A stretch of 64,000 bases of DNA from Saprospiraceae bacterium (GTDB lineage: Bacteria > Bacteroidota > Bacteroidia > Chitinophagales > Saprospiraceae): contig JAHDHQ010000016.1 of assembly GCA_020631235.1 (NCBI GenBank), positions 1 to 64,000 on the forward strand, read 5' to 3'. A program made the translations under genes and the position numbers. Below the pieces are notes generated by a model that saw only the letters and a list, made by a program, of their open reading frames with translations, had not been told where the DNA came from and did not search any database. This document shows positions 1 to 64,000 of the stretch, one piece after another. Numbering within the stretch: position 1 is the stretch's first letter; every line of letters starts with the position of its first letter.

Positions 1-1
1 T

Positions 2-292
2 GAAAGTGAAGCAATGGATATGGAGCACGAGTTGCGAGCTGAGGCTTGGGTAAGAATTACCGCTGAGAATGTTGACAGTATTCCAGGTAATGTTATAAGT
101 TTATGGGCAAGCACAATAGAAGGTCATTCAATCAGTCTCCCAAATTTTAATAAGAAATATAAGATCGATGGGAATCTTAATTACATTATAATGTATAGAG
201 AGCAATCCCCATCATTACCAGACCCTCAAACATATGAAATCAAAGTATTTGCAGACAAAGGAGATACGACTTATTTAGACATAAAATATTAA
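2..292 (+). CDS. Lipoprotein paralogue, 3' part only (5' end outside window)
   Basis: Open frame from window edge (ESEAMDMEHELRAEAWVRITAENVDSIPGN...DTTYLDIKY*), matching the C-termini of the ORFs at 960 and 1607. Confidence 0.8.
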   Translation, partial: ESEAMDMEHELRAEAWVRITAENVDSIPGNVISLWASTIEGHSISLPNFNKKYKIDGNLNYIIMYREQSPSLPDPQTYEIKVFADKGDTTYLDIKY

Positions 293-315
293 CCAAAAAC
301 GTACTCAAAGAAACC

Positions 316-909
316 ATGCTTATTGTGAAAAACGTAATAAAAATAACAATCCTCCTATTTACGATCAGCCTATTTTCATGTGGAAAAGAAAGATGCAGTG
401 GAGTATGTGTAGAAGGCATTGTGACTGACTACGGAAACGGCATGCCGATAGAAAATGTCTTTATATCCATCTATGAAAAAGGAGGACAGCTATTAGACAC
501 CGTTAGGACTGACGAAAATGGACTATATACAGCCTGTGTTGATGATATAGGTTCTCTTTCATTGTATAGAGCAGAACTAGAAAAAGAAGGTTATTGGGAA
601 CATCATGGATATGAATTTTTTGAAAGTGAAGCAATGGATATGGAGCACGAGTTGCGAGCTGAGGCTTGGGTAAGAGTTAAAGCAATGAATGTGGACACAA
701 TAGAAGGTAATCAGATATTACTTTCAGTCGCAAATGGTAACTCAATCACAATATTTGGAGGATTTGGAGATTTTGACGATTTATTTTTAATTACAGGAGA
801 TATTGAAAATGAAATCAGATACAAACCTAACATAATAGATGGTGAATTTATCTTCAGAAATATTTTCACCCCTTCACATGATACTACAATAGTCGAAATA
901 CTTTATTAA
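316..909 (+). CDS. Tandem-array lipoprotein A1 (constant core, divergent C-terminal module)
   Basis: Lipobox-like ISLFSCGK; core RCSGVCVEGIVTDYGNGMPIENVFISIYEKGGQLLDT resembles a carboxypeptidase regulatory-like beta-sandwich; GTG at 325 is an alternative start. Confidence 0.75.
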   Translation: MLIVKNVIKITILLFTISLFSCGKERCSGVCVEGIVTDYGNGMPIENVFISIYEKGGQLLDTVRTDENGLYTACVDDIGSLSLYRAELEKEGYWEHHGYEFFESEAMDMEHELRAEAWVRVKAMNVDTIEGNQILLSVANGNSITIFGGFGDFDDLFLITGDIENEIRYKPNIIDGEFIFRNIFTPSHDTTIVEILY

Positions 910-986
910 CCAAAAAAATATACCAAAAACAGATTTTTTTATGAGAAACTACACAACGTGTGGTGCATTACATAACAATTAGAATT

Positions 987-1574
987 ATGAAAAACATTTC
1001 AACATTATTTAGTCTACTTATATTACTGTGTCTCTTTTCCTGCGGAAAACAAAGATGCAATGGAGTATGTGTAGAAGGCATTGTGACTGACTACGGAAAC
1101 GGCATGCCGATAGAAAATGTCTTTATATCCATCTATGAAAAAGGAGGACAGCTATTAGACACCCTTAGGACTAACGAAAATGGCTTATATACAGCCTGTG
1201 TTGATAATATTGGTTCTTTATCATTATATAGAGCAGAAATAGAAAAAGAAGGTTATTGGGAACATCATGGAGCAGAATTTTTTGAAAGTGAAGCAATGGA
1301 TATGGAGCACGAGTTGCGAGCTGAGGCTTGGGTAAGAATTACCGCTGAGAATGTTGACAGTATTCCAGGTAATGTTATAAGTTTATGGGCAAGCACAATA
1401 GAAGGTCATTCAATCAGTCTCCCAAATTTTAATAAGAAATATAAGATCGATGGGAATCTTAATTACATTATAATGTATAGAGAGCAATCCCCATCATTAC
1501 CAGACCCTCAAACATATGAAATCAAAGTATTTGCGGACAAAGGAGATACAACTTATTTAGACATAAAATATTAA
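987..1574 (+). CDS. Tandem-array lipoprotein B1
   Basis: MKNISTLFSLLILLCLFSCGK lipoprotein signal; same core as neighbours. ORF track starts at 960, but ATG 987 gives a cleaner signal peptide. Confidence 0.75.
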   Translation: MKNISTLFSLLILLCLFSCGKQRCNGVCVEGIVTDYGNGMPIENVFISIYEKGGQLLDTLRTNENGLYTACVDNIGSLSLYRAEIEKEGYWEHHGAEFFESEAMDMEHELRAEAWVRITAENVDSIPGNVISLWASTIEGHSISLPNFNKKYKIDGNLNYIIMYREQSPSLPDPQTYEIKVFADKGDTTYLDIKY

Positions 1575-1606
1575 CCCAAAACCTACTCAAAGAAATCACG
1601 CTTGTT

Positions 1607-2194
1607 ATGAAAAACATAATAAAAATAACAATCCTACTATTTACGATCAGCCTCTTTTCCTGCGGAAAACAAAGATGCAGTGGAGTATGTGTAGAAGGCA
1701 TTGTGACTGACTACGGAAACGGCATGCCGATAGAAAATGTCTTTATATCCATCTATGAAAAAGGAGGACAGCTATTAGACACCGTTAGGACTGACGAAAA
1801 TGGACTATATACAGCCTGTGTTGATGATATAGGTTCTCTTTCATTGTATAGAGCAGAACTAGAAAAAGAAGGTTATTGGGAACATCATGGATATGAATTT
1901 TTTGAAAGTGAAGCAATGGATATGGAGCACGAGTTGCGAGCTGAGGCTTGGGTAAGAATTACCGCTGAGAATGTTGACAGTATTCCAGGTAATGTTATAA
2001 GTTTATGGGCAAGCACAATAGAAGGTCATTCAATCAGTCTCCCAAATTTTAATAAGAAATATAAGATCGATGGGAATCTTAATTACATTATAATGTATAG
2101 AGAGCAATCCCCATCATTACCAGACCCTCAAACATATGAAATCAAAGTATTTGCAGACAAAGGGGACACAACTTATTTAGACATAAAATATTAA
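1607..2194 (+). CDS. Tandem-array lipoprotein A2
   Basis: MKNIIKITILLFTISLFSCGK signal; same core; C-terminal module as in B1. Confidence 0.8.
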   Translation: MKNIIKITILLFTISLFSCGKQRCSGVCVEGIVTDYGNGMPIENVFISIYEKGGQLLDTVRTDENGLYTACVDDIGSLSLYRAELEKEGYWEHHGYEFFESEAMDMEHELRAEAWVRITAENVDSIPGNVISLWASTIEGHSISLPNFNKKYKIDGNLNYIIMYREQSPSLPDPQTYEIKVFADKGDTTYLDIKY

Positions 2195-2271
2195 CCAAAA
2201 ATATATACCAAAAACAGATTTAATTATGAGAAACAACACAACGTGTGGTGCATTACATAACAATTAGAATT

Positions 2272-2859
2272 ATGAAAAATATGTCAAAATTATTTAGCCT
2301 TCTTATAATACTTTGTCTCTTTTCTTGCGGAAAAGAAAGATGTAGTGGCGTATGTGTTGAAGGTGTTGTGACTGACTTCGGAAACGGCATGCCCATAGAA
2401 AATGTCTTTATATCCATCTATGAAAAAGGAGGACAGCTATTAGACACCGTTAGGACTGACGAAAATGGACTATATACAGCCTGTGTTGATGATATAGGTT
2501 CTCTTTCATTGTATAGAGCAGAACTAGAAAAAGAAGGTTATTGGGAACATCATGGATATGAATTTTTTGAAAGTGAAGCAATGGATATGGAGCACGAGTT
2601 GCGAGCAGAGGCTTGGGTTAGGATAACTGCTGAGAATGTTGACTCGATTGAAGGAGAAATAATCACATTAAGTGCAGCCACAATAGGTAACCACACAATT
2701 AGTCTACCAAATTATAATGAAAAATACAAAATTATTGGGAATATGGATTATTTAGTAAGATATCAAGTACTATCTACTATAATACCAGACCCTCCAATGT
2801 TTGAAATTAAAGTATTTGCGGACAAAGGAGATACAACTTACTTAGACATAAAATATTAA
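2272..2859 (+). CDS. Tandem-array lipoprotein B2
   Basis: MKNMSKLFSLLIILCLFSCGK signal; same core; diverged version of the B1/A2 C-terminal module. ORF track starts at 2245. Confidence 0.75.
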   Translation: MKNMSKLFSLLIILCLFSCGKERCSGVCVEGVVTDFGNGMPIENVFISIYEKGGQLLDTVRTDENGLYTACVDDIGSLSLYRAELEKEGYWEHHGYEFFESEAMDMEHELRAEAWVRITAENVDSIEGEIITLSAATIGNHTISLPNYNEKYKIIGNMDYLVRYQVLSTIIPDPPMFEIKVFADKGDTTYLDIKY

Positions 2860-2890
2860 TCGAAAATAATATCCAAAAACAGATTTAATT

Positions 2891-3046
2891 ATGAGAAACT
2901 ACACTAAATGCGGCTTAGCAACGCTATGCCTTTTATTAACCTTTTGTTGCTATTCACAAAGTAATTGTTGGCCACAAGAATATATGGCCAATCAAATATT
3001 TTTAAAATGTGATGATAGCGGAATACTTTCCAAGAATATGAAATAA
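2891..3046 (+). CDS. Small secreted-peptide ORF (51 aa) or gene remnant
   Basis: MRNYTKCGLATLCLLLTFCCYSQSNCWPQEYMANQIFLKCDDSGILSKNMK*; 5' end matches mini-ORFs at 941 and 2226. Confidence 0.35.
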   Translation: MRNYTKCGLATLCLLLTFCCYSQSNCWPQEYMANQIFLKCDDSGILSKNMK

Positions 3047-3055
3047 TTTTGAAAC

Positions 3056-3730
3056 ATGAAAAACACTATATTTTATGCATCTATTACTATTTTTTTCTTG
3101 ACAATTACAAGCTGTGGATGGAGAAATGATTGTGTTGTAAATTATGACATACAAGTACCATTAGAATTAAATTCTTTTGATAGCATTGTCCATGTTGGAG
3201 ATACGATAAATATTAAAATGTCCACAGATAATACTGAACTATATGATGCTATTGGAGATCGAACAATACATATACCTAATTTTGACCCTTTATTGACGAT
3301 ACAATTTTTCAGATTGGATACTCTCCCATTACAAGAAGTATTTATGGAATCTGACATAATTATTGATGAAGCATTTTCTTATGAATTGGAATCAGTAGCT
3401 AATATTCCAAGAGTTCTCTTAATGAGAGGAATAAAAAGTGACGAATTAAGCTCTCAATTTGAATTGTCGATTGTCTCGAATATTAAGCCAGGAACTTACG
3501 CTATTCATTTTGTGCCTTTCTTGAGGTTTAATTCCGAAATTGTAGATTTTGAAGGCAAATGTGATGATAGAAGTAAAATAGAAGTTACTTTTTTACTGCC
3601 TGAAGAAAAGATTATTAACGAAGATATTCTTGATGAATTCAGTAAAATGGTCCAGTATGATACATTATGGGAAGGAAAATCTGGTGCTTATAATTTAAGC
3701 TCTTCTTATTATTTTAAGGTTATCGAATAG
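3056..3730 (+). CDS. Hypothetical lipoprotein
   Basis: Complete ORF with lipobox-like TITSCGW. Confidence 0.7.
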   Translation: MKNTIFYASITIFFLTITSCGWRNDCVVNYDIQVPLELNSFDSIVHVGDTINIKMSTDNTELYDAIGDRTIHIPNFDPLLTIQFFRLDTLPLQEVFMESDIIIDEAFSYELESVANIPRVLLMRGIKSDELSSQFELSIVSNIKPGTYAIHFVPFLRFNSEIVDFEGKCDDRSKIEVTFLLPEEKIINEDILDEFSKMVQYDTLWEGKSGAYNLSSSYYFKVIE

Positions 3731-3823
3731 GAATATATGTTAAGCTCCAAATTAGCGAGAATCAAAAAAGTTGATTAAATGATTATAATCTTAAATTGTC
3801 TAGAAATTTAGAACTTTTCATTT

Positions 3824-4459
3824 CTATAAAAATTCGCTCAGCTTGATTCTTAAAGCTACAAGAGGCGAATTCTCGATAAAGTACTTGTTCTTTGAGAAGT
3901 TTTCACCGTAAGTCTCATTCAATTCCTCCACAAAAGCCAATACTTTTCTGTTATTATAAAAACTGCTAGTTACCCCAAACTTTAAATAAGCTTTATTTCT
4001 ATTTTTTTTCAAATTGACTAAAACACCAGTGCTTAAGTTAGCGGCGATGAAATTTCTACTTTCAATATTTGCATTAAAATAATTAACGTTCTCAACATTA
4101 ACTCTTCGACTTTCATGATAGGTTCTACCAATGCTAATGCTTACAAATGGTTTATATCTTTTAATGTCATTTTTACTCTTTACGTATTCAGCACCTACAA
4201 CAATAGACTTTCCTTCAAAAACATTTAGGCCTAATGAGGTAAAGGCATCAATGTTTTCTGATAATTCATAATTGATTTTCACCCCTAAACCTCCATAATC
4301 TACACCACCACCTAGACCCATCGACATTTTATTTAAAACAGCAGGAACCTGTCCATACATGAGCGAACAGTTAAAAACTAAACAAATGAGGATTGGTAGA
4401 AAATAAATGCCAGAAAATCGGTAAACCTTAGAATGGTCCATTTTGTTATTTTTTGTCAA
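3824..4459 (-). CDS. Putative outer-membrane beta-barrel protein
   Basis: Signal-like N-terminus, alternating hydrophobic strands, glycine-rich MGLGGGVDYGGLGV start, terminal LRIKLSEFL strand. Confidence 0.5.
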   Translation of the reverse strand: MTKNNKMDHSKVYRFSGIYFLPILICLVFNCSLMYGQVPAVLNKMSMGLGGGVDYGGLGVKINYELSENIDAFTSLGLNVFEGKSIVVGAEYVKSKNDIKRYKPFVSISIGRTYHESRRVNVENVNYFNANIESRNFIAANLSTGVLVNLKKNRNKAYLKFGVTSSFYNNRKVLAFVEELNETYGENFSKNKYFIENSPLVALRIKLSEFL

Positions 4460-4585
4460 GATAGTTTTAATGTTCGATTAATCTAAAGCCCTTTTCAATG
4501 ATTTGGTCAATTGACCTAATAAACAACTCTAAATAAGCAATATGGTAAAGCTAATTAACCAAGTATAAACCCAATTACACTAAAG

Positions 4586-5398
4586 CTAGTTTGACTTATC
4601 TGCTAAGACAGCTTGCCCTTTAACTAACCAGGCTACCCCAAAAGCCCACAAACAAATACTTTCTATCCAAAAGATAGGATTCCATTGGTTAACCCATTCA
4701 TCTTGAGTGGTTTCTTTACCTGCCATTAGGAAATAGACTAAGCCTGCTAACAAGGCAACTATAATGACAGTGCCACATATATAGTAAATCCTATTACGCT
4801 TTTTCTTTTGAAGATGTATCGTCCTAATAGCTTCTTTTGAATGTTCGCTTTTAGTAAATAAACATAGTATCACATAGGCTAATATGATAAAAAACAACAC
4901 CGCTGCAATGAAATGAATTTTTTCGATCATTGTATGGCTAAAGTGCGCCGGCAGCTGACATTCAGCAGTATGTATGCCCCAGTTAAGCCCTTGATAAATA
5001 TGCTCACAAGTACGTTGTTCAGCACATTGAGTGGTAGCGTGATCTATGATGTCTTGTACCGTGTTCTCTGGTCTAGTCGGAAAAAAAGCCACAATGAGCG
5101 CTAGTATGGCTGCTAAGCGCAACCATATATAGTCCAGATCTTTCCCTCGATAGGTAAGCAAAATAGCCGATATTAAACAAATAACGCCTACAAACACATC
5201 ACCCATAAAGGTGTGGTAATAAGCACTAATAGCATGTTGCACATCAATTGCGCCATAATAAAAGGAGTTGCCCACTATCAAGATAATGGGCAATAAAATA
5301 CCTATTACTCCTACAGCTTTCCGTAAACTCATGTAGGAAATAACCATCTCGGCTTGTTCTTGCTGATACTCTGTATCCTGTATTAATGTTCGATCCAT
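4586..5398 (-). CDS. Multi-pass membrane protein of unknown function
   Basis: 270 aa ORF with several hydrophobic segments. Confidence 0.65.
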   Translation of the reverse strand: MDRTLIQDTEYQQEQAEMVISYMSLRKAVGVIGILLPIILIVGNSFYYGAIDVQHAISAYYHTFMGDVFVGVICLISAILLTYRGKDLDYIWLRLAAILALIVAFFPTRPENTVQDIIDHATTQCAEQRTCEHIYQGLNWGIHTAECQLPAHFSHTMIEKIHFIAAVLFFIILAYVILCLFTKSEHSKEAIRTIHLQKKKRNRIYYICGTVIIVALLAGLVYFLMAGKETTQDEWVNQWNPIFWIESICLWAFGVAWLVKGQAVLADKSN

Positions 5399-5690
5399 AA
5401 CTATCGCTTTTGTTTGTTTTTATTTACGATTAAAAGAAGTTTGTCCATAAGTATAAGATAGGCTAAAAAAGTGACCTTGGCTTATGACTAAACTAAAAAT
5501 GAGAAAGGACTTCCTCCTTAGATTAAGGACAGTCGATATAGAATTTATTTGAGCTCAGTATTCTTTTTAAGGCTATAAACCATAGAAGTTTTAAAGGGTA
5601 ATTCTATGATAAAAACCATAGGTATCCTCTATGAGCTAGTATCTTATACTAAAGCATGATGTATTTTTTTGGCCAATGTTGGATTAAATA

Positions 5691-7805
5691 TTACTCCTCT
5701 TTGATCATTTTTTGGACACACACCTCGGTGTGATCTTCGTTTTCTACATGTAAAAAGAAAGCTCCAGCTGGTAAATCTTCTAAATCTATCACAGCTTCAC
5801 TACCTAAACCTTCTAGTGTACTATGCACATTACCTATAGCATCATAGATTGTGAGCGTGTACCTTTCCATTAAACCACGTACTACAAAATACTGATCAGC
5901 AGGATTAGGATATACTTCTACACAGTTATTATTGACCGAAATATTAGTGGTCTCGCTTATGGTTGCATCATTGGTAAAATAAGAAAGTAATCGGATGTAG
6001 GCAGCTTGATAATATATGGCAGGCTCCGTTATTTCCCAGGAACTTTCAGGAAAACCATCGTTAAACTGAGCATAAGCTTTCTGTGCAGGCTGACCTGCTG
6101 GTGGCGTCACATCTCCAGAATAATAAAAATTAGGACCTCCGGTTACAAAGCCAGGAGCAGGGCCATAATCATCTTCTTTAACATTATCCCATTCAGTACC
6201 ATTGTCAAACCAAAAATGATAAATTTCGTCTACACATCGGTCGCCGCCATAGGCATACATATTAGAGAGTAAGACTAATCCTAATGGATTAAGGCCATGC
6301 ATAAAGTGGACATGTTCTCGCGCTTTTTCTAGGAGATCTTCGTTTAATGCTGGATGCACATCGTGTTCATGAAACAACATGATAACATTAGCCAAATTGG
6401 ATTTTACTTGAGTAGATCCCCAAGAATACATATAATCAGGAACATTGGACCGATATAAATCCGCATCTGAAAACAAATAAAAATCTTCATAATTATTGTC
6501 TAAAGCATCGAAAGCAGAATCGGTGATTATACTTATTGCCTCACTATCGGCGCCAGGCAAAGTAGTATATCTTAATAATGCTTCGTTTAATGGCATTAAG
6601 TAAGGTCCCCAATATCCAGCCGAAATTTGCTCGCTCCCTTGGTAATATTGTATAAAGAAATCATCGTATTTCTGATCGCCTGTGAGCTCATATAAATAAA
6701 CAGAGGCTATTACAGCAGCATCGTATTGTTTATCATAATCCCAGTCTGCATCTCCTGCTTTTATTGTGCCATCATCACATTCATAGTCTAGATCGTCATT
6801 ATTAAATTTTGTTTCGAAATAATCCCAACATTGAACAGCCCTAGTTTCTAAATCCATAGCATAGTCTTGCTGATCAGTCTCATCCTCAAAAACAATAGCG
6901 GCTCTTGCCATCATGCTCGCTATAGCTATACTGGCCGTAGTACATTCAGGTCCATAATATCGGAGATCCGAATTAGCACTCGGTGGAGAAGATGCATTAT
7001 CATCGTAGGTGATGTTTCCCATTTTTATATGGGCTGTGCCATCAGTACTGCTCATTTTCATGAGCCAATCAAGTTCCCATTGCAATTCGTTTAAAATATC
7101 CGCTAATCCATCTCCTGATTCTGGAATGTTACTTTGATCATCAAAGGCGGAAGGGTTGTCCTCATAAGCGCCTATTAGATTGTGGATGACATCATGGGCA
7201 AAACTCACGTATTTGTTGTTATCACCTGCATCAAACCATCCACCGGATAAATCTTTTTCAAGGTCTGCATTATCCTGATCATACACGTATCTACATTCGC
7301 TGTCTTGCAAAGGATTCATAAAATTCATCCCATCGGCAAATCCAGTAGGTACATACTCAGTTTTCTTTTCATCATTACACCGGTTATAGTAAAACATTTT
7401 GGTGGCGAGGTCAAGCACTTGCTTATAGGGATTAGCATTTATTGTAAAAGGAGCTGAAGAAGCATCATTATCTACATCGTACACATAAAAGCTGCCTTCT
7501 TCTGATACACTAGAAAAATCAAACCACCAGCCTTTATCTCCTGATTGTCCGTGCGTTTCTCCATTATTCCACATGGTGGCTTCTGCCGAAAACACAACAG
7601 CATCTGTCAAGTAATTTCTTAATTCTATGCTGCTTCCAGGGGTATAGGATAAAGTGCTGTTGTATCCACTTTGAGGGTCAGAAAGCACCGCTACTTTATT
7701 AGATGTTGGCAGGTAACCGAATTGGTCAACATGGATGTGCTCGCTAATTTGAGCAAAAGAATGTAGGCTGATTAAAGAGAAAAATATGTATGAGAATAAA
7801 CGCAT
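5691..7805 (-). CDS. Glycoside hydrolase family 9 endoglucanase with N-terminal Ig-like domain and T9SS C-terminal domain
   Basis: IHVDQFGYLPTSNKVAVL (CelD N-terminal type), GGWFDAGDNNKYV, LADILNELQWELDWL, WEITEPAIYYQAAYIRLL (catalytic Glu region), C-terminal VYPNPADQYFVV. Confidence 0.9.
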   Translation of the reverse strand: MRLFSYIFFSLISLHSFAQISEHIHVDQFGYLPTSNKVAVLSDPQSGYNSTLSYTPGSSIELRNYLTDAVVFSAEATMWNNGETHGQSGDKGWWFDFSSVSEEGSFYVYDVDNDASSAPFTINANPYKQVLDLATKMFYYNRCNDEKKTEYVPTGFADGMNFMNPLQDSECRYVYDQDNADLEKDLSGGWFDAGDNNKYVSFAHDVIHNLIGAYEDNPSAFDDQSNIPESGDGLADILNELQWELDWLMKMSSTDGTAHIKMGNITYDDNASSPPSANSDLRYYGPECTTASIAIASMMARAAIVFEDETDQQDYAMDLETRAVQCWDYFETKFNNDDLDYECDDGTIKAGDADWDYDKQYDAAVIASVYLYELTGDQKYDDFFIQYYQGSEQISAGYWGPYLMPLNEALLRYTTLPGADSEAISIITDSAFDALDNNYEDFYLFSDADLYRSNVPDYMYSWGSTQVKSNLANVIMLFHEHDVHPALNEDLLEKAREHVHFMHGLNPLGLVLLSNMYAYGGDRCVDEIYHFWFDNGTEWDNVKEDDYGPAPGFVTGGPNFYYSGDVTPPAGQPAQKAYAQFNDGFPESSWEITEPAIYYQAAYIRLLSYFTNDATISETTNISVNNNCVEVYPNPADQYFVVRGLMERYTLTIYDAIGNVHSTLEGLGSEAVIDLEDLPAGAFFLHVENEDHTEVCVQKMIKEE

Positions 7806-7983
7806 AAGATTCTATTTTAAATAGGAACGTGTGAGTAATAAAAACTCAGGGATAATAGACAAACAAAATAGATTATACTTGGTTTAGGTTTTTGTGATTA
7901 AAAAAGCCGGATCGGTGATAACTAGAATTGTTGATAAGCAATTTCGCATGATCACTCTTGTCACCCTACTTTTTGTTAACAAA

Positions 7984-8790
7984 TTAAGAACAAGCCCAAC
8001 CAAATCCTAATTCATTTTTGTTGTCAGGGCTCTGAGTTAAATGCCCAATTCCTACATCACCAAACATGTATGGAAGGTTGTCTTCTGAAATAAATTGAAA
8101 AACTAACTCCATTTGTTTTTCAGAATTTCTATCATATGGGTATTCAACCGATTGAACCCAATATGGCCAACCAAATAGTTTGTCATTTTCAACAGGTAAA
8201 CCCATGTTTCTTTGTTCCATCAATTCGTAAACATCATCGTCTAGTTCCAGATCAATTCCCAATTGAGCATATTCTTCGAAATGAGGAAAATCGTCAACAG
8301 GTTTCCAATCGATGATGACTTTCTCACCAAACTGTTCGTCAATATTAGGTACAACTGTACTTGAACCATGTTCAATTTTAATCATTCGACAGTTTACGCC
8401 TTTTGAAAATGGAAAAAACGCTTCTAAATCAGATTCACAATGAGGTTGAGTTGAAGTACAGTAAAATAGTTGAATCAATCCACTGTCTTTTTTAATGGGT
8501 AATTCTTCAAGGTTTAATTGTAGAAATAACTGCATATTTTTTTTACAGTTTGGACAAATTGGCCAGTCTTCAGCATTTCTCAAATATGGGAATCCTCCAA
8601 TTTTACTCTTTGTACTATGTGTATTTGCATTCCTTTTTACCACTGGTAAATAAGCTGTTCTTTTAAATTCGTTTAAAATTTGAATAGTTTTTTTAAATTC
8701 CTTTTCAATGTTTAGTTGATTGGAGTTTGTAGGAGTTCCTTTTTGTTGGTTTTCCGATTTATTACCAAATAATTTATTCAAGAATTTCAT
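7984..8790 (-). CDS. DUF1963 (YwqG-like) family protein
   Basis: KIGGFPYLRNAEDWPICPNCKKNMQLFLQLNLEELP motif and C-terminal DVGIGHLTQSPDN. Confidence 0.75.
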   Translation of the reverse strand: MKFLNKLFGNKSENQQKGTPTNSNQLNIEKEFKKTIQILNEFKRTAYLPVVKRNANTHSTKSKIGGFPYLRNAEDWPICPNCKKNMQLFLQLNLEELPIKKDSGLIQLFYCTSTQPHCESDLEAFFPFSKGVNCRMIKIEHGSSTVVPNIDEQFGEKVIIDWKPVDDFPHFEEYAQLGIDLELDDDVYELMEQRNMGLPVENDKLFGWPYWVQSVEYPYDRNSEKQMELVFQFISEDNLPYMFGDVGIGHLTQSPDNKNELGFGWACS

Positions 8791-8845
8791 TTTTCATTTT
8801 TTTAATCGATGGATAAAGGCCTAATAATATACGCTCATTCTGAAC

Positions 8846-10156
8846 CTACCGTTTATAAAATTTTTGAGTTGATTTGGTTCCATGTTCAAATTTGGCGGTA
8901 ATTAAGTACAGACCTTCAGCTAAAGCTGAAACATCGATTTGTGTCAGTCCAGATTTATTGTGTCCGCTGGATACTAATTTACCGTCAAAATCTCTAATCC
9001 ATACATCTGTAATATCATTTTTTTGGAGGGAAAGAGTAGTGCTTACAGGATTGTTTATTAAGAAGGTTTCTTCTTGATTAAAAACGTCATTGGCAAAACT
9101 GATGAGATCACATAGTAAAGAGTCTGGACCTTCGGAAATATACGCATCTTCATTAGTACGCATCCAATCCGCCATACCACTAAGATCCCCATTTCGATTC
9201 ATCATGAGTATGGTGGCTTTTCCATTGTTTTTATCTAAGCTTAATCCTGTGGAGACCCCTTGATCACCGCCTCCGTGTCCATTAAAAATTTGGTAACTGA
9301 TCGGTGGAGAAAGCAAGGTGCGACCATCCATTGTTCCTAAATTTAAGCAAGTAATGGCATAATTAGCCATATCACCTAAAGAGGCTCTGAGTCGTCCGGC
9401 AGGATAATCGCTGTAACTATAATGACCAATGGGGGAAAAACCACTGCCTGATGGGTTGTAGGGTACAGCTAGCAAATCCAGGTCTAAATCTTCCATTAAA
9501 AAAGAACTATGTTCCATACATAGTGGTTCGAATATTTGTTCTCGGACAAATACCGCAAAATCAGTATCTGATGCTGCTTCTACAATGAATCCCAACAAAG
9601 CAAAACCAATGTTAGAGTACACTTGATCGCCTATTCCTGCAGCTACAAAATTTAAATTTGCGTCGTAAATATCACCATTAGCGACTAGATAGTTTTCTAA
9701 ATATTCTCCTAAAGGACGCGTTTCTTCATCACTGGATAGATACGGCATTTCGTCCCAGTTGTCTTTGATTCCCGAAGTGTGATCTATGAGGTGCCGGATG
9801 GTAATGTTTGTTTCGTCTGTTGGATGTTCTACTGCAAACGGTAAATAGTCATTTATAGGATCATCAAGTGAAGCAATGATGCCTTGGTCCAGCGCCATTA
9901 AAGTGGCAAAATGAGTCACATGTTTGCTTACACTGGCTAGCATAAATGAGGTAGATTCAGAAACGGGAATGTCTAGTTCGAAATTAGCCATCCCAAAATA
10001 TCCTTCATATAACAGTTCTCCATCACTTACAAAACCTACCGCCAAACCTGGTATTTGTCGCTCCACCATCCAAGTTTCAAACTGTTCGTCCACGGTTTGA
10101 GCCTGTACAAAAAATGAAAACAAACAAAAAAAACAAAATAGGAAAATGTATCTCAT
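8846..10156 (-). CDS. Secreted serine hydrolase (class C beta-lactamase/penicillin-binding fold) with T9SS C-terminal domain
   Basis: SxxK (ASVSKH), YxN (VYSN), HxG (GHGGGDQG) motifs; signal peptide; C-terminal sorting-like domain. Confidence 0.85.
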   Translation of the reverse strand: MRYIFLFCFFCLFSFFVQAQTVDEQFETWMVERQIPGLAVGFVSDGELLYEGYFGMANFELDIPVSESTSFMLASVSKHVTHFATLMALDQGIIASLDDPINDYLPFAVEHPTDETNITIRHLIDHTSGIKDNWDEMPYLSSDEETRPLGEYLENYLVANGDIYDANLNFVAAGIGDQVYSNIGFALLGFIVEAASDTDFAVFVREQIFEPLCMEHSSFLMEDLDLDLLAVPYNPSGSGFSPIGHYSYSDYPAGRLRASLGDMANYAITCLNLGTMDGRTLLSPPISYQIFNGHGGGDQGVSTGLSLDKNNGKATILMMNRNGDLSGMADWMRTNEDAYISEGPDSLLCDLISFANDVFNQEETFLINNPVSTTLSLQKNDITDVWIRDFDGKLVSSGHNKSGLTQIDVSALAEGLYLITAKFEHGTKSTQKFYKR

Positions 10157-10308
10157 GCTGGAAATTATTTTTAATTAAGATATTAAAAAAACTTGGTATA
10201 AATATGATTTGAACCTTAAAGGATTTAGTGTGTTTTTACACTATAATTTTGATGATCTTAACCTTTAGCCGACGAATACTAAGCCTACAATTATCTACTT
10301 TTGTATTA

Positions 10309-12441
10309 ATGAAATGGAGTCCGTTTTATACAGTCATGTTTTCTTTATGGGTACTTCCTTTATGGAGCCAAAACTTATTGGTTAATGATTCTAATGGAGA
10401 TTTAGTAAGCATCGATATTGAAGGTTGTAATACAACGGTGGTAGCTGATATTGGATTTTATACGGACATTGCTGCACATCCAAATGGTTTTTTTTATGGA
10501 GTTAATACAGTAGGTAAATTAACCAGGATCAACGTACAAACAGGGGAAACAAACCAGGTGGAAGATTTTACATCTACAGCCTATTATGCTTTAACCGCAA
10601 ATGCTGAAGGCCTGTTATTTGCCGCATCAGGACTAGGGGATCTGGTCTCTTACAACCCATCCAATAATCAAACGACCTATTACGATAATATGGGCTTTAA
10701 AGCGGCTGGCGACTTAACCTATTACCAAGGAGATATGTATATGGCTACAGACGAAAACAAGTTGGTTTACATAGATCCATTGGATCCTAGCAATAATGAG
10801 GTTTTTATTGATTTTGCTTCTTCGAATTCATCCATATATGGTATTGTGAGTACTGTGGATGGTTGTAATGTCAGCACTTATGCGTTTTCAAATGACAATA
10901 ACGCCAAAGTGTATCAAATAGACTGGATCAATAAGTCTTTTGATTTTGTATGCAACATCGATAAAGAGGTGTATGGAGGTTCTAGTGAATTCGAATTTGC
11001 GGCATCAGACGATTTGATACAAATAGATAGTATTGTGATTAATGCCGCTCCATGTGATGAAGGCACCAGCCAAGTTATTGTATACGCATCGAGTGAGATT
11101 GGTGCATTAAGCTATAGTATCGACGGTATTAACTACCAAGATGATAACGAATTCTTTGACTTGACTTATGGTGATTATACCCTTTATATTCAAGACGAAT
11201 CTGGATGTATAGGCAATGAAGATATTAGTATAGATGTAGGATACCTGGTTTTCGAAAACACTCAGGTGCAAAACGCTATTTGTGGGCAAAACAACGGTGT
11301 GGCTACCATTCGAGTCGATGCTTCCACTCAGGATTTAATGTACAGCATAGATGGCATTAATTATCAAAGTTCGCCTGTCTTTTCAGATTTAGCTCCAGGT
11401 ATGTATGATGTATATGTGATTTCTAATCAATCGTGTGAAATTAGTTCGACCTTTGAGGTCGCCATTTCTAGTTCTATACAATTAATTAACACTAATGCCT
11501 ATGGTCCCAGCTGTGATGAAGGCTTTGCTTTCATTGATATCGAAGCCACTAGCCCCAATGGAGGATTAATGTATAGCCTCGATGGCATAAACTTCCAATC
11601 CGAAGCTTATTTTGGTAACCTAGAAATGGGAGTTTATACGGTTTACATAGTCGACGCACTGGGATGTGAAGATACCTTTGAAGTAATCATGGAAGCAGGT
11701 ATTTTATCATTGGCCAATGTAGTGACCAGTCCTGAAACTTGCGAATCAAGCAATGGTTCTGCTACTTTAATAGTACAGAGTTCTTTGGCTAATTATGATC
11801 TTTTTATAGATGGAGAAAACGTTGGCAATACAAGCACCATCCAAGGGCTTGACGGAGGGATCTATCAGATAACATTAATTGGTGCTGATGCTTGTAGCAT
11901 AGAATATGATTTAGTGATAGACGAGATTTTGACTTACGAACTAGATACCATTTTGCTAAGTCCAGATTTTTGTAATCAAGGAGAAGGATCTATAGAAGTG
12001 CTATTAAACGACAATGGGAATAACATAAGCTACTGGTTAGATAATAGCTTGCAAGACGAATCAGGTTTTATACAAAATGTAGTACAAGGTGATTATCTGC
12101 TTGAGATAGTTGACCAAAACAATTGTTCTTCCAGTTTTAATGTAAGCATCGAACAAGATGATTGCCCGATTTTTATTCCTAATGTTTTTGCGCCATCTAT
12201 AGGTGGAAACGATCGCTTTAGTGTACAGTCAGCATATGATTTGTCTGTGGAAAACTGGTTTGTTTACGATCGTTGGGGAAATCAATTATATATGGCTGAA
12301 GATTTCAGCATAAACGATTCTACGGTGTTTTGGGACGGTACGTTTAATGGCAAGGAAGTTCCGGCAGGGGTATATGTCTTTAGCCTAAATATTCAAGGTT
12401 TTGAGGAGGCCATTGTGGGCGATATTACCTTGGTGCGTTAG
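10309..12441 (+). CDS. SprB-repeat protein with gliding-motility-associated (T9SS type B) C-terminal domain
   Basis: Repeated YSIDGINYQ...F.DL..G.Y.VYI.D..GC units; CTD IPNVFAPSIGGNDRFSV...VYDRWGNQLY...WDGTFNGKEVPAGVYVFSL. ORF track starts at 10228; ATG 10309 fits the signal peptide better. Confidence 0.85.
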   Translation: MKWSPFYTVMFSLWVLPLWSQNLLVNDSNGDLVSIDIEGCNTTVVADIGFYTDIAAHPNGFFYGVNTVGKLTRINVQTGETNQVEDFTSTAYYALTANAEGLLFAASGLGDLVSYNPSNNQTTYYDNMGFKAAGDLTYYQGDMYMATDENKLVYIDPLDPSNNEVFIDFASSNSSIYGIVSTVDGCNVSTYAFSNDNNAKVYQIDWINKSFDFVCNIDKEVYGGSSEFEFAASDDLIQIDSIVINAAPCDEGTSQVIVYASSEIGALSYSIDGINYQDDNEFFDLTYGDYTLYIQDESGCIGNEDISIDVGYLVFENTQVQNAICGQNNGVATIRVDASTQDLMYSIDGINYQSSPVFSDLAPGMYDVYVISNQSCEISSTFEVAISSSIQLINTNAYGPSCDEGFAFIDIEATSPNGGLMYSLDGINFQSEAYFGNLEMGVYTVYIVDALGCEDTFEVIMEAGILSLANVVTSPETCESSNGSATLIVQSSLANYDLFIDGENVGNTSTIQGLDGGIYQITLIGADACSIEYDLVIDEILTYELDTILLSPDFCNQGEGSIEVLLNDNGNNISYWLDNSLQDESGFIQNVVQGDYLLEIVDQNNCSSSFNVSIEQDDCPIFIPNVFAPSIGGNDRFSVQSAYDLSVENWFVYDRWGNQLYMAEDFSINDSTVFWDGTFNGKEVPAGVYVFSLNIQGFEEAIVGDITLVR

Positions 12442-13123
12442 GCATAGACAAGGATAAATGATCCATCATGCGCTGAAAATGTAGAGGTACACTGGCTTTA
12501 ATGTCTAGAGGCTTGCCTTCGCTTGAAGGGAATCTAGTTTGTACAGCATGTAAGCACATATTTTTAAAACCCATTTTTGTTTCAAAATATTTATTGTGTT
12601 TACAATCTCCATGCTTTTTGTCACCTATAATAGGATGTCTTATATGAGCAAAATGCCTTCTGATTTGATGGAATCTACCCGTTTCTGGAGATATTTCTAC
12701 TAAACTGTATCGAGAAGTAGGATATCGATTTACTGCAAAATCTAGGCTTTGTTGGTCTAGGCGTTTGTAGTGGCTTATAGCTTCTTGCATTTTATCCTTT
12801 CTTCCACTTTTAAGTGGGTAGTCTATGGTGCCAGAAACATCGACAAAACCCCGGATAATGGCTAAATATTTTTTTTCGAACTTAGCTTCTTCCATTAGTT
12901 TTTGTACTCTAGCGGCTTCCGTGGAATTTTTTCCAAATAACAAGACGCCACTCGTGCCTCTATCAAGCCGATGGATTGGATATACTCGTTGTTTTATTTG
13001 ATCCCTTAGCAATTGCAGCAAAAACACCTTGTCTTCTGTAATGCTAGTTTTGTGCACCATAATGCCTGCTGGCTTGTTTATGGCGATTAGATCCTGATCT
13101 TCATATAGAATCGTTAAGCTCAT
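12425..13123 (-). CDS. truC: RluA-family pseudouridine synthase, TruC-like
   Basis: LYEDQDLIAINKPAGIMVHK and YPIHRLDRGTSGVLLFGK motifs; start MSLTILYE at 13123 gives ATGA overlap with upstream gene. Confidence 0.75.
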   Translation of the reverse strand: MSLTILYEDQDLIAINKPAGIMVHKTSITEDKVFLLQLLRDQIKQRVYPIHRLDRGTSGVLLFGKNSTEAARVQKLMEEAKFEKKYLAIIRGFVDVSGTIDYPLKSGRKDKMQEAISHYKRLDQQSLDFAVNRYPTSRYSLVEISPETGRFHQIRRHFAHIRHPIIGDKKHGDCKHNKYFETKMGFKNMCLHAVQTRFPSSEGKPLDIKASVPLHFQRMMDHLSLSMPNAPR

Positions 13124-14313
13124 GAGTCTAATTGGTAATATACACACTTTAAATAGGCACCTTCCTGAAAAGTAATGGGATGATCGACGTCGTGATAAGT
13201 TTTTTTAAGCAGTTTTTTAGGGGTTTTGTTCAATGCTGTGGCAATAGTATCAAAGAATAAATCAGCATCAATACGTGACGAGCAAGATGCGAGCACTAAT
13301 AGGCCATTAGGTTTTACTAGTTGACTACCTAATTTAGCTAAGCTTGCATATTTTTTAACCGCTATATCCACTTCTGAGGTTTGTTTGGCCAATGAAGGAG
13401 GATCAATAACTACGATATCATATTTTTTCTTTTCCTTTTTTAGTTGGGCTAGTATTTTAAAGGCATCTCCCGCGATGCCGGATAATCTCTGTTCTAAACC
13501 ATTCAATTGGGCATTGATTTTTCCGTCTTCCAACGCTTTTTTGGATATGTCTATCATGGTGGCATGTTTAGCTCCTTGGGCTAGAGCATGGATGGAAAAG
13601 CCGCCATTATAAGAAAACACATCAAGCACGGTTTTGTCCTTCGCCATTAAAGCAAGATCTATTCTATTCTGGCGATGATCCATAAAATAACCGGTTTTGT
13701 GACCGTGCACAACATTGGCCAAAAAACGGACCCCATTTTCTAAAAAAACTACACTTTCTTGATCCAGCCTTCCAAACAATAAATTGCCTTCTTGGATATG
13801 GCTCACCTGATTAGAGAGCTGTCTAGATAGTCGCAAAACGACAGCACTTATCCAAGTATATTTACTCAGCACTTGTTTAATAAGAGCTAAATACGGAATC
13901 CATATAGAGGAGTATAATTTTAAAACCAAAACGTCATTATATACATCTAAAATTAAATGGGGCAATTTATCCGCTTCGCCATAGATCCATCTAAAGCTGT
14001 TATTTGTTGAAGTTCTCAGTGATTCTCTTTTACCTAATGCAATGGCAAATGTTTCTTCGAACCAGCCGATATTTATGGGTGTGTTTTTCCTTCTTTCAAG
14101 TATTTTAATCCGTATAAAAGAAGCAGGATCGAATAAGCCACAGGCTAGAAATTGGTTTTTACTTTGATCGAAAATGATGGCTAAATCACCTGAATCTCCA
14201 GCTTTACTTTGCTTTATTATACTTTCTTCAAAGACCCAAGGATGACCTTTGCGCACGTGCTTTTCTGCAGCCTTACTTAATTTAATCGCGATTCGTTGGA
14301 CACTTGGATTCAT
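13120..14313 (-). CDS. Class I SAM-dependent rRNA methyltransferase, RlmI-like, with PUA domain
   Basis: N-terminal PUA (KHVRKGHPWVFEESI), GYFMDHRQNR, VLDVFSYNGGFSIHAL, VVIDPPSLAK motifs. Confidence 0.85.
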   Translation of the reverse strand: MNPSVQRIAIKLSKAAEKHVRKGHPWVFEESIIKQSKAGDSGDLAIIFDQSKNQFLACGLFDPASFIRIKILERRKNTPINIGWFEETFAIALGKRESLRTSTNNSFRWIYGEADKLPHLILDVYNDVLVLKLYSSIWIPYLALIKQVLSKYTWISAVVLRLSRQLSNQVSHIQEGNLLFGRLDQESVVFLENGVRFLANVVHGHKTGYFMDHRQNRIDLALMAKDKTVLDVFSYNGGFSIHALAQGAKHATMIDISKKALEDGKINAQLNGLEQRLSGIAGDAFKILAQLKKEKKKYDIVVIDPPSLAKQTSEVDIAVKKYASLAKLGSQLVKPNGLLVLASCSSRIDADLFFDTIATALNKTPKKLLKKTYHDVDHPITFQEGAYLKCVYYQLDS

Positions 14314-14398
14314 GGACTAAAAGTAATATTACTGCTTAAGAAACGAAGCATAGCTCTTATAAAGCTTAGTAAAAAAAGCAGCTTTTTTCTTATTTTAC

Positions 14399-16774
14399 TT
14401 GTTCATAAAAATCAATCAAATGAAAAAAAGTATACTTTTTATTTTCTGTGCTTGTTTCTATGTGACAGCAAATAGCCAAGCTTTTGTAGATTTAAATGCT
14501 TCAGGCAACAATGATGGTTCTTCTTGGGCCGATGCATATACAAGTATTCAAGCAGCGCTCAATTCTAGTGAAACAGATGTCTGGATAAAGTCTGGAGTGT
14601 ATAAACCCGAAGCTTTAAATGGCTTTGTTTATTATGAAGTAAATAGTCCTAAAAATATATATGGAGGTTTCGCAGGGACAGAAGCATCCATTGACGAACG
14701 AGATATTGATAATAATCCTACCACCATAAATGGAGACATTAACGATGATGATAGCATTGCTGATCTTATGTTAAATCGTGAGGATAATGCAAATCATTTA
14801 TTTCATGTCACTGCTTCGGCAGGCAATGTGGTTTTCGATGGTCTAAGCATGACGAATGGTACGACTGATTTTGAAAACAATGAGCAAGGTGATTTTTTAT
14901 TGAGAGGTGGCGCCATATTTAGTGAGAGCAAAATCGAAGTGAATAACTGTAACTTCACACAGAACACAGCCTTTAGTGGAGGTGCTATTTACGTTAATCA
15001 AACGGATGGGTCAGTCGTAGAAAATTCAGTCTTCAACTTGAACATGTCCATTGCTCAAGGAGCAGGCCTTATGTTTAACGAAAGCTCAAATCCTGTTTGT
15101 CGAGGCAATAGTTTTACTTCAAATCAAGTGGTGCGAGGGGCTTTATATACACTGTATTGCACCAATGCGATAGTGGAAGATTGTGATTTTGAATTTAATA
15201 GTATTGTGCTTGATGGTTGGGGTGGTGCAGCTTACTTTAATTGGAACTCAGCCAATACAATGATTACCAATTGTGAGTTTTCTGATAATACAGGAGGTAA
15301 TGCTTCGGGTATTTATTTAGATGGAAGAGAATTAGAAGGCGTATTGCAAGCCACTTTAGATAATTGTACATTCGATAGTAATTCGAATACGAGTTATGGT
15401 GGCGTATTATATGCATGGACAACGAATTACATCATTAGAAACTCTCAATTTTCAGGAAATTTTGGTCCGAATGCTACTTGTTTTTATAGTGGTAGAACGA
15501 CTTTTTTAATGGAGGACTGCTCGTTTATTACTAATACGGCAGATTTTGGACCTTGTGGAGCCAGTTATAGCATCGGTACTAATGGCACATTTAGAAATTG
15601 TGATTTTTTATTTAACGAAGCTTTTACCAGTGGGGGTGCTTGTATGGTAGGTTTTACGGGACAAGCTCACTATGAAAATTGTTTGTTTGAAAATAATGTA
15701 GCTCGATTTGGAGGCGCCATATATATGCAAAATGATACCACTAAAGCATCATTTACTGATTGTGTATTTAAAGGCAATACTTCAGAAAACACAGGTGGAG
15801 CGATCAACGTAAATGGCTCTATAGAATTAGATGTCATAAGCAGTACTTTCGAAACCAATATGGCTGATGTAGGCGGAGCGATTGGATTTAATTTAGACAC
15901 TATGACTACCGCAGGATATTTAAATGTGGATAAGTGCGAGTTTAAGTTTAATAGTGCTATGACACAAGGAGGTGCTTTAAACATCGCGAATGGTACGACC
16001 AGTATTAGTTCTTCTTTATTTGCCCTTAATCTTGCCTCAAATATTGGGACAGGCGGAGCGATATCTAACAACGCCTTTGAGGGACATAACTCTGTGGTAG
16101 ATATTAGCCATTGTACTTTTGCTCATAATGAAGGAGAGTTGGCAGCAGGAATCGCCCAATTTGAAGATGAAACAGGTAAGGCCAGAGTAAACTTATTAAA
16201 CAACATCATTTACAATCCAGGTGGAAACGATTATGCTGTAGAAGCAGGCGAACCTGGACTTTTCTCGATGGGTGGCAACTTAATTTTACAAACAGATTTT
16301 GATGATATTTTTGTGGAAGAGAATGATGATGCAGGAAGTGATCCTTTATTCGAATCACTAGTGTTGAGAGATTTCCAACTACAAACTGGAAGCCCAGCAA
16401 TAAACACGGGAGTTATGGCAGGGAGTCATGAGACAGATATCAATGGAAATGGCATTATTGAAGGACCAGACAAGGGTTGTTATGATCGAGGCATTTCGTC
16501 TACCCTTGATGTATTGGACCCTAATTCGTTTTTGATTATTGGCAACCCATCTAATGATTATACGACCATACGATTAGAAGATTTAGTAGTTGGTAAATAT
16601 CGATTGCATATCCTAGATCATCAAGGGAAGCGCATCCATACTATAAACGACCTTAAAAATTCGAAAACAAAAGATATCAAACTAGATGTTAGCCAATATC
16701 CATCGGGTCAATATTATATTTATTTAATGAATCAGCAAGCAAGTTTAACTAAAACGCTGATCATCCAACATTAA
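14399..16774 (+). CDS. Secreted right-handed parallel beta-helix protein with T9SS-type C-terminal domain
   Basis: Repeated NC.F..N.A..GGAIY.. coils; Choice-of-anchor-like start (DLNASGNNDGSSWADAYTSIQAAL); CTD-like end. ATG at 14420 is a likely alternative start. Confidence 0.8.
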   Translation: MFIKINQMKKSILFIFCACFYVTANSQAFVDLNASGNNDGSSWADAYTSIQAALNSSETDVWIKSGVYKPEALNGFVYYEVNSPKNIYGGFAGTEASIDERDIDNNPTTINGDINDDDSIADLMLNREDNANHLFHVTASAGNVVFDGLSMTNGTTDFENNEQGDFLLRGGAIFSESKIEVNNCNFTQNTAFSGGAIYVNQTDGSVVENSVFNLNMSIAQGAGLMFNESSNPVCRGNSFTSNQVVRGALYTLYCTNAIVEDCDFEFNSIVLDGWGGAAYFNWNSANTMITNCEFSDNTGGNASGIYLDGRELEGVLQATLDNCTFDSNSNTSYGGVLYAWTTNYIIRNSQFSGNFGPNATCFYSGRTTFLMEDCSFITNTADFGPCGASYSIGTNGTFRNCDFLFNEAFTSGGACMVGFTGQAHYENCLFENNVARFGGAIYMQNDTTKASFTDCVFKGNTSENTGGAINVNGSIELDVISSTFETNMADVGGAIGFNLDTMTTAGYLNVDKCEFKFNSAMTQGGALNIANGTTSISSSLFALNLASNIGTGGAISNNAFEGHNSVVDISHCTFAHNEGELAAGIAQFEDETGKARVNLLNNIIYNPGGNDYAVEAGEPGLFSMGGNLILQTDFDDIFVEENDDAGSDPLFESLVLRDFQLQTGSPAINTGVMAGSHETDINGNGIIEGPDKGCYDRGISSTLDVLDPNSFLIIGNPSNDYTTIRLEDLVVGKYRLHILDHQGKRIHTINDLKNSKTKDIKLDVSQYPSGQYYIYLMNQQASLTKTLIIQH

Positions 16775-16779
16775 AGAAA

Positions 16780-18291
16780 TTACTTAATGCCTCTCGAACC
16801 ATTTATCCAAGGTTCCCAGACATTAAACATACGCATAGTGAATTCCAGTTGGTGTTTTTCAAACATCGATTGGATTTCACTTCTGTTTTGTCTCTTAAAA
16901 GATTCTAAACTTGCTGGATCTGCATTGGCCCAGTTAAGTGTTAAAGCTGCAACGATGGCAGAGTTTTTATTGAGTGCCACTAGATCCACTTTATCATAGG
17001 TGTCACTGCTAGCGTGATAATTTAATCCATAAGTAGCTGGTTTATGGATAGCCACGAGGTTAGGAATACCTTCTAACATGAAATCAAAATTGTCCGTACC
17101 GACTATAGGATTATTTATGTTTAGATAATTGCCTATGTTGTCTACAGATGCGAGACATTGGTCTACAAAAGGAATGAGATCATCTCTACCATTCGTAAAA
17201 AAACCGATGATATCACCGCTTCCAATGTCTACAGACAAGGCCATTTTGTGATTATTTAGCTGGTCCTGGTGAGTTTTAGTGTAGTGCCAAGAGCCAAAAT
17301 AGCCTTGTTCCTCTCCATTCCAAAGGGCAAACCGAATGGTTCTTTTAGCTTGAATATTTAGCTTTTTCATTTGTCGAGCTATATCTATTAGCATTGATAC
17401 ATTACAAGCATTGTCATTAGCTCCAGTTCCTAAAGCCCAGGAGTCTATGTGTGCACCGATGATGATGACTTCTTCTGGATAAGTGGTTCCTTTTATTTCG
17501 GCTATAACATTTTCACTAATAAAGGTTTCGCCCTTCTGTGCTTTACATTCTATACTCACATCTAAAGACAATCCTTCTTCGATGAGACGTATACAACGCT
17601 TAGCATCTTCTCTGGCCATGACAAATTGAGGTAGTTTGTTATCGGAGGTTTTGGTAGTAATAAATCTATACAGTAGTTTGTTTGGACGAGAAGACATGAA
17701 GATTATACCTTTTGCATTTCTTTTCCGAGCATTGATTTCGGCAATGGCTGCATCTGTATATTCTTTAAAAAGACCATTGATGTCCAGACATATATCTGCA
17801 TCCACAAAGACAAAGGCCTCCGATAAGTCATCATTGTTAGCTTCGAAGTCAAGATCTGTACCGGCACCCACATATACTAAAGGACCTTTGTATGTGCCAG
17901 GAGGTGTTTGGTATTTGGAAACAGCATTGACCTTAAAAGAAGGTATTTGAGCCCCATTAATAAGCATAGAAGTAGATTCAGCTAACCACAAGGAGGGCAT
18001 TTCGAAAGGATCCATATGGGCATCCACTTCGGCTTCGCTAAACTTTTCGTAAGCCCAGTTAATGGCTAATTGATTGGCTTCAGACCCCGTTACTCTTCCA
18101 CCAATTTGATCACAAAGTTCTTTTAAATCAGATTCCATGGGACTCTCGGCTAACATCGCTTGAATAAGCGTATTCAAGTCTTGTTCAGCTGAGCTGCTTT
18201 GTGCGTTTAATAGCTGAAAAGTCATAAATAAGAAAGATGTGAGGCAAAGGTGTCGGAGAAAAGGCATCATAATAAGTGTTAAAATTTGCAT
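16780..18291 (-). CDS. M28 family metallopeptidase, secreted
   Basis: IIGAHIDSWALGTGANDNACNVSMLIDIAR and RFALWNGEEQGYFGS metal-binding motifs; signal peptide. Confidence 0.85.
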   Translation of the reverse strand: MQILTLIMMPFLRHLCLTSFLFMTFQLLNAQSSSAEQDLNTLIQAMLAESPMESDLKELCDQIGGRVTGSEANQLAINWAYEKFSEAEVDAHMDPFEMPSLWLAESTSMLINGAQIPSFKVNAVSKYQTPPGTYKGPLVYVGAGTDLDFEANNDDLSEAFVFVDADICLDINGLFKEYTDAAIAEINARKRNAKGIIFMSSRPNKLLYRFITTKTSDNKLPQFVMAREDAKRCIRLIEEGLSLDVSIECKAQKGETFISENVIAEIKGTTYPEEVIIIGAHIDSWALGTGANDNACNVSMLIDIARQMKKLNIQAKRTIRFALWNGEEQGYFGSWHYTKTHQDQLNNHKMALSVDIGSGDIIGFFTNGRDDLIPFVDQCLASVDNIGNYLNINNPIVGTDNFDFMLEGIPNLVAIHKPATYGLNYHASSDTYDKVDLVALNKNSAIVAALTLNWANADPASLESFKRQNRSEIQSMFEKHQLEFTMRMFNVWEPWINGSRGIK

Positions 18292-18441
18292 TGTGTTAAC
18301 ATTTCGAGAACCTTGAAGTTCATTTTTATTAACACTTTAATAGCAGTCAGGTTAAATCAAATTTAATTTGGACCTTGATAGGTACTAAAATAGTTGAAAA
18401 GGTAGACATTTAGATTAATTAATCATTTAAAACTGACGAAT

Positions 18442-19608
18442 ATGAAAAAGCAAATGCTAGTAATGATCTTGGCAATATTTGCCAGCTCATGTGCCAACTT
18501 AGACAAATTAGTAGACCAAGGAAGATACAATGAAGCTATCCGAGTGGCTACCAAGAAAATGCAAGGTGACAAGTACAAAAAGACAAAGCATGTCCTTGCA
18601 CTAGAAGAAGCTTTTAATAAAGTGCAAGATGAAGATTTGCGCGAAGCTAAATATTTAGAAACTTCAACGGATGGTAGAAGCTGGGATAGAGTGTATAGTA
18701 TCTATAAAAAAATAGAAGAAAGACAAGCACTCGTAAGTCCAATGTTGCCTTTAAGAAGTAAGGAAGGCTATCGTGCAAGTTTTAATTTTATAAAAGTGGG
18801 GCCATTATTGTCCAATGCAGCCAAAGAAGCTGCTGGTTATCATTACGCTTCTGCAGAACAATCTTTAGAACGTGCGGAGCAAGGGAATAAGGACGCGGCT
18901 AAAAATGCTTTTGCTTCTTTAGAAAGAGTGCAAAGATATTTTACAAATTATAAAGATGTTGCAGATTTAAAGCTGAAAGCTCAATATCTAGCTAAGACTA
19001 GAATCTTGGTTATGCTTGATAATCAGGCTCCAGTAATGATTCCATACGAATTTGAACGAGAGATTCTAGATATATCCATACGAGATTTAAATTCAAAATT
19101 TAAGGAGTTTTATATGGAAGATCGCGATAATATTGACATTTATGCCACATTGACCATAACCAATATGGATGTGAGCCCAGAAAGAGAAACCATCAATCAT
19201 TTTCACGAAGAGAAACGAATTAAGGATGGTTGGGAGTATTTGTTAGATAAGCGTGGAAATATTCGTACTGATTCTTTGGGCAACAAATTAAAAGTGGATA
19301 AGTATATCATTGCTAAGGCCCACGTGCATGAAATAGTGCGAGAAAAACGAGCCAATGTTCGAGGAAAAATTAGATACGAAGATGCTAGAACGAATGAGTT
19401 AATTGCTAAAATGCCTGTACAAGTTGAGACTATATTTGAAGATTATGCCATAAGTTTTGATGGTGATAGGAGAGCGCTTTCGGATAGATGTATAAACAAT
19501 TTAAAGCGATTTCCTGAACCATTCCCTAGTGACTTTGATATGGCTTTACTAGCTGCAGATGAAGTTAAAGATTATTGGAAATCCGATTTAAGAAGACAAT
19601 TTAGATAA
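18442..19608 (+). CDS. Conserved hypothetical lipoprotein
   Basis: MKKQMLVMILAIFASSCANLDKLV lipobox; full-length ORF. Confidence 0.7.
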   Translation: MKKQMLVMILAIFASSCANLDKLVDQGRYNEAIRVATKKMQGDKYKKTKHVLALEEAFNKVQDEDLREAKYLETSTDGRSWDRVYSIYKKIEERQALVSPMLPLRSKEGYRASFNFIKVGPLLSNAAKEAAGYHYASAEQSLERAEQGNKDAAKNAFASLERVQRYFTNYKDVADLKLKAQYLAKTRILVMLDNQAPVMIPYEFEREILDISIRDLNSKFKEFYMEDRDNIDIYATLTITNMDVSPERETINHFHEEKRIKDGWEYLLDKRGNIRTDSLGNKLKVDKYIIAKAHVHEIVREKRANVRGKIRYEDARTNELIAKMPVQVETIFEDYAISFDGDRRALSDRCINNLKRFPEPFPSDFDMALLAADEVKDYWKSDLRRQFR

Positions 19609-19644
19609 AATACGGCTCACTATATTTTTAGTAATATGTTTTAT

Positions 19645-19669
19645 GGAGGTGCATGGCACCTCCTTTTTT
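19645..19669 (+). terminator. Rho-independent terminator
   Basis: GGAGGTGC-atg-GCACCTCC perfect 8-bp stem then TTTTTT. Confidence 0.85.
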
Positions 19670-20198
19670 AGTATTTCCAGTTTTGTTTATTGATGTAATA
19701 AATATATGTGTTGCTTCTTTTTCCAGGAATATGCTGAGTTCCGCAGGGCGAAACTTGAGTGGCTCCTAGATTTACCATTGCTTTTTGAGATATAATGTTT
19801 TCTATATCCACATAAAAAAGAACATCTGAAAATTTTGTCAAAGCATAATCAATCATTAATTTTTTAAATGCAAGATTATATTTTCTTCCCCAATAAGAAA
19901 CAGCTAAAAATGACCAGCCAATCTCAACTATATCATCGCGATTAGGGATGCTATTAAACCTGGAACTCCCGATTATTTTTTGTTCGATTTTATCCCATAT
20001 AATATAAGCCCCTAAAGAAGATAATGCATTATTAAAGAACAAAGTAAAAGCATCTTTTTTGTATCGATTGCTTGCAGGATGATGTTTCCATATATTTGGA
20101 TCTGAAGCTATGGAATACAGTGCGGCAAAATCTTTTTCTTCCAGAGGAGTTAATTTGACCAAATCATTTTCGAGTACTTGGAGATTTAATTTTTGCAT
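19668..20198 (-). CDS. GNAT family N-acetyltransferase (RimJ/RimL-like)
   Basis: LTPLEEKDFAALYSIASDPNIWKHHP; IGSSRFNSI; EIGWSFLAVSYWGRKYN; VNLGATQ. Confidence 0.8.
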   Translation of the reverse strand: MQKLNLQVLENDLVKLTPLEEKDFAALYSIASDPNIWKHHPASNRYKKDAFTLFFNNALSSLGAYIIWDKIEQKIIGSSRFNSIPNRDDIVEIGWSFLAVSYWGRKYNLAFKKLMIDYALTKFSDVLFYVDIENIISQKAMVNLGATQVSPCGTQHIPGKRSNTYIYYINKQNWKY

Positions 20199-20272
20199 GT
20201 ATGCTTGATTCCTTCTTTAATATTGATTGATCCAGCAAAGCACTAAAGGTAATAGTCGTAGGTGGAATAAAA

Positions 20273-20300
20273 AAAGAGGAACCAATGCTGATTCCTCTTT
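20273..20300 (-). terminator. Rho-independent terminator of the 20326-21063 gene
   Basis: AAAGAGGAA...TTCCTCTTT perfect 9-bp stem; A-run on + strand gives U-run on - strand. Confidence 0.8.
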
Positions 20301-20325
20301 CGATATATATATCTGTATACGTTGT

Positions 20326-21063
20326 TTAACGTTTACTTAGTCTCATTGCTTTTAATACATTACCATCTACATCATAGGCTCTTACTAAATAAATACCATT
20401 ATTTAAGTTCCCCGTAGAATAAGCCTGACTAGGAGAATGAGCAAATACGCTTATTTCTTCACCAACTATGCTGTGAATAGATACTTTAGCTACATTATCA
20501 TCATTTGATAATTGGAAGTAATCCTGTGTTGGGTTTGGAAATAAATTCATATTAGCTATGAATAAGTCATCTTCAACAGATGATGGCATAGCAATCTCAT
20601 AATCAATAGGTGTGGAAAACAACTCGTCTGTTCCCGCACAATCAGTTGTTACCGTTAATTGTAAAACTCCTTCTCCAGCTAGTTGCTTAGGCTTTATTTT
20701 GACCATAAAAGTCATCGTTGCTCCAGCAGCTAAAACATTGGGATCAGAACATGGACAAGAAACGATACCAGGAGAATAACATAAGTTATTATCACATACC
20801 ACTATTTGCCAAGCATCATTTCCTTCTAACATATCTACTTGCCAAAAGAAAGTTTCTTCAACATTTCCAGTATTTGTTACTTCGATGTCAACTTGTACTT
20901 CATTCATGTCTGAAGTACCAACACCAATCGGCTCATCTGGCGAATAAACCAGCTGCGCTTGTAGGCCAAAAGCCAACATTAAAATAAAAAGTGAAAGTAA
21001 ATTTCTCATCATAACCAATCTCTTTGCTGTAAATATAGTGATTAGCCAGCAAAATTTGCTCAA
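20326..21063 (-). CDS. Secreted protein with T9SS-type C-terminal domain
   Basis: Signal peptide (LLSLFILMLAFGLQAQ); NLFPNPTQDYFQLSN...NLNNGIYLVRAYDVDG...RLSKR. Confidence 0.75.
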   Translation of the reverse strand: MSKFCWLITIFTAKRLVMMRNLLSLFILMLAFGLQAQLVYSPDEPIGVGTSDMNEVQVDIEVTNTGNVEETFFWQVDMLEGNDAWQIVVCDNNLCYSPGIVSCPCSDPNVLAAGATMTFMVKIKPKQLAGEGVLQLTVTTDCAGTDELFSTPIDYEIAMPSSVEDDLFIANMNLFPNPTQDYFQLSNDDNVAKVSIHSIVGEEISVFAHSPSQAYSTGNLNNGIYLVRAYDVDGNVLKAMRLSKR

Positions 21064-21203
21064 CTAAGACTCAGTTTTTTGACTTCTTAACGACTTATTA
21101 AGAAAACTTTGTAAAAAACACGGGTAAAATCAAGAAAGTCCGATGATGGACAAAGATTTAAAAAGCATTTATTTTTCTTTAATTTCAATTCAAAATCTAG
21201 TAC

Positions 21204-22541
21204 ATGCACATTGCCATAATTGGAAATGGAATCAGTGGGGTTACAGCCGCCAGATGGCTTCGAAAACTATCCGATCACAAGATCACACTGATATCTTCTG
21301 AATCAAAATACTTTTACTCAAGAACTGCACTAATGTATATTTATATGGGGCATATGAGGCAGAAAGATACTCAGCCTTATGAACAAGAGTTTTGGGCAAA
21401 AAACAGGATTGATTTAGTACATGACCATGTAAACAAGATTGATTTTGACCAAAAAGAATTACACTTTAAGGAAGCTGTGATGAGCTATGATAAACTCATT
21501 CTAGCCCTAGGATCTAAGTCCAATAAATTTGGTTGGCCAGGACAAGATTTAGAAGGTGTGGGAGGACTATACCATCTCCAAGATCTCGAAAACATGGAGC
21601 GTTATAGTAAAAATTTATCTCGAGCTGTAATTGTTGGTGGGGGTTTAATCGGTATAGAAATGGCTGAAATGTTTGTTTCCAGAAATATTCCTGTGACGAT
21701 GCTTGTACGAGAAGAGAGTTACTGGAATAATGTTTTGCCTAGCGAAGAGTCATCCATGATCTCTAAGCATATAAAACATCATGGGATTGACTTAAAATTA
21801 GCCAGTAATCTGGATCAAATTATAGATGATGGAACAGGAAAAGCTGTAGCAGTATTGGTAAAAGAAACAGGAGAAAAAATTGATTGCGGATATGTGGGCT
21901 TGACAGCCGGAGTGAGCCCCAATGTCGGCTTTCTTGCGAATACTGGAATCGATATAGGAAGAGGTATTAAAGTCAACCAATATTTAGAAACAAGCATACC
22001 CGATGTGTATGCTATCGGTGATTGTGCAGAACAGCAAACCCCGATGCCAGGTAGACGAGCGGTTGAGGCTATTTGGTATACTGGAAGAATGATGGGCGAA
22101 ACAGTAGCTTACAACATATGTGACCAAAAAATAGCTTATGATCCAGGTATTTGGTTTAATTCTGCTAAATTTTTGGACATAGAATATCAGGTATATGGTA
22201 CGGTCCTCGCAAAACCACCAACAAACCACGCTTCGATCTATTGGGAAGATAAACAGGGAGAGAAAAGTATACGTCTAGTCTATGATGTGAATAGTAAGGA
22301 GATTTTAGGATTTAATTTAATGGGTATAAGATATCGACATGAAGTATGTGAGCAATGGTTAAGAGAAAAAACAAACATTGAATCTGTATTGCAGTCATTG
22401 TCATTAGCCAATTTTGATCCAGAATTTTATAAAATGTATGAGTCGGAGCTCATTCAACAGTATAACAAGCAAACAGGAAAAAACATCCAAAGCAAATCTA
22501 CCAGAAGCTGGAATTTAGTTCACCAATTTTTAAAAGGATAA
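21204..22541 (+). CDS. NAD(P)/FAD-dependent oxidoreductase (rubredoxin/ferredoxin reductase-like)
   Basis: IAIIGNGISGVTAARWLRK; second nucleotide motif AVIVGGGLIGIEMAEMF; DVYAIGDCAE. Confidence 0.85.
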   Translation: MHIAIIGNGISGVTAARWLRKLSDHKITLISSESKYFYSRTALMYIYMGHMRQKDTQPYEQEFWAKNRIDLVHDHVNKIDFDQKELHFKEAVMSYDKLILALGSKSNKFGWPGQDLEGVGGLYHLQDLENMERYSKNLSRAVIVGGGLIGIEMAEMFVSRNIPVTMLVREESYWNNVLPSEESSMISKHIKHHGIDLKLASNLDQIIDDGTGKAVAVLVKETGEKIDCGYVGLTAGVSPNVGFLANTGIDIGRGIKVNQYLETSIPDVYAIGDCAEQQTPMPGRRAVEAIWYTGRMMGETVAYNICDQKIAYDPGIWFNSAKFLDIEYQVYGTVLAKPPTNHASIYWEDKQGEKSIRLVYDVNSKEILGFNLMGIRYRHEVCEQWLREKTNIESVLQSLSLANFDPEFYKMYESELIQQYNKQTGKNIQSKSTRSWNLVHQFLKG

Positions 22542-22544
22542 GTT

Positions 22545-24110
22545 ATGAGTAAGATAAATGAAAGTATGTCATTAGCGAATCCTGCACCTCCTTTTTTGGA
22601 CATGCAACAAAAGTTAGCTTCTGCTTTAGGGGCCATAGGTTTATTAATATTATTGATTGCACTGGGAGGATATCGTTTTGCAAATCCAATGTATGGTTTG
22701 ATGGCTTCTCTTGGGTTGATATGTGTAGGAACGGTTTGGTTTTCGATTCGAGCATATTTGACCAAGTCAGCAGGAATTAAAAATGATGGAGTGTATTTTA
22801 GCGCCATATCTTATCGCGGTTTAGCTGCTTGGATAGCTGGCATTGTTATTACAGGCTTTTATATTTTATTGTATTGGTTTCCCCAAGTTTTAGGTCAAGT
22901 TGAAGGAGCTAATCGAGGCTTAGTAGGTCTGTTTGACCCATTATCTTTTGCCATAAAAGGCTCTGCCGCTAGTCAATGGTTTGTATATGGTGTCTTGTAT
23001 ACAGTAGCCATTCTAGCCTTTGGTATTAAGTTTATTTTGAAATATAGACACAATAAATATCAGGTAGTCAGGACTATTTCTGTTATGTTTTTCCAATTAG
23101 GATTTGCCTTTTTAATTCCTGAATTTTTGCAGGCCTTACACAAGCCTTATTACAATTTTGCAAATATGTGGCCATTAAATTATTACTTTTTCGATGGGTA
23201 CAATATGGATAGCTATACTGGTGGTACTAATTTTGGTTTGCTGATGATTCTTTGGGGTTTAGCGATGGTTTTTATCATCTCTCCTATACTCACCTATTTC
23301 TATGGTAAGCGTTGGTATTGCAGTTGGGTATGTGGTTGTGGCGGATTAGCTGAAACGGCTGGCGATCCATTTAGACAACTTTCGGATAAATCCATAAAAG
23401 CGTGGAATATCGAACGGTGGATGATTCATGGAGTGTTGCTTTTTTCTTTTGTCATGACTGCAGGAGTATTGTCGACTTATTTTTCGAGCGAACCGAATGC
23501 TTGGATTTCGAAAAATGGGTTTTTGCTGATTATGACAGCTATTGTCGGAGTTATTATATTATTTACTTTATGGAAAAAAGAAGAGATTAGTCAAAGTGGA
23601 AAAAATGTTCCTTGGTACATCATTGGAGCTAGTTTAGGGGTGTTTTCTTTAGTGCTTATTGCTCATTTTTCAGGCTATTTCTTACTCAATGCGGGCGCAT
23701 TAAGAAAATGGTATGGTTTCTTTATTGGTTCTGCTTTTTCAGGAGTGGTAGGCGTCGGGTTTTATCCTTTGATGGGATCGAGAGTTTGGTGTCGATTTGG
23801 TTGTCCTATGGCGGCTATTTTAGGCTTGCAGCAAAAATTCTTTTCAAGGTTTAGAATTACCACTAATGGAGGACAATGTATTTCTTGTGGAAATTGTTCT
23901 ACTTATTGCGAGATGGGTATAGATGTACGTGCATATGCACAAAAAGGACAGAATATTGTACGTGCATCTTGTGTGGGCTGCGGTGTTTGTTCGGCCGTTT
24001 GTCCAAGAGGTGTCTTGCGTTTAGAAGGAGGATCAGCGGATTTAAGTGCTAAAACAGCCGAGCTCAAGACGATACATATTACCGAAGACCAAATAAAAAT
24101 CTTAAGCTAA
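22545..24110 (+). CDS. Membrane polyferredoxin (NapH/NosR-like), 4Fe-4S binding
   Basis: Multiple TM segments; WYCSWVCGCG motif; two 4Fe-4S motifs CISCGNCSTYCEMG and CVGCGVCSAVCPRG. Confidence 0.8.
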   Translation: MSKINESMSLANPAPPFLDMQQKLASALGAIGLLILLIALGGYRFANPMYGLMASLGLICVGTVWFSIRAYLTKSAGIKNDGVYFSAISYRGLAAWIAGIVITGFYILLYWFPQVLGQVEGANRGLVGLFDPLSFAIKGSAASQWFVYGVLYTVAILAFGIKFILKYRHNKYQVVRTISVMFFQLGFAFLIPEFLQALHKPYYNFANMWPLNYYFFDGYNMDSYTGGTNFGLLMILWGLAMVFIISPILTYFYGKRWYCSWVCGCGGLAETAGDPFRQLSDKSIKAWNIERWMIHGVLLFSFVMTAGVLSTYFSSEPNAWISKNGFLLIMTAIVGVIILFTLWKKEEISQSGKNVPWYIIGASLGVFSLVLIAHFSGYFLLNAGALRKWYGFFIGSAFSGVVGVGFYPLMGSRVWCRFGCPMAAILGLQQKFFSRFRITTNGGQCISCGNCSTYCEMGIDVRAYAQKGQNIVRASCVGCGVCSAVCPRGVLRLEGGSADLSAKTAELKTIHITEDQIKILS

Positions 24111-24112
24111 AA

Positions 24113-25207
24113 TTATTCGTATTCTATGGTAACTTTTTCACTAGTTGGATGCGCTTGACAGGTTAGAATGTAGCCGTCTTTAACTTCATCATCATCGAGA
24201 GCATAACAAGAATCCATGCTCACCTCACCATCGAGCACTTTGGCCACGCAGCTTGAGCAAGCACCACTTGTACAAGAGTATGGTGGGTTTTTTCCTTCAT
24301 CAATCAAGACATCAAGGATGGATTTTTCAGCAGGAACATTGATCTCGAATTCGTCGCCATTAAGTTTTACAGTTACACTGCCTGATGCATTTGAGCCAGC
24401 CTGTGAAGCCTCTTTTTGCTGGTCAGGCGAACTGAAATATTCGCGGAGAATGTGAGACTTATCGATACCTTTGGTTTGCAAAAAGTCTTCGCTTGATTCT
24501 ATAAGTCCACCTGGCCCACAAATATAAAATATAGGTTTAGGGCTGCGTGCTGGATACTCTTCTAAAAACTCTTGCAGTAAGGTAGCATTGATTCGTCCAT
24601 ATTTTCCGTCCCAATCTATTTTATTTCTTGAAAAAAGACCCTTTAACTTTCCAGCAGGTTTTACACCAGACAGGCAATAACTAATATGTAATTGTCCTTG
24701 ATGTTTTTGGGCTATTTGGTCCAATGTTGATTTAAAAATGATGCTGTCTTTCGTTCGATTACCATAAAACAAATACAAAGAACTTTTTGGTTCTTCCTCT
24801 AAAAGCGCTTTAATCATACTCATAACTGGTGTTATTCCACTACCTGCCGCAATAAAATAATGATCTCTTTTTTCTGTGGGATTTGGACGAACGATAAACT
24901 TTCCCTCTGGAGTACCGATGTTCAGTGTATCACCTTCGTTAATATGATCTATAAGATAATTTGAAACTTTACCATTCTGGACTCTTTTAACAGTAAAAGC
25001 CATGCTTTCTTCAAAAGGAGAACTAGACAGAGAGTACGATCTTCTTAAAGTTTCTCCTTGGTAATCAACTTCTACCGTAATGTATTGTCCAGCTTTAAAT
25101 TGGAAAACATTCTTTAGGTCTTCTGGGATGTCTAGATAAAAACTAAACGTATCCGAAGTTTCTATTTTCTTATTTTGCAGTCTTATTGTGTGAAATGTGT
25201 TTGCCAT
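24113..25207 (-). CDS. PaaE-like ferredoxin-NAD(P) reductase with C-terminal 2Fe-2S domain
   Basis: RRSYSLSSSP (FAD), AAGSGITPVMSMIKALL (NAD), PPYSCTSGACSSCVAKV..LTC (2Fe-2S). ORF track starts at 25228. Confidence 0.85.
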   Translation of the reverse strand: MANTFHTIRLQNKKIETSDTFSFYLDIPEDLKNVFQFKAGQYITVEVDYQGETLRRSYSLSSSPFEESMAFTVKRVQNGKVSNYLIDHINEGDTLNIGTPEGKFIVRPNPTEKRDHYFIAAGSGITPVMSMIKALLEEEPKSSLYLFYGNRTKDSIIFKSTLDQIAQKHQGQLHISYCLSGVKPAGKLKGLFSRNKIDWDGKYGRINATLLQEFLEEYPARSPKPIFYICGPGGLIESSEDFLQTKGIDKSHILREYFSSPDQQKEASQAGSNASGSVTVKLNGDEFEINVPAEKSILDVLIDEGKNPPYSCTSGACSSCVAKVLDGEVSMDSCYALDDDEVKDGYILTCQAHPTSEKVTIEYE

Positions 25208-25248
25208 AGTACATTGTAATAGCGTCAAAGGTAAAATAGTTTAAAAAA

Positions 25249-25968
25249 ATGCCACAAACTTTATCCATAATCATTCCAGCATATAATGAAGCAAAAACCA
25301 TAGTCGCTTTATTAAATAAAGTGAAAGAAGTGGAGTTAATTAATGGTATTACTAAAGAACTCATTATAGTCAATGACGCTTCAACAGATGCTACTCATCA
25401 AATCATCCAAGACTATATTTCTCAACATAAAGAACTCAGATTTGAGTACTTGCAACATGGAAAAAATCAAGGGAAAGGTGCGGCGCTGCACACAGGAATT
25501 AAGCGTGCCACAGGTGATTTTGTCATTATTCAAGATGCGGACTTAGAGTATGATCCTCGCGAATATAACATACTATTATCACCGATTTTGGAAAACTTTG
25601 CAGATGTAGTGTATGGATCTAGATTTATTGGAGGTAAACCACATAGAATTTTATTTTTTTCACATTCGATTGGAAATAAAATTTTAACAAGAATATCTAA
25701 TGTCTTTACAAATTTAAATTTGACAGATATGGAAACTTGTTATAAACTTTGGAAAAGGGAAATTATCCAATCTATACAACTAAAAGAAAAAAGATTTGGT
25801 TTTGAGCCAGAAGTTACCGCAAAGGTTTCAAGACTAAAAGGGGTGCGTATCTATGAGGTTGGGATTTCTTATTATGGGCGTACCTTTGAAGATGGTAAAA
25901 AGATTGGATGGAAGGATGGATTTAGAGCCATATATGCCATTTTAAAATACAACATTTGGGCTAGATAA
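25249..25968 (+). CDS. Glycosyltransferase family 2 (dolichyl-phosphate mannosyltransferase-like)
   Basis: [52 protein letters not shown]. Confidence 0.9.
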
Positions 25969-27833
25969 TGCAGTTACTTAACATCGAAAATTGTAATAAA
26001 AGTTATGGTGAAAAAAAGCTTTTTGAAGGGCTTAATTTTACGATAAGTCAAGGTCAAAAAATTGCCTTAGTGGCAAAAAATGGATCAGGTAAAACAACAT
26101 TACTAAGGCTTATTGCTGGTGACGAATCTCCAGAGGGTGAAAATGCAAGTATTTCCTTTACGCCCAATATAGCCCGATATTATTTGCTACAAGATCCCGT
26201 TTTCGAAAAAGGATCGACAGTTTTAGAAACTGTTTACCATTCTGACAACCCAAAAATTTTAGCCATTAAGGCGCATGCTGAGGCTATGTTGGCTAATGAT
26301 CAGCCAGCCATCGAAAAAGCCAGTCTTAGGGTAGATGATTTAAAAGCTTGGAACACCGAGGTAAAAATTAAAGAGATATTGTCAAAATTTAATATTTCTG
26401 ATCTTGATAAATCAGTAGATGAGTTATCGGGAGGCCAACTTAAAAGATTATCTATAGCTAAAATGATTATCGACGAACCCGATTTTATCATTTTAGATGA
26501 GCCTACAAACCATTTGGATTTAGATATGATCGAGTGGTTAGAACAATATCTTCAATCGAGCCATTTGACCATTTTTATGGTGACGCACGATCGATATTTC
26601 TTGGAGCGAATTTGTACTGAAATCTTTGAATTGGATCAAGGAGAGCTATTTGTTTATAGAGGAAATTATTCTGATTATTTAGAGAAAAAAGAAGCAAGGG
26701 TTAGTAACGAATTAGTCAATCAAGAGAAAGCTAAAAAACTATATAAAAAAGAATTAGAGTGGATACGTAAAATGCCTAAAGCTCGTGGCACGAAAGCAAA
26801 ATCTCGAGTAGATAAGTTTGATGATATCAAGAAAAAAGCGTTTAATCACAGAGATGACTCAAGCTTGAGTATCAATCTTAAATCCTCAAGACTAGGCTCT
26901 AAAATATTAGAAGCCCATGCAATAACAAAGTCTTTTGGAGAACAAACCATCATCGAGTCTTTTTCGTATAAATTTAAACGTGGTGAACGCATTGGAGTAG
27001 TGGGTAAGAATGGGGTTGGGAAATCTACTTTTTTGAACATTTTGACTAAGCAATTGCGGCCTGATGGAGGAAAGATTGTAGTGGGTGAAACCATTAACTT
27101 TGGCTATTACACCCAAGATGGTATTCAGCTTAATAAGGATAAGCGAGTTATTGAAGTTATTCGAGATATAGCTGATTTCATACCATTGGACAAAGGAAAA
27201 AAGCTCACTGCTGAATCATTGTTAGAAACATTTTTATTTCCAAGGTCTCAACAACAAGTATATGTAAGCCAGCTAAGTGGAGGAGAAAAGAGAAGATTAT
27301 ATTTATTGACCATACTCATGAGCAATCCTAATTTTCTCATATTAGACGAACCGACCAATGATCTTGATATTTTGACATTAAATGTTCTAGAAGATTATTT
27401 GATGCAATTTCAAGGCTGTTTATTGGTGGTCAGTCACGACCGATATTTCTTAGATAAGATGGTCGATCATTTATTTATTCTGGAAGGTGAAGGCAAAATA
27501 AAAGATTATAATCATACCTACACAGAATATCGAGCTCAGAAAAAAGCCAATCAATATGCTGCTAATGGAAATAAGGAGGCTCACTTATCAGAAGATAAAA
27601 AAGCAGCAAAAGTAGATCGAGAAAAACAAAAGAAGTTAAAGAACAGAATTAACAAAATAGAACGTGAGATTGATACTTTAGAAGATCGAAAATCTGCATT
27701 AACCCAAAAATTTAACGAAGAGTTATCTTTAGAAGATATTCAAAAGTTCAGTAAAGAACTCGAAGAAGTTAAAGTACAAATAGCTTCATTTGAAGAAGAA
27801 TGGATGGAATTGACAGAAGCATTTGGGGCATAA
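25968..27833 (+). CDS. ABC-F family ATP-binding protein
   Basis: Two ABC domains with Walker A (AKNGSGKTTLL, GKNGVGKSTFL), signature LSGGQLKRL / LSGGEKRRL, no TM segments, C-terminal coiled coil. Confidence 0.92.
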   Translation: MQLLNIENCNKSYGEKKLFEGLNFTISQGQKIALVAKNGSGKTTLLRLIAGDESPEGENASISFTPNIARYYLLQDPVFEKGSTVLETVYHSDNPKILAIKAHAEAMLANDQPAIEKASLRVDDLKAWNTEVKIKEILSKFNISDLDKSVDELSGGQLKRLSIAKMIIDEPDFIILDEPTNHLDLDMIEWLEQYLQSSHLTIFMVTHDRYFLERICTEIFELDQGELFVYRGNYSDYLEKKEARVSNELVNQEKAKKLYKKELEWIRKMPKARGTKAKSRVDKFDDIKKKAFNHRDDSSLSINLKSSRLGSKILEAHAITKSFGEQTIIESFSYKFKRGERIGVVGKNGVGKSTFLNILTKQLRPDGGKIVVGETINFGYYTQDGIQLNKDKRVIEVIRDIADFIPLDKGKKLTAESLLETFLFPRSQQQVYVSQLSGGEKRRLYLLTILMSNPNFLILDEPTNDLDILTLNVLEDYLMQFQGCLLVVSHDRYFLDKMVDHLFILEGEGKIKDYNHTYTEYRAQKKANQYAANGNKEAHLSEDKKAAKVDREKQKKLKNRINKIEREIDTLEDRKSALTQKFNEELSLEDIQKFSKELEEVKVQIASFEEEWMELTEAFGA

Positions 27834-27834
27834 A

Positions 27835-27864
27835 AAAAGAGCCAAGCATCTACTTGACTCTTTT
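27835..27864. terminator. Bidirectional terminator between convergent genes
   Basis: AAAAGAGcCAAG-catcta-CTTGaCTCTTTT with flanking A and T runs. Confidence 0.8.
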
Positions 27865-27883
27865 ACTTTTATTTTATGTGTTA

Positions 27884-28381
27884 TTATTTGCTGCTTGCAG
27901 CCACAATTTCATCTTCTAATTCGAATTCGTCGCCAGGATTATATCCATTGTGCTCATAGATAATGTTACCTGAACCATCTATTAAGAATGTTTGAGGTAC
28001 AGTTTCAAAATTTAAAGCACTTTGTAATTCTTGGTTTGCATCGGATAATATAGTGTATTCCCAGCCTTTTGCTTCCACCATACCCGGTACTTTTGCTAAG
28101 CCTCTTACATTATCAATAGTAATGGCAATAAACTCCACGCCGTGATCTGCTTTCCAATCTGGATAAATATCTACGATCGCATCCAATTCTCTTTTACATG
28201 GACTGCACCATGTTGCCCAGAATGATATAACGGTAAGATTTCCTTTACTTACAGCTTCTTTGATATTTACTGTTTCACCAGTAAGATCTTTAAGGTCAAT
28301 ATCAGGCATCACTTTTTGTGCATTCAAAGAGGAAAAACCTACTAAAAAACAGATAAAAACTAGTAATCGCATAATTGTCAT
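27884..28381 (-). CDS. TlpA-like thioredoxin-fold protein
   Basis: TVISFWATWCSPCKRELDAIV active-site motif; signal peptide. Confidence 0.9.
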   Translation of the reverse strand: MTIMRLLVFICFLVGFSSLNAQKVMPDIDLKDLTGETVNIKEAVSKGNLTVISFWATWCSPCKRELDAIVDIYPDWKADHGVEFIAITIDNVRGLAKVPGMVEAKGWEYTILSDANQELQSALNFETVPQTFLIDGSGNIIYEHNGYNPGDEFELEDEIVAASSK

Positions 28382-28570
28382 TTTATTTTGAGTTCAAACT
28401 TAATAATCTTCTTTTAAATTTCCACTAAAAAGTAAAACAGTTGATTTGTTTGTCTATTGTAGAACTTTCAAGCATTTAATTGTAAGATTACATATTGCAA
28501 TCTATATATTTATACGATGGAAATCACGAAAGGGTTTCTAGTTAACTGATGTTTAACCAAAACCCTTTAA

Positions 28571-30301
28571 ATGTTAAATTTTATAAAACTAGGCATGAAG
28601 GATATATATACGAGGTTTGTTGATCATTGGAAAATAGCATTAATATGTTGTTTAGCAATGTCACAGTTTAGTATGATACAAGCGCAAGAGAAGGGTTCCT
28701 TTTCTGGAGGGTTCCAGTCCAATGGAAACATATTTTTAAGAGATTCTTTAATAGGTGCGAGTGACATCCCACAATATGACCATCAATTATATGGAGCAGA
28801 TGCTTGGTTAGATTTAGGTTTTGCTAAAAATGGATTCAAGCTTGGTGTTAGATTTGATTTATTTAATAATTCAAACCTTTTAAATCCAAATGGCTCTTAT
28901 ACCGATCAAGGGATCGGCAAGTGGTTTATTTCTAAAAAGATAGATCGACTAGATTTAACGGCAGGATACATTTATGATCAAATTGGTAGTGGTATTATTT
29001 TCAGATCTTTTGAAGAAAGACCGCAACTTATAGATAACGCACTGATTGGCGCTCGAGCAAAGTACAATTTAACGGACAATTGGCAGATAAAAGCATTTAC
29101 GGGTCAGCAAAGAAATCTTTTCTCTAGATATCCATCCATCATCAAAGGAGCAAGTATTGATGGGTTTTTGACGCTTGGTGAAAATAATAAAATCACCTTG
29201 GCGCCAGGTTTTGGCTATACGGGAAGAACATTAGACGAAGAATCAATGACAAATCTCATCAATATAGTTAAAAACTACATCGGTGATGAAGAGCGATTTA
29301 AACCAGAGTATAACGTCCATATGATGAGTTTGTACAACACTATGGGAGTAGGTCCTTTTGTCTGGTACCTCGAGGCTGCTTACAAATCAGAAGACACCTT
29401 TTTTGACCCTACTGAAACGAGGACAGAATATACTGGAGATGTGAGTATAGGTCGATTTGTTAAAAGGCCTGGTTCTGTTGTATATTCAAGTTTGAGTTAT
29501 GCAGGCCATGGTTTGGGTTTAACACTGGAAGGAAAGCGTACTGAAAATTTTAATGTCCGGACGGAGCCTACATTAGGATTAAATAGAGGGTTTATAGGCT
29601 TTTTACCTCCAATGAACCGTTTAAACACTTATCGTATGACTACTAGGTATTCTCCTGCAACGCAAGATTTAAGCGAATTGGCCTTTCAAGTAGATGCTTT
29701 GTATAGAATAAATAAGCAGTTATCTACGACGGTGAATATGTCAAGCATTACCACTAATGAAAATGATCTATTGTACCGAGAGCTATATACTGAACTTACT
29801 TATAAATATCAGCGAAAGTGGCAACTGACCACTGGGTTACAAATCCAACGATATAACCAAGAAGTTTATGAGGTTAAACCAAATGTTCCCATTGTAGAAA
29901 CATTCACTCCATTTGTGGATTTTCTCTATAAAATGACTCGAAAGAAATCGATACGAACAGAGTTTCAATATATGCTCATTGGTGATGATGAAAAAGCAGG
30001 ATTTAAACAAGACTTTGGTGATTGGATTTTTGGTCAGATAGAGGTGGCCTTAGCACCACATTGGGCATTTACAATTTCAGATATGTACAATGTTACCCCT
30101 GGAAAACAAAGTCCTACAGACGAAAATGGGGATAAACTTTCACTGCATTATCCAAGGTTTGATGTTTTTTATACACATCGCGCTAATCGGTTTTCTGCGA
30201 GTTACGTTAAGCAGGTAGAAGGTATTGTTTGTACCGGTGGTATTTGCCGATTGGAACCTGCATTTAGCGGTTACAAATTTTCAATAACAACAAGTTTTTA
30301 A
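28571..30301 (+). CDS. DUF6029-like putative outer-membrane protein
   Basis: Signal peptide, beta-rich sequence, adjacency to Omp28-like gene; family assignment from memory. Confidence 0.6.
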   Translation: MLNFIKLGMKDIYTRFVDHWKIALICCLAMSQFSMIQAQEKGSFSGGFQSNGNIFLRDSLIGASDIPQYDHQLYGADAWLDLGFAKNGFKLGVRFDLFNNSNLLNPNGSYTDQGIGKWFISKKIDRLDLTAGYIYDQIGSGIIFRSFEERPQLIDNALIGARAKYNLTDNWQIKAFTGQQRNLFSRYPSIIKGASIDGFLTLGENNKITLAPGFGYTGRTLDEESMTNLINIVKNYIGDEERFKPEYNVHMMSLYNTMGVGPFVWYLEAAYKSEDTFFDPTETRTEYTGDVSIGRFVKRPGSVVYSSLSYAGHGLGLTLEGKRTENFNVRTEPTLGLNRGFIGFLPPMNRLNTYRMTTRYSPATQDLSELAFQVDALYRINKQLSTTVNMSSITTNENDLLYRELYTELTYKYQRKWQLTTGLQIQRYNQEVYEVKPNVPIVETFTPFVDFLYKMTRKKSIRTEFQYMLIGDDEKAGFKQDFGDWIFGQIEVALAPHWAFTISDMYNVTPGKQSPTDENGDKLSLHYPRFDVFYTHRANRFSASYVKQVEGIVCTGGICRLEPAFSGYKFSITTSF

Positions 30302-30310
30302 TCATTAAAA

Positions 30311-31165
30311 TTGTATAAAATGAATGTTAGAGCACTCATATATTTAACCCTGTTGTCTATAAGCTTAGTAGCCTGTGAAGAAAAAATGGTCTTTGTACCA
30401 GATAATCCAGGACCTCCGCCAACAGACAAGGTTGTTTTAATAGAGGAATTAACTGGAGCAACTTGCCCTAATTGTCCTAAAGGTGCAGCGGCTTTAGCTT
30501 CGATTTTAGAACAGTTTGAAGGCACAGTTGTGGGTGTGGGAATCCATGGGGAACAGCAAGCTGAACCAGTGCCTAACTTAAGTATATATGATTTTAGAAA
30601 CCCTGCAGCGGCTGCTGTGGAAGCTTCTTTTTCTCCTTTTTTGGGCAAACCATCAGCTGTTATCAATCGAATAAAATTTGAGAATCAAGATTTTTTAGCC
30701 ATCACTGGAACGGATACATGGTCGACTTTTGTCGAAAGTGAATTGCAACGACCAAATGAGTTGAATGTTTTTCCAAATGTTAGTTATGATCAAGAGAGTC
30801 GCCAAATTAATTTGGAAGTAGTGGTCAATGGAGTTGAAAGTATCACTGGCGATTATTCTTTGACGGTATACTTGACACAAAGCCATATCATTGATGCACA
30901 AGAGGATGTTTCTGACATAATACTGGATTTTGAATTTAACCATGTGTTAATGGATGCAATGACTAACCCTTTAGGTGATTCATTTTTTACAGGTACCATT
31001 AACAATGGTGATATATTAAGTAGAGAATATACTTACACCTTACCAGATAATCCACAAGATGGACTTTGGATACCAGAGGATATGGAAATCATAGCATTTA
31101 TCACGAATGTAGATATAGAAGACCCAAGAGTTATTCAGGCCTCTAAAGCTTATTTGATAGAATAG
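30311..31165 (+). CDS. Omp28-related lipoprotein with thioredoxin-like CPNC motif
   Basis: Lipobox SISLVACEE; VLIEELTGATCPNCPKGAAALASI. Confidence 0.8.
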   Translation: MYKMNVRALIYLTLLSISLVACEEKMVFVPDNPGPPPTDKVVLIEELTGATCPNCPKGAAALASILEQFEGTVVGVGIHGEQQAEPVPNLSIYDFRNPAAAAVEASFSPFLGKPSAVINRIKFENQDFLAITGTDTWSTFVESELQRPNELNVFPNVSYDQESRQINLEVVVNGVESITGDYSLTVYLTQSHIIDAQEDVSDIILDFEFNHVLMDAMTNPLGDSFFTGTINNGDILSREYTYTLPDNPQDGLWIPEDMEIIAFITNVDIEDPRVIQASKAYLIE

Positions 31166-31188
31166 GCAGGTAATTACAAAGAAAAATA

Positions 31189-31223
31189 AAAGGTGGAGCT
31201 CATAATCATATGACTCCACCTTT
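31189..31223. terminator. Terminator hairpin between convergent genes
   Basis: AAAGGTGGAG...CTCCACCTTT perfect 10-bp stem, A-rich 5' flank. Confidence 0.8.
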
Positions 31224-31228
31224 CTCAT

Positions 31229-34200
31229 TTACAAGCCTGAAGGATCGAAATCTCTATTTACTCCAAACCATTTAATTGTTTTAGAAACACCTAAATCTGG
31301 GGCTTCTATATGTATTAGATAGACACCACTAGCAATGGGGATACCAGCATAATTTTTTAAATCCCAGTCAAGTGAAGCACTGGTTTGCAAAGTATTTGTG
31401 CCTCCGTGCACCGTAGCTTTTCCGCGAGCTTGTTCATCACGGCTGAACGAACGGATAAATTTACCATCCAAGCTATAAATTGACACCTGGCAACGATCTG
31501 GTAAATTGGTGATTTTTATAAGTTGCTGGAATTTGTTAGCCTCGTAAGAAGATAGTCCATAATATGGATTAGGAACAGCCTTGACTTCGCTTAAGGCTTC
31601 ATCGTATTCTTCTTCTTCCAGCGCACTAGCTCCTTTGTCTTCAATCACAAATTCGTATCTAGGATTACCTCCCTGAGGATAACAACTTGGGACTTCATCA
31701 AAGATGTACTCTGTTTCCACATTGTACTTATTATTCACTCTTAGCTGAATAGTTAAGTCATTAGGAATCACTCCATCAGCATACGACCCCAAGGATATTT
31801 CTGAGTTAGGCATTAAAACCATGGAGGTCCATGTTATAGTGCGAAGTGCATCTCTTCGGTTTATTATAGATCCTCCAATGGCTTCAGCTAATTGTTCGCA
31901 AGCATCATATTTTTGTCGAGTGACATAAACGTGATGGCCACCACCCATGACCATATGCTGAATATAAGGATCTGAAATATTAAATTCACTGGTAAATAGC
32001 TGGTTAGAAGGATTAAAAAGCATGTCTGCTCCTAAAGGAATATTGCCGCTTAAAAGATTAATTTTATCCTCTCTCCAAATTGAGTTTTCACCAAAGAAAA
32101 TATTTAAACGTTCTCCTGTTTCTACATCTACAGCATAACCAGGAAACCAACTCATTCCTATGCCAGTTCCATCTTCTTTGCCATTTTTATCTACGGAAGG
32201 TGATTGTCTTAGTTCAAAATTATCGACTTCACCAATGGTTGTTTCCACTGTTTGTAAATAAGGTTTCAGATATTCGTCATTGGCTGTTTCCACAACGACA
32301 CATCTTGACCACTTACTTTTATCTTCAGTAAAGACTATATCTACATTATTTAGATTTGCTAGACTATTTTGTTCAAAAACTTTATCCATTAAAACACCGT
32401 CTTTCCAAGCTGGACTGGTATAAAAATTAAATTGGGGGTTGTCAGAAGCCGTATAATCACACAAAAGGAAAGGATACCAATAACCATCAGCCACATTACT
32501 GTAAGCTTGATGAAGGTCATTTGGATGATTTTTTTGTCCTTCATCAGTTTTTAGAAAATCGAAAACTGCAGAAAAAGGGCCCAATGATTCTCCTGCAAGA
32601 AGTCCTCTGCCATCATCTCTCAATGCAGAAAACCATATTTCTTTACTTGGGTCCTCATAGATTAATTTTCCACCAATCAGGCCATTATTTTCACTAAGGT
32701 TTGTTCCTGGTTCATCCTGTTGCTTAATACTTACACTAAAGCCAAAATCTCCAAATATTTGTTCGTTAATTTCTTCAATGGGCTGATTAGATTCGAAAGA
32801 TTGGCCAGATTCTTTATGTCTCAATATCCAAGTAGCATTTTCCTCTAAAGCACATAATTCATTGTCTAAAAAATCAGCAACAATTTCTACTTCATAGGTA
32901 CCATCTTGTACCTTTAATGGATTAAATATTTTAACATCAATAGGCCCTTTCCCCTCTTTATACTCTACATAATCCATGGATTCTCCAGCCACGATTTTTT
33001 CTTTTGTTTCATCGGTTATCTCCATAAAATTTCCGCTATTTCCTACACCATCCAGTCTTCTTATTGAAGGACCGTCTCCATAAAAACTATTTAAGTTTTC
33101 GTAAACTATAGGCCGTGGAGTCGCTTTATAACGCTTAATATTGAGTCTACCTTCTCGATAAGGAGTTTGTTGGCCTTCTTCTGTAAAAGGATCGAATGCT
33201 TCATATTCATTGTGTCCGTAGGCAACCACAGAAAAATAATATTCTTTGTGGTTAATGAGTGAGCGGTCACCTTCAGCAAACACATCTTCTGTTATTTGGA
33301 ATGTATGAGATATGCCTTGATCTTGACCATTTACTTTTTCTTCGTAAGTAAAAATAAACTCTCCAGTCTCATTAGGATTAACCTCTGCGGTCCAATTGTA
33401 AATTTCTTTCACCCCGTTTTTTACATCTACTTGTCGGATAAGTTTTGCGCGACTTACATCATTGTATTCTTGAGAAGCCACATCCGCATGCGCTAATTGG
33501 TAAATTTTATATCCTTCAAAAGTGTATTGGTTATTTTGTATAGAATCAGGAGTTAGAATATCTATTTCCGAATAGTTTTCTTTAAAGTTGTTACTAACTT
33601 CTTCGTTACTTAAAATTAAGATGATTTCTTTATCTAATTCTACAGTGCAAATGTCTGGTGCATCGGGGCCACGAGGTATCATAAAACAATTATCAAATAC
33701 TGCTTGAGCCAAATCATCTGCCTTGAATAGTCTTGATAAATCGGGACAAGGATAGGTAATATCTGGCACCCATGGAACTCCAATAATCAATTCGTTCACT
33801 GCACCAGGAGTTAATAAAAACGGCCCTGAGGCTTGGATAGTACGTCGGTCGCCAAAAGGTAAGTCAGCAGTACACATCGACCATCCATTTTCATTAGGAG
33901 CATCAGGAAACACGTATTGTGTAGTATCGTTACTTCCAAGATTAAAACCGCTTCCTCCATATGTTACAGGAGTTCCATCTCTCCACAAACCTTGTAAGAT
34001 ATTATAATATTCCATGGCTATATCTGGGTCTGTAGTTTGTGGTGGTGGGTTGCCGATGGACGCATTGTTGTTATACATAAAAGAAGACATGCCTAACTCA
34101 ACGAGCGTGTCGAAAGAACCTCCAATGGGTGGGTTGGTTAATACAGTGTCTCCATTTGCATTGATTGTTATCCTTTTTGGTCCCAAAGGACCTCTAAAAT

Positions 34201-35308
34201 AGTCGATGCCCAAAATTGGTACTTTATCACAGTAAGTGTTGGGATTAGAAGTACATTCACATCCATTATCTCCATCAAGCACATCTTCGTTATAGACATA
34301 CATGAGGCTTCGCTCAATATTGCAGCCAATGTAATCATCTTCGGCACAACCTAGGTCTGGATCGACCCACATAGCAAAGTAAGTATCTCGTATATCGACA
34401 CTTGCTCGATTAATTAGTTTGTAGCGTTGAAAAGTCATGTCATTTAGTTCATCATTAGTCGTATATCCAAAAGACTGAACTTGAACTTCCATATTAATGG
34501 CGGCACCATTAGAAAGAGTATGTGGTCCACCGGCATCATTAAAAATCCAAAAAATCATTTCATCTGGGACTAACTTTGCCGCATCATTTCTATTGGCCGC
34601 ACCACAATTCTTAATGTCAATGGTAGGAAAATCACCCATAAGGGGGTTGTACAAGCCATCCCGGTCTTCATCGTGAAAAGAGGCTAGGCCTTGGTCATTA
34701 TTTGGCAGTTCAAAACCATAGAAATCCGCAAACTCCTCATTTCCAACGGCGGGCCAATACCTTACATTGTCGGCAAAATTTTCAATGGACAATTGACAAT
34801 TGGGATCATTGCTACATTGGTCAAAAAGATTAATGGCTTCTTGTATTTCTTGACCGTAAACGGTAAAAAAACGATCCCATTCATTGCATTGTTCCAGATC
34901 GGTCAGTCCAGTTACGGGATCTAGAGGTCCTGGGAAAAAGTCAGTACCATTTCTATAGCCGCCAGCAGCTACTTTCAAGTTGCCAGAAGGATCGTAACCA
35001 CCTAACCAAATGGAAGCAGTAAAGATGGAAGACACTTCTGGGATGCCAGAGCCTGGAGTTTGCTTGGGTACAATGTATCTACCTTCACTCTGTCCATCCC
35101 ACCAGACATCACCTCCGGTAAGCAGTCTTGCTCGAACGTTATTGATGCTTTGATCAATCTGAGCTGTAGAAATAACGCAATCTTCTCTGAAGTTTACTTG
35201 ATCTGTTTTTGTGGTTTTTTTTTGTTTGTTTGGATCTATGTGTGCCCATCCTGGTGTGGTTAATCCGAAGATGATTATGGCACTAATCCATGCAGATTTA
35301 GTAAACAT
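31229..35308 (-). CDS. Large secreted protein of unknown function (1359 aa)
   Basis: Signal peptide; C-terminal VSIYSLDGKFIRSF...LDWDLKNYAGIPIASGVYLIHIEA resembles FlgD/T9SS-type terminal domains. Confidence 0.75.
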   Translation of the reverse strand: MFTKSAWISAIIIFGLTTPGWAHIDPNKQKKTTKTDQVNFREDCVISTAQIDQSINNVRARLLTGGDVWWDGQSEGRYIVPKQTPGSGIPEVSSIFTASIWLGGYDPSGNLKVAAGGYRNGTDFFPGPLDPVTGLTDLEQCNEWDRFFTVYGQEIQEAINLFDQCSNDPNCQLSIENFADNVRYWPAVGNEEFADFYGFELPNNDQGLASFHDEDRDGLYNPLMGDFPTIDIKNCGAANRNDAAKLVPDEMIFWIFNDAGGPHTLSNGAAINMEVQVQSFGYTTNDELNDMTFQRYKLINRASVDIRDTYFAMWVDPDLGCAEDDYIGCNIERSLMYVYNEDVLDGDNGCECTSNPNTYCDKVPILGIDYFRGPLGPKRITINANGDTVLTNPPIGGSFDTLVELGMSSFMYNNNASIGNPPPQTTDPDIAMEYYNILQGLWRDGTPVTYGGSGFNLGSNDTTQYVFPDAPNENGWSMCTADLPFGDRRTIQASGPFLLTPGAVNELIIGVPWVPDITYPCPDLSRLFKADDLAQAVFDNCFMIPRGPDAPDICTVELDKEIILILSNEEVSNNFKENYSEIDILTPDSIQNNQYTFEGYKIYQLAHADVASQEYNDVSRAKLIRQVDVKNGVKEIYNWTAEVNPNETGEFIFTYEEKVNGQDQGISHTFQITEDVFAEGDRSLINHKEYYFSVVAYGHNEYEAFDPFTEEGQQTPYREGRLNIKRYKATPRPIVYENLNSFYGDGPSIRRLDGVGNSGNFMEITDETKEKIVAGESMDYVEYKEGKGPIDVKIFNPLKVQDGTYEVEIVADFLDNELCALEENATWILRHKESGQSFESNQPIEEINEQIFGDFGFSVSIKQQDEPGTNLSENNGLIGGKLIYEDPSKEIWFSALRDDGRGLLAGESLGPFSAVFDFLKTDEGQKNHPNDLHQAYSNVADGYWYPFLLCDYTASDNPQFNFYTSPAWKDGVLMDKVFEQNSLANLNNVDIVFTEDKSKWSRCVVVETANDEYLKPYLQTVETTIGEVDNFELRQSPSVDKNGKEDGTGIGMSWFPGYAVDVETGERLNIFFGENSIWREDKINLLSGNIPLGADMLFNPSNQLFTSEFNISDPYIQHMVMGGGHHVYVTRQKYDACEQLAEAIGGSIINRRDALRTITWTSMVLMPNSEISLGSYADGVIPNDLTIQLRVNNKYNVETEYIFDEVPSCYPQGGNPRYEFVIEDKGASALEEEEYDEALSEVKAVPNPYYGLSSYEANKFQQLIKITNLPDRCQVSIYSLDGKFIRSFSRDEQARGKATVHGGTNTLQTSASLDWDLKNYAGIPIASGVYLIHIEAPDLGVSKTIKWFGVNRDFDPSGL

Positions 35309-35562
35309 GTTTGAAGTTTTTTCGTATAATTTAAAATTTTAGAGATTTCGATTTATAGATGAGCGCTATTGCTTGAGTCACTATAAAATCGCCAAAAGAC
35401 TTCACGATAATTACTTAAGGAAGACATCTAAGACAAGTATAATTGGAAAAAATAGGGGTGTAGTGTTGTCCAATGTTGTGTGACTAAAGTTGGATACTTA
35501 ATCGATAAATATTCGACAATTACATGAATAGAAATATCTTTGTGTCCAAATTATTTTGAGCT

Positions 35563-37998
35563 ATGAAGCTTTCTTTACAGTGGTTAAAAAGACATGTTGA
35601 TTTAGATTTAGATCAGCAGCAAATTTCGGAAATCCTTACAGATATCGGATTAGAGGTAGAGGGTATGGAGGAAATCGAGTCCATCAAAGGTGGTCTTGAA
35701 GGTATAGTTGTGGGTGAAGTAAAAACTTGTGGACAGCACCCCAATGCCGATCGTTTGTCTATTACCACCGTCGATTATGGTATAGGTAAAGATGTACAAA
35801 TTGTTTGTGGAGCACCGAATGTTGCAGCTGGACAAAAAGTATTAATAGCTACGCCTGGTACTAAATTATATGATAATGAAGGAGGGTCCTTTACCATTAA
35901 AGAAGGTAAAATAAGAGGAGAAGCTTCGCTAGGTATGATATGTGCGGAAGATGAGTTAGGATTAGGTAGTAGTCATGATGGGATTATGGTTCTGCCTCCT
36001 GAAGTTAGCGTTGGTACCTTGGCCAAGGATTATTTTGAGGTGAGTACGGATGTAGTTTATGATATTGGTCTAACGCCAAATCGTTCAGATGGTACTAATC
36101 ACTTAGGTAGTGCAAAGGATTTAGCGGCCTATATTAAAGTAAACATCAACCCTGAAATCCAATGTAAGGATCACACAAGTCACAGTGTAAATTACACAGA
36201 AGAAGAACCTATTAAGGTGATCGTTGAGGATTATAATGATTGTCCTAGATTTTCTGGGGTTTTACTTAAAAATATTGTAATTAAAGAATCACCAAGTTTT
36301 ATAAAAAACTATTTAAATGCTATAGGTGTACGGCCCATTAACAATGTAGTGGACATTACCAATTTTATTCTACACGACATTGGACAACCTCTGCATGCTT
36401 ATGATGCTGAAAAGATAGCAGCTAAAACGATTTTAGTAAAAAAACTTCCAAAAGACACACCTTTTTTAAGTCTTGACGAAAAAGAAAGAAAATTATTAGC
36501 TGATGATTTAATGGTTTGTGATGGAAATAGCAAACCCATGTGTATTGCAGGAGTGTTTGGTGGTTTAGAAAGCGGTGTAACAGAAGGGACGACGAGCATG
36601 TTTTTAGAGGCAGCACATTTCAATGCTAAATCTGTACGTGTTTCCAGCACCAAGCATAATTTGAGAACAGATGCAGCAAAGGTTTTTGAGAAAGGTAGCG
36701 ACCCAAATATTACTACGACAGCTATAAATATGGCAGTCCATTTATTAGAAGAGTTTGCGGATGCCAAAGTGGCGTCGAAATTAATCGATATTTACCCTAA
36801 AGTAATAGCCCCGGCCAAGATAGAAATAAAAGTTTCCCATGTAAATCGATTAATGGGAGCTGATCTTGGTTCTGATGAAATTCTTAAAATTTTGTCAGCT
36901 TTAGAAATTGAAACTGAAAATGTTGATGGGGAAAAAATAATTTGCCATATTCCAACGAATAAAGCAGATGTTTTAAGGGAAGTGGATGTTATAGAAGAGA
37001 TTCTGCGTATATATGGATTTAACAAAATTGAACTTCCTCAAAAATTATCTTCTACATTACAATTTGCCGACTATCCAAATAAGCGACTATTTAAAGAACG
37101 AATATCAGCTTATTGTGCACATCAAGGATATAACGAAATGATGGGCTTGTCGCTTATTGAGTCTAACAAATATGCGACACTAGACTCGGTAAAAGAGCAG
37201 GAGATGGTTTTTATTAATAATACAAGTAATGTGCATCTTGATATCATGCGACCAGATATGATGTTGTCAGGATTACAATCGGTAAGACACAACATAAATT
37301 ACCAGCAAAATGATTTGGCGTTATTTGAATTTGGAAAATCATATCGAAAAGAAGAAGCGTTTGTAGAAACAGAGTATTTGAGTGTTTTCTTAAGTGGAAA
37401 CTCCCAGAAAGAGTCTTGGAAAAACGAAGGAAAAGGTGTATCCGACTTTTATGAGCTCAAGGGTATGGTTAAGCAAATATTAAATCTTATTGGGATACAA
37501 AAACATCAAACTTCAGAAATAGAGGATGATCAATGGGTGTATGGCTTAAATTATCATCAAGGACCTAGGAGTTTAGCAAAATTTGGTTTGTTGAGTGAGG
37601 GTGTGTTGAAAAAAGCTGGTATAGAGCAGCAAGTTTTTTATGCGGAATTTCCGATTAGCCATTTATTTGATGCAAGTAAAAAGCAAAAGCTTACTGTTCG
37701 TGAAATAAGTAAATTTCCAAGTATTCGTCGTGATTTAGCCATTGTAGTGGACGAAGCTGTAAAGTACCAATCTATAGCAGTAATAGCTAAGAAAACTGCA
37801 AAATCATTATTGTCGGAGATAGATCTTTTTGATGTTTATCGACATGATGAACATGTAGGAAAGGGTAAAAAATCGTACGCTATAAAGTTTGTTTTCTCAG
37901 ATGTCCAAAAGACTTTAAAAGATAAGGAAATAGAAAAAATAATGAAGCAACTTATAACGAAATTAAGCAGTGAATTAGGCGCTGTAATTCGATCATAA
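35563..37998 (+). CDS. pheT: Phenylalanine-tRNA ligase beta subunit
   Basis: MKLSLQWLKRHVDLDL; tRNA-binding domain HPNADRLSITTVD; B3/B5 and C-terminal ferredoxin-fold regions. Confidence 0.97.
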   Translation: MKLSLQWLKRHVDLDLDQQQISEILTDIGLEVEGMEEIESIKGGLEGIVVGEVKTCGQHPNADRLSITTVDYGIGKDVQIVCGAPNVAAGQKVLIATPGTKLYDNEGGSFTIKEGKIRGEASLGMICAEDELGLGSSHDGIMVLPPEVSVGTLAKDYFEVSTDVVYDIGLTPNRSDGTNHLGSAKDLAAYIKVNINPEIQCKDHTSHSVNYTEEEPIKVIVEDYNDCPRFSGVLLKNIVIKESPSFIKNYLNAIGVRPINNVVDITNFILHDIGQPLHAYDAEKIAAKTILVKKLPKDTPFLSLDEKERKLLADDLMVCDGNSKPMCIAGVFGGLESGVTEGTTSMFLEAAHFNAKSVRVSSTKHNLRTDAAKVFEKGSDPNITTTAINMAVHLLEEFADAKVASKLIDIYPKVIAPAKIEIKVSHVNRLMGADLGSDEILKILSALEIETENVDGEKIICHIPTNKADVLREVDVIEEILRIYGFNKIELPQKLSSTLQFADYPNKRLFKERISAYCAHQGYNEMMGLSLIESNKYATLDSVKEQEMVFINNTSNVHLDIMRPDMMLSGLQSVRHNINYQQNDLALFEFGKSYRKEEAFVETEYLSVFLSGNSQKESWKNEGKGVSDFYELKGMVKQILNLIGIQKHQTSEIEDDQWVYGLNYHQGPRSLAKFGLLSEGVLKKAGIEQQVFYAEFPISHLFDASKKQKLTVREISKFPSIRRDLAIVVDEAVKYQSIAVIAKKTAKSLLSEIDLFDVYRHDEHVGKGKKSYAIKFVFSDVQKTLKDKEIEKIMKQLITKLSSELGAVIRS

Positions 37999-38122
37999 GG
38001 GGACGAAATATTGAAAACAATCTAGCAAATAAAGAATTGTTTTCTAATAACTAAAGTGGGAAAATAATATTGATTAACTTTGAGTTAGATATTATAGAAA
38101 AAAATATTTCTTAACAAGGAAA

Positions 38123-38270
38123 TGGGAGAGGAGCGAGTTGAGGATTTATAGGATAGAATCGATCAATACAATATATACATAAAGACTACTATCATTATTT
38201 TTTGCATAAAGTAGCATTGAAGTATTGAACTATATACAGGCGAAAGGCCAAAATCTAGGCCCTCTCACAC
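38123..38270 (+). ncRNA. Candidate structured RNA upstream of rny (possibly 6S-like)
   Basis: No ORF in the 293-nt gap; GAGAGG (38126-31) can pair with CCTCTC (38261-66); TCAATAC (38163-69) with GTATTGA (38222-28); GGCC-GGCC hairpin near 3' end. Confidence 0.3.
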
Positions 38271-38291
38271 CATTGCCAAAATATATATTAA

Positions 38292-39953
38292 ATGAGTTTA
38301 ACCATTTCAGCAATTGTTGGATTAGTTGGAGGATTGATTGTAGGTGGAATTATATCCTACCTGTTTATGGGTCGTCTTTCGGGGAAAAAAATTGAAGAAG
38401 CTAATCGACAAGCAGACCTCACATTAAAGGAGGCGGAATTAACAGCAAAGGGAAAAATCGAATCAGCTGAGAATAAAGCAGAAAGTATCATTTCCAAGGC
38501 AGAATCAAAAAACGAAAGTATAAAGCAAAAGAAAATAGGTGAAGCAAAAGCAAAATTTGCAAAACTTAAAGAGGATTACAACGCATACAAGTCGGAGCAT
38601 AAAGTGGAGATGAAAGAAAGAGAGATGCAAGTTGTGAGTACAGAAAAAGAATTGAAGCTAAAAACGGATAAGTTTAAAGAACAATTAGAATCCATAGAAA
38701 GTAGAGAATCAGAGGCCAAGGCAATACGCAAAAATTTGGACAAGCAATTAAGTATCATTGCTAAGAAGAAAGAAGAATTAGATAGAGCAAACGAAGTGCG
38801 CATTAAAGAGTTAGAAACCATATCTAAACTTTCTGAATCAGAAGCTAAAGAGCAACTATTAGAAGCAGTAAAAGCCAAAGCAGAAACTGATGCCTTAAGT
38901 ATAGAAAAAGAAATTATTGCGAATGCTCGATCAAATGCTAATAAGGATGCTAAGAAAATCGTTATAGAATCCATTCAGCGAATGTGTGCTGAGTATACGA
39001 TAGAGAATACGGTTTCAGTTTTTAACCTAGACTCAGATGATATAAAAGGACAAATTATCGGAAGGGAAGGAAGGAACATTCGGGCTTTAGAAGCAGCTAC
39101 AGGTGCAGAAATCGTTGTAGATGACACTCCAGAAGCGATCATCATTTCTAGTTTCGATCCGATTAGAAGAGAAGTATGTCGATTGTCACTAAAGCGTCTG
39201 GTAGCTGATGGGAGAATACATCCAGCTAAGATCGAAGAAACAGTGGCTAAGGTGAAAAAACAACTAGAAGACCAGATTAAGGAAATAGGAGAGCGAACGG
39301 TTATTGATCTAGATATTCACGGCTTACATCCGAAACTAGTTCGAATGGTTGGTCGTATGCGTTTTAGATCTTCTTATGGTCAAAACCTGTTAAAGCATTC
39401 TATGGAAACCGCTAATCTGTGTGCTGTAATGAGTGCAGAACTAGGTTTAAGTCCTAAACAAATTAAATTAGCTAAACGAGCTGGATTGTTGCACGATATT
39501 GGAAAAGTAGCTGATGAAGAATCAGAATTGCCACATGCACTATTAGGTATGCAAATGTGTGAGAAACATAATGAGCATAAAGTAATTTTAAATGCAGTGG
39601 GAGCCCATCATGACGAGATAGAAATGAACAATATTATCTCACCTATTGTACAAGCTTGTGATGCTATTTCTGGAGCCAGACCGGGAGCTAGAAGAGAAAT
39701 TTTAGAGAGTTATTTGAAGCGAATAGGTGAACTAGAAGATTTAGCGATGTCTTATGAGGGTGTTCAAAAATCTTATGCTATTCAAGCTGGTAGAGAATTA
39801 AGAGTGATTGTAGAAAGTGAAAAAGTGACTGATGGTTATGCAGATGATTTAGCTTTCATGATATCACAGAAAATCCAGGATGAAATGCAATATCCAGGAC
39901 AAGTGAAGGTTACGGTCATTAGAGAAAAACGAGCTACTGCAGTAGCAAAATAG
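38292..39953 (+). CDS. rny: Ribonuclease Y
   Basis: N-terminal TM plus coiled coil, KH domain ([15 protein letters not shown]), HD motif (AGLLHDIGK). Confidence 0.97.
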
Positions 39954-39975
39954 ACTTAAAACGACATAATTGTGG

Positions 39976-40013
39976 AGGCATTTTAGGAAATTAGGTCCTA
40001 AAATGCCTTTTTA
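39976..40013 (+). terminator. Rho-independent terminator after rny
   Basis: AGGCATTTTAGGA...TCCTAAAATGCCT perfect 13-bp stem followed by TTTTT. Confidence 0.9.
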
Positions 40014-40223
40014 TGTTTTATATGTAACTTTTCTGTAAAGCGAAGTTAATTTCTGAAAAACCACCAAAGCTTAAATTTAATTTTGCTAAATCAGCTCTTT
40101 AGCACACAAATGCCCATACATTCCAAGGAGCCAAAAATATTTTTTTTAACATTATGTTACTGCTTGATATTGTATAGAAAAAAAGCAATTCAGATTATAA
40201 ATTGATAGTTCATTAAGCTATTT

Positions 40224-41624
40224 TTGTGGCGAATTTTAAATCGTCAGGCATTGGGGAAGAAATTTATTTTAATCAAGCTTGTTATTGTTGCTCTGTTTTT
40301 TGGCTCTTCACTTACAGCTCAGCAGCATAACCATGACCATAGCGGTCACCATCATGATCATTCATCTCATGACCACAGTGGTCATCACCATGATCACTCA
40401 GGCCACGATCATAGTGGTCACGATCATAGCGGTCACGATCATAGCGGTCACGATCATAGCGGTCACGACCATGCTGCTCATGATCATGGAAGTCATGGGC
40501 ATCATGGACCTGTTTGCGGAGTAGCCCATGACGATACGTTTGATGCAGGAAAAACTGCATTTCATCACATATCAGACGCTAATGTTTATAGTATAGGACC
40601 ATTGCAAATACCTTTGCCATGCTTCTTATATGCACCAGGTACAGGATGGGATGTCTTTATGTCCAGTAAATTAAAATTTGACAAGATTGGTCATGGCGAC
40701 GGAGGCAAAGCATATAATCGGTATGTATTAGACGGAGGATCGATAAGAAGGGTAAAAGATGCTTCATTCCCTATGGGTGATGTGTCAATATCAGGTTTTG
40801 TACATCAAGATGACGGATATTTTGTTTGTCACAATAACAAGTTGTATGAAACTGAGGCAAAGAGCACAGCAGATGGTGGCTTGTTTGGAGGAGGAATTAC
40901 TTCGTTTTATGATTTCTCGTTGACTAAGAATGTTACATCCATGTTGATTGTAACATTTTTGTTAAGTTGGTTGTTCTTATCAATTGCCAGAAGATATAAA
41001 GAAAGAGATGGAATGGCGCCTAAAGGAGCTCAGTCTTTTATGGAAACGATGTTTGTTTTTATTCAAGATGAGGTGGCAAAGCCATTTTTGGGTGCACAAT
41101 ACATGAAGTTTTTGCCATTTCTAATGGCTATTTTCTTCTTTATTCTTGGTTTGAACTTGTTTGGGCAGATCCCATTTTTTGGTGGGTCAAATGTAACGGG
41201 TAATCTTGGTGTTACTATGGTGTTAGGTATTTTAGCCTTCTTGGTTACAAATTTTAGTGGTAATAAGCATTATTGGGAACATATTCTGTGGATGCCTGGT
41301 GTTCCGGCATGGGTTAAAACTATATTAACACCGGTAGAAATATTAGGGATATTTATCAAGCCATTAACCTTAATGTTGCGTTTGTTTGCAAACATTACGG
41401 CGGGACACATGGTGATCATCATTTTTGTGAGTTTGATATTTATTTTTGGTGATTTAGGAAATAACATGGGAGCAGGATATGGTACAGCAGTGGCTTCGAC
41501 ATTATTAACATTGTTTATGATGGCGATAGAGTTACTTGTAGCGTTTATCCAAGCTTTTGCTTTTTGTATTTTGACAGCATCTTATATAAGTGCTGCTGTG
41601 GAAGAAAGTCATGAGCCTCATTAA
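40224..41624 (+). CDS. atpB: ATP synthase F0 subunit a with His-rich N-terminal extension
   Basis: C-terminal AtpB motifs (FIKPLTLMLRLFANITAGHMV); N-terminal signal then (HDHSG)n. No ATG start; TTG 40224 or the in-frame TTG of LGKKF (about 40251). Confidence 0.92.
   Translation: MWRILNRQALGKKFILIKLVIVALFFGSSLTAQQHNHDHSGHHHDHSSHDHSGHHHDHSGHDHSGHDHSGHDHSGHDHSGHDHAAHDHGSHGHHGPVCGVAHDDTFDAGKTAFHHISDANVYSIGPLQIPLPCFLYAPGTGWDVFMSSKLKFDKIGHGDGGKAYNRYVLDGGSIRRVKDASFPMGDVSISGFVHQDDGYFVCHNNKLYETEAKSTADGGLFGGGITSFYDFSLTKNVTSMLIVTFLLSWLFLSIARRYKERDGMAPKGAQSFMETMFVFIQDEVAKPFLGAQYMKFLPFLMAIFFFILGLNLFGQIPFFGGSNVTGNLGVTMVLGILAFLVTNFSGNKHYWEHILWMPGVPAWVKTILTPVEILGIFIKPLTLMLRLFANITAGHMVIIIFVSLIFIFGDLGNNMGAGYGTAVASTLLTLFMMAIELLVAFIQAFAFCILTASYISAAVEESHEPH
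40404..40478 (+). repeat. 15-bp tandem repeat encoding (HDHSG)n
   Basis: cacgatcatagcggt repeated in phase, flanked by degenerate copies. Confidence 0.9.
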
Positions 41625-41663
41625 TGGGCTTTTAACTATATGTGCATTTGCACAATTATTTAA

Positions 41664-41888
<225 letters not shown>

Positions 41889-41964
41889 TCATTGTGAAAA
41901 GATAATGGAAGATGCAACGGTTGGTTGTATCTCCATTTTTTAAAAAATTGTAAAATTAATTGTA

Positions 41965-42477
41965 ATGTTTTTTTTAGCAGATTTTAATGTAATAAGACCT
42001 GATTTCGGACTTCTTTTTTGGACGTCTTTAATCTTTATTCTTTTTTGGCTTTTAATTGGAAAGTTTGCATTTAAGCCTATTGCTCAGGCACTTAGAAAAA
42101 GAGAAAATGATATTCAGGGAGCTTTAGATGAGGCAAAGGCAGCGAGAGAAGAAATGGCTAACCTTAAAGCGGAAAACGAAAAGATACTTGTTGCGGCAAG
42201 AGAAGAAAGAGCTAGTATTTTAAAGGAGGCCAAAGAAGCTAAAAATCAAATGATTAGCGAAGCCAAAGAAAGTGCTAAATCAGAAGCTAATAAGATTTTA
42301 AATTCGGCAAAAGCTGAAATAGAAAATCAGAAAAAACAAGCCTTGAGTGATATTAAAAACCAAGTAGGAATTATGGCTTTGGATATTGCGGAAAAGGTAA
42401 TTAAGAAAGATTTAAAATCAGATTCAAATCAGCAATCGTTTGTGGAGAGTTTGGTTAACGATATAAAAATGAACTAG
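41965..42477 (+). CDS. atpF: ATP synthase F0 subunit b
   Basis: Single N-terminal TM, FKPIAQALRKRENDIQGALDEAKAAREE coiled coil, position in operon. Confidence 0.95.
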   Translation: MFFLADFNVIRPDFGLLFWTSLIFILFWLLIGKFAFKPIAQALRKRENDIQGALDEAKAAREEMANLKAENEKILVAAREERASILKEAKEAKNQMISEAKESAKSEANKILNSAKAEIENQKKQALSDIKNQVGIMALDIAEKVIKKDLKSDSNQQSFVESLVNDIKMN

Positions 42478-42481
42478 GCCT

Positions 42482-43021
42482 ATGTCTGTAGGAAGAATAG
42501 CAACAAGATATGCCAAGTCATTGCTTGATTTAAGTATCGATCAAAATCAATTGGAAGATGCAGTAGCAGATATTCAAGGGATGAAAGCTACTATGGCAAG
42601 TAAAGAACTGATAAATTTCTTTAAAAGTCCTGTGATTAAATCGGATAAAAAATTAGCAGTTTATAATGCTGCTTTTGGAGGGAAATTTAAGTCTATAGCA
42701 GACAAATTTTTTCAGCTTGTTATTAAAAAAGGAAGAGAAGATGTATTGCCAGAAATTTGTGATGAATTTTTGCATCAGTATAAGGAGCACAAAGGAATAA
42801 GTGCGATAACAATAGTGTCAGCGTCGAAAATGAGTGCTGAAGCAGAAGCAAAAGTAAAAGCAAGACTGCTTGAAAGCAATGAAACATATTCAAATATTGA
42901 TCTTGAATTTGAAATTGATGAATCGTTAATTGGAGGATTCAAAATTAAGATGGGGGATAAGTTATACGATGCAAGCGTAGCTCATAAATTAGAACAATTA
43001 AGAAAAGAATTTTCAAACTAA
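42482..43021 (+). CDS. atpH: ATP synthase F1 subunit delta
   Basis: RIATRYAKSLLDLS; C-terminal IDESLIGGFKIKMGDKLYDASV. Confidence 0.95.
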   Translation: MSVGRIATRYAKSLLDLSIDQNQLEDAVADIQGMKATMASKELINFFKSPVIKSDKKLAVYNAAFGGKFKSIADKFFQLVIKKGREDVLPEICDEFLHQYKEHKGISAITIVSASKMSAEAEAKVKARLLESNETYSNIDLEFEIDESLIGGFKIKMGDKLYDASVAHKLEQLRKEFSN

Positions 43022-43051
43022 TAAGATTATAACCTTTTAAAATTATATACT

Positions 43052-44638
43052 ATGGTTGGTGTTAGCCCAGAAGAAATATCAGCGATAATCAAAGAACAAT
43101 TATCCGGATTTAAAACTGAAGCAGAACTAGAAGAAGTAGGTTCGGTCCTTCAGGTTGGTGATGGAATTGCACGTGTTTATGGTCTGTCTAAGGCTAGAGC
43201 AGGTGAACTTGTTGAATTTGAGAATGGCGTAAATGCAATTGTTTTGAACCTTGAAGAAGACAATGTAGGAGTTGTACTCATGGGTCCATCTGATGGTATT
43301 AAAGAAGGTTCGACAGTTAGAAGAACTGGTAAAATTGCCTCTATTCAGGTAGGCGAAGAGATTGTAGGTAGGGTGGTTAATACCCTAGGACAGCCTATTG
43401 ATGGTAAAGGAGCCATCGGTGGTGATTTGTACGATATGCCATTAGAGCGTAAAGCACCTGGTGTAATTTACAGACAGCCGGTAACAGAGCCTTTACAGAC
43501 AGGTATTAAAGCGATTGATGCAATGATACCGATTGGTCGTGGACAAAGAGAGTTAATCATTGGTGATAGACAAACTGGTAAAACGGCTATTGCTATAGAT
43601 ACAATCATTAACCAAAAAGAGTTTTATGACCGCGGAGAGCCTGTATTCTGTATATATGTAGCTTCAGGGCAAAAATCTTCAACGGTTGCACAAGTGGCAA
43701 AAGTTTTAGAAGATAATGGAGCGATGGATTACACAGTTATTGTTTCTGCATCGGCTTCAGATCCGGCACCTTTACAGTTCTATGCTCCTTTCGCTGGAGC
43801 TGCCATTGGTGAGTACTTTAGAGATACTGGAAGGCCTGCACTTATTGTTTATGATGATTTATCAAAGCAAGCGGTGGCTTATAGAGAGGTTTCTCTTTTA
43901 TTAAAAAGACCTCCGGGTAGAGAGGCTTATCCTGGTGATGTATTTTACCTTCACTCAAGATTATTAGAAAGAGCTGCTAAGGTTATCGACAATGATGCGA
44001 TTGCACAAACTATGAATGATTTACCTGACTCTTTAAAAAACTCTGGAAAAGTTAGAGGAGGTGGATCATTAACCGCCTTACCAATTATTGAAACACAAGC
44101 TGCGGATGTATCTGCTTATATTCCTACCAATGTAATTTCTATTACAGATGGTCAGATATTCTTAGAATCGAATCTATTTAACTCTGGAATTAGACCTGCG
44201 ATTAATGTAGGTATTTCAGTATCAAGAGTAGGAGGTTCTGCACAGATAAAATCAATGAAAAAAGTATCTGGTACATTAAAGCTTGATCAAGCTCAATATA
44301 GAGAGTTGGAAGCATTCTCTAAATTCGGTTCGGATTTAGATGCGGCTACTTTATCGACATTAGAAAAAGGTAAGCGTAATGTGGAAATATTAAAACAACC
44401 ACAATATTCTCCTTTATCAGTAGAAAATCAAGTGGCTATTATTTATTTGGGTACCAATGGATATTTGAAAGATGTTCCAGTAAATAAAGTGAAAGCTTTT
44501 GAAGAAGAGTTTTTAACGGCACTAGGTCAAAAGCATCCTGAGGTTTTATCTTCTTTCAAAGCAGGTAAATTAGAAAAGGAAAACTTAGAGTTAGTAAAAA
44601 CTTTAGCATTAAACATTGCTAAGTCATATTCAGCTTAA
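43052..44638 (+). CDS. atpA: ATP synthase F1 subunit alpha
   Basis: [52 protein letters not shown]. Confidence 0.98.
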
Positions 44639-44662
44639 TAATATCAACAAGCCTTATAAAGC

Positions 44663-45565
44663 ATGTCTGGAAAATTAAAAGAAGTAAGAGAGCGGATTTC
44701 CTCAGTAAAATCGACTATGCAGATTACTAGTGCCATGAAAATGGTATCGGCTGCAAAATTGAGAAGAGCACAACAGGCGATTACAGAAATGCGTCCATAC
44801 TCAGATAGATTAGCCAAAATGTTAAGCAATATACTTTCAAATTTGGAAGGAGAGGCTAATACAAGTTTAGGAACAGCTAGACCTGTAGAAAAGGCAGCAA
44901 TTGTGGTTATTACATCGACAAGAGGTTTATGCGGTGCTTTTAATTCCAACATTATTAAGGCTGCTGCTAATAAAATTGAAGGTGATTACAAAAGGCATTA
45001 TGATGCTGGTAATTTAACTATTTATTGCATTGGTAAAAAGGCATTTGATGCGATGAAACGTAGGTTTCCTACAGCGAATATTGTAGATAAATATGTAAAT
45101 CTTTTCACTGATTTGAGTTTTGACAATGTTTCTGAAGTATCTAAGCAATTGATGCGTGAATTTGAAGGAAATTTGGTTGATGAAGTTCATGTATGCTACA
45201 GCAGGTTCAAAAATGCGGCTGTTCAGTTACCTAATTGCGTTCAGTTTCTTCCTGTTCCAAAAATGGAGGTAGAAGAAAGTGATGAAAAAGCCAAAAAGAT
45301 AAATGCGGATTACGTGTTCGAACCAAGTAAGGAAGAATTATTAGAGCGATTAGTACCTACAATTCTCCAAACTACTTTCCATAAGTATGTGTTAGACAAT
45401 CACGCATCAGAACATGGTGCAAGAATGACGGCTATGGATAAGGCTACAGAAAATGGTGGAGAATTATTGAGAGATCTCAAGATCAGTTATAATAAGGCGC
45501 GTCAAGAATCTATTACGAAAGAAATTTTGGAAATAGTAGGTGGTGCAGCAGCATTGGAAGCCTAA
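44663..45565 (+). CDS. atpG: ATP synthase F1 subunit gamma
   Basis: RISSVKSTMQITSAMKMVSAAKLRRAQ; ARMTAMDKATENGGELLRDLKISYNKARQ. Confidence 0.97.
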   Translation: MSGKLKEVRERISSVKSTMQITSAMKMVSAAKLRRAQQAITEMRPYSDRLAKMLSNILSNLEGEANTSLGTARPVEKAAIVVITSTRGLCGAFNSNIIKAAANKIEGDYKRHYDAGNLTIYCIGKKAFDAMKRRFPTANIVDKYVNLFTDLSFDNVSEVSKQLMREFEGNLVDEVHVCYSRFKNAAVQLPNCVQFLPVPKMEVEESDEKAKKINADYVFEPSKEELLERLVPTILQTTFHKYVLDNHASEHGARMTAMDKATENGGELLRDLKISYNKARQESITKEILEIVGGAAALEA

Positions 45566-45587
45566 TTAATAATTATAAAGAAAATAG

Positions 45588-45619
45588 AAAGCCCGATTTT
45601 TTACAATCGGGCTTTTTTT
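45588..45619. terminator. Bidirectional terminator between atpG and the 45621 gene
   Basis: AAAGCCCGATT...AATCGGGCTTT perfect 11-bp stem and T-run. Confidence 0.9.
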
Positions 45620-45620
45620 A

Positions 45621-46877
45621 TTAAATGGTTTTTAGATGAACGCGCATAAAGCTTTGTCCGTCGTTAATAAAGATATCACCAGACTCTTTATCTATCAATA
45701 AACCTCCTATATTGAAATTATTGTGTTTGTTTACAGGAGATTGATGAGTTTCATAAAATATTTTTCCTGCGTTTGGCTCAAAGACTATTAGACTTTTTTG
45801 TCCCACGGTGTAAATGAGTTCATTATGGTTAACAAAGTAATTATGTCTGTCAACATGTGAATCTTCATGATACCAAGACATTACTCCTGACTCTAAATTA
45901 AATGCTAACATCTTATTTGAACTACTGGGTTTTACAATAAAATTGTAGTTTGCAATAATTGGATCTCCAGTAGTAAAAGCTTGTATACTTTCATTTGGAA
46001 CTTGGTTTTCCCAAATCATACTGCCAGTCTCTAAATCTAAGCAAAATACAGAGTAAGAACCAATTAAATATACTTTTCCATTATGGATGCTTGGAGGTAC
46101 ATAATTAATATCTTTTTCATCAATATTTTCTTCTATCCAATTGTAGGTTTTAGTACTTATGTTATAACTCAATAGATGAACTGTGCTTGCGATTCCCACT
46201 GATTCAAAATAAGAAACTGTGACTAACATATTCAATTCGTTATTTTCGTTTCTATAGAAAGCTGGATTATTTAAAAAAGGGGACATTCCACTTTGTTGAT
46301 CTCTATAATAGCTTATTAGTTCTTCAATCTCATAGTTGTCAAGATTAATTCTTTTCATTGTGTTATACTGTTGTCCAGGATTAAAACAATCTCCAACATT
46401 TAGGTATAAGAAATTTTCATTTAAAACTAGCGAAGGGTTAACGCATTCTTGATCATTTGTATAAAAGTTATATGACCATACTATTTCACCTGTATCAAAA
46501 TGTACTGAATATATAGTATTAGCGATTAGACAAATAATTTGCCCATTGTAGTGATGTAATTTCCTTATTATTCCAAACTTAGGCATTCTAGTTTGCCACA
46601 GAATTTCACCAGTTAAAGCATCGAATTTGTATATGACTTCATTTTCAGTATATCCAGCAAAGCCAATCGGAACAAATACTTTGTTTTTTAATAGTAAAGG
46701 TTCACCTTGGCGAAACAGCGAATCTAGGCCTATGTTGTCTTTATTATAATCAAAATGCCATATAACATCAAAATCAGGATTGGGATTATACAACTCTTGA
46801 ATATCGAGAAGTTCTTTTTCTTTACATCCAATAAAGAAAACACAAATGCAAATGAAGTAAAAGATATTATTGTGCAT
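45621..46877 (-). CDS. PQQ-like beta-propeller lipoprotein
   Basis: Lipobox FFIGCKEKE; repeated ALTGEILWQTRMP, FDTGEIVWSYN, LETGSMIWENQVP, LESGVMSWYHE. Confidence 0.75.
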   Translation of the reverse strand: MHNNIFYFICICVFFIGCKEKELLDIQELYNPNPDFDVIWHFDYNKDNIGLDSLFRQGEPLLLKNKVFVPIGFAGYTENEVIYKFDALTGEILWQTRMPKFGIIRKLHHYNGQIICLIANTIYSVHFDTGEIVWSYNFYTNDQECVNPSLVLNENFLYLNVGDCFNPGQQYNTMKRINLDNYEIEELISYYRDQQSGMSPFLNNPAFYRNENNELNMLVTVSYFESVGIASTVHLLSYNISTKTYNWIEENIDEKDINYVPPSIHNGKVYLIGSYSVFCLDLETGSMIWENQVPNESIQAFTTGDPIIANYNFIVKPSSSNKMLAFNLESGVMSWYHEDSHVDRHNYFVNHNELIYTVGQKSLIVFEPNAGKIFYETHQSPVNKHNNFNIGGLLIDKESGDIFINDGQSFMRVHLKTI

Positions 46878-46937
46878 ATTTATAATTTTAGATCAAAGCA
46901 AAGGAAGCAGTTACACTTCCTTTGCAAATATTAATAA

Positions 46938-48563
46938 TTAATCGTGTCTTGGTGTCATGAACCAGCTTGATAATTCTCCATCAAAAATATGGTGCATTGC
47001 ATTGAGTGTATTGCCGTCATTTCTCATTTGTAAATGATTGGAGCCAGGCATATGATATAAAGGAAGATTTAGTCCTTTAAAACTTGTAGCAGACTCTTGC
47101 AAAACTACCGCATCGCTTGGTTTATTTATAGTGCCACTTACAAAAGTCGAACAATAATTAGCGTCAGGATCACTGCAAATTTCACCTTCTTCTAACACCC
47201 ATGTTTGGTAGGTTGTACCAGACTCACCTTCGTTTTCACCTTCCAAATCAAAATATGTGCATTGACAAGAATACTGTGTACCTGTCATTCCAATAGCATT
47301 TTTCCAAATTTCATTAAAATTCAAGGTCCAATCCTCTCCCTTTGCCCAAGCATTACTTAAAGCTTTTACCTCTTCTTTGGATTTACATAAGGTAGTTTCA
47401 AAAGTACCATCACCATTTGTATCAAAATCTACTCTCTTTTTGAATGGATTAAAACACGGCCAATTTGAAAACAAACCCCAATTTTCATAAACCTCTTGCC
47501 AATGTTCTGCTTGGGAGATATATTTCGTTTGTACTTTTTCCATTTGTTCTCTGGCTGGAGCATCATTGTTAAATCCAGCTTGTCCTACTCCGAGACCAGG
47601 GAAATTTACACCGGCTAAAGCACTGTAGAAAAATCTCCATGCCATAGTACCATCATCATCTTCTGTTCCGTAAAAAGCGCCTCTTCTAATTGAATTGTCT
47701 GGAGTAAAGCTATTTAAGGTTTCTAGATTGACTGAACCTGGCACTAAATCGTCCACAACAGGAGCTGTGTATCTCTGTTTTATTTGTTCAAATGCCAAAT
47801 CTCCGACTTTATTACAAATGGTATCTTTTAATTCTTGTAAAGTCAATAATCCGATATCTCCAATGATATTGAAGAATGTTGATGTTTCTTCAAACTGTAC
47901 AATAGGTCCGTCAGTCAGTGAATTACATGCATTCACTATAAAATCATCCATATGACCTTCAACTAAATTTTCTGCAGCTTTTGCTCCTAAATGAGGTGTA
48001 CCGAAAGTAAGTATAGCACCAAAGGGTTTGTCTTGACCAGCCGATTCAAGATTCATATCCATAACTCTACTGGCTAAACCACCCATACTATGAGCAATAA
48101 TTATATTGTCACTTAATATTTCATCTATCCCGTAACTCATTATTTCTTCTTCTAATTCAGCTGCGATCGTCCACAAACTAGATTGATTTAAGTTGTAATC
48201 AGGTGTCCAACAATCTACTTTCCAACCGCTAAAATTGCCACCACCTGGAATGCCATGCCCATGTTCTAAATAAGCCAGCATGTTATCCCAACTACTTCCA
48301 TTCCCTTCAAGTCCATGCACTAAGAATACGTCTCTTAAGTACCCTTCATCATATAAATCATAATATTCGTCACCATCGTCTGGTCCTAACTCATCCCCTG
48401 GTGGAGGTGGGGGTAGTGGTGGAGCAATCACAGGTACTTCGACTACAACATCAGGATCTCCTTTAACTTTAACTACAAAATCAATATCGTCACCACAAGG
48501 ATTTTGACTGTAAACAGCGCTGACACAAAACAATAGTGTCATTAAAATAAATATATTTTTCAT
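46938..48563 (-). CDS. Secreted lipase/esterase-like alpha/beta hydrolase
   Basis: DVFLVHGLEGNGSSWDNM; nucleophile elbow IIAHSMGGLASR; TFGTPHLGAK; signal peptide; proline-rich linker. Confidence 0.8.
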   Translation of the reverse strand: MKNIFILMTLLFCVSAVYSQNPCGDDIDFVVKVKGDPDVVVEVPVIAPPLPPPPPGDELGPDDGDEYYDLYDEGYLRDVFLVHGLEGNGSSWDNMLAYLEHGHGIPGGGNFSGWKVDCWTPDYNLNQSSLWTIAAELEEEIMSYGIDEILSDNIIIAHSMGGLASRVMDMNLESAGQDKPFGAILTFGTPHLGAKAAENLVEGHMDDFIVNACNSLTDGPIVQFEETSTFFNIIGDIGLLTLQELKDTICNKVGDLAFEQIKQRYTAPVVDDLVPGSVNLETLNSFTPDNSIRRGAFYGTEDDDGTMAWRFFYSALAGVNFPGLGVGQAGFNNDAPAREQMEKVQTKYISQAEHWQEVYENWGLFSNWPCFNPFKKRVDFDTNGDGTFETTLCKSKEEVKALSNAWAKGEDWTLNFNEIWKNAIGMTGTQYSCQCTYFDLEGENEGESGTTYQTWVLEEGEICSDPDANYCSTFVSGTINKPSDAVVLQESATSFKGLNLPLYHMPGSNHLQMRNDGNTLNAMHHIFDGELSSWFMTPRHD

Positions 48564-48571
48564 GATAATTA

Positions 48572-49717
48572 TTATTTAGTTGTGAAGAAAAACTTTTGGG
48601 TAAGAGAAATCTTTTTACTTCTTATCGAAAGAACATACATACCATCTTGGGTAATGATTTCTTGCATTGGTAAAGCTATTTGCTCTGCAGCTTCATAACG
48701 GAAACCTCCTAGCGCTTTGCCCGAAAGGTCTCTAACTGTAAAGTCAAGCATTTCACCTTGTAGATCTTCAGACAGATTTACATGCAAATAATCATTAGTA
48801 GGGTTAGGGTAAAGGTTTAATACACTTGATGGATTTGTAGCCGTATTTTCATAAAAATTAATGGCTTGATCCATGCACATATAATCACCATATGTGGAAA
48901 CAATGATTTTTTCGGTACATAGGCCGTTTACCAAAGTTTCAAAACTTACATCGGTACTTGTTTCTAAATAGATAGGTCCATAATTTGTGCTGCTATATGT
49001 GTTAAATTGATACGAACCATCTGGATAGTTATATCTTATAGTCAGATTATTGACGTCTATAATTATTGAGTGATCTGTACCTATAATGGAAATGATGTGA
49101 TTGTCATTTAAAACTTGATACCCAGCATTGGTCAATGCCATTAGATCATCAGAAGATGGTATATTGAATAGCACATTAGTTTCAAAATTGGAAATATAAT
49201 CTTCTGCACCGACTGTGCCTGTACTATATTTTGGATAATGATTAATCAGTGTACCAAAATTGGTTAAGGTCCCAGTATTTGGTATTTGAGTATTACTAGA
49301 AATAGTACTGCTAAAGTTTTGTGACCAAGAGTTTCCTTTGCCTAAAGTGCCTTCTGAAAGCCCATTAACTTGATCAAATGATTGGACTACGGTTAAAAAA
49401 TTGGTTTCTCCATATACAGAAATTAACGGCAATTGGACTGTTTGTGGATAATAATTGACAGCATCAATGATGGCAGTGACTTTCACAGGATCTCCATTTT
49501 CGTTTACAAATTTTCTGACATGTTTCTTTTTTGTCTTGTTTTTAAACTTGTACAAATTTAGATCTCCAATATCTTGGATACTCGTGTTATCGTTAACCGT
49601 GCGATACTCATCGTACTTTATGGTATAGCTAAAATCGGTACATGTTGTTTGAGCGATGCATGGCATTGAACAAAATCCAATAAGCATACTCAAATGAAAT
49701 AGTATTAACTTTTTCAT
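48572..49717 (-). CDS. Secreted protein with T9SS-type C-terminal domain
   Basis: Signal peptide; LNLYPNPTNDYLHVNLSEDL...GMYVLSIRSKKISLTQKFFFTTK. Confidence 0.75.
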   Translation of the reverse strand: MKKLILFHLSMLIGFCSMPCIAQTTCTDFSYTIKYDEYRTVNDNTSIQDIGDLNLYKFKNKTKKKHVRKFVNENGDPVKVTAIIDAVNYYPQTVQLPLISVYGETNFLTVVQSFDQVNGLSEGTLGKGNSWSQNFSSTISSNTQIPNTGTLTNFGTLINHYPKYSTGTVGAEDYISNFETNVLFNIPSSDDLMALTNAGYQVLNDNHIISIIGTDHSIIIDVNNLTIRYNYPDGSYQFNTYSSTNYGPIYLETSTDVSFETLVNGLCTEKIIVSTYGDYMCMDQAINFYENTATNPSSVLNLYPNPTNDYLHVNLSEDLQGEMLDFTVRDLSGKALGGFRYEAAEQIALPMQEIITQDGMYVLSIRSKKISLTQKFFFTTK

Positions 49718-49874
49718 GTGTAAGTTGTTTTAAATGATTAATAATGATTGTCATATACTGCTTCCCTCCGGATGGAAATAATATATGTATTAGATATTGT
49801 CTTACACTTGAAAAAGGTAAACTAGTTTACTTGGAAAAATGTGTTGTTTAAGATTTGATCCAGCTCTAGTGTGT

Positions 49875-50915
49875 TTAGAGATCCATTTGATCTCTTTTGG
49901 CTGCTTTGTAACGACCTTTACCAAATTTGGTACCGTTAAATTGGCTCGTAGGTTTTAAAAGTTGCCTTTCTTCTTCTGGTAGTTGTTTAAATTCTTTGCA
50001 TTTGTTAGAACAACAATGGTCAAATTTTTGGGCACAAGATTCACATTGAATAAAAAGGATGTGGCAAGCATCATTGGTGCAATTGAGGTGATGATCTGAT
50101 GGATTTCCGCACTGGTGGCACTTAGCGATTATGTCCTCAGAAATGCGTTCGCCTAAACGATCATCGAAAACAAAATTTTTACCGATGAATTTGTTTTGAA
50201 GATTTTGTGTTTTTACTTGTCTTGCGTATTCGATGATTCCACCCTCCAATTGATATACATTCTTGAAACCTTTGTGCTTATAGTAGGCACTAGCTTTTTC
50301 ACAACGAATACCTCCAGTACAATACATGACAAGATTTTTGTCTTTGTCATTTTCGAGCAATTTTTCAATGATGGGTAAAGATTCTCTAAATGTTTCTACA
50401 TCGGGTGTTATGGCCCCTTTAAAATGCCCTACTTCACTTTCGTAATGGTTTCTCATATCAAGTAAAATGGTATTTTCTTGATTAGTTAGTTCGTTAAACT
50501 CTTTTGCATTCAGATGGACACCCTTATCCGTAACATCGAAGTCGTTATCAGATAATCCATCGGCTACAATTTTATCTTTAACTTTTATTTTAAGAACATA
50601 GAAGGATTTTCCATCATCGTCAATAGCTATATTAAGGCGTATTTTAGATAAAAAGTCAATATCACCAAATAAAGATTTTAAAGCATCAAATTTTGATTCG
50701 GGCACAGAGATTTGACCATTGATTCCTTCACTTGCAATATATATTCTGCCAAAAACCTCTTGTTCGCTTAATTTTAAGTACAAATGGTTACGGAAGAAGC
50801 TAGGATTTAAAATATGCGCATATTGGTAAAAAGAAAGGGTGATACGCTTTCGCGGATCATTCAGCATTTTTTCTTTTAACTCTTCTTTATTTATATGATT
50901 ATGAAGCTTTGCCAA
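49875..50915 (-). CDS. trhO: Rhodanese-domain tRNA uridine(34) hydroxylase (YceA-like)
   Basis: NHYESEVGHFKGAITPDVETF; active site VMYCTGGIRCEKASAYY; C-terminal Cys-rich region. Confidence 0.9.
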   Translation of the reverse strand: MAKLHNHINKEELKEKMLNDPRKRITLSFYQYAHILNPSFFRNHLYLKLSEQEVFGRIYIASEGINGQISVPESKFDALKSLFGDIDFLSKIRLNIAIDDDGKSFYVLKIKVKDKIVADGLSDNDFDVTDKGVHLNAKEFNELTNQENTILLDMRNHYESEVGHFKGAITPDVETFRESLPIIEKLLENDKDKNLVMYCTGGIRCEKASAYYKHKGFKNVYQLEGGIIEYARQVKTQNLQNKFIGKNFVFDDRLGERISEDIIAKCHQCGNPSDHHLNCTNDACHILFIQCESCAQKFDHCCSNKCKEFKQLPEEERQLLKPTSQFNGTKFGKGRYKAAKRDQMDL

Positions 50916-50919
50916 TGAG

Positions 50920-52497
50920 TTATAATTTAATGAATGGAAGGCTAAACTGGTTTTTTTCTCCTTTGATTTGGATATAATATTGTCCAGATTGCATTGATAT
51001 TGTGTTTATTTGAATTTCATTATACCCTTTATTAAAAAATTCGCCTTTTCGGATGGATCTTACTTTTTGCCCTTTGATATTGATCACGTCTATCCATATA
51101 GCTTCTCCTATGGAGAGTTTAAATTGCAAATTTGCATATTCTTTTGTTGGGTTTGGAAACAAACGTATATCTGATAATTGATTATCCAATATTGGATCAA
51201 CGACATTGGTAAAAACAAGTTCTTCGTCGCCTTCTTCATATAAAACATAATTAATAGGGAGGTAATACATTTCGTCTTCTGTGCCTTCTCCCCATGAAAC
51301 AAATTTAGGGGGATTACTAGGGTTGTTTGGGTTACTTGTTGTATTATCATAGCCTGCAATGGCGTGGATTTTAGATCCTGCTTTGGCTACAATATATCGA
51401 TCAGTATAATAAGTTCCTTGCCAGTTAAAATCCCATTCTGGCACTTTGATCAAAGGAACAATACTTCCATCTACATCTTCTAAGTACACTTCCCAGTGGG
51501 TGCCTAATAGATGCATATGAGGAAATAAGCCCAAAATACTTACATCGATAGGCACTTCAAAAATCCCATGGAACTCTTTGGTTTGATTGGGAGGTATGAT
51601 AAAACTTTCATTAATTACTTGCTGGAATGGAACCATGATATGAGCTTCCACTTCTCGAGTTATGGTTTCTGTTTCATCCGCAAAAAAGATGTTTAATTTA
51701 GATTGATCATATTCGTCAACAGGCCAGGGAGCATAGTGAATTTGAACAACTACATCCGCTCCTGCTTGCATTATTTGGCCAGTTCCATCCGGATAAAAAA
51801 TGGGTTTTTGACCAGGGACATAGCTTGGAAATTGTTTTTGTTCGAGGACATTCTGCATGTCATCTGTAAAACTACCAAAACCGTTAAAGCCATATTCTGG
51901 AGTTTCTGCATCTTTGGCTGCTGCTTCTCCCGTTAAATCTTCGAACACCAATGCATGGTGGACGATCTTAGGATTCCCAGGTCGAAACTCTATGGCTTTT
52001 ATGACTTTATCTTCCAATAATCCTGAGGGTAATACGAAATATCGATAATCATCCTGATTATTTCCTGTATGCAAATAGGCTTCAGACATCTCTAAAACTA
52101 AATCAGGCATGCCAAGCACAGAACCTTCTGGAAACGAAGGGAATGGTGGCTCAAGATTTTCGTCCCCTCTCAGCATTTCGTTATCCACCCATTGTGCTAT
52201 TTGATCGATTTGTTCGGGCGATAAATAGTTTTCTCCCAGAAAATTAGAATAATTAGGGTCGGGTTGCCAGGGAGGCATTATTTTTTCTTGTGTTACATAT
52301 TTTATAGAGGCTGCCCAGCTACGTACTTCCTCATAGTTGGTCAATGAGAAAGGGCCTATTTCTCCAGGACGATGACATCCTGAACAATGCGTGTAGATCA
52401 TATCAGCTATATCTTCCGCAAAGGTTATTTCTTGACCTTTTACTTGGCCAATGCTTAGGGAAAGAAGTAAGCCTAAAAATATGTTTAATTTTTTCAT
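50920..52497 (-). CDS. Haem-c plus PHM-like (Cu type II ascorbate-dependent) monooxygenase fold protein with T9SS C-terminal domain
   Basis: CSGCH haem site; KIVHHALVFED, VVQIHYAP, FPHMHLLGT, EDEMYYL match the order of PHM copper-ligand motifs; RLFPNPTKEYANLQF CTD. Confidence 0.75.
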   Translation of the reverse strand: MKKLNIFLGLLLSLSIGQVKGQEITFAEDIADMIYTHCSGCHRPGEIGPFSLTNYEEVRSWAASIKYVTQEKIMPPWQPDPNYSNFLGENYLSPEQIDQIAQWVDNEMLRGDENLEPPFPSFPEGSVLGMPDLVLEMSEAYLHTGNNQDDYRYFVLPSGLLEDKVIKAIEFRPGNPKIVHHALVFEDLTGEAAAKDAETPEYGFNGFGSFTDDMQNVLEQKQFPSYVPGQKPIFYPDGTGQIMQAGADVVVQIHYAPWPVDEYDQSKLNIFFADETETITREVEAHIMVPFQQVINESFIIPPNQTKEFHGIFEVPIDVSILGLFPHMHLLGTHWEVYLEDVDGSIVPLIKVPEWDFNWQGTYYTDRYIVAKAGSKIHAIAGYDNTTSNPNNPSNPPKFVSWGEGTEDEMYYLPINYVLYEEGDEELVFTNVVDPILDNQLSDIRLFPNPTKEYANLQFKLSIGEAIWIDVINIKGQKVRSIRKGEFFNKGYNEIQINTISMQSGQYYIQIKGEKNQFSLPFIKL

Positions 52498-52500
52498 AGT

Positions 52501-53103
52501 TTAAAATTCTCCAAAATTTATCAAACAGCCAACTGGTTCGGTCTTTTTGACACGAATTATTTCTTGATTTTGGATAGCTTTTAATGCTTGTTGCAAATCA
52601 TGATGCAATACTACTCTTCTTTGTTGACCAATTCCAGCAAATAAATCATTAATTCTCCCTTGATACAAGATCTTATCGAACTTTTCGTCCTTAACGATTA
52701 CTTCTGGTAAAACAGAAGCATTTAATAAGGTTGCACGTGATTTAAAATAATCTGTTTTATAGGGTAAGTTCAACATGTATTTACTTACAAATTGTTCTAT
52801 TTTTTTTGGTTTAGAAACAAAGTTGGGAAAGTAAGCTACCATATGGAAAGTATCATTTTTAAATTCCTGATATATAGCTTCGATGTATGGACTAGATTTT
52901 TGACAGATTAGGCAATCATCGAGCAGGAAAAAATTTACAGAAATACTATCAGAATAGATTTGACTTTTCAGTGAGAAGGAACAAGTAATTAAGATGACAA
53001 TTACAAAAAGGGTCGAAACTTTTTGGTTGATAAAATTAGTGATGGCTTGATAGATAATGTAAATGGTTTTAATGTCTAGATATTTGTTTTTATTAAGTAT
53101 CAC
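52501..53103 (-). CDS. Thioredoxin/redoxin-fold secreted protein
   Basis: NFFLLDDCLICQKSSPYIEAIYQEF; ILYQGRINDLFAGIGQQRRVVLHHDLQQAL...EPVGCLI. Confidence 0.65.
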   Translation of the reverse strand: MILNKNKYLDIKTIYIIYQAITNFINQKVSTLFVIVILITCSFSLKSQIYSDSISVNFFLLDDCLICQKSSPYIEAIYQEFKNDTFHMVAYFPNFVSKPKKIEQFVSKYMLNLPYKTDYFKSRATLLNASVLPEVIVKDEKFDKILYQGRINDLFAGIGQQRRVVLHHDLQQALKAIQNQEIIRVKKTEPVGCLINFGEF

Positions 53104-53304
53104 TAAGTAAAACGCTTTTCTTGAGGCATTTGTTTGATTTCATTTAAGCGTAAAGGTTTAATTTGAGTCAGAACATTTGCATTTTTTATTAAATTAAAGC
53201 TTCTTCACAGACTTTAAAGTAAATAATTTAAGGGTAATCACTTTATAATGTACTTTTGTGTGAGTATTTGATGAGTAAAAGCTTGAACCATTTAAAATGA
53301 TACT

Positions 53305-53691
53305 ATGAGTCATCCTGAAGAAATCATAAGGTATAGCGATGAAGAACTTCAAGAGTTCGATCAAATTATTATAGCCAAGTTAGAACAAGCTAAAGAACAA
53401 TTGGCTTTTTACTTAAAACAAATATCAGAAATAGGAGAATCTCCAGATGCAAAGCTGAAGGGACTGGACGATGGTACAAGTACTGTAGAAAATGAAAGGC
53501 TGTATACTATGGCTGCGCGTCAGCGAAAGCTCATTCAACATTTAGAAAATGCAAGACTCAGAATTCAAAATAAAGTGTATGGTGTATGTAGAGTGAGTAA
53601 GAAACTTATTTCTAAAGAAAGATTAAAGGCAGTTCCCCATGCAACATTAAGTATTGCTGCCAAAGAGCAACAAAAGAATGTTAGAAAATAA
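53305..53691 (+). CDS. TraR/DksA-family protein
   Basis: Coiled coil then RIQNKVYGVCRVSKKLISKERLKAVPHATLSIAAK. Confidence 0.85.
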   Translation: MSHPEEIIRYSDEELQEFDQIIIAKLEQAKEQLAFYLKQISEIGESPDAKLKGLDDGTSTVENERLYTMAARQRKLIQHLENARLRIQNKVYGVCRVSKKLISKERLKAVPHATLSIAAKEQQKNVRK

Positions 53692-54340
53692 ACCACCTTA
53701 CTTGAAGAAATCAATTGTACTTACACTTATTATTTTAGCCGTCTTGATTTTAGATCAAAGCTTAAAGATTTACATAAAAACCAATTTTGCCTATAACCAA
53801 GAAATCAGTTTATTAGGTCTTTCTTGGGCAAAGCTGCATTTTGTAGAAAATGAAGGTATGGCTTTTGGTCTGTCGTTTGGAGGTTTGACGGGTAAGATTG
53901 TGTTGAGTGTATTTAGAGTTTTTATGGTTGGATTCTTAATTTATATTCTGAGAAGCTTAATCAAAGCTGGAGAAAAAATGGGCTTGCTGATCAGTTTTGC
54001 ATTAATTATAGCTGGGGCTATAGGCAACATTCTAGATAGTGCTTTTTATGGACTTATTTTCGATAAGGGCTTAGTATACAATGAGGAGTTAAATCGTTGG
54101 ATGAGTTATCACGGTGTAGCAAAAATGGGTGCAGAAACGGGCTATGCTCCATTTATGATGGGAGTAGTAGTGGACATGTTGCATTTCCCTATGGTAAACA
54201 CAAGATGGCCAGAATGGATGCCATTTATTGGTGGCAATACCTTTCAGTTTTTTAAACCAATTTTTAATATTGCTGATTCTTCCATTAGTGTGGGAGTAGT
54301 TATTATAATTGCATTTTACCGCAGACTGTTTAAGTCTTAG
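53678..54340 (+). CDS. lspA: Lipoprotein signal peptidase (signal peptidase II)
   Basis: LDQSLKIYIKTNF; FVENEGMAFG; AGAIGNILDSAFYG; VVDMLHFP; start MLENKPP overlaps upstream gene. Confidence 0.93.
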   Translation: MLENKPPYLKKSIVLTLIILAVLILDQSLKIYIKTNFAYNQEISLLGLSWAKLHFVENEGMAFGLSFGGLTGKIVLSVFRVFMVGFLIYILRSLIKAGEKMGLLISFALIIAGAIGNILDSAFYGLIFDKGLVYNEELNRWMSYHGVAKMGAETGYAPFMMGVVVDMLHFPMVNTRWPEWMPFIGGNTFQFFKPIFNIADSSISVGVVIIIAFYRRLFKS

Positions 54341-54497
54341 TTGATTGCATATATAGATAAGTCTAAGTAGGGTATTACTCAGCATCTACACCACATAAAA
54401 TGTAAGTCTTGCATTGATCAAAAAATGATCTCCAGTTTTTCTCAGGTAGGTTAAAAAAATCGAATTTAGCTAGAATAGGTTGACTCTCAAAAGAGAA

Positions 54498-54809
54498 TCA
54501 CATTATGGCTCTACAAAAGTTGCTTACTGCTCTTTCTGCTCTAGCGACTAACTCATAATTAATGTGATATCGTACAAATTTTCCTTCTTTCGAAGCAGAA
54601 ACGATACCAGCTAACCTAAGGACTTTCAAATGTTGAGATGTAATAGATTGTTCAATACGTAATGTATTGTAGATCTTGTTTACATTGGTTTCACCTTTTT
54701 CATCGATGAATTTCAATATTTGGAGTCTTAGGGGATGGGCCAGCGCTCTTGTAATGTCAGCGGAAACACGCAGTTTCTCGTTGTCAATTACAACCTTAGT
54801 TTTCTTCAT
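54498..54809 (-). CDS. ArsR-type HTH transcriptional regulator
   Basis: ALAHPLRLQILKFIDE...SITSQHLKVLRLAGIVSASKEGKFVRYHIN. Confidence 0.85.
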   Translation of the reverse strand: MKKTKVVIDNEKLRVSADITRALAHPLRLQILKFIDEKGETNVNKIYNTLRIEQSITSQHLKVLRLAGIVSASKEGKFVRYHINYELVARAERAVSNFCRAIM

Positions 54810-54898
54810 GTTTTCTTAATTTTGCGACCTTGAGAACAAATATGAAGAAAATATTTAATATGACAAAATTATATTAAGAAAAATTTATATATATAAAA

Positions 54899-54925
54899 AA
54901 AAGACCCACAAAGAGTGAGTCTTTT
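54899..54925 (-). terminator. Terminator downstream of the second ArsR gene
   Basis: AAAAGACCCAC-aaaga-GTGAGTCTTTT (one mismatch), A-run on + strand. Confidence 0.75.
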
Positions 54926-54959
54926 AAGTCTTTTAAAACCGTATTTATAGAACTATTAC

Positions 54960-55298
54960 CTATCCTGCTAAATCCTCGACTAATTTGGAAATTTGTGCTA
55001 AACGATCGTGATCTAAAGAGTAATAAATAAACTTTCCTTGTCTTTCAGTAAGAACTACACCAGCTCTTCTTAAAATGGCAAGATGTTGGGATGCAACAGA
55101 TTGTTCCAGCCTTAACTTGATATAAATATCAGTGACTGTCATTGTTTCACTCTCCTCCAAAAGATCGATTATTCGCTGTCTTAATTTATGGTTGACCGCT
55201 CTAAGCACTAATACTGCTTTTCTTAAGTCTGCATAATCAAGCTGAACTGCTTTTCCACCTTTCTTCAGAATTACGGTTTCGTTTTTCTTATTTCTCAT
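54960..55298 (-). CDS. ArsR-type HTH transcriptional regulator
   Basis: RAVNHKLRQRIIDLLEE...SVASQHLAILRRAGVVLTERQGKFIYYSLD. Confidence 0.85.
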   Translation of the reverse strand: MRNKKNETVILKKGGKAVQLDYADLRKAVLVLRAVNHKLRQRIIDLLEESETMTVTDIYIKLRLEQSVASQHLAILRRAGVVLTERQGKFIYYSLDHDRLAQISKLVEDLAG

Positions 55299-55444
55299 AG
55301 GTAAGTATTAATAGTTTTCGGAATACGAATACACTATTGCTAAAACTGTTCCAACTTTTCTGATCAAGGCTTATTTAAGATTATTTCTATCTATAATGCT
55401 ATTGAAAACCAATCAGTTTTGTCTTTTTTAACTATAAAGTTTTT

Positions 55445-56134
55445 TTAACTTTTTCTAAACAGTTTGTTTTGTTTAGACTTTGTGATATTAGGAGACTTCA
55501 AATAGAATGGTTCGAAGTATGCTAAATCTTCAAAATTTTTAGCTAAAAATGCTGTGTATGATAAGTCTATCATAAACTTCGCGGACAAGCCTTGATTACT
55601 GATTAAATCATTTTTTCTTGCAAATGGTTCACATTTAAAAGCCCCATTACCACAAAAAACGATGGATGAGTATTGTTTATAAAGAATTTCTAAGGATTCT
55701 TGATCTATGATAAAGGCTTTTGTTTCTTCTAATGTTTCTAATCCGCTATTATATATAGACATATAGACTTCCATCCGGCGCGCATCTATCATAGGGATAA
55801 TGGCTTCGTATGCTGTTACGTCTAGACCTGCTGCAAGGATAGATAAACTATTTATAGATATCAGTGGAATCTCGAGTGAGTAGCATATACCTTTAGCTGT
55901 GGACAAACCCACTCTAAGTCCTGTGTAAGATCCTGGGCCCTTACTGACCGCTACAGCATCGATATCATTTAAATTATAATCACATTGAGCAAACAAAGCT
56001 TCTATTAAGAGTGTTATTTGGCCGGCGTGAGACTGTGGACTATCCGAAAAGACAGAAGCAAGTAATTGTCCATCTTTTGATAGTGCAACTGAACATAACT
56101 CAGTAGCGGTTTCTATGTTTAAAATAAGTGCCAG
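55445..56134 (-). CDS. tsaB: tRNA threonylcarbamoyladenosine biosynthesis protein TsaB
   Basis: KGPGSYTGLRVGLSTAKGI; upstream same-frame translation LALILNIETATELCSVALSKDGQ extends past the ORF-track start 55996; probable CTG start at 56134. Confidence 0.85.
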   Translation of the reverse strand: MALILNIETATELCSVALSKDGQLLASVFSDSPQSHAGQITLLIEALFAQCDYNLNDIDAVAVSKGPGSYTGLRVGLSTAKGICYSLEIPLISINSLSILAAGLDVTAYEAIIPMIDARRMEVYMSIYNSGLETLEETKAFIIDQESLEILYKQYSSIVFCGNGAFKCEPFARKNDLISNQGLSAKFMIDLSYTAFLAKNFEDLAYFEPFYLKSPNITKSKQNKLFRKS

Positions 56135-56139
56135 GGATT

Positions 56140-57774
56140 TTATTTGAGTAAAGAAGCGTATTTAGATTCATCGTTTAATAGGTTGATAGCCTCTTTTATT
56201 TCATTATCTCTATCTAAAGTGCTATAAACCTTTCCTTTGGCATAATAAAACCTGCTTGAGATTTCTTGTTCTATTTCAGCTAAAATATCTTCTTTGTTTT
56301 TTTCAAATGCATCCTTTTTTAACTGATCTAACTTATTTTCTAGACTCGATATTTCAGATGTTACACCTTTTACATAAGACTGTTCGGTTTCTACATTTTT
56401 CATTTGCTTAATCGCTTCATTTAAAGCTAAGTCAAATACAAATCCTTCTTGATCAGCAAAAGATTTGAATGCAGCAAAATCAGTATAGGCGATGTCTTCC
56501 AATTTTGCAGTGTCTTTTATAGCAGCCACATGTTTATTTACAAATTTAAATATGATGTGTTGTTTTTTTAAGGCGGTAACTATTGCATCTGGTGTTTTTG
56601 CTTCCAGCTTAATATCAGGAGTGACTCCACCTCCATCTAAAACTTTCCTACCTCCTTTGGTTTTAAATACAGATCTATCTTCATCTGCAATATCTAATGG
56701 TTCGCCATTTTCGTAATCTACAGATTGTATGCACCGACCTGAAGGAATATAATATTTAGAAGTGGTGACTTTAACTCGGGAGTTATATCCTACTTCTTTT
56801 TGGTTTTGAACTAAGCCCTTGCCATACGATCTTTGTCCCATAATGACGCCTCTATCCAAGTCTTGGATGACTCCTGAAACGATTTCACTGGCTGAAGCAG
56901 ACTTTTTGTTTACTAAAACTACTAAAGGTATCTCTAAGTCAGTAGGACTATTTCTTGTAGTGTATTGTTGATCTCTTTCTTTTACCTTTCCTCGAGTACT
57001 TACAATGAGTTCGTCCTTGGGTACAAAAATATTACAGAGATTTACGGCTTCTCTCAACAAACCACCTCCATTATAACGCAAATCTAAGATGACTCCTTCC
57101 ATAGAAGGATTTTCTTTCTTTAACTGCACATATGCTTTCTCTACATTTTTTCCTGCATTGGCTGTAAAGGTGGTTAAATTAATATATCCGATATTCTCTT
57201 CTACAAAACCAGAATACGGAACATTTCCTGGTGAGGCGTCACTTCGAGGTATTTCTAGGTCAAAAGTGTTTGAAGGGTATGGTCTATTTACTTTAATGCT
57301 TAGATTTGTTCCACTGACACCTCTTAAAATAGTGTTCGCTTCTTCCACTGTTTTGCCTTTAGTGGATAAACCATTTACCTCCACAATATGATCACCTACT
57401 TGTAAGCCAGAACTTACAATGGGACTATTCTCATTTATTTCCATAATGGTTATGTAGTCATCGACATTGCCTAATATAGCACCTATACCATTATATTTAC
57501 CATCCACATTTATACGATAATTTTCTACTTGAGACTCTGAAATAAAATTGGTATACGGGTCCAAGGATTTAAGCATGGCATCTATCCCTACTCGCATTAA
57601 ACTACCGGGATCCACATCGTCTACATAATTCGCGTTGATTTCTTTGTAAACATTTACAAAAATTTCAATATTCTTAGAAATCTCAAATAATCGATCATTA
57701 TTTACACTTGTAAATGCGGTACCCATCATTAAAACAACCACTACCGCTAAAGCTAATCTTCTTTTCATTTTCAT
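56140..57774 (-). CDS. S41 family C-terminal processing peptidase
   Basis: PDZ domain and VILDLRYNGGGLLREAV, VNKKSASASEIVSG, GQRSYGKGLVQ motifs. Confidence 0.93.
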   Translation of the reverse strand: MKMKRRLALAVVVVLMMGTAFTSVNNDRLFEISKNIEIFVNVYKEINANYVDDVDPGSLMRVGIDAMLKSLDPYTNFISESQVENYRINVDGKYNGIGAILGNVDDYITIMEINENSPIVSSGLQVGDHIVEVNGLSTKGKTVEEANTILRGVSGTNLSIKVNRPYPSNTFDLEIPRSDASPGNVPYSGFVEENIGYINLTTFTANAGKNVEKAYVQLKKENPSMEGVILDLRYNGGGLLREAVNLCNIFVPKDELIVSTRGKVKERDQQYTTRNSPTDLEIPLVVLVNKKSASASEIVSGVIQDLDRGVIMGQRSYGKGLVQNQKEVGYNSRVKVTTSKYYIPSGRCIQSVDYENGEPLDIADEDRSVFKTKGGRKVLDGGGVTPDIKLEAKTPDAIVTALKKQHIIFKFVNKHVAAIKDTAKLEDIAYTDFAAFKSFADQEGFVFDLALNEAIKQMKNVETEQSYVKGVTSEISSLENKLDQLKKDAFEKNKEDILAEIEQEISSRFYYAKGKVYSTLDRDNEIKEAINLLNDESKYASLLK

Positions 57775-57832
57775 CTTTTAAAGCTAACGTAAAGTTCGCA
57801 TAATTTCTTTTGTCTTTACCCATTAATAACAA

Positions 57833-58600
57833 TTATGATTGCTGGAAGAATTCCTTACAAAGTGTTAATAATTCTTCAGGCTTTTCAGCATGGATCCAAT
57901 GTCCAGCATCAATGGTTTCTATCTGAGCATTTAAAAATTGTTGTTTAATAATCGCGGATAATTCATCATTTATATAATTGGATTTAGCCCCCCGCACAAA
58001 TAGAGTAGGCACTTCTATCGTTTGTCCAATGTCGATATTATTTAAAATATCTTGATAGTGAGCATGAATTTCATGCAAATTCATTTTCCATCTAAAACCG
58101 CCAGCGGGTACTCTACTTACATTTTTCATTAAAAACTGGATAACATCTAATTCTTGTATATACTGTTTTAAATGGTCCTGTATTTCTGAGCGCTGCTGAG
58201 CTGTTTGAATTGGTGCAGACAATAAAGCTTCGAAAATAGTTTGATGGCCTCCTTCATATTTTTTTGGTCCAATGTCGACAATCATTTGTTGCTCGATAAT
58301 CTCAGGATAGTCCACAGACAATTGCATGACCACTTTTCCTCCCATGGAGTGACCGATAAATCGAGCCTCATAAATCCATTCTGCTTCTAAGAAATGTGCA
58401 AGATCTTGAGCCATGAGTTTATAATTCATGCCTTCTAAGTGAGGAGACTTTCCATGATTTCGAAGGTCGACGATGTATACCATATAGTCTTTTGCTAAAT
58501 GCCGAGCAAATGTTTTCCAATTATCCAGCATTCCAAAAAGACCATGAACAATAACCACTGGATCTCCTTCTCCAAATGTTTTAAAATTTAGTTTATCCAT
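57833..58600 (-). CDS. Alpha/beta hydrolase (YbfF-like)
   Basis: VVIVHGLFGMLDNWKTFAR; VDLRNHGKSPH; FIGHSMGGKVVMQL. Confidence 0.85.
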   Translation of the reverse strand: MDKLNFKTFGEGDPVVIVHGLFGMLDNWKTFARHLAKDYMVYIVDLRNHGKSPHLEGMNYKLMAQDLAHFLEAEWIYEARFIGHSMGGKVVMQLSVDYPEIIEQQMIVDIGPKKYEGGHQTIFEALLSAPIQTAQQRSEIQDHLKQYIQELDVIQFLMKNVSRVPAGGFRWKMNLHEIHAHYQDILNNIDIGQTIEVPTLFVRGAKSNYINDELSAIIKQQFLNAQIETIDAGHWIHAEKPEELLTLCKEFFQQS

Positions 58601-58662
58601 CTTAAAACAAGTTAGCTTGAATTCTCATTATTTTTGTTGTTTATTGCAACTAATATAAGCCT

Positions 58663-60687
58663 ATGCCATTTGAACTTGTATCGCATTTCGAACCTACTGG
58701 TGACCAACCTCAAGCCATAAAACAATTAGTCGATGGTGTCGAGAATCATGATAGCGCACAAGTTTTGCTAGGAGTTACTGGCTCTGGAAAAACCTTCACT
58801 ATAGCAAATGTCATTAAAGAGGTTAACCGACCTACTTTAATTTTGACTCATAATAAAACCTTAACAGCGCAACTTTACGCAGAGTTCAAAGAATTTTTTC
58901 CAAACAATGCAGTAGAATATTTTGTGTCTTATTATGATTATTACCAGCCTGAAGCCTATATCAGTGCATCTGATACATACATCGAGAAAGATCTTTCCAT
59001 AAATGAAGAAATTGACAAATTAAGACTTCGCGCAACTTCATCCTTGCTTTCAGGTCGTAGAGATGTTATTATCGTGGCTTCCGTTTCTTGTATTTATGGA
59101 ATGGGTAATCCTGAAGATTATGAAAAAGGAATCATTAGGATAGCAGAGGGGATGACCTTAAATCGCAATAGCTTTTTGTATTCATTAGTGGATAGTTTGT
59201 ATTCTAGGACAGAAACAGATTTTAAAAGAGCAACATTTCGAGTGCGAGGCGACACAGTGGACATAAATCTTCCTTACGTAGACTTTGGATATCGCATTAC
59301 ATTTTTTGGTGACGAGATTGAGACCATTGAGCGCATAGAACTACCTTCTTCGAAAAGGATAGAAAACTTAGAACATGCAGCTATTTTTCCCGCCAATTTA
59401 TATGTAGCCCCTAAGGACCGGATGAAAGAAATTCTGAAAGACATCGAAGATGAAATGACTGCTCAGGAGAAGTACTTCGAAAGTGAAATGAGGTTTTTGG
59501 AAGCTAAACGAATTAAAGAAAGGATAAGCTTTGATGTAGAGATGATGCGGGAACTTGGATATTGTAATGGTGTAGAAAACTACTCTAGATATTTTGATGG
59601 TCGCAAACCAGGTACACGTCCTTTTTGTCTGTTAGATTATTTTCCTGCGGACTATCTTATGGTGGTGGACGAAAGCCATGTTACCATCCCTCAAGTAAGA
59701 GGTATGTGGGGTGGAGATAGAGCAAGAAAAACCAATTTAGTCAACTATGGATTTAGGTTGCCTTCCGCCATGGATAATAGACCCTTAAATTTTGACGAGT
59801 TCGAACAAATGTATAACCAGATCATCTATGTATCAGCCACTCCCGGTGATTATGAGTTAGAAGATACAGAAGGAGTGGTGATAGAACAAATCATTAGGCC
59901 TACAGGTTTGTTGGACCCTCCTATTGATGTAAGACCAAGCCTTAATCAAATAGACGATTTGCTGGAAGAAATACATAATCGTGTAGAAAAAGATGAACGA
60001 ATACTGGTCACAACATTGACCAAAAGAATGGCGGAAGAGCTCTCAAAATACTTAGTCAAATTAAACATCCGCGTCAGATATATACACTCTGAAGTGGATA
60101 CCTTAGACAGAGTAGAAATCATACGAGATTTAAGACTTGGAAAATTTGATGTTTTAGTTGGTGTAAACTTACTCAGAGAAGGTTTAGATATTCCAGAAGC
60201 CTCCTTAGTTGCTGTCATTGATGCTGACAAAGAAGGGTTTTTAAGAAACAATAGATCCCTTACGCAAACGGCAGGAAGGGCGGCCAGAAACTCAAACGGT
60301 TTAGTCATCTTTTATGCAGATCGTATTACTCAGAGTATGCAAATAACCATCGATGAAACGAATCGGCGTAGAGCTGTACAAATGGCCTACAACGAAAAGC
60401 ATGGAATAACACCGCAAACGGTTAAAAAATCGAAAGAAGACATTATGAACCAGCAATCTATATTAGATATTCGTGGAAAGCAAAGTAAAGCATATATAGA
60501 GCCAGAAACAGGAAGTCTAGCCGCCGATCCAATCATAAGTTATATGAGTAAAGATCAGATAGACAAAATGATAGAAGTCACTGAACAAAAAATGAGAAAA
60601 GCAGCTAAAGATCTCGATTTTATATCAGCGGCGCAATACAGAGATGAACTTTTTGAACTAAAAAAGAAAGCAAAATCTGCTTTATAA
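58663..60687 (+). CDS. uvrB: Excinuclease ABC subunit B
   Basis: [47 protein letters not shown]-terminal UVR motif. Confidence 0.98.
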
Positions 60688-60695
60688 TATAAGCT

Positions 60696-62816
60696 ATGAA
60701 ATATTCTGCAAGCGAACAAAAGGCTTTGACCACACAGTCTAAAAACTACCTAAAACAATCCTTAACAACTCAAGATTATGATGCATTAATTAAATTGCTG
60801 AGTTTTCATGAGTGGAAATATTATGTAGATAATAAGCCAGTGCTTTCTGATTTTGAGTATGATCAATTGTTTGACCAATTAAAACGCTTAGAAAATGAGC
60901 ATCCGGACATAATTAGACCTGACTCACCTTCTCAACGAGTGGCGAGTGACTTAAAATCTGATTTTCACACTGTGCCTCATCTCATTCCTATGTTGTCTTT
61001 AGGCAACTCTTATAACGCAGATGATTTAAACGATTTCAATGATTCAGTCATCAAAAATGCTTTTCTAGATGCAGGGACCATTGTAGAGTATGTGGTCGAA
61101 CCCAAATTTGACGGTGGTAGTATAGCTATTATTTACGAAAATGATTTATTAACACGTGCCGCAACTAGAGGCAATGGAACACAAGGAGAAGAAATGACGG
61201 CAAACGCCAAGGCAATGGCTTCTTTGCCATTGAAAGCAGCTTTCTCTTCCTATGGTATCCACAAAGTAGAATTGAGAGGTGAGTCTATTATTCGCAAAGA
61301 TATTTTCGAGAAAGTAAATGAAAAGAGAGCTAAAAATGGAGAAACATTATTTGCTAATCCACGAAATGCAGCTACCGGAGGACTTCGTACAAAAGACGCT
61401 AATGAAACAGCTGCAAGAGGAATACAAACGTTTGTTTTTCAAATAGGCTATGCTGTAGACAAGGATGGAAATGATAAGATGAGCGACATTGGACAGCATG
61501 ATAAAGCCGTAGAAATATTACTAAACTTAGGTTTTAAAACAGCTGGAGAGGCTCAAAAAAAATGTAAAAACATCCAGGAGACCATTGATTTTTGTCAGGC
61601 TTGGGAGGCAAAACGGGAAGATTATCCATATGAGATCGATGGCATGGTCGTTAAAGTAAATGACTTTAGTTTGCAGGATAAAATTGGATCTACTGCCCAT
61701 CATCCTAAATGGGCTATAGCCTACAAATTTGCAGCAAAACAAGCAACGACAAAGCTAATAGGAGTAGAATATCAAGTAGGCAAAGTAGGTTCCATCACTC
61801 CTGTGGCTAAACTAGAGCCTGTAGCATTGGCTGGTGTAACCATATCGTCTGTCAGTTTGCACAATGAAGATTTTATTAAAGAGCGAGACTTGAAAATAGG
61901 TGACACTGTTTTAGTAGAACGAGCAGGAGATGTTATTCCATATATTGTAAAAGCCATGGAAGATCTTAGAGATGGGTCAGAAGAACCCATTACATTTCCA
62001 AGGATTTGTCCAGCACACCCAGAAGATGCCAGTGTATTAGTTCGAGAAGAAGGAGAGTCGGCATGGAGATGTCCTGATGTGGATTGTCCAGCCCAACGAT
62101 TACAAAAAATAATATTCCATGTTTCCAAAGACGCTATGGATATCGACGGTTTTGGTAAGAGCAATGTGGAGAAATTTTTTGAATTGGGTTATTTACAAGA
62201 TATCAGCGATGTTTATCATCTAGATTATCAAAAAATATTAGCCTTAGAAGGCTTTGGTGAGAAGTCAGTAGAAAAACTAAAAAAGGCCATCGAACTCGCC
62301 AAGCAAAATCCTATATCTAAACTTTTGCACAGTCTATCCATCCACCATTTAGGCAAGAAAGCTGGAAAACTGTTAGCTGCAGAAGTAAGTCATGTGATGG
62401 ATTTACAAACTTGGGATGAAGATCGATTTACAGAGGTTAAAGAAATTGGTCCTGTGCTTGCTAATAATGTTATGCAGTTTTTTAAAGAACCAAAAAACAT
62501 TGAATTACTTAATCGGCTCCAGCAATATGGAGTAAACTTCGCCCAAACAGAAGAGGATAGACCTAAAGTAGTTGATGCAAATGCTCCATTGGTAGGGAAA
62601 ACTATATTATTTACCGGCACACTACAGCAAATGGGAAGAAAAGAGGCACAACAATTAGCAGAAGCAGCAGGAGCAAAAAATATAAGTTCAGTCAGCTCTA
62701 ATTTAAACATTCTAGTTGCCGGTGAAAAAGCAGGATCTAAACTGAAAAAAGCTACAGCAATAGGTACCGTTGAGATACTGTCGGAAGAAGATTTTTTAGC
62801 CATTGTAAGAAACTAA
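60696..62816 (+). CDS. ligA: NAD-dependent DNA ligase
   Basis: EPKFDGGSIAIIYE active-site motif; Zn finger C..C...C....C; HhH and BRCT domains. Confidence 0.98.
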   Translation: MKYSASEQKALTTQSKNYLKQSLTTQDYDALIKLLSFHEWKYYVDNKPVLSDFEYDQLFDQLKRLENEHPDIIRPDSPSQRVASDLKSDFHTVPHLIPMLSLGNSYNADDLNDFNDSVIKNAFLDAGTIVEYVVEPKFDGGSIAIIYENDLLTRAATRGNGTQGEEMTANAKAMASLPLKAAFSSYGIHKVELRGESIIRKDIFEKVNEKRAKNGETLFANPRNAATGGLRTKDANETAARGIQTFVFQIGYAVDKDGNDKMSDIGQHDKAVEILLNLGFKTAGEAQKKCKNIQETIDFCQAWEAKREDYPYEIDGMVVKVNDFSLQDKIGSTAHHPKWAIAYKFAAKQATTKLIGVEYQVGKVGSITPVAKLEPVALAGVTISSVSLHNEDFIKERDLKIGDTVLVERAGDVIPYIVKAMEDLRDGSEEPITFPRICPAHPEDASVLVREEGESAWRCPDVDCPAQRLQKIIFHVSKDAMDIDGFGKSNVEKFFELGYLQDISDVYHLDYQKILALEGFGEKSVEKLKKAIELAKQNPISKLLHSLSIHHLGKKAGKLLAAEVSHVMDLQTWDEDRFTEVKEIGPVLANNVMQFFKEPKNIELLNRLQQYGVNFAQTEEDRPKVVDANAPLVGKTILFTGTLQQMGRKEAQQLAEAAGAKNISSVSSNLNILVAGEKAGSKLKKATAIGTVEILSEEDFLAIVRN

Positions 62817-62919
62817 AAGTAAACTCGTAAAACACTAAAGTTCTGCTCTTTATGCCTTTTTTAACTTGCTTTATCGAATTAATGAGTGAAGATTCCGTTA
62901 TAATGCTGAATTTGTAGTT

Positions 62920-64000
62920 ATGAAACCTCTTTTAAGGCTTTTTATATTATTAATATCCTTTTGCATTTGTTCAAAGCCTGCCATAAGCCAGGTGTTTTCT
63001 GGCCAAGTTAAAAGTCAAGATTCAAAAGAGCTTTTACCTTTTGTGGATGTATTTATTCCAGACAGTAAGAAAGGAACATCTACGGATGAAGAAGGAAAAT
63101 TTAATATCACCTTACCTCAAAACGAAACGGAAATCCATTTTTCTTTTTTAGGATACAAAGACAAAGTTATCCCAATAGAAATGTTGCAAGATTCTAATGC
63201 TATCATTTATTTAGAACCAGATGATATTTTATTGACAGAAGTACAAATAGTAGGTAAAAAAGAGAAGTTAGGAAATAAGATTATTAGAAAGGTAATCGAT
63301 CAGCGAAAAGCAGTTATCCAATCCAGATCACAATACAGCTGTGATATTTATCAAAGAACCTCTATGGATCGCTGGCAAACGATCAATAAAAGAGACACCA
63401 CCATAAAAGAAGAAGGGTACGTTCAAGCCGCATGGAGTGAAGTATATGCGCGCCAACATCACAATGGGAAGAAATATAAAAGACAAATAAAGGCTGAAAT
63501 TGAGGATTATGAAGATCAGTTGGGAGGCATTGCAAGAATGGATGTAGATGCTTCCTTTAGAGGAAGTAATATGTTTATACGCTATAATAAGCTAGCTTTT
63601 TTCAGGGATCCCAAGGATGCCGCCATAGATTTGTATGATGGAAGTATTAACAATCCGATATTAGCTGACAGACCCATAAACTCACCGATAGGAAATGGAG
63701 CTTTTATTAATTATAGATACACCTTAAAACAAATTAAGTTAAAGGAAAACGGTGATTCTATTTTTTATATCAATGTTGTCCCTATATTTAAACAAGAGCC
63801 CTTATTTAAAGGTACTTTAATTATTGATGGTAGTAATTATTTATTGCAAGAAGCAAACTTATCGCTAGACGGAAATGTTCTTCCTAACTTTAATACATTC
63901 GAGTTATCTGTCGTGTATGATCAAGTAGACACAAGTGGTTTTGCTTGGCTTCCGGTCGAACGAAGGTATAAGTATGGCTCAAGACTAGAAGGGTCTGATT
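62920..64000 (+). CDS. Carboxypeptidase-like regulatory domain / DUF5686-like protein, 3' end beyond window
   Basis: Manual translation MKPLLRLFILLISFCICSKPAISQVFSGQVKSQDSKELLPFVDVFIPDSKKGTSTDEEGKF... open to window end. Confidence 0.8.
   Translation, partial: MKPLLRLFILLISFCICSKPAISQVFSGQVKSQDSKELLPFVDVFIPDSKKGTSTDEEGKFNITLPQNETEIHFSFLGYKDKVIPIEMLQDSNAIIYLEPDDILLTEVQIVGKKEKLGNKIIRKVIDQRKAVIQSRSQYSCDIYQRTSMDRWQTINKRDTTIKEEGYVQAAWSEVYARQHHNGKKYKRQIKAEIEDYEDQLGGIARMDVDASFRGSNMFIRYNKLAFFRDPKDAAIDLYDGSINNPILADRPINSPIGNGAFINYRYTLKQIKLKENGDSIFYINVVPIFKQEPLFKGTLIIDGSNYLLQEANLSLDGNVLPNFNTFELSVVYDQVDTSGFAWLPVERRYKYGSRLEGSD

Follow-up and report, generated by a model that had tools for sequence, protein, structure and literature searches.

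Mosaic lipoprotein array with hydrolase 5′ relics in a Saprospiraceae genome, a candidate immunity array for type IX-sorted lipase-like hydrolases

What is known of the type IX secretion system (T9SS) concerns mainly digestive enzymes, gliding adhesins and virulence factors. Immunity-type arrays have so far been described mainly for other secretion systems. The immunity gene arrays of the Vibrio cholerae type VI secretion system (T6SS) were formed by sequential effector displacement (PMC5361080). In T6SS Tle/Tli pairs such as Tle1/Tli1a, a lipase-like enzyme adjoins outer-membrane lipoprotein inhibitors whose genes can be duplicated (PMC13133936). Polyimmunity loci, homogeneous or heterogeneous, are composed of tandem immunity-type genes, some of mixed families and some near XerC/D-type recombinases (PMC3482391), and TANFOR polymorphic toxins of Bacteroidota belong to toxin-immunity pairs linked to T9SS substrates (PMC7073777). 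Here we compare with these systems a tandem lipoprotein locus of a Saprospiraceae bacterium.

The window, the whole stretch of 64,000 nucleotides analysed, starts with the first base of contig C34, in a genome of 4.19 Mb assembled in 43 contigs. A preliminary description had proposed at least five consecutive lipoprotein paralogues at its start, and four complete copies (A1, B1, A2, B2; 194-195 aa) and a cut one were indeed found in tandem on the + strand within positions 1-2860. The features are as follows.

1..292, +, reading frame 2-292: 3′ part of a lipoprotein gene (codons ~100-195), cut by the contig edge
325..909, +: A1 lipoprotein, 194 aa, with an A2-like core and its own diverged tail, also found in a sister species
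910..986, +: A1-B1 spacer with a hydrolase-start relic, ATGAGAAACTACACAACGTGTGG... from 942, 94% identical over 50 nt to the hydrolase 5′ end
987..1574, +: B1 lipoprotein, 195 aa
1607..2194, +: A2 lipoprotein, 195 aa, a mosaic of the A1/B2 core and the B1 tail
2195..2271, +: A2-B2 spacer with a hydrolase-start relic, 97.8% over 45 nt
2272..2859, +: B2 lipoprotein, 195 aa
2891..3046, +: relic of the T9SS hydrolase, codons 1-52 followed by a stop, 65% aa identity
3056..3730, +: unrelated lipoprotein, 224 aa, marking together with 3824-4459 a segmental duplication whose other copy lies on contig C23
3824..4459, -: 211-aa protein without Pfam match, within the duplicated segment

The A1 start codon is GTG, with an in-frame ATG at 316. 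A lipobox (LFSC, then G) was recognised by pattern in every complete copy, as in bacterial lipoproteins. Further along the window, 5691-7805 (-) encodes a secreted protein of 704 aa which, by reading, looks like a glycoside hydrolase of family 9 that has a T9SS-like C-terminus.

The preliminary description had called for counting copies upstream, and a search of the own genome provided them: three more complete copies lie on C23 (C1, 118589-119176; C2, 119252-119839; D, 128688-129272) and the end of this contig (132236-132322) carries the first codons of another, cut copy. This copy probably continues at window 1-292, which places the contig break inside the array; C23 would thus run into C34, with the gap within the conserved lipoprotein core. 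The genome holds at least eight copies, and since the assembly breaks within this repeat, copy number and order of near-identical segments hold as assembled only. Window 3422-4474 is 96.8% identical over 1053 nt to a segment of C23, which shows that duplication affected larger pieces of the locus too.

We then compared the copies in nucleotide sliding windows, which delimited three exchangeable stretches: signal peptide, core and tail. The core had been described as nearly invariant and this was borne out: A1 and A2 are 100% identical over alignment positions ~90-330, and A1, A2 and B2 over ~150-300, where B1 reaches 88-95%. As also proposed, the tails of A2, B1 and the cut copy form a single type (95-100%) from which that of B2 diverges (60-92%). 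The A1 tail, said to look unrelated, turned out to be a diverged homologue (33-58% across most of its length). The tails of B2, A1, C1, C2 and D each differ, and the signal-peptide module alternates, being A-type in A1 and A2 and B-type in B1, B2, C1 and C2. In a Sawyer-type runs test (264 polymorphic sites, 8 sequences, 2000 permutations), the longest shared fragment spanned 164 polymorphic sites, whereas permuted data gave a mean of 32 (P=0.0005). Significant fragments were A1-A2, A1-B2 and A2-B2 in the core, B1-A2 in the tail and A1-sister species in the tail. Recombination or gene conversion between copies, suspected from the start, is thus supported by the runs test, the sliding windows and the sister-species copy. 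Positive selection on the tail was also considered. Between A1 and A2, core dS is 0 and tail dS is saturated; as tail dS is high alongside dN, positive selection is not demonstrated, and conversion of the core explains the core/tail contrast at least as well. The diversity of the tails is real, and the contrast could arise from core conversion alone.

A sister genome of the same genus (G002) carries two lipoprotein copies at a related place, the first frameshifted, and retains a 77-codon relic of the hydrolase. Copy number therefore differs between related genomes, the opposite of the fixed number that was to speak against a recombining array. From codon 20 on, the second sister copy shares 98.5% identity with A1, and 99.2% in the tail, where dS is 0. 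By comparison, identity falls to 81-82% in a nearby gene common to both genomes (64.5% at third positions) and to 75% over 9.7 kb of the window aligned with G002. A nearly identical A1 tail against a 75-82% background points to recent exchange between species rather than slow vertical decay.

The sole intact hydrolase gene at the array lies on C23, 33 nt after C1-C2. Its 1865-aa product comprises a signal peptide, an alpha/beta-hydrolase part with a GLSMGG nucleophile elbow, a VWA domain and a type IX sorting domain (Por_Secre_tail; PF18962, 36.4 bits for a cut-off of 27; TIGR04183, 30.4 bits for a cut-off of 23). With this type A sorting domain and a T9SS translocon protein SprA encoded in the same genome (1562 bits), the hydrolase is a predicted T9SS cargo. 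GxSMGG is invariant across 13 aligned homologues, and the lipase-family Pfam matches (Palm_thioest, PGAP1, DUF676) all remained under curated cut-offs. At another locus (L088:4357-7509), a homologue without the GxSxG serine, its elbow reading GMGTGG, adjoins four lipoprotein copies, one of them frameshifted; this is possibly an inactive enzyme with a retained array. Short imperfect repeats of ~100 bp, common to the sister genome, were seen downstream of the hydrolase (L007:17803-18110, L023:15676-16262).

The first codons of the hydrolase (MRNYT.CG...) recur as relics after A1, A2, B2, C1 and D; the cut copy and B1 are followed by no such relic. The presence of hydrolase starts after most copies implies that the units of the array were once lipoprotein-hydrolase units. 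Partner genes retained beside truncated effector remnants are what characterises orphan immunity arrays, and the locus would accordingly be classed with them on its gene content.

A profile search detected hydrolase homologues in 40 of the 298 genomes from the same family and in 19 of 396 across the phylum. Of the 58 hydrolase loci for which upstream DNA was sufficient, 26 have a lipoprotein of 120-280 aa directly upstream, compared with 2 of 139 other large ORFs (Fisher 3e-14, for loci that are not phylogenetically independent); eleven loci have at least two. About half of the homologues have no lipoprotein directly upstream under the automatic lipobox rule used for these calls, which undercounts where starts are misannotated. 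An enzyme and a small partner are thus adjacent across genomes, as in a conserved pair. Upstream of the hydrolase, 10/58 loci carry relics of its 5′ end, compared with 0/96 controls; relics of its middle segment occur in 0/58, so the stumps are specifically 5′. In the paralogous pairs L076/L077 and L126/L128, no clear co-variation of hydrolase and lipoprotein variability was found.

Apart from these pairs, other arrangements were observed. In another hydrolase group (L089, L090, L091, L092, L093, L133, L140, L228, L230) no lipoprotein lies upstream; that place is taken by a secreted protein which, by reading, has GIG repeats like those of phage tail fibres and a coiled stretch at its C-terminus. 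Genome G845 has four cassettes (L126, L128, L130, L118), two of them with nearly identical lipoproteins on separate contigs, and three lie near a similar gene of 350-370 aa that reads like a transposase-type nuclease; mobility of these cassettes is possible.

Among the 298 genomes of the bacterial family, the window lipoprotein family (profile A3) occurs in 26. Hydrolases have an array of it next to them in G067 (six copies, downstream), G877 (four copies, downstream) and G080, and a single copy in G172, G758 and G315 (two loci); in many genomes it is also orphan, as singles, pairs or triples, often in tandem pairs. Lipoproteins without adjacent hydrolase, often tandem, were likewise found in the sister species and at L187, L191-L193 and L232-L235. 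A second family builds arrays with conserved ends and a variable middle (L088, L137, L147, L086, L136). It has no detectable homology to the window family, the profile comparison matching the signal peptide only, and one array (L190) contains both kinds together with hydrolase-like stumps. Many partner lipoproteins elsewhere match NF052634 above cut-off, and a hydrolase adjoins 4 of the 20 top NF052634 loci; the others are orphan, several of them tandem.

The window lipoproteins scored 25-27 bits with CarboxypepD_reg (PF13620), below its gathering threshold of 32.3. A window copy had no match in NCBIfam, hence none to NF052634 / DUF6252, and none in PADLOC as an anti-phage defence component. 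They are a separate CarboxypepD_reg-like family, apart from NF052634. Sequence search against solved structures gave weak transthyretin-like matches to the first domain only. AlphaFold models of both lipoprotein families were of low confidence (pLDDT 55 and 44), and Foldseek with these models gave nothing below 1e-3, the hits being beta-sandwich proteins only; the fold is predicted to be mostly beta. Tenacibaculum matches (L045-L048) were set aside, as the CarboxypepD_reg domain alone was in common and the lipoprotein is longer and different.

About a dozen cassettes, that of C23 among them, have a divergent HTH-like gene beside them (homologous, about 280-370 aa; L007:9395-10501, L079, L084, L119, L122, L123, L124, L137, L142, L234, L236, L247). 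The HTH assignment was made by eye, the C23 member having no Pfam match; a search of the own genome gave a single further homologue, a distant one. The stretch upstream of the intact cassette, L007:2499-8257 (C23 ~110.5-116.3 kb), codes for a VapE-like/BT4734-like primase protein and for two tyrosine recombinases that carry Arm-DNA-binding domains. With recombinases and primase beyond the HTH-like gene, this region is a probable integrated mobile element, next to which the intact cassette would lie.

Taken together, we consider it reasonably probable that the lipoproteins are cognate or orphan immunity proteins (inhibitors) for T9SS lipase-like hydrolases, accrued by hydrolase loss or displacement and by gene conversion. 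Adjacency, many lipoproteins per enzyme, their retention without enzyme, unrelated families in one slot, stumps and interspecies exchange are what an effector-immunity array predicts. The ancestral unit would consist of one or more lipoprotein genes followed by the hydrolase gene, often with the divergent HTH-type gene alongside. New units would arrive or duplicate via homologous recombination through the lipoprotein core and the hydrolase start, and in each round the old hydrolase would be lost except for its first codons while the old lipoprotein stays, giving a row of orphan lipoproteins separated by stumps. Gene conversion would homogenise the core (signal peptide and CarboxypepD_reg-like first domain), and the second domain, the presumed hydrolase contact, would remain diverse. 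In such a scheme we infer that the hydrolase is toxic and used against bacteria, that the membrane-anchored lipoprotein inhibits it and that the tail is the specificity part. A broader proposal is evenly balanced in our judgement: a phylum-wide antagonism of Bacteroidota with T9SS lipase-like weapons, at least two unrelated families of neutralising lipoproteins, arrays with 5′ stumps and diversification of tail domains by conversion.

The main rival casts the lipoproteins as dedicated helpers of the hydrolase (chaperones, foldases, or factors for its export or activation) that were duplicated along with it. Lipase-specific foldases are dedicated helpers of lipases, and the operon-like position of the lipoprotein before the hydrolase would suit such a role. 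Moreover, in the strongest experimental result available for a relative, transposon insertion in Riean_0653, which gave its name to NF052634, lowered haemolysis of Riemerella, and this was restored in trans (PMC7881567), a phenotype that counts against the immunity view and that an activator would fit. However, an activator should be lost with its enzyme and a dedicated foldase predicts a single family, whereas the lipoproteins persist, often in tandem, without adjacent hydrolase, two families without detectable homology occupy one position, and there are many copies per hydrolase. We therefore hold this explanation to be unlikely, and slightly more so one in which lipoproteins and hydrolase make up one surface complex degrading nutrients or matrix (lipid/ester use), the array being a gene-dosage amplification under concerted evolution. 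CarboxypepD_reg-like and VWA domains are common among surface polymer-use proteins, and concerted evolution by itself gives a uniform core; such a complex predicts neither 5′ hydrolase stumps between copies and orphan arrays nor cross-species tails that are nearly identical against a 75% background.

Two further explanations concern the mosaicism itself. The preliminary description had offered surface-variation cassettes and polymorphic immunity families as analogies, of which the second gains from the hydrolase partner, the relics and the orphan arrays. Copies that are mosaic, alike at the ends and diverse in one part, could indeed be cassettes of surface-antigen variation, whose recombinant variants escape phage, predators or grazing. 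Yet start, signal peptide and stop are present in each complete copy, with neither a silent-cassette/expression-site pair nor a single expression site, so that an expression cassette is unsupported; together with the consistent hydrolase partner and its relics, this makes surface-antigen variation quite improbable. Finally, two contigs end within the array, and the mosaicism of the window could largely be an assembly artefact, given the breaks in near-identical repeats. But the independent C23 copies, the sister genome and unrelated genomes all show this pattern, and the body of A1 is nearly intact in the sister assembly; an artefact is the least probable of these alternatives, marginally below antigen variation.

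Were the immunity array confirmed, the T9SS would be an antibacterial weapon system with a T6SS-like logic in a large environmental phylum, and the hydrolase stumps would be a genomic fossil record of weapon turnover. It would also offer a testable function for the widespread NF052634 and DUF6252 lipoproteins. The hydrolase-lipoprotein pairing was not found described in the literature covered, which leaves out most subscription papers and preprints. Closest in family terms is NF052634 (Riean_0653 family / Pfam DUF6252), matched by partner lipoproteins at the same position, the window family standing apart. In contrast to the present locus, TANFOR immunity genes lie downstream, lipoproteins are not mentioned, and the toxins are nucleases and others with no lipase (PMC7073777); the hydrolase had no TANFOR match in Pfam/NCBIfam searches. 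Compared with polyimmunity loci, the lipoprotein families were not recognised among those listed and hydrolase stumps separate the copies; the tyrosine recombinases upstream on C23 parallel the XerC/D-type recombinases near such loci (PMC3482391). Unlike Tli proteins, the lipoproteins match no known immunity family and the export signal of the enzyme is of the T9SS; no T6SS gene, VgrG or adaptor was recognised among the neighbouring ORFs read. The Vibrio cholerae arrays likewise show orphan immunity-type rows beside one intact effector, mosaic and horizontally exchanged (PMC5361080). Here, the partner is a T9SS-sorted hydrolase, mostly preceded by the lipoproteins, the stumps are hydrolase 5′ ends, and homogenisation and duplication within the array are strong, whereas the Vibrio study argued against such processes (PMC5361080). 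The logic of the array matches that of T6SS immunity arrays and of the lipoprotein inhibitors of T6SS phospholipases.
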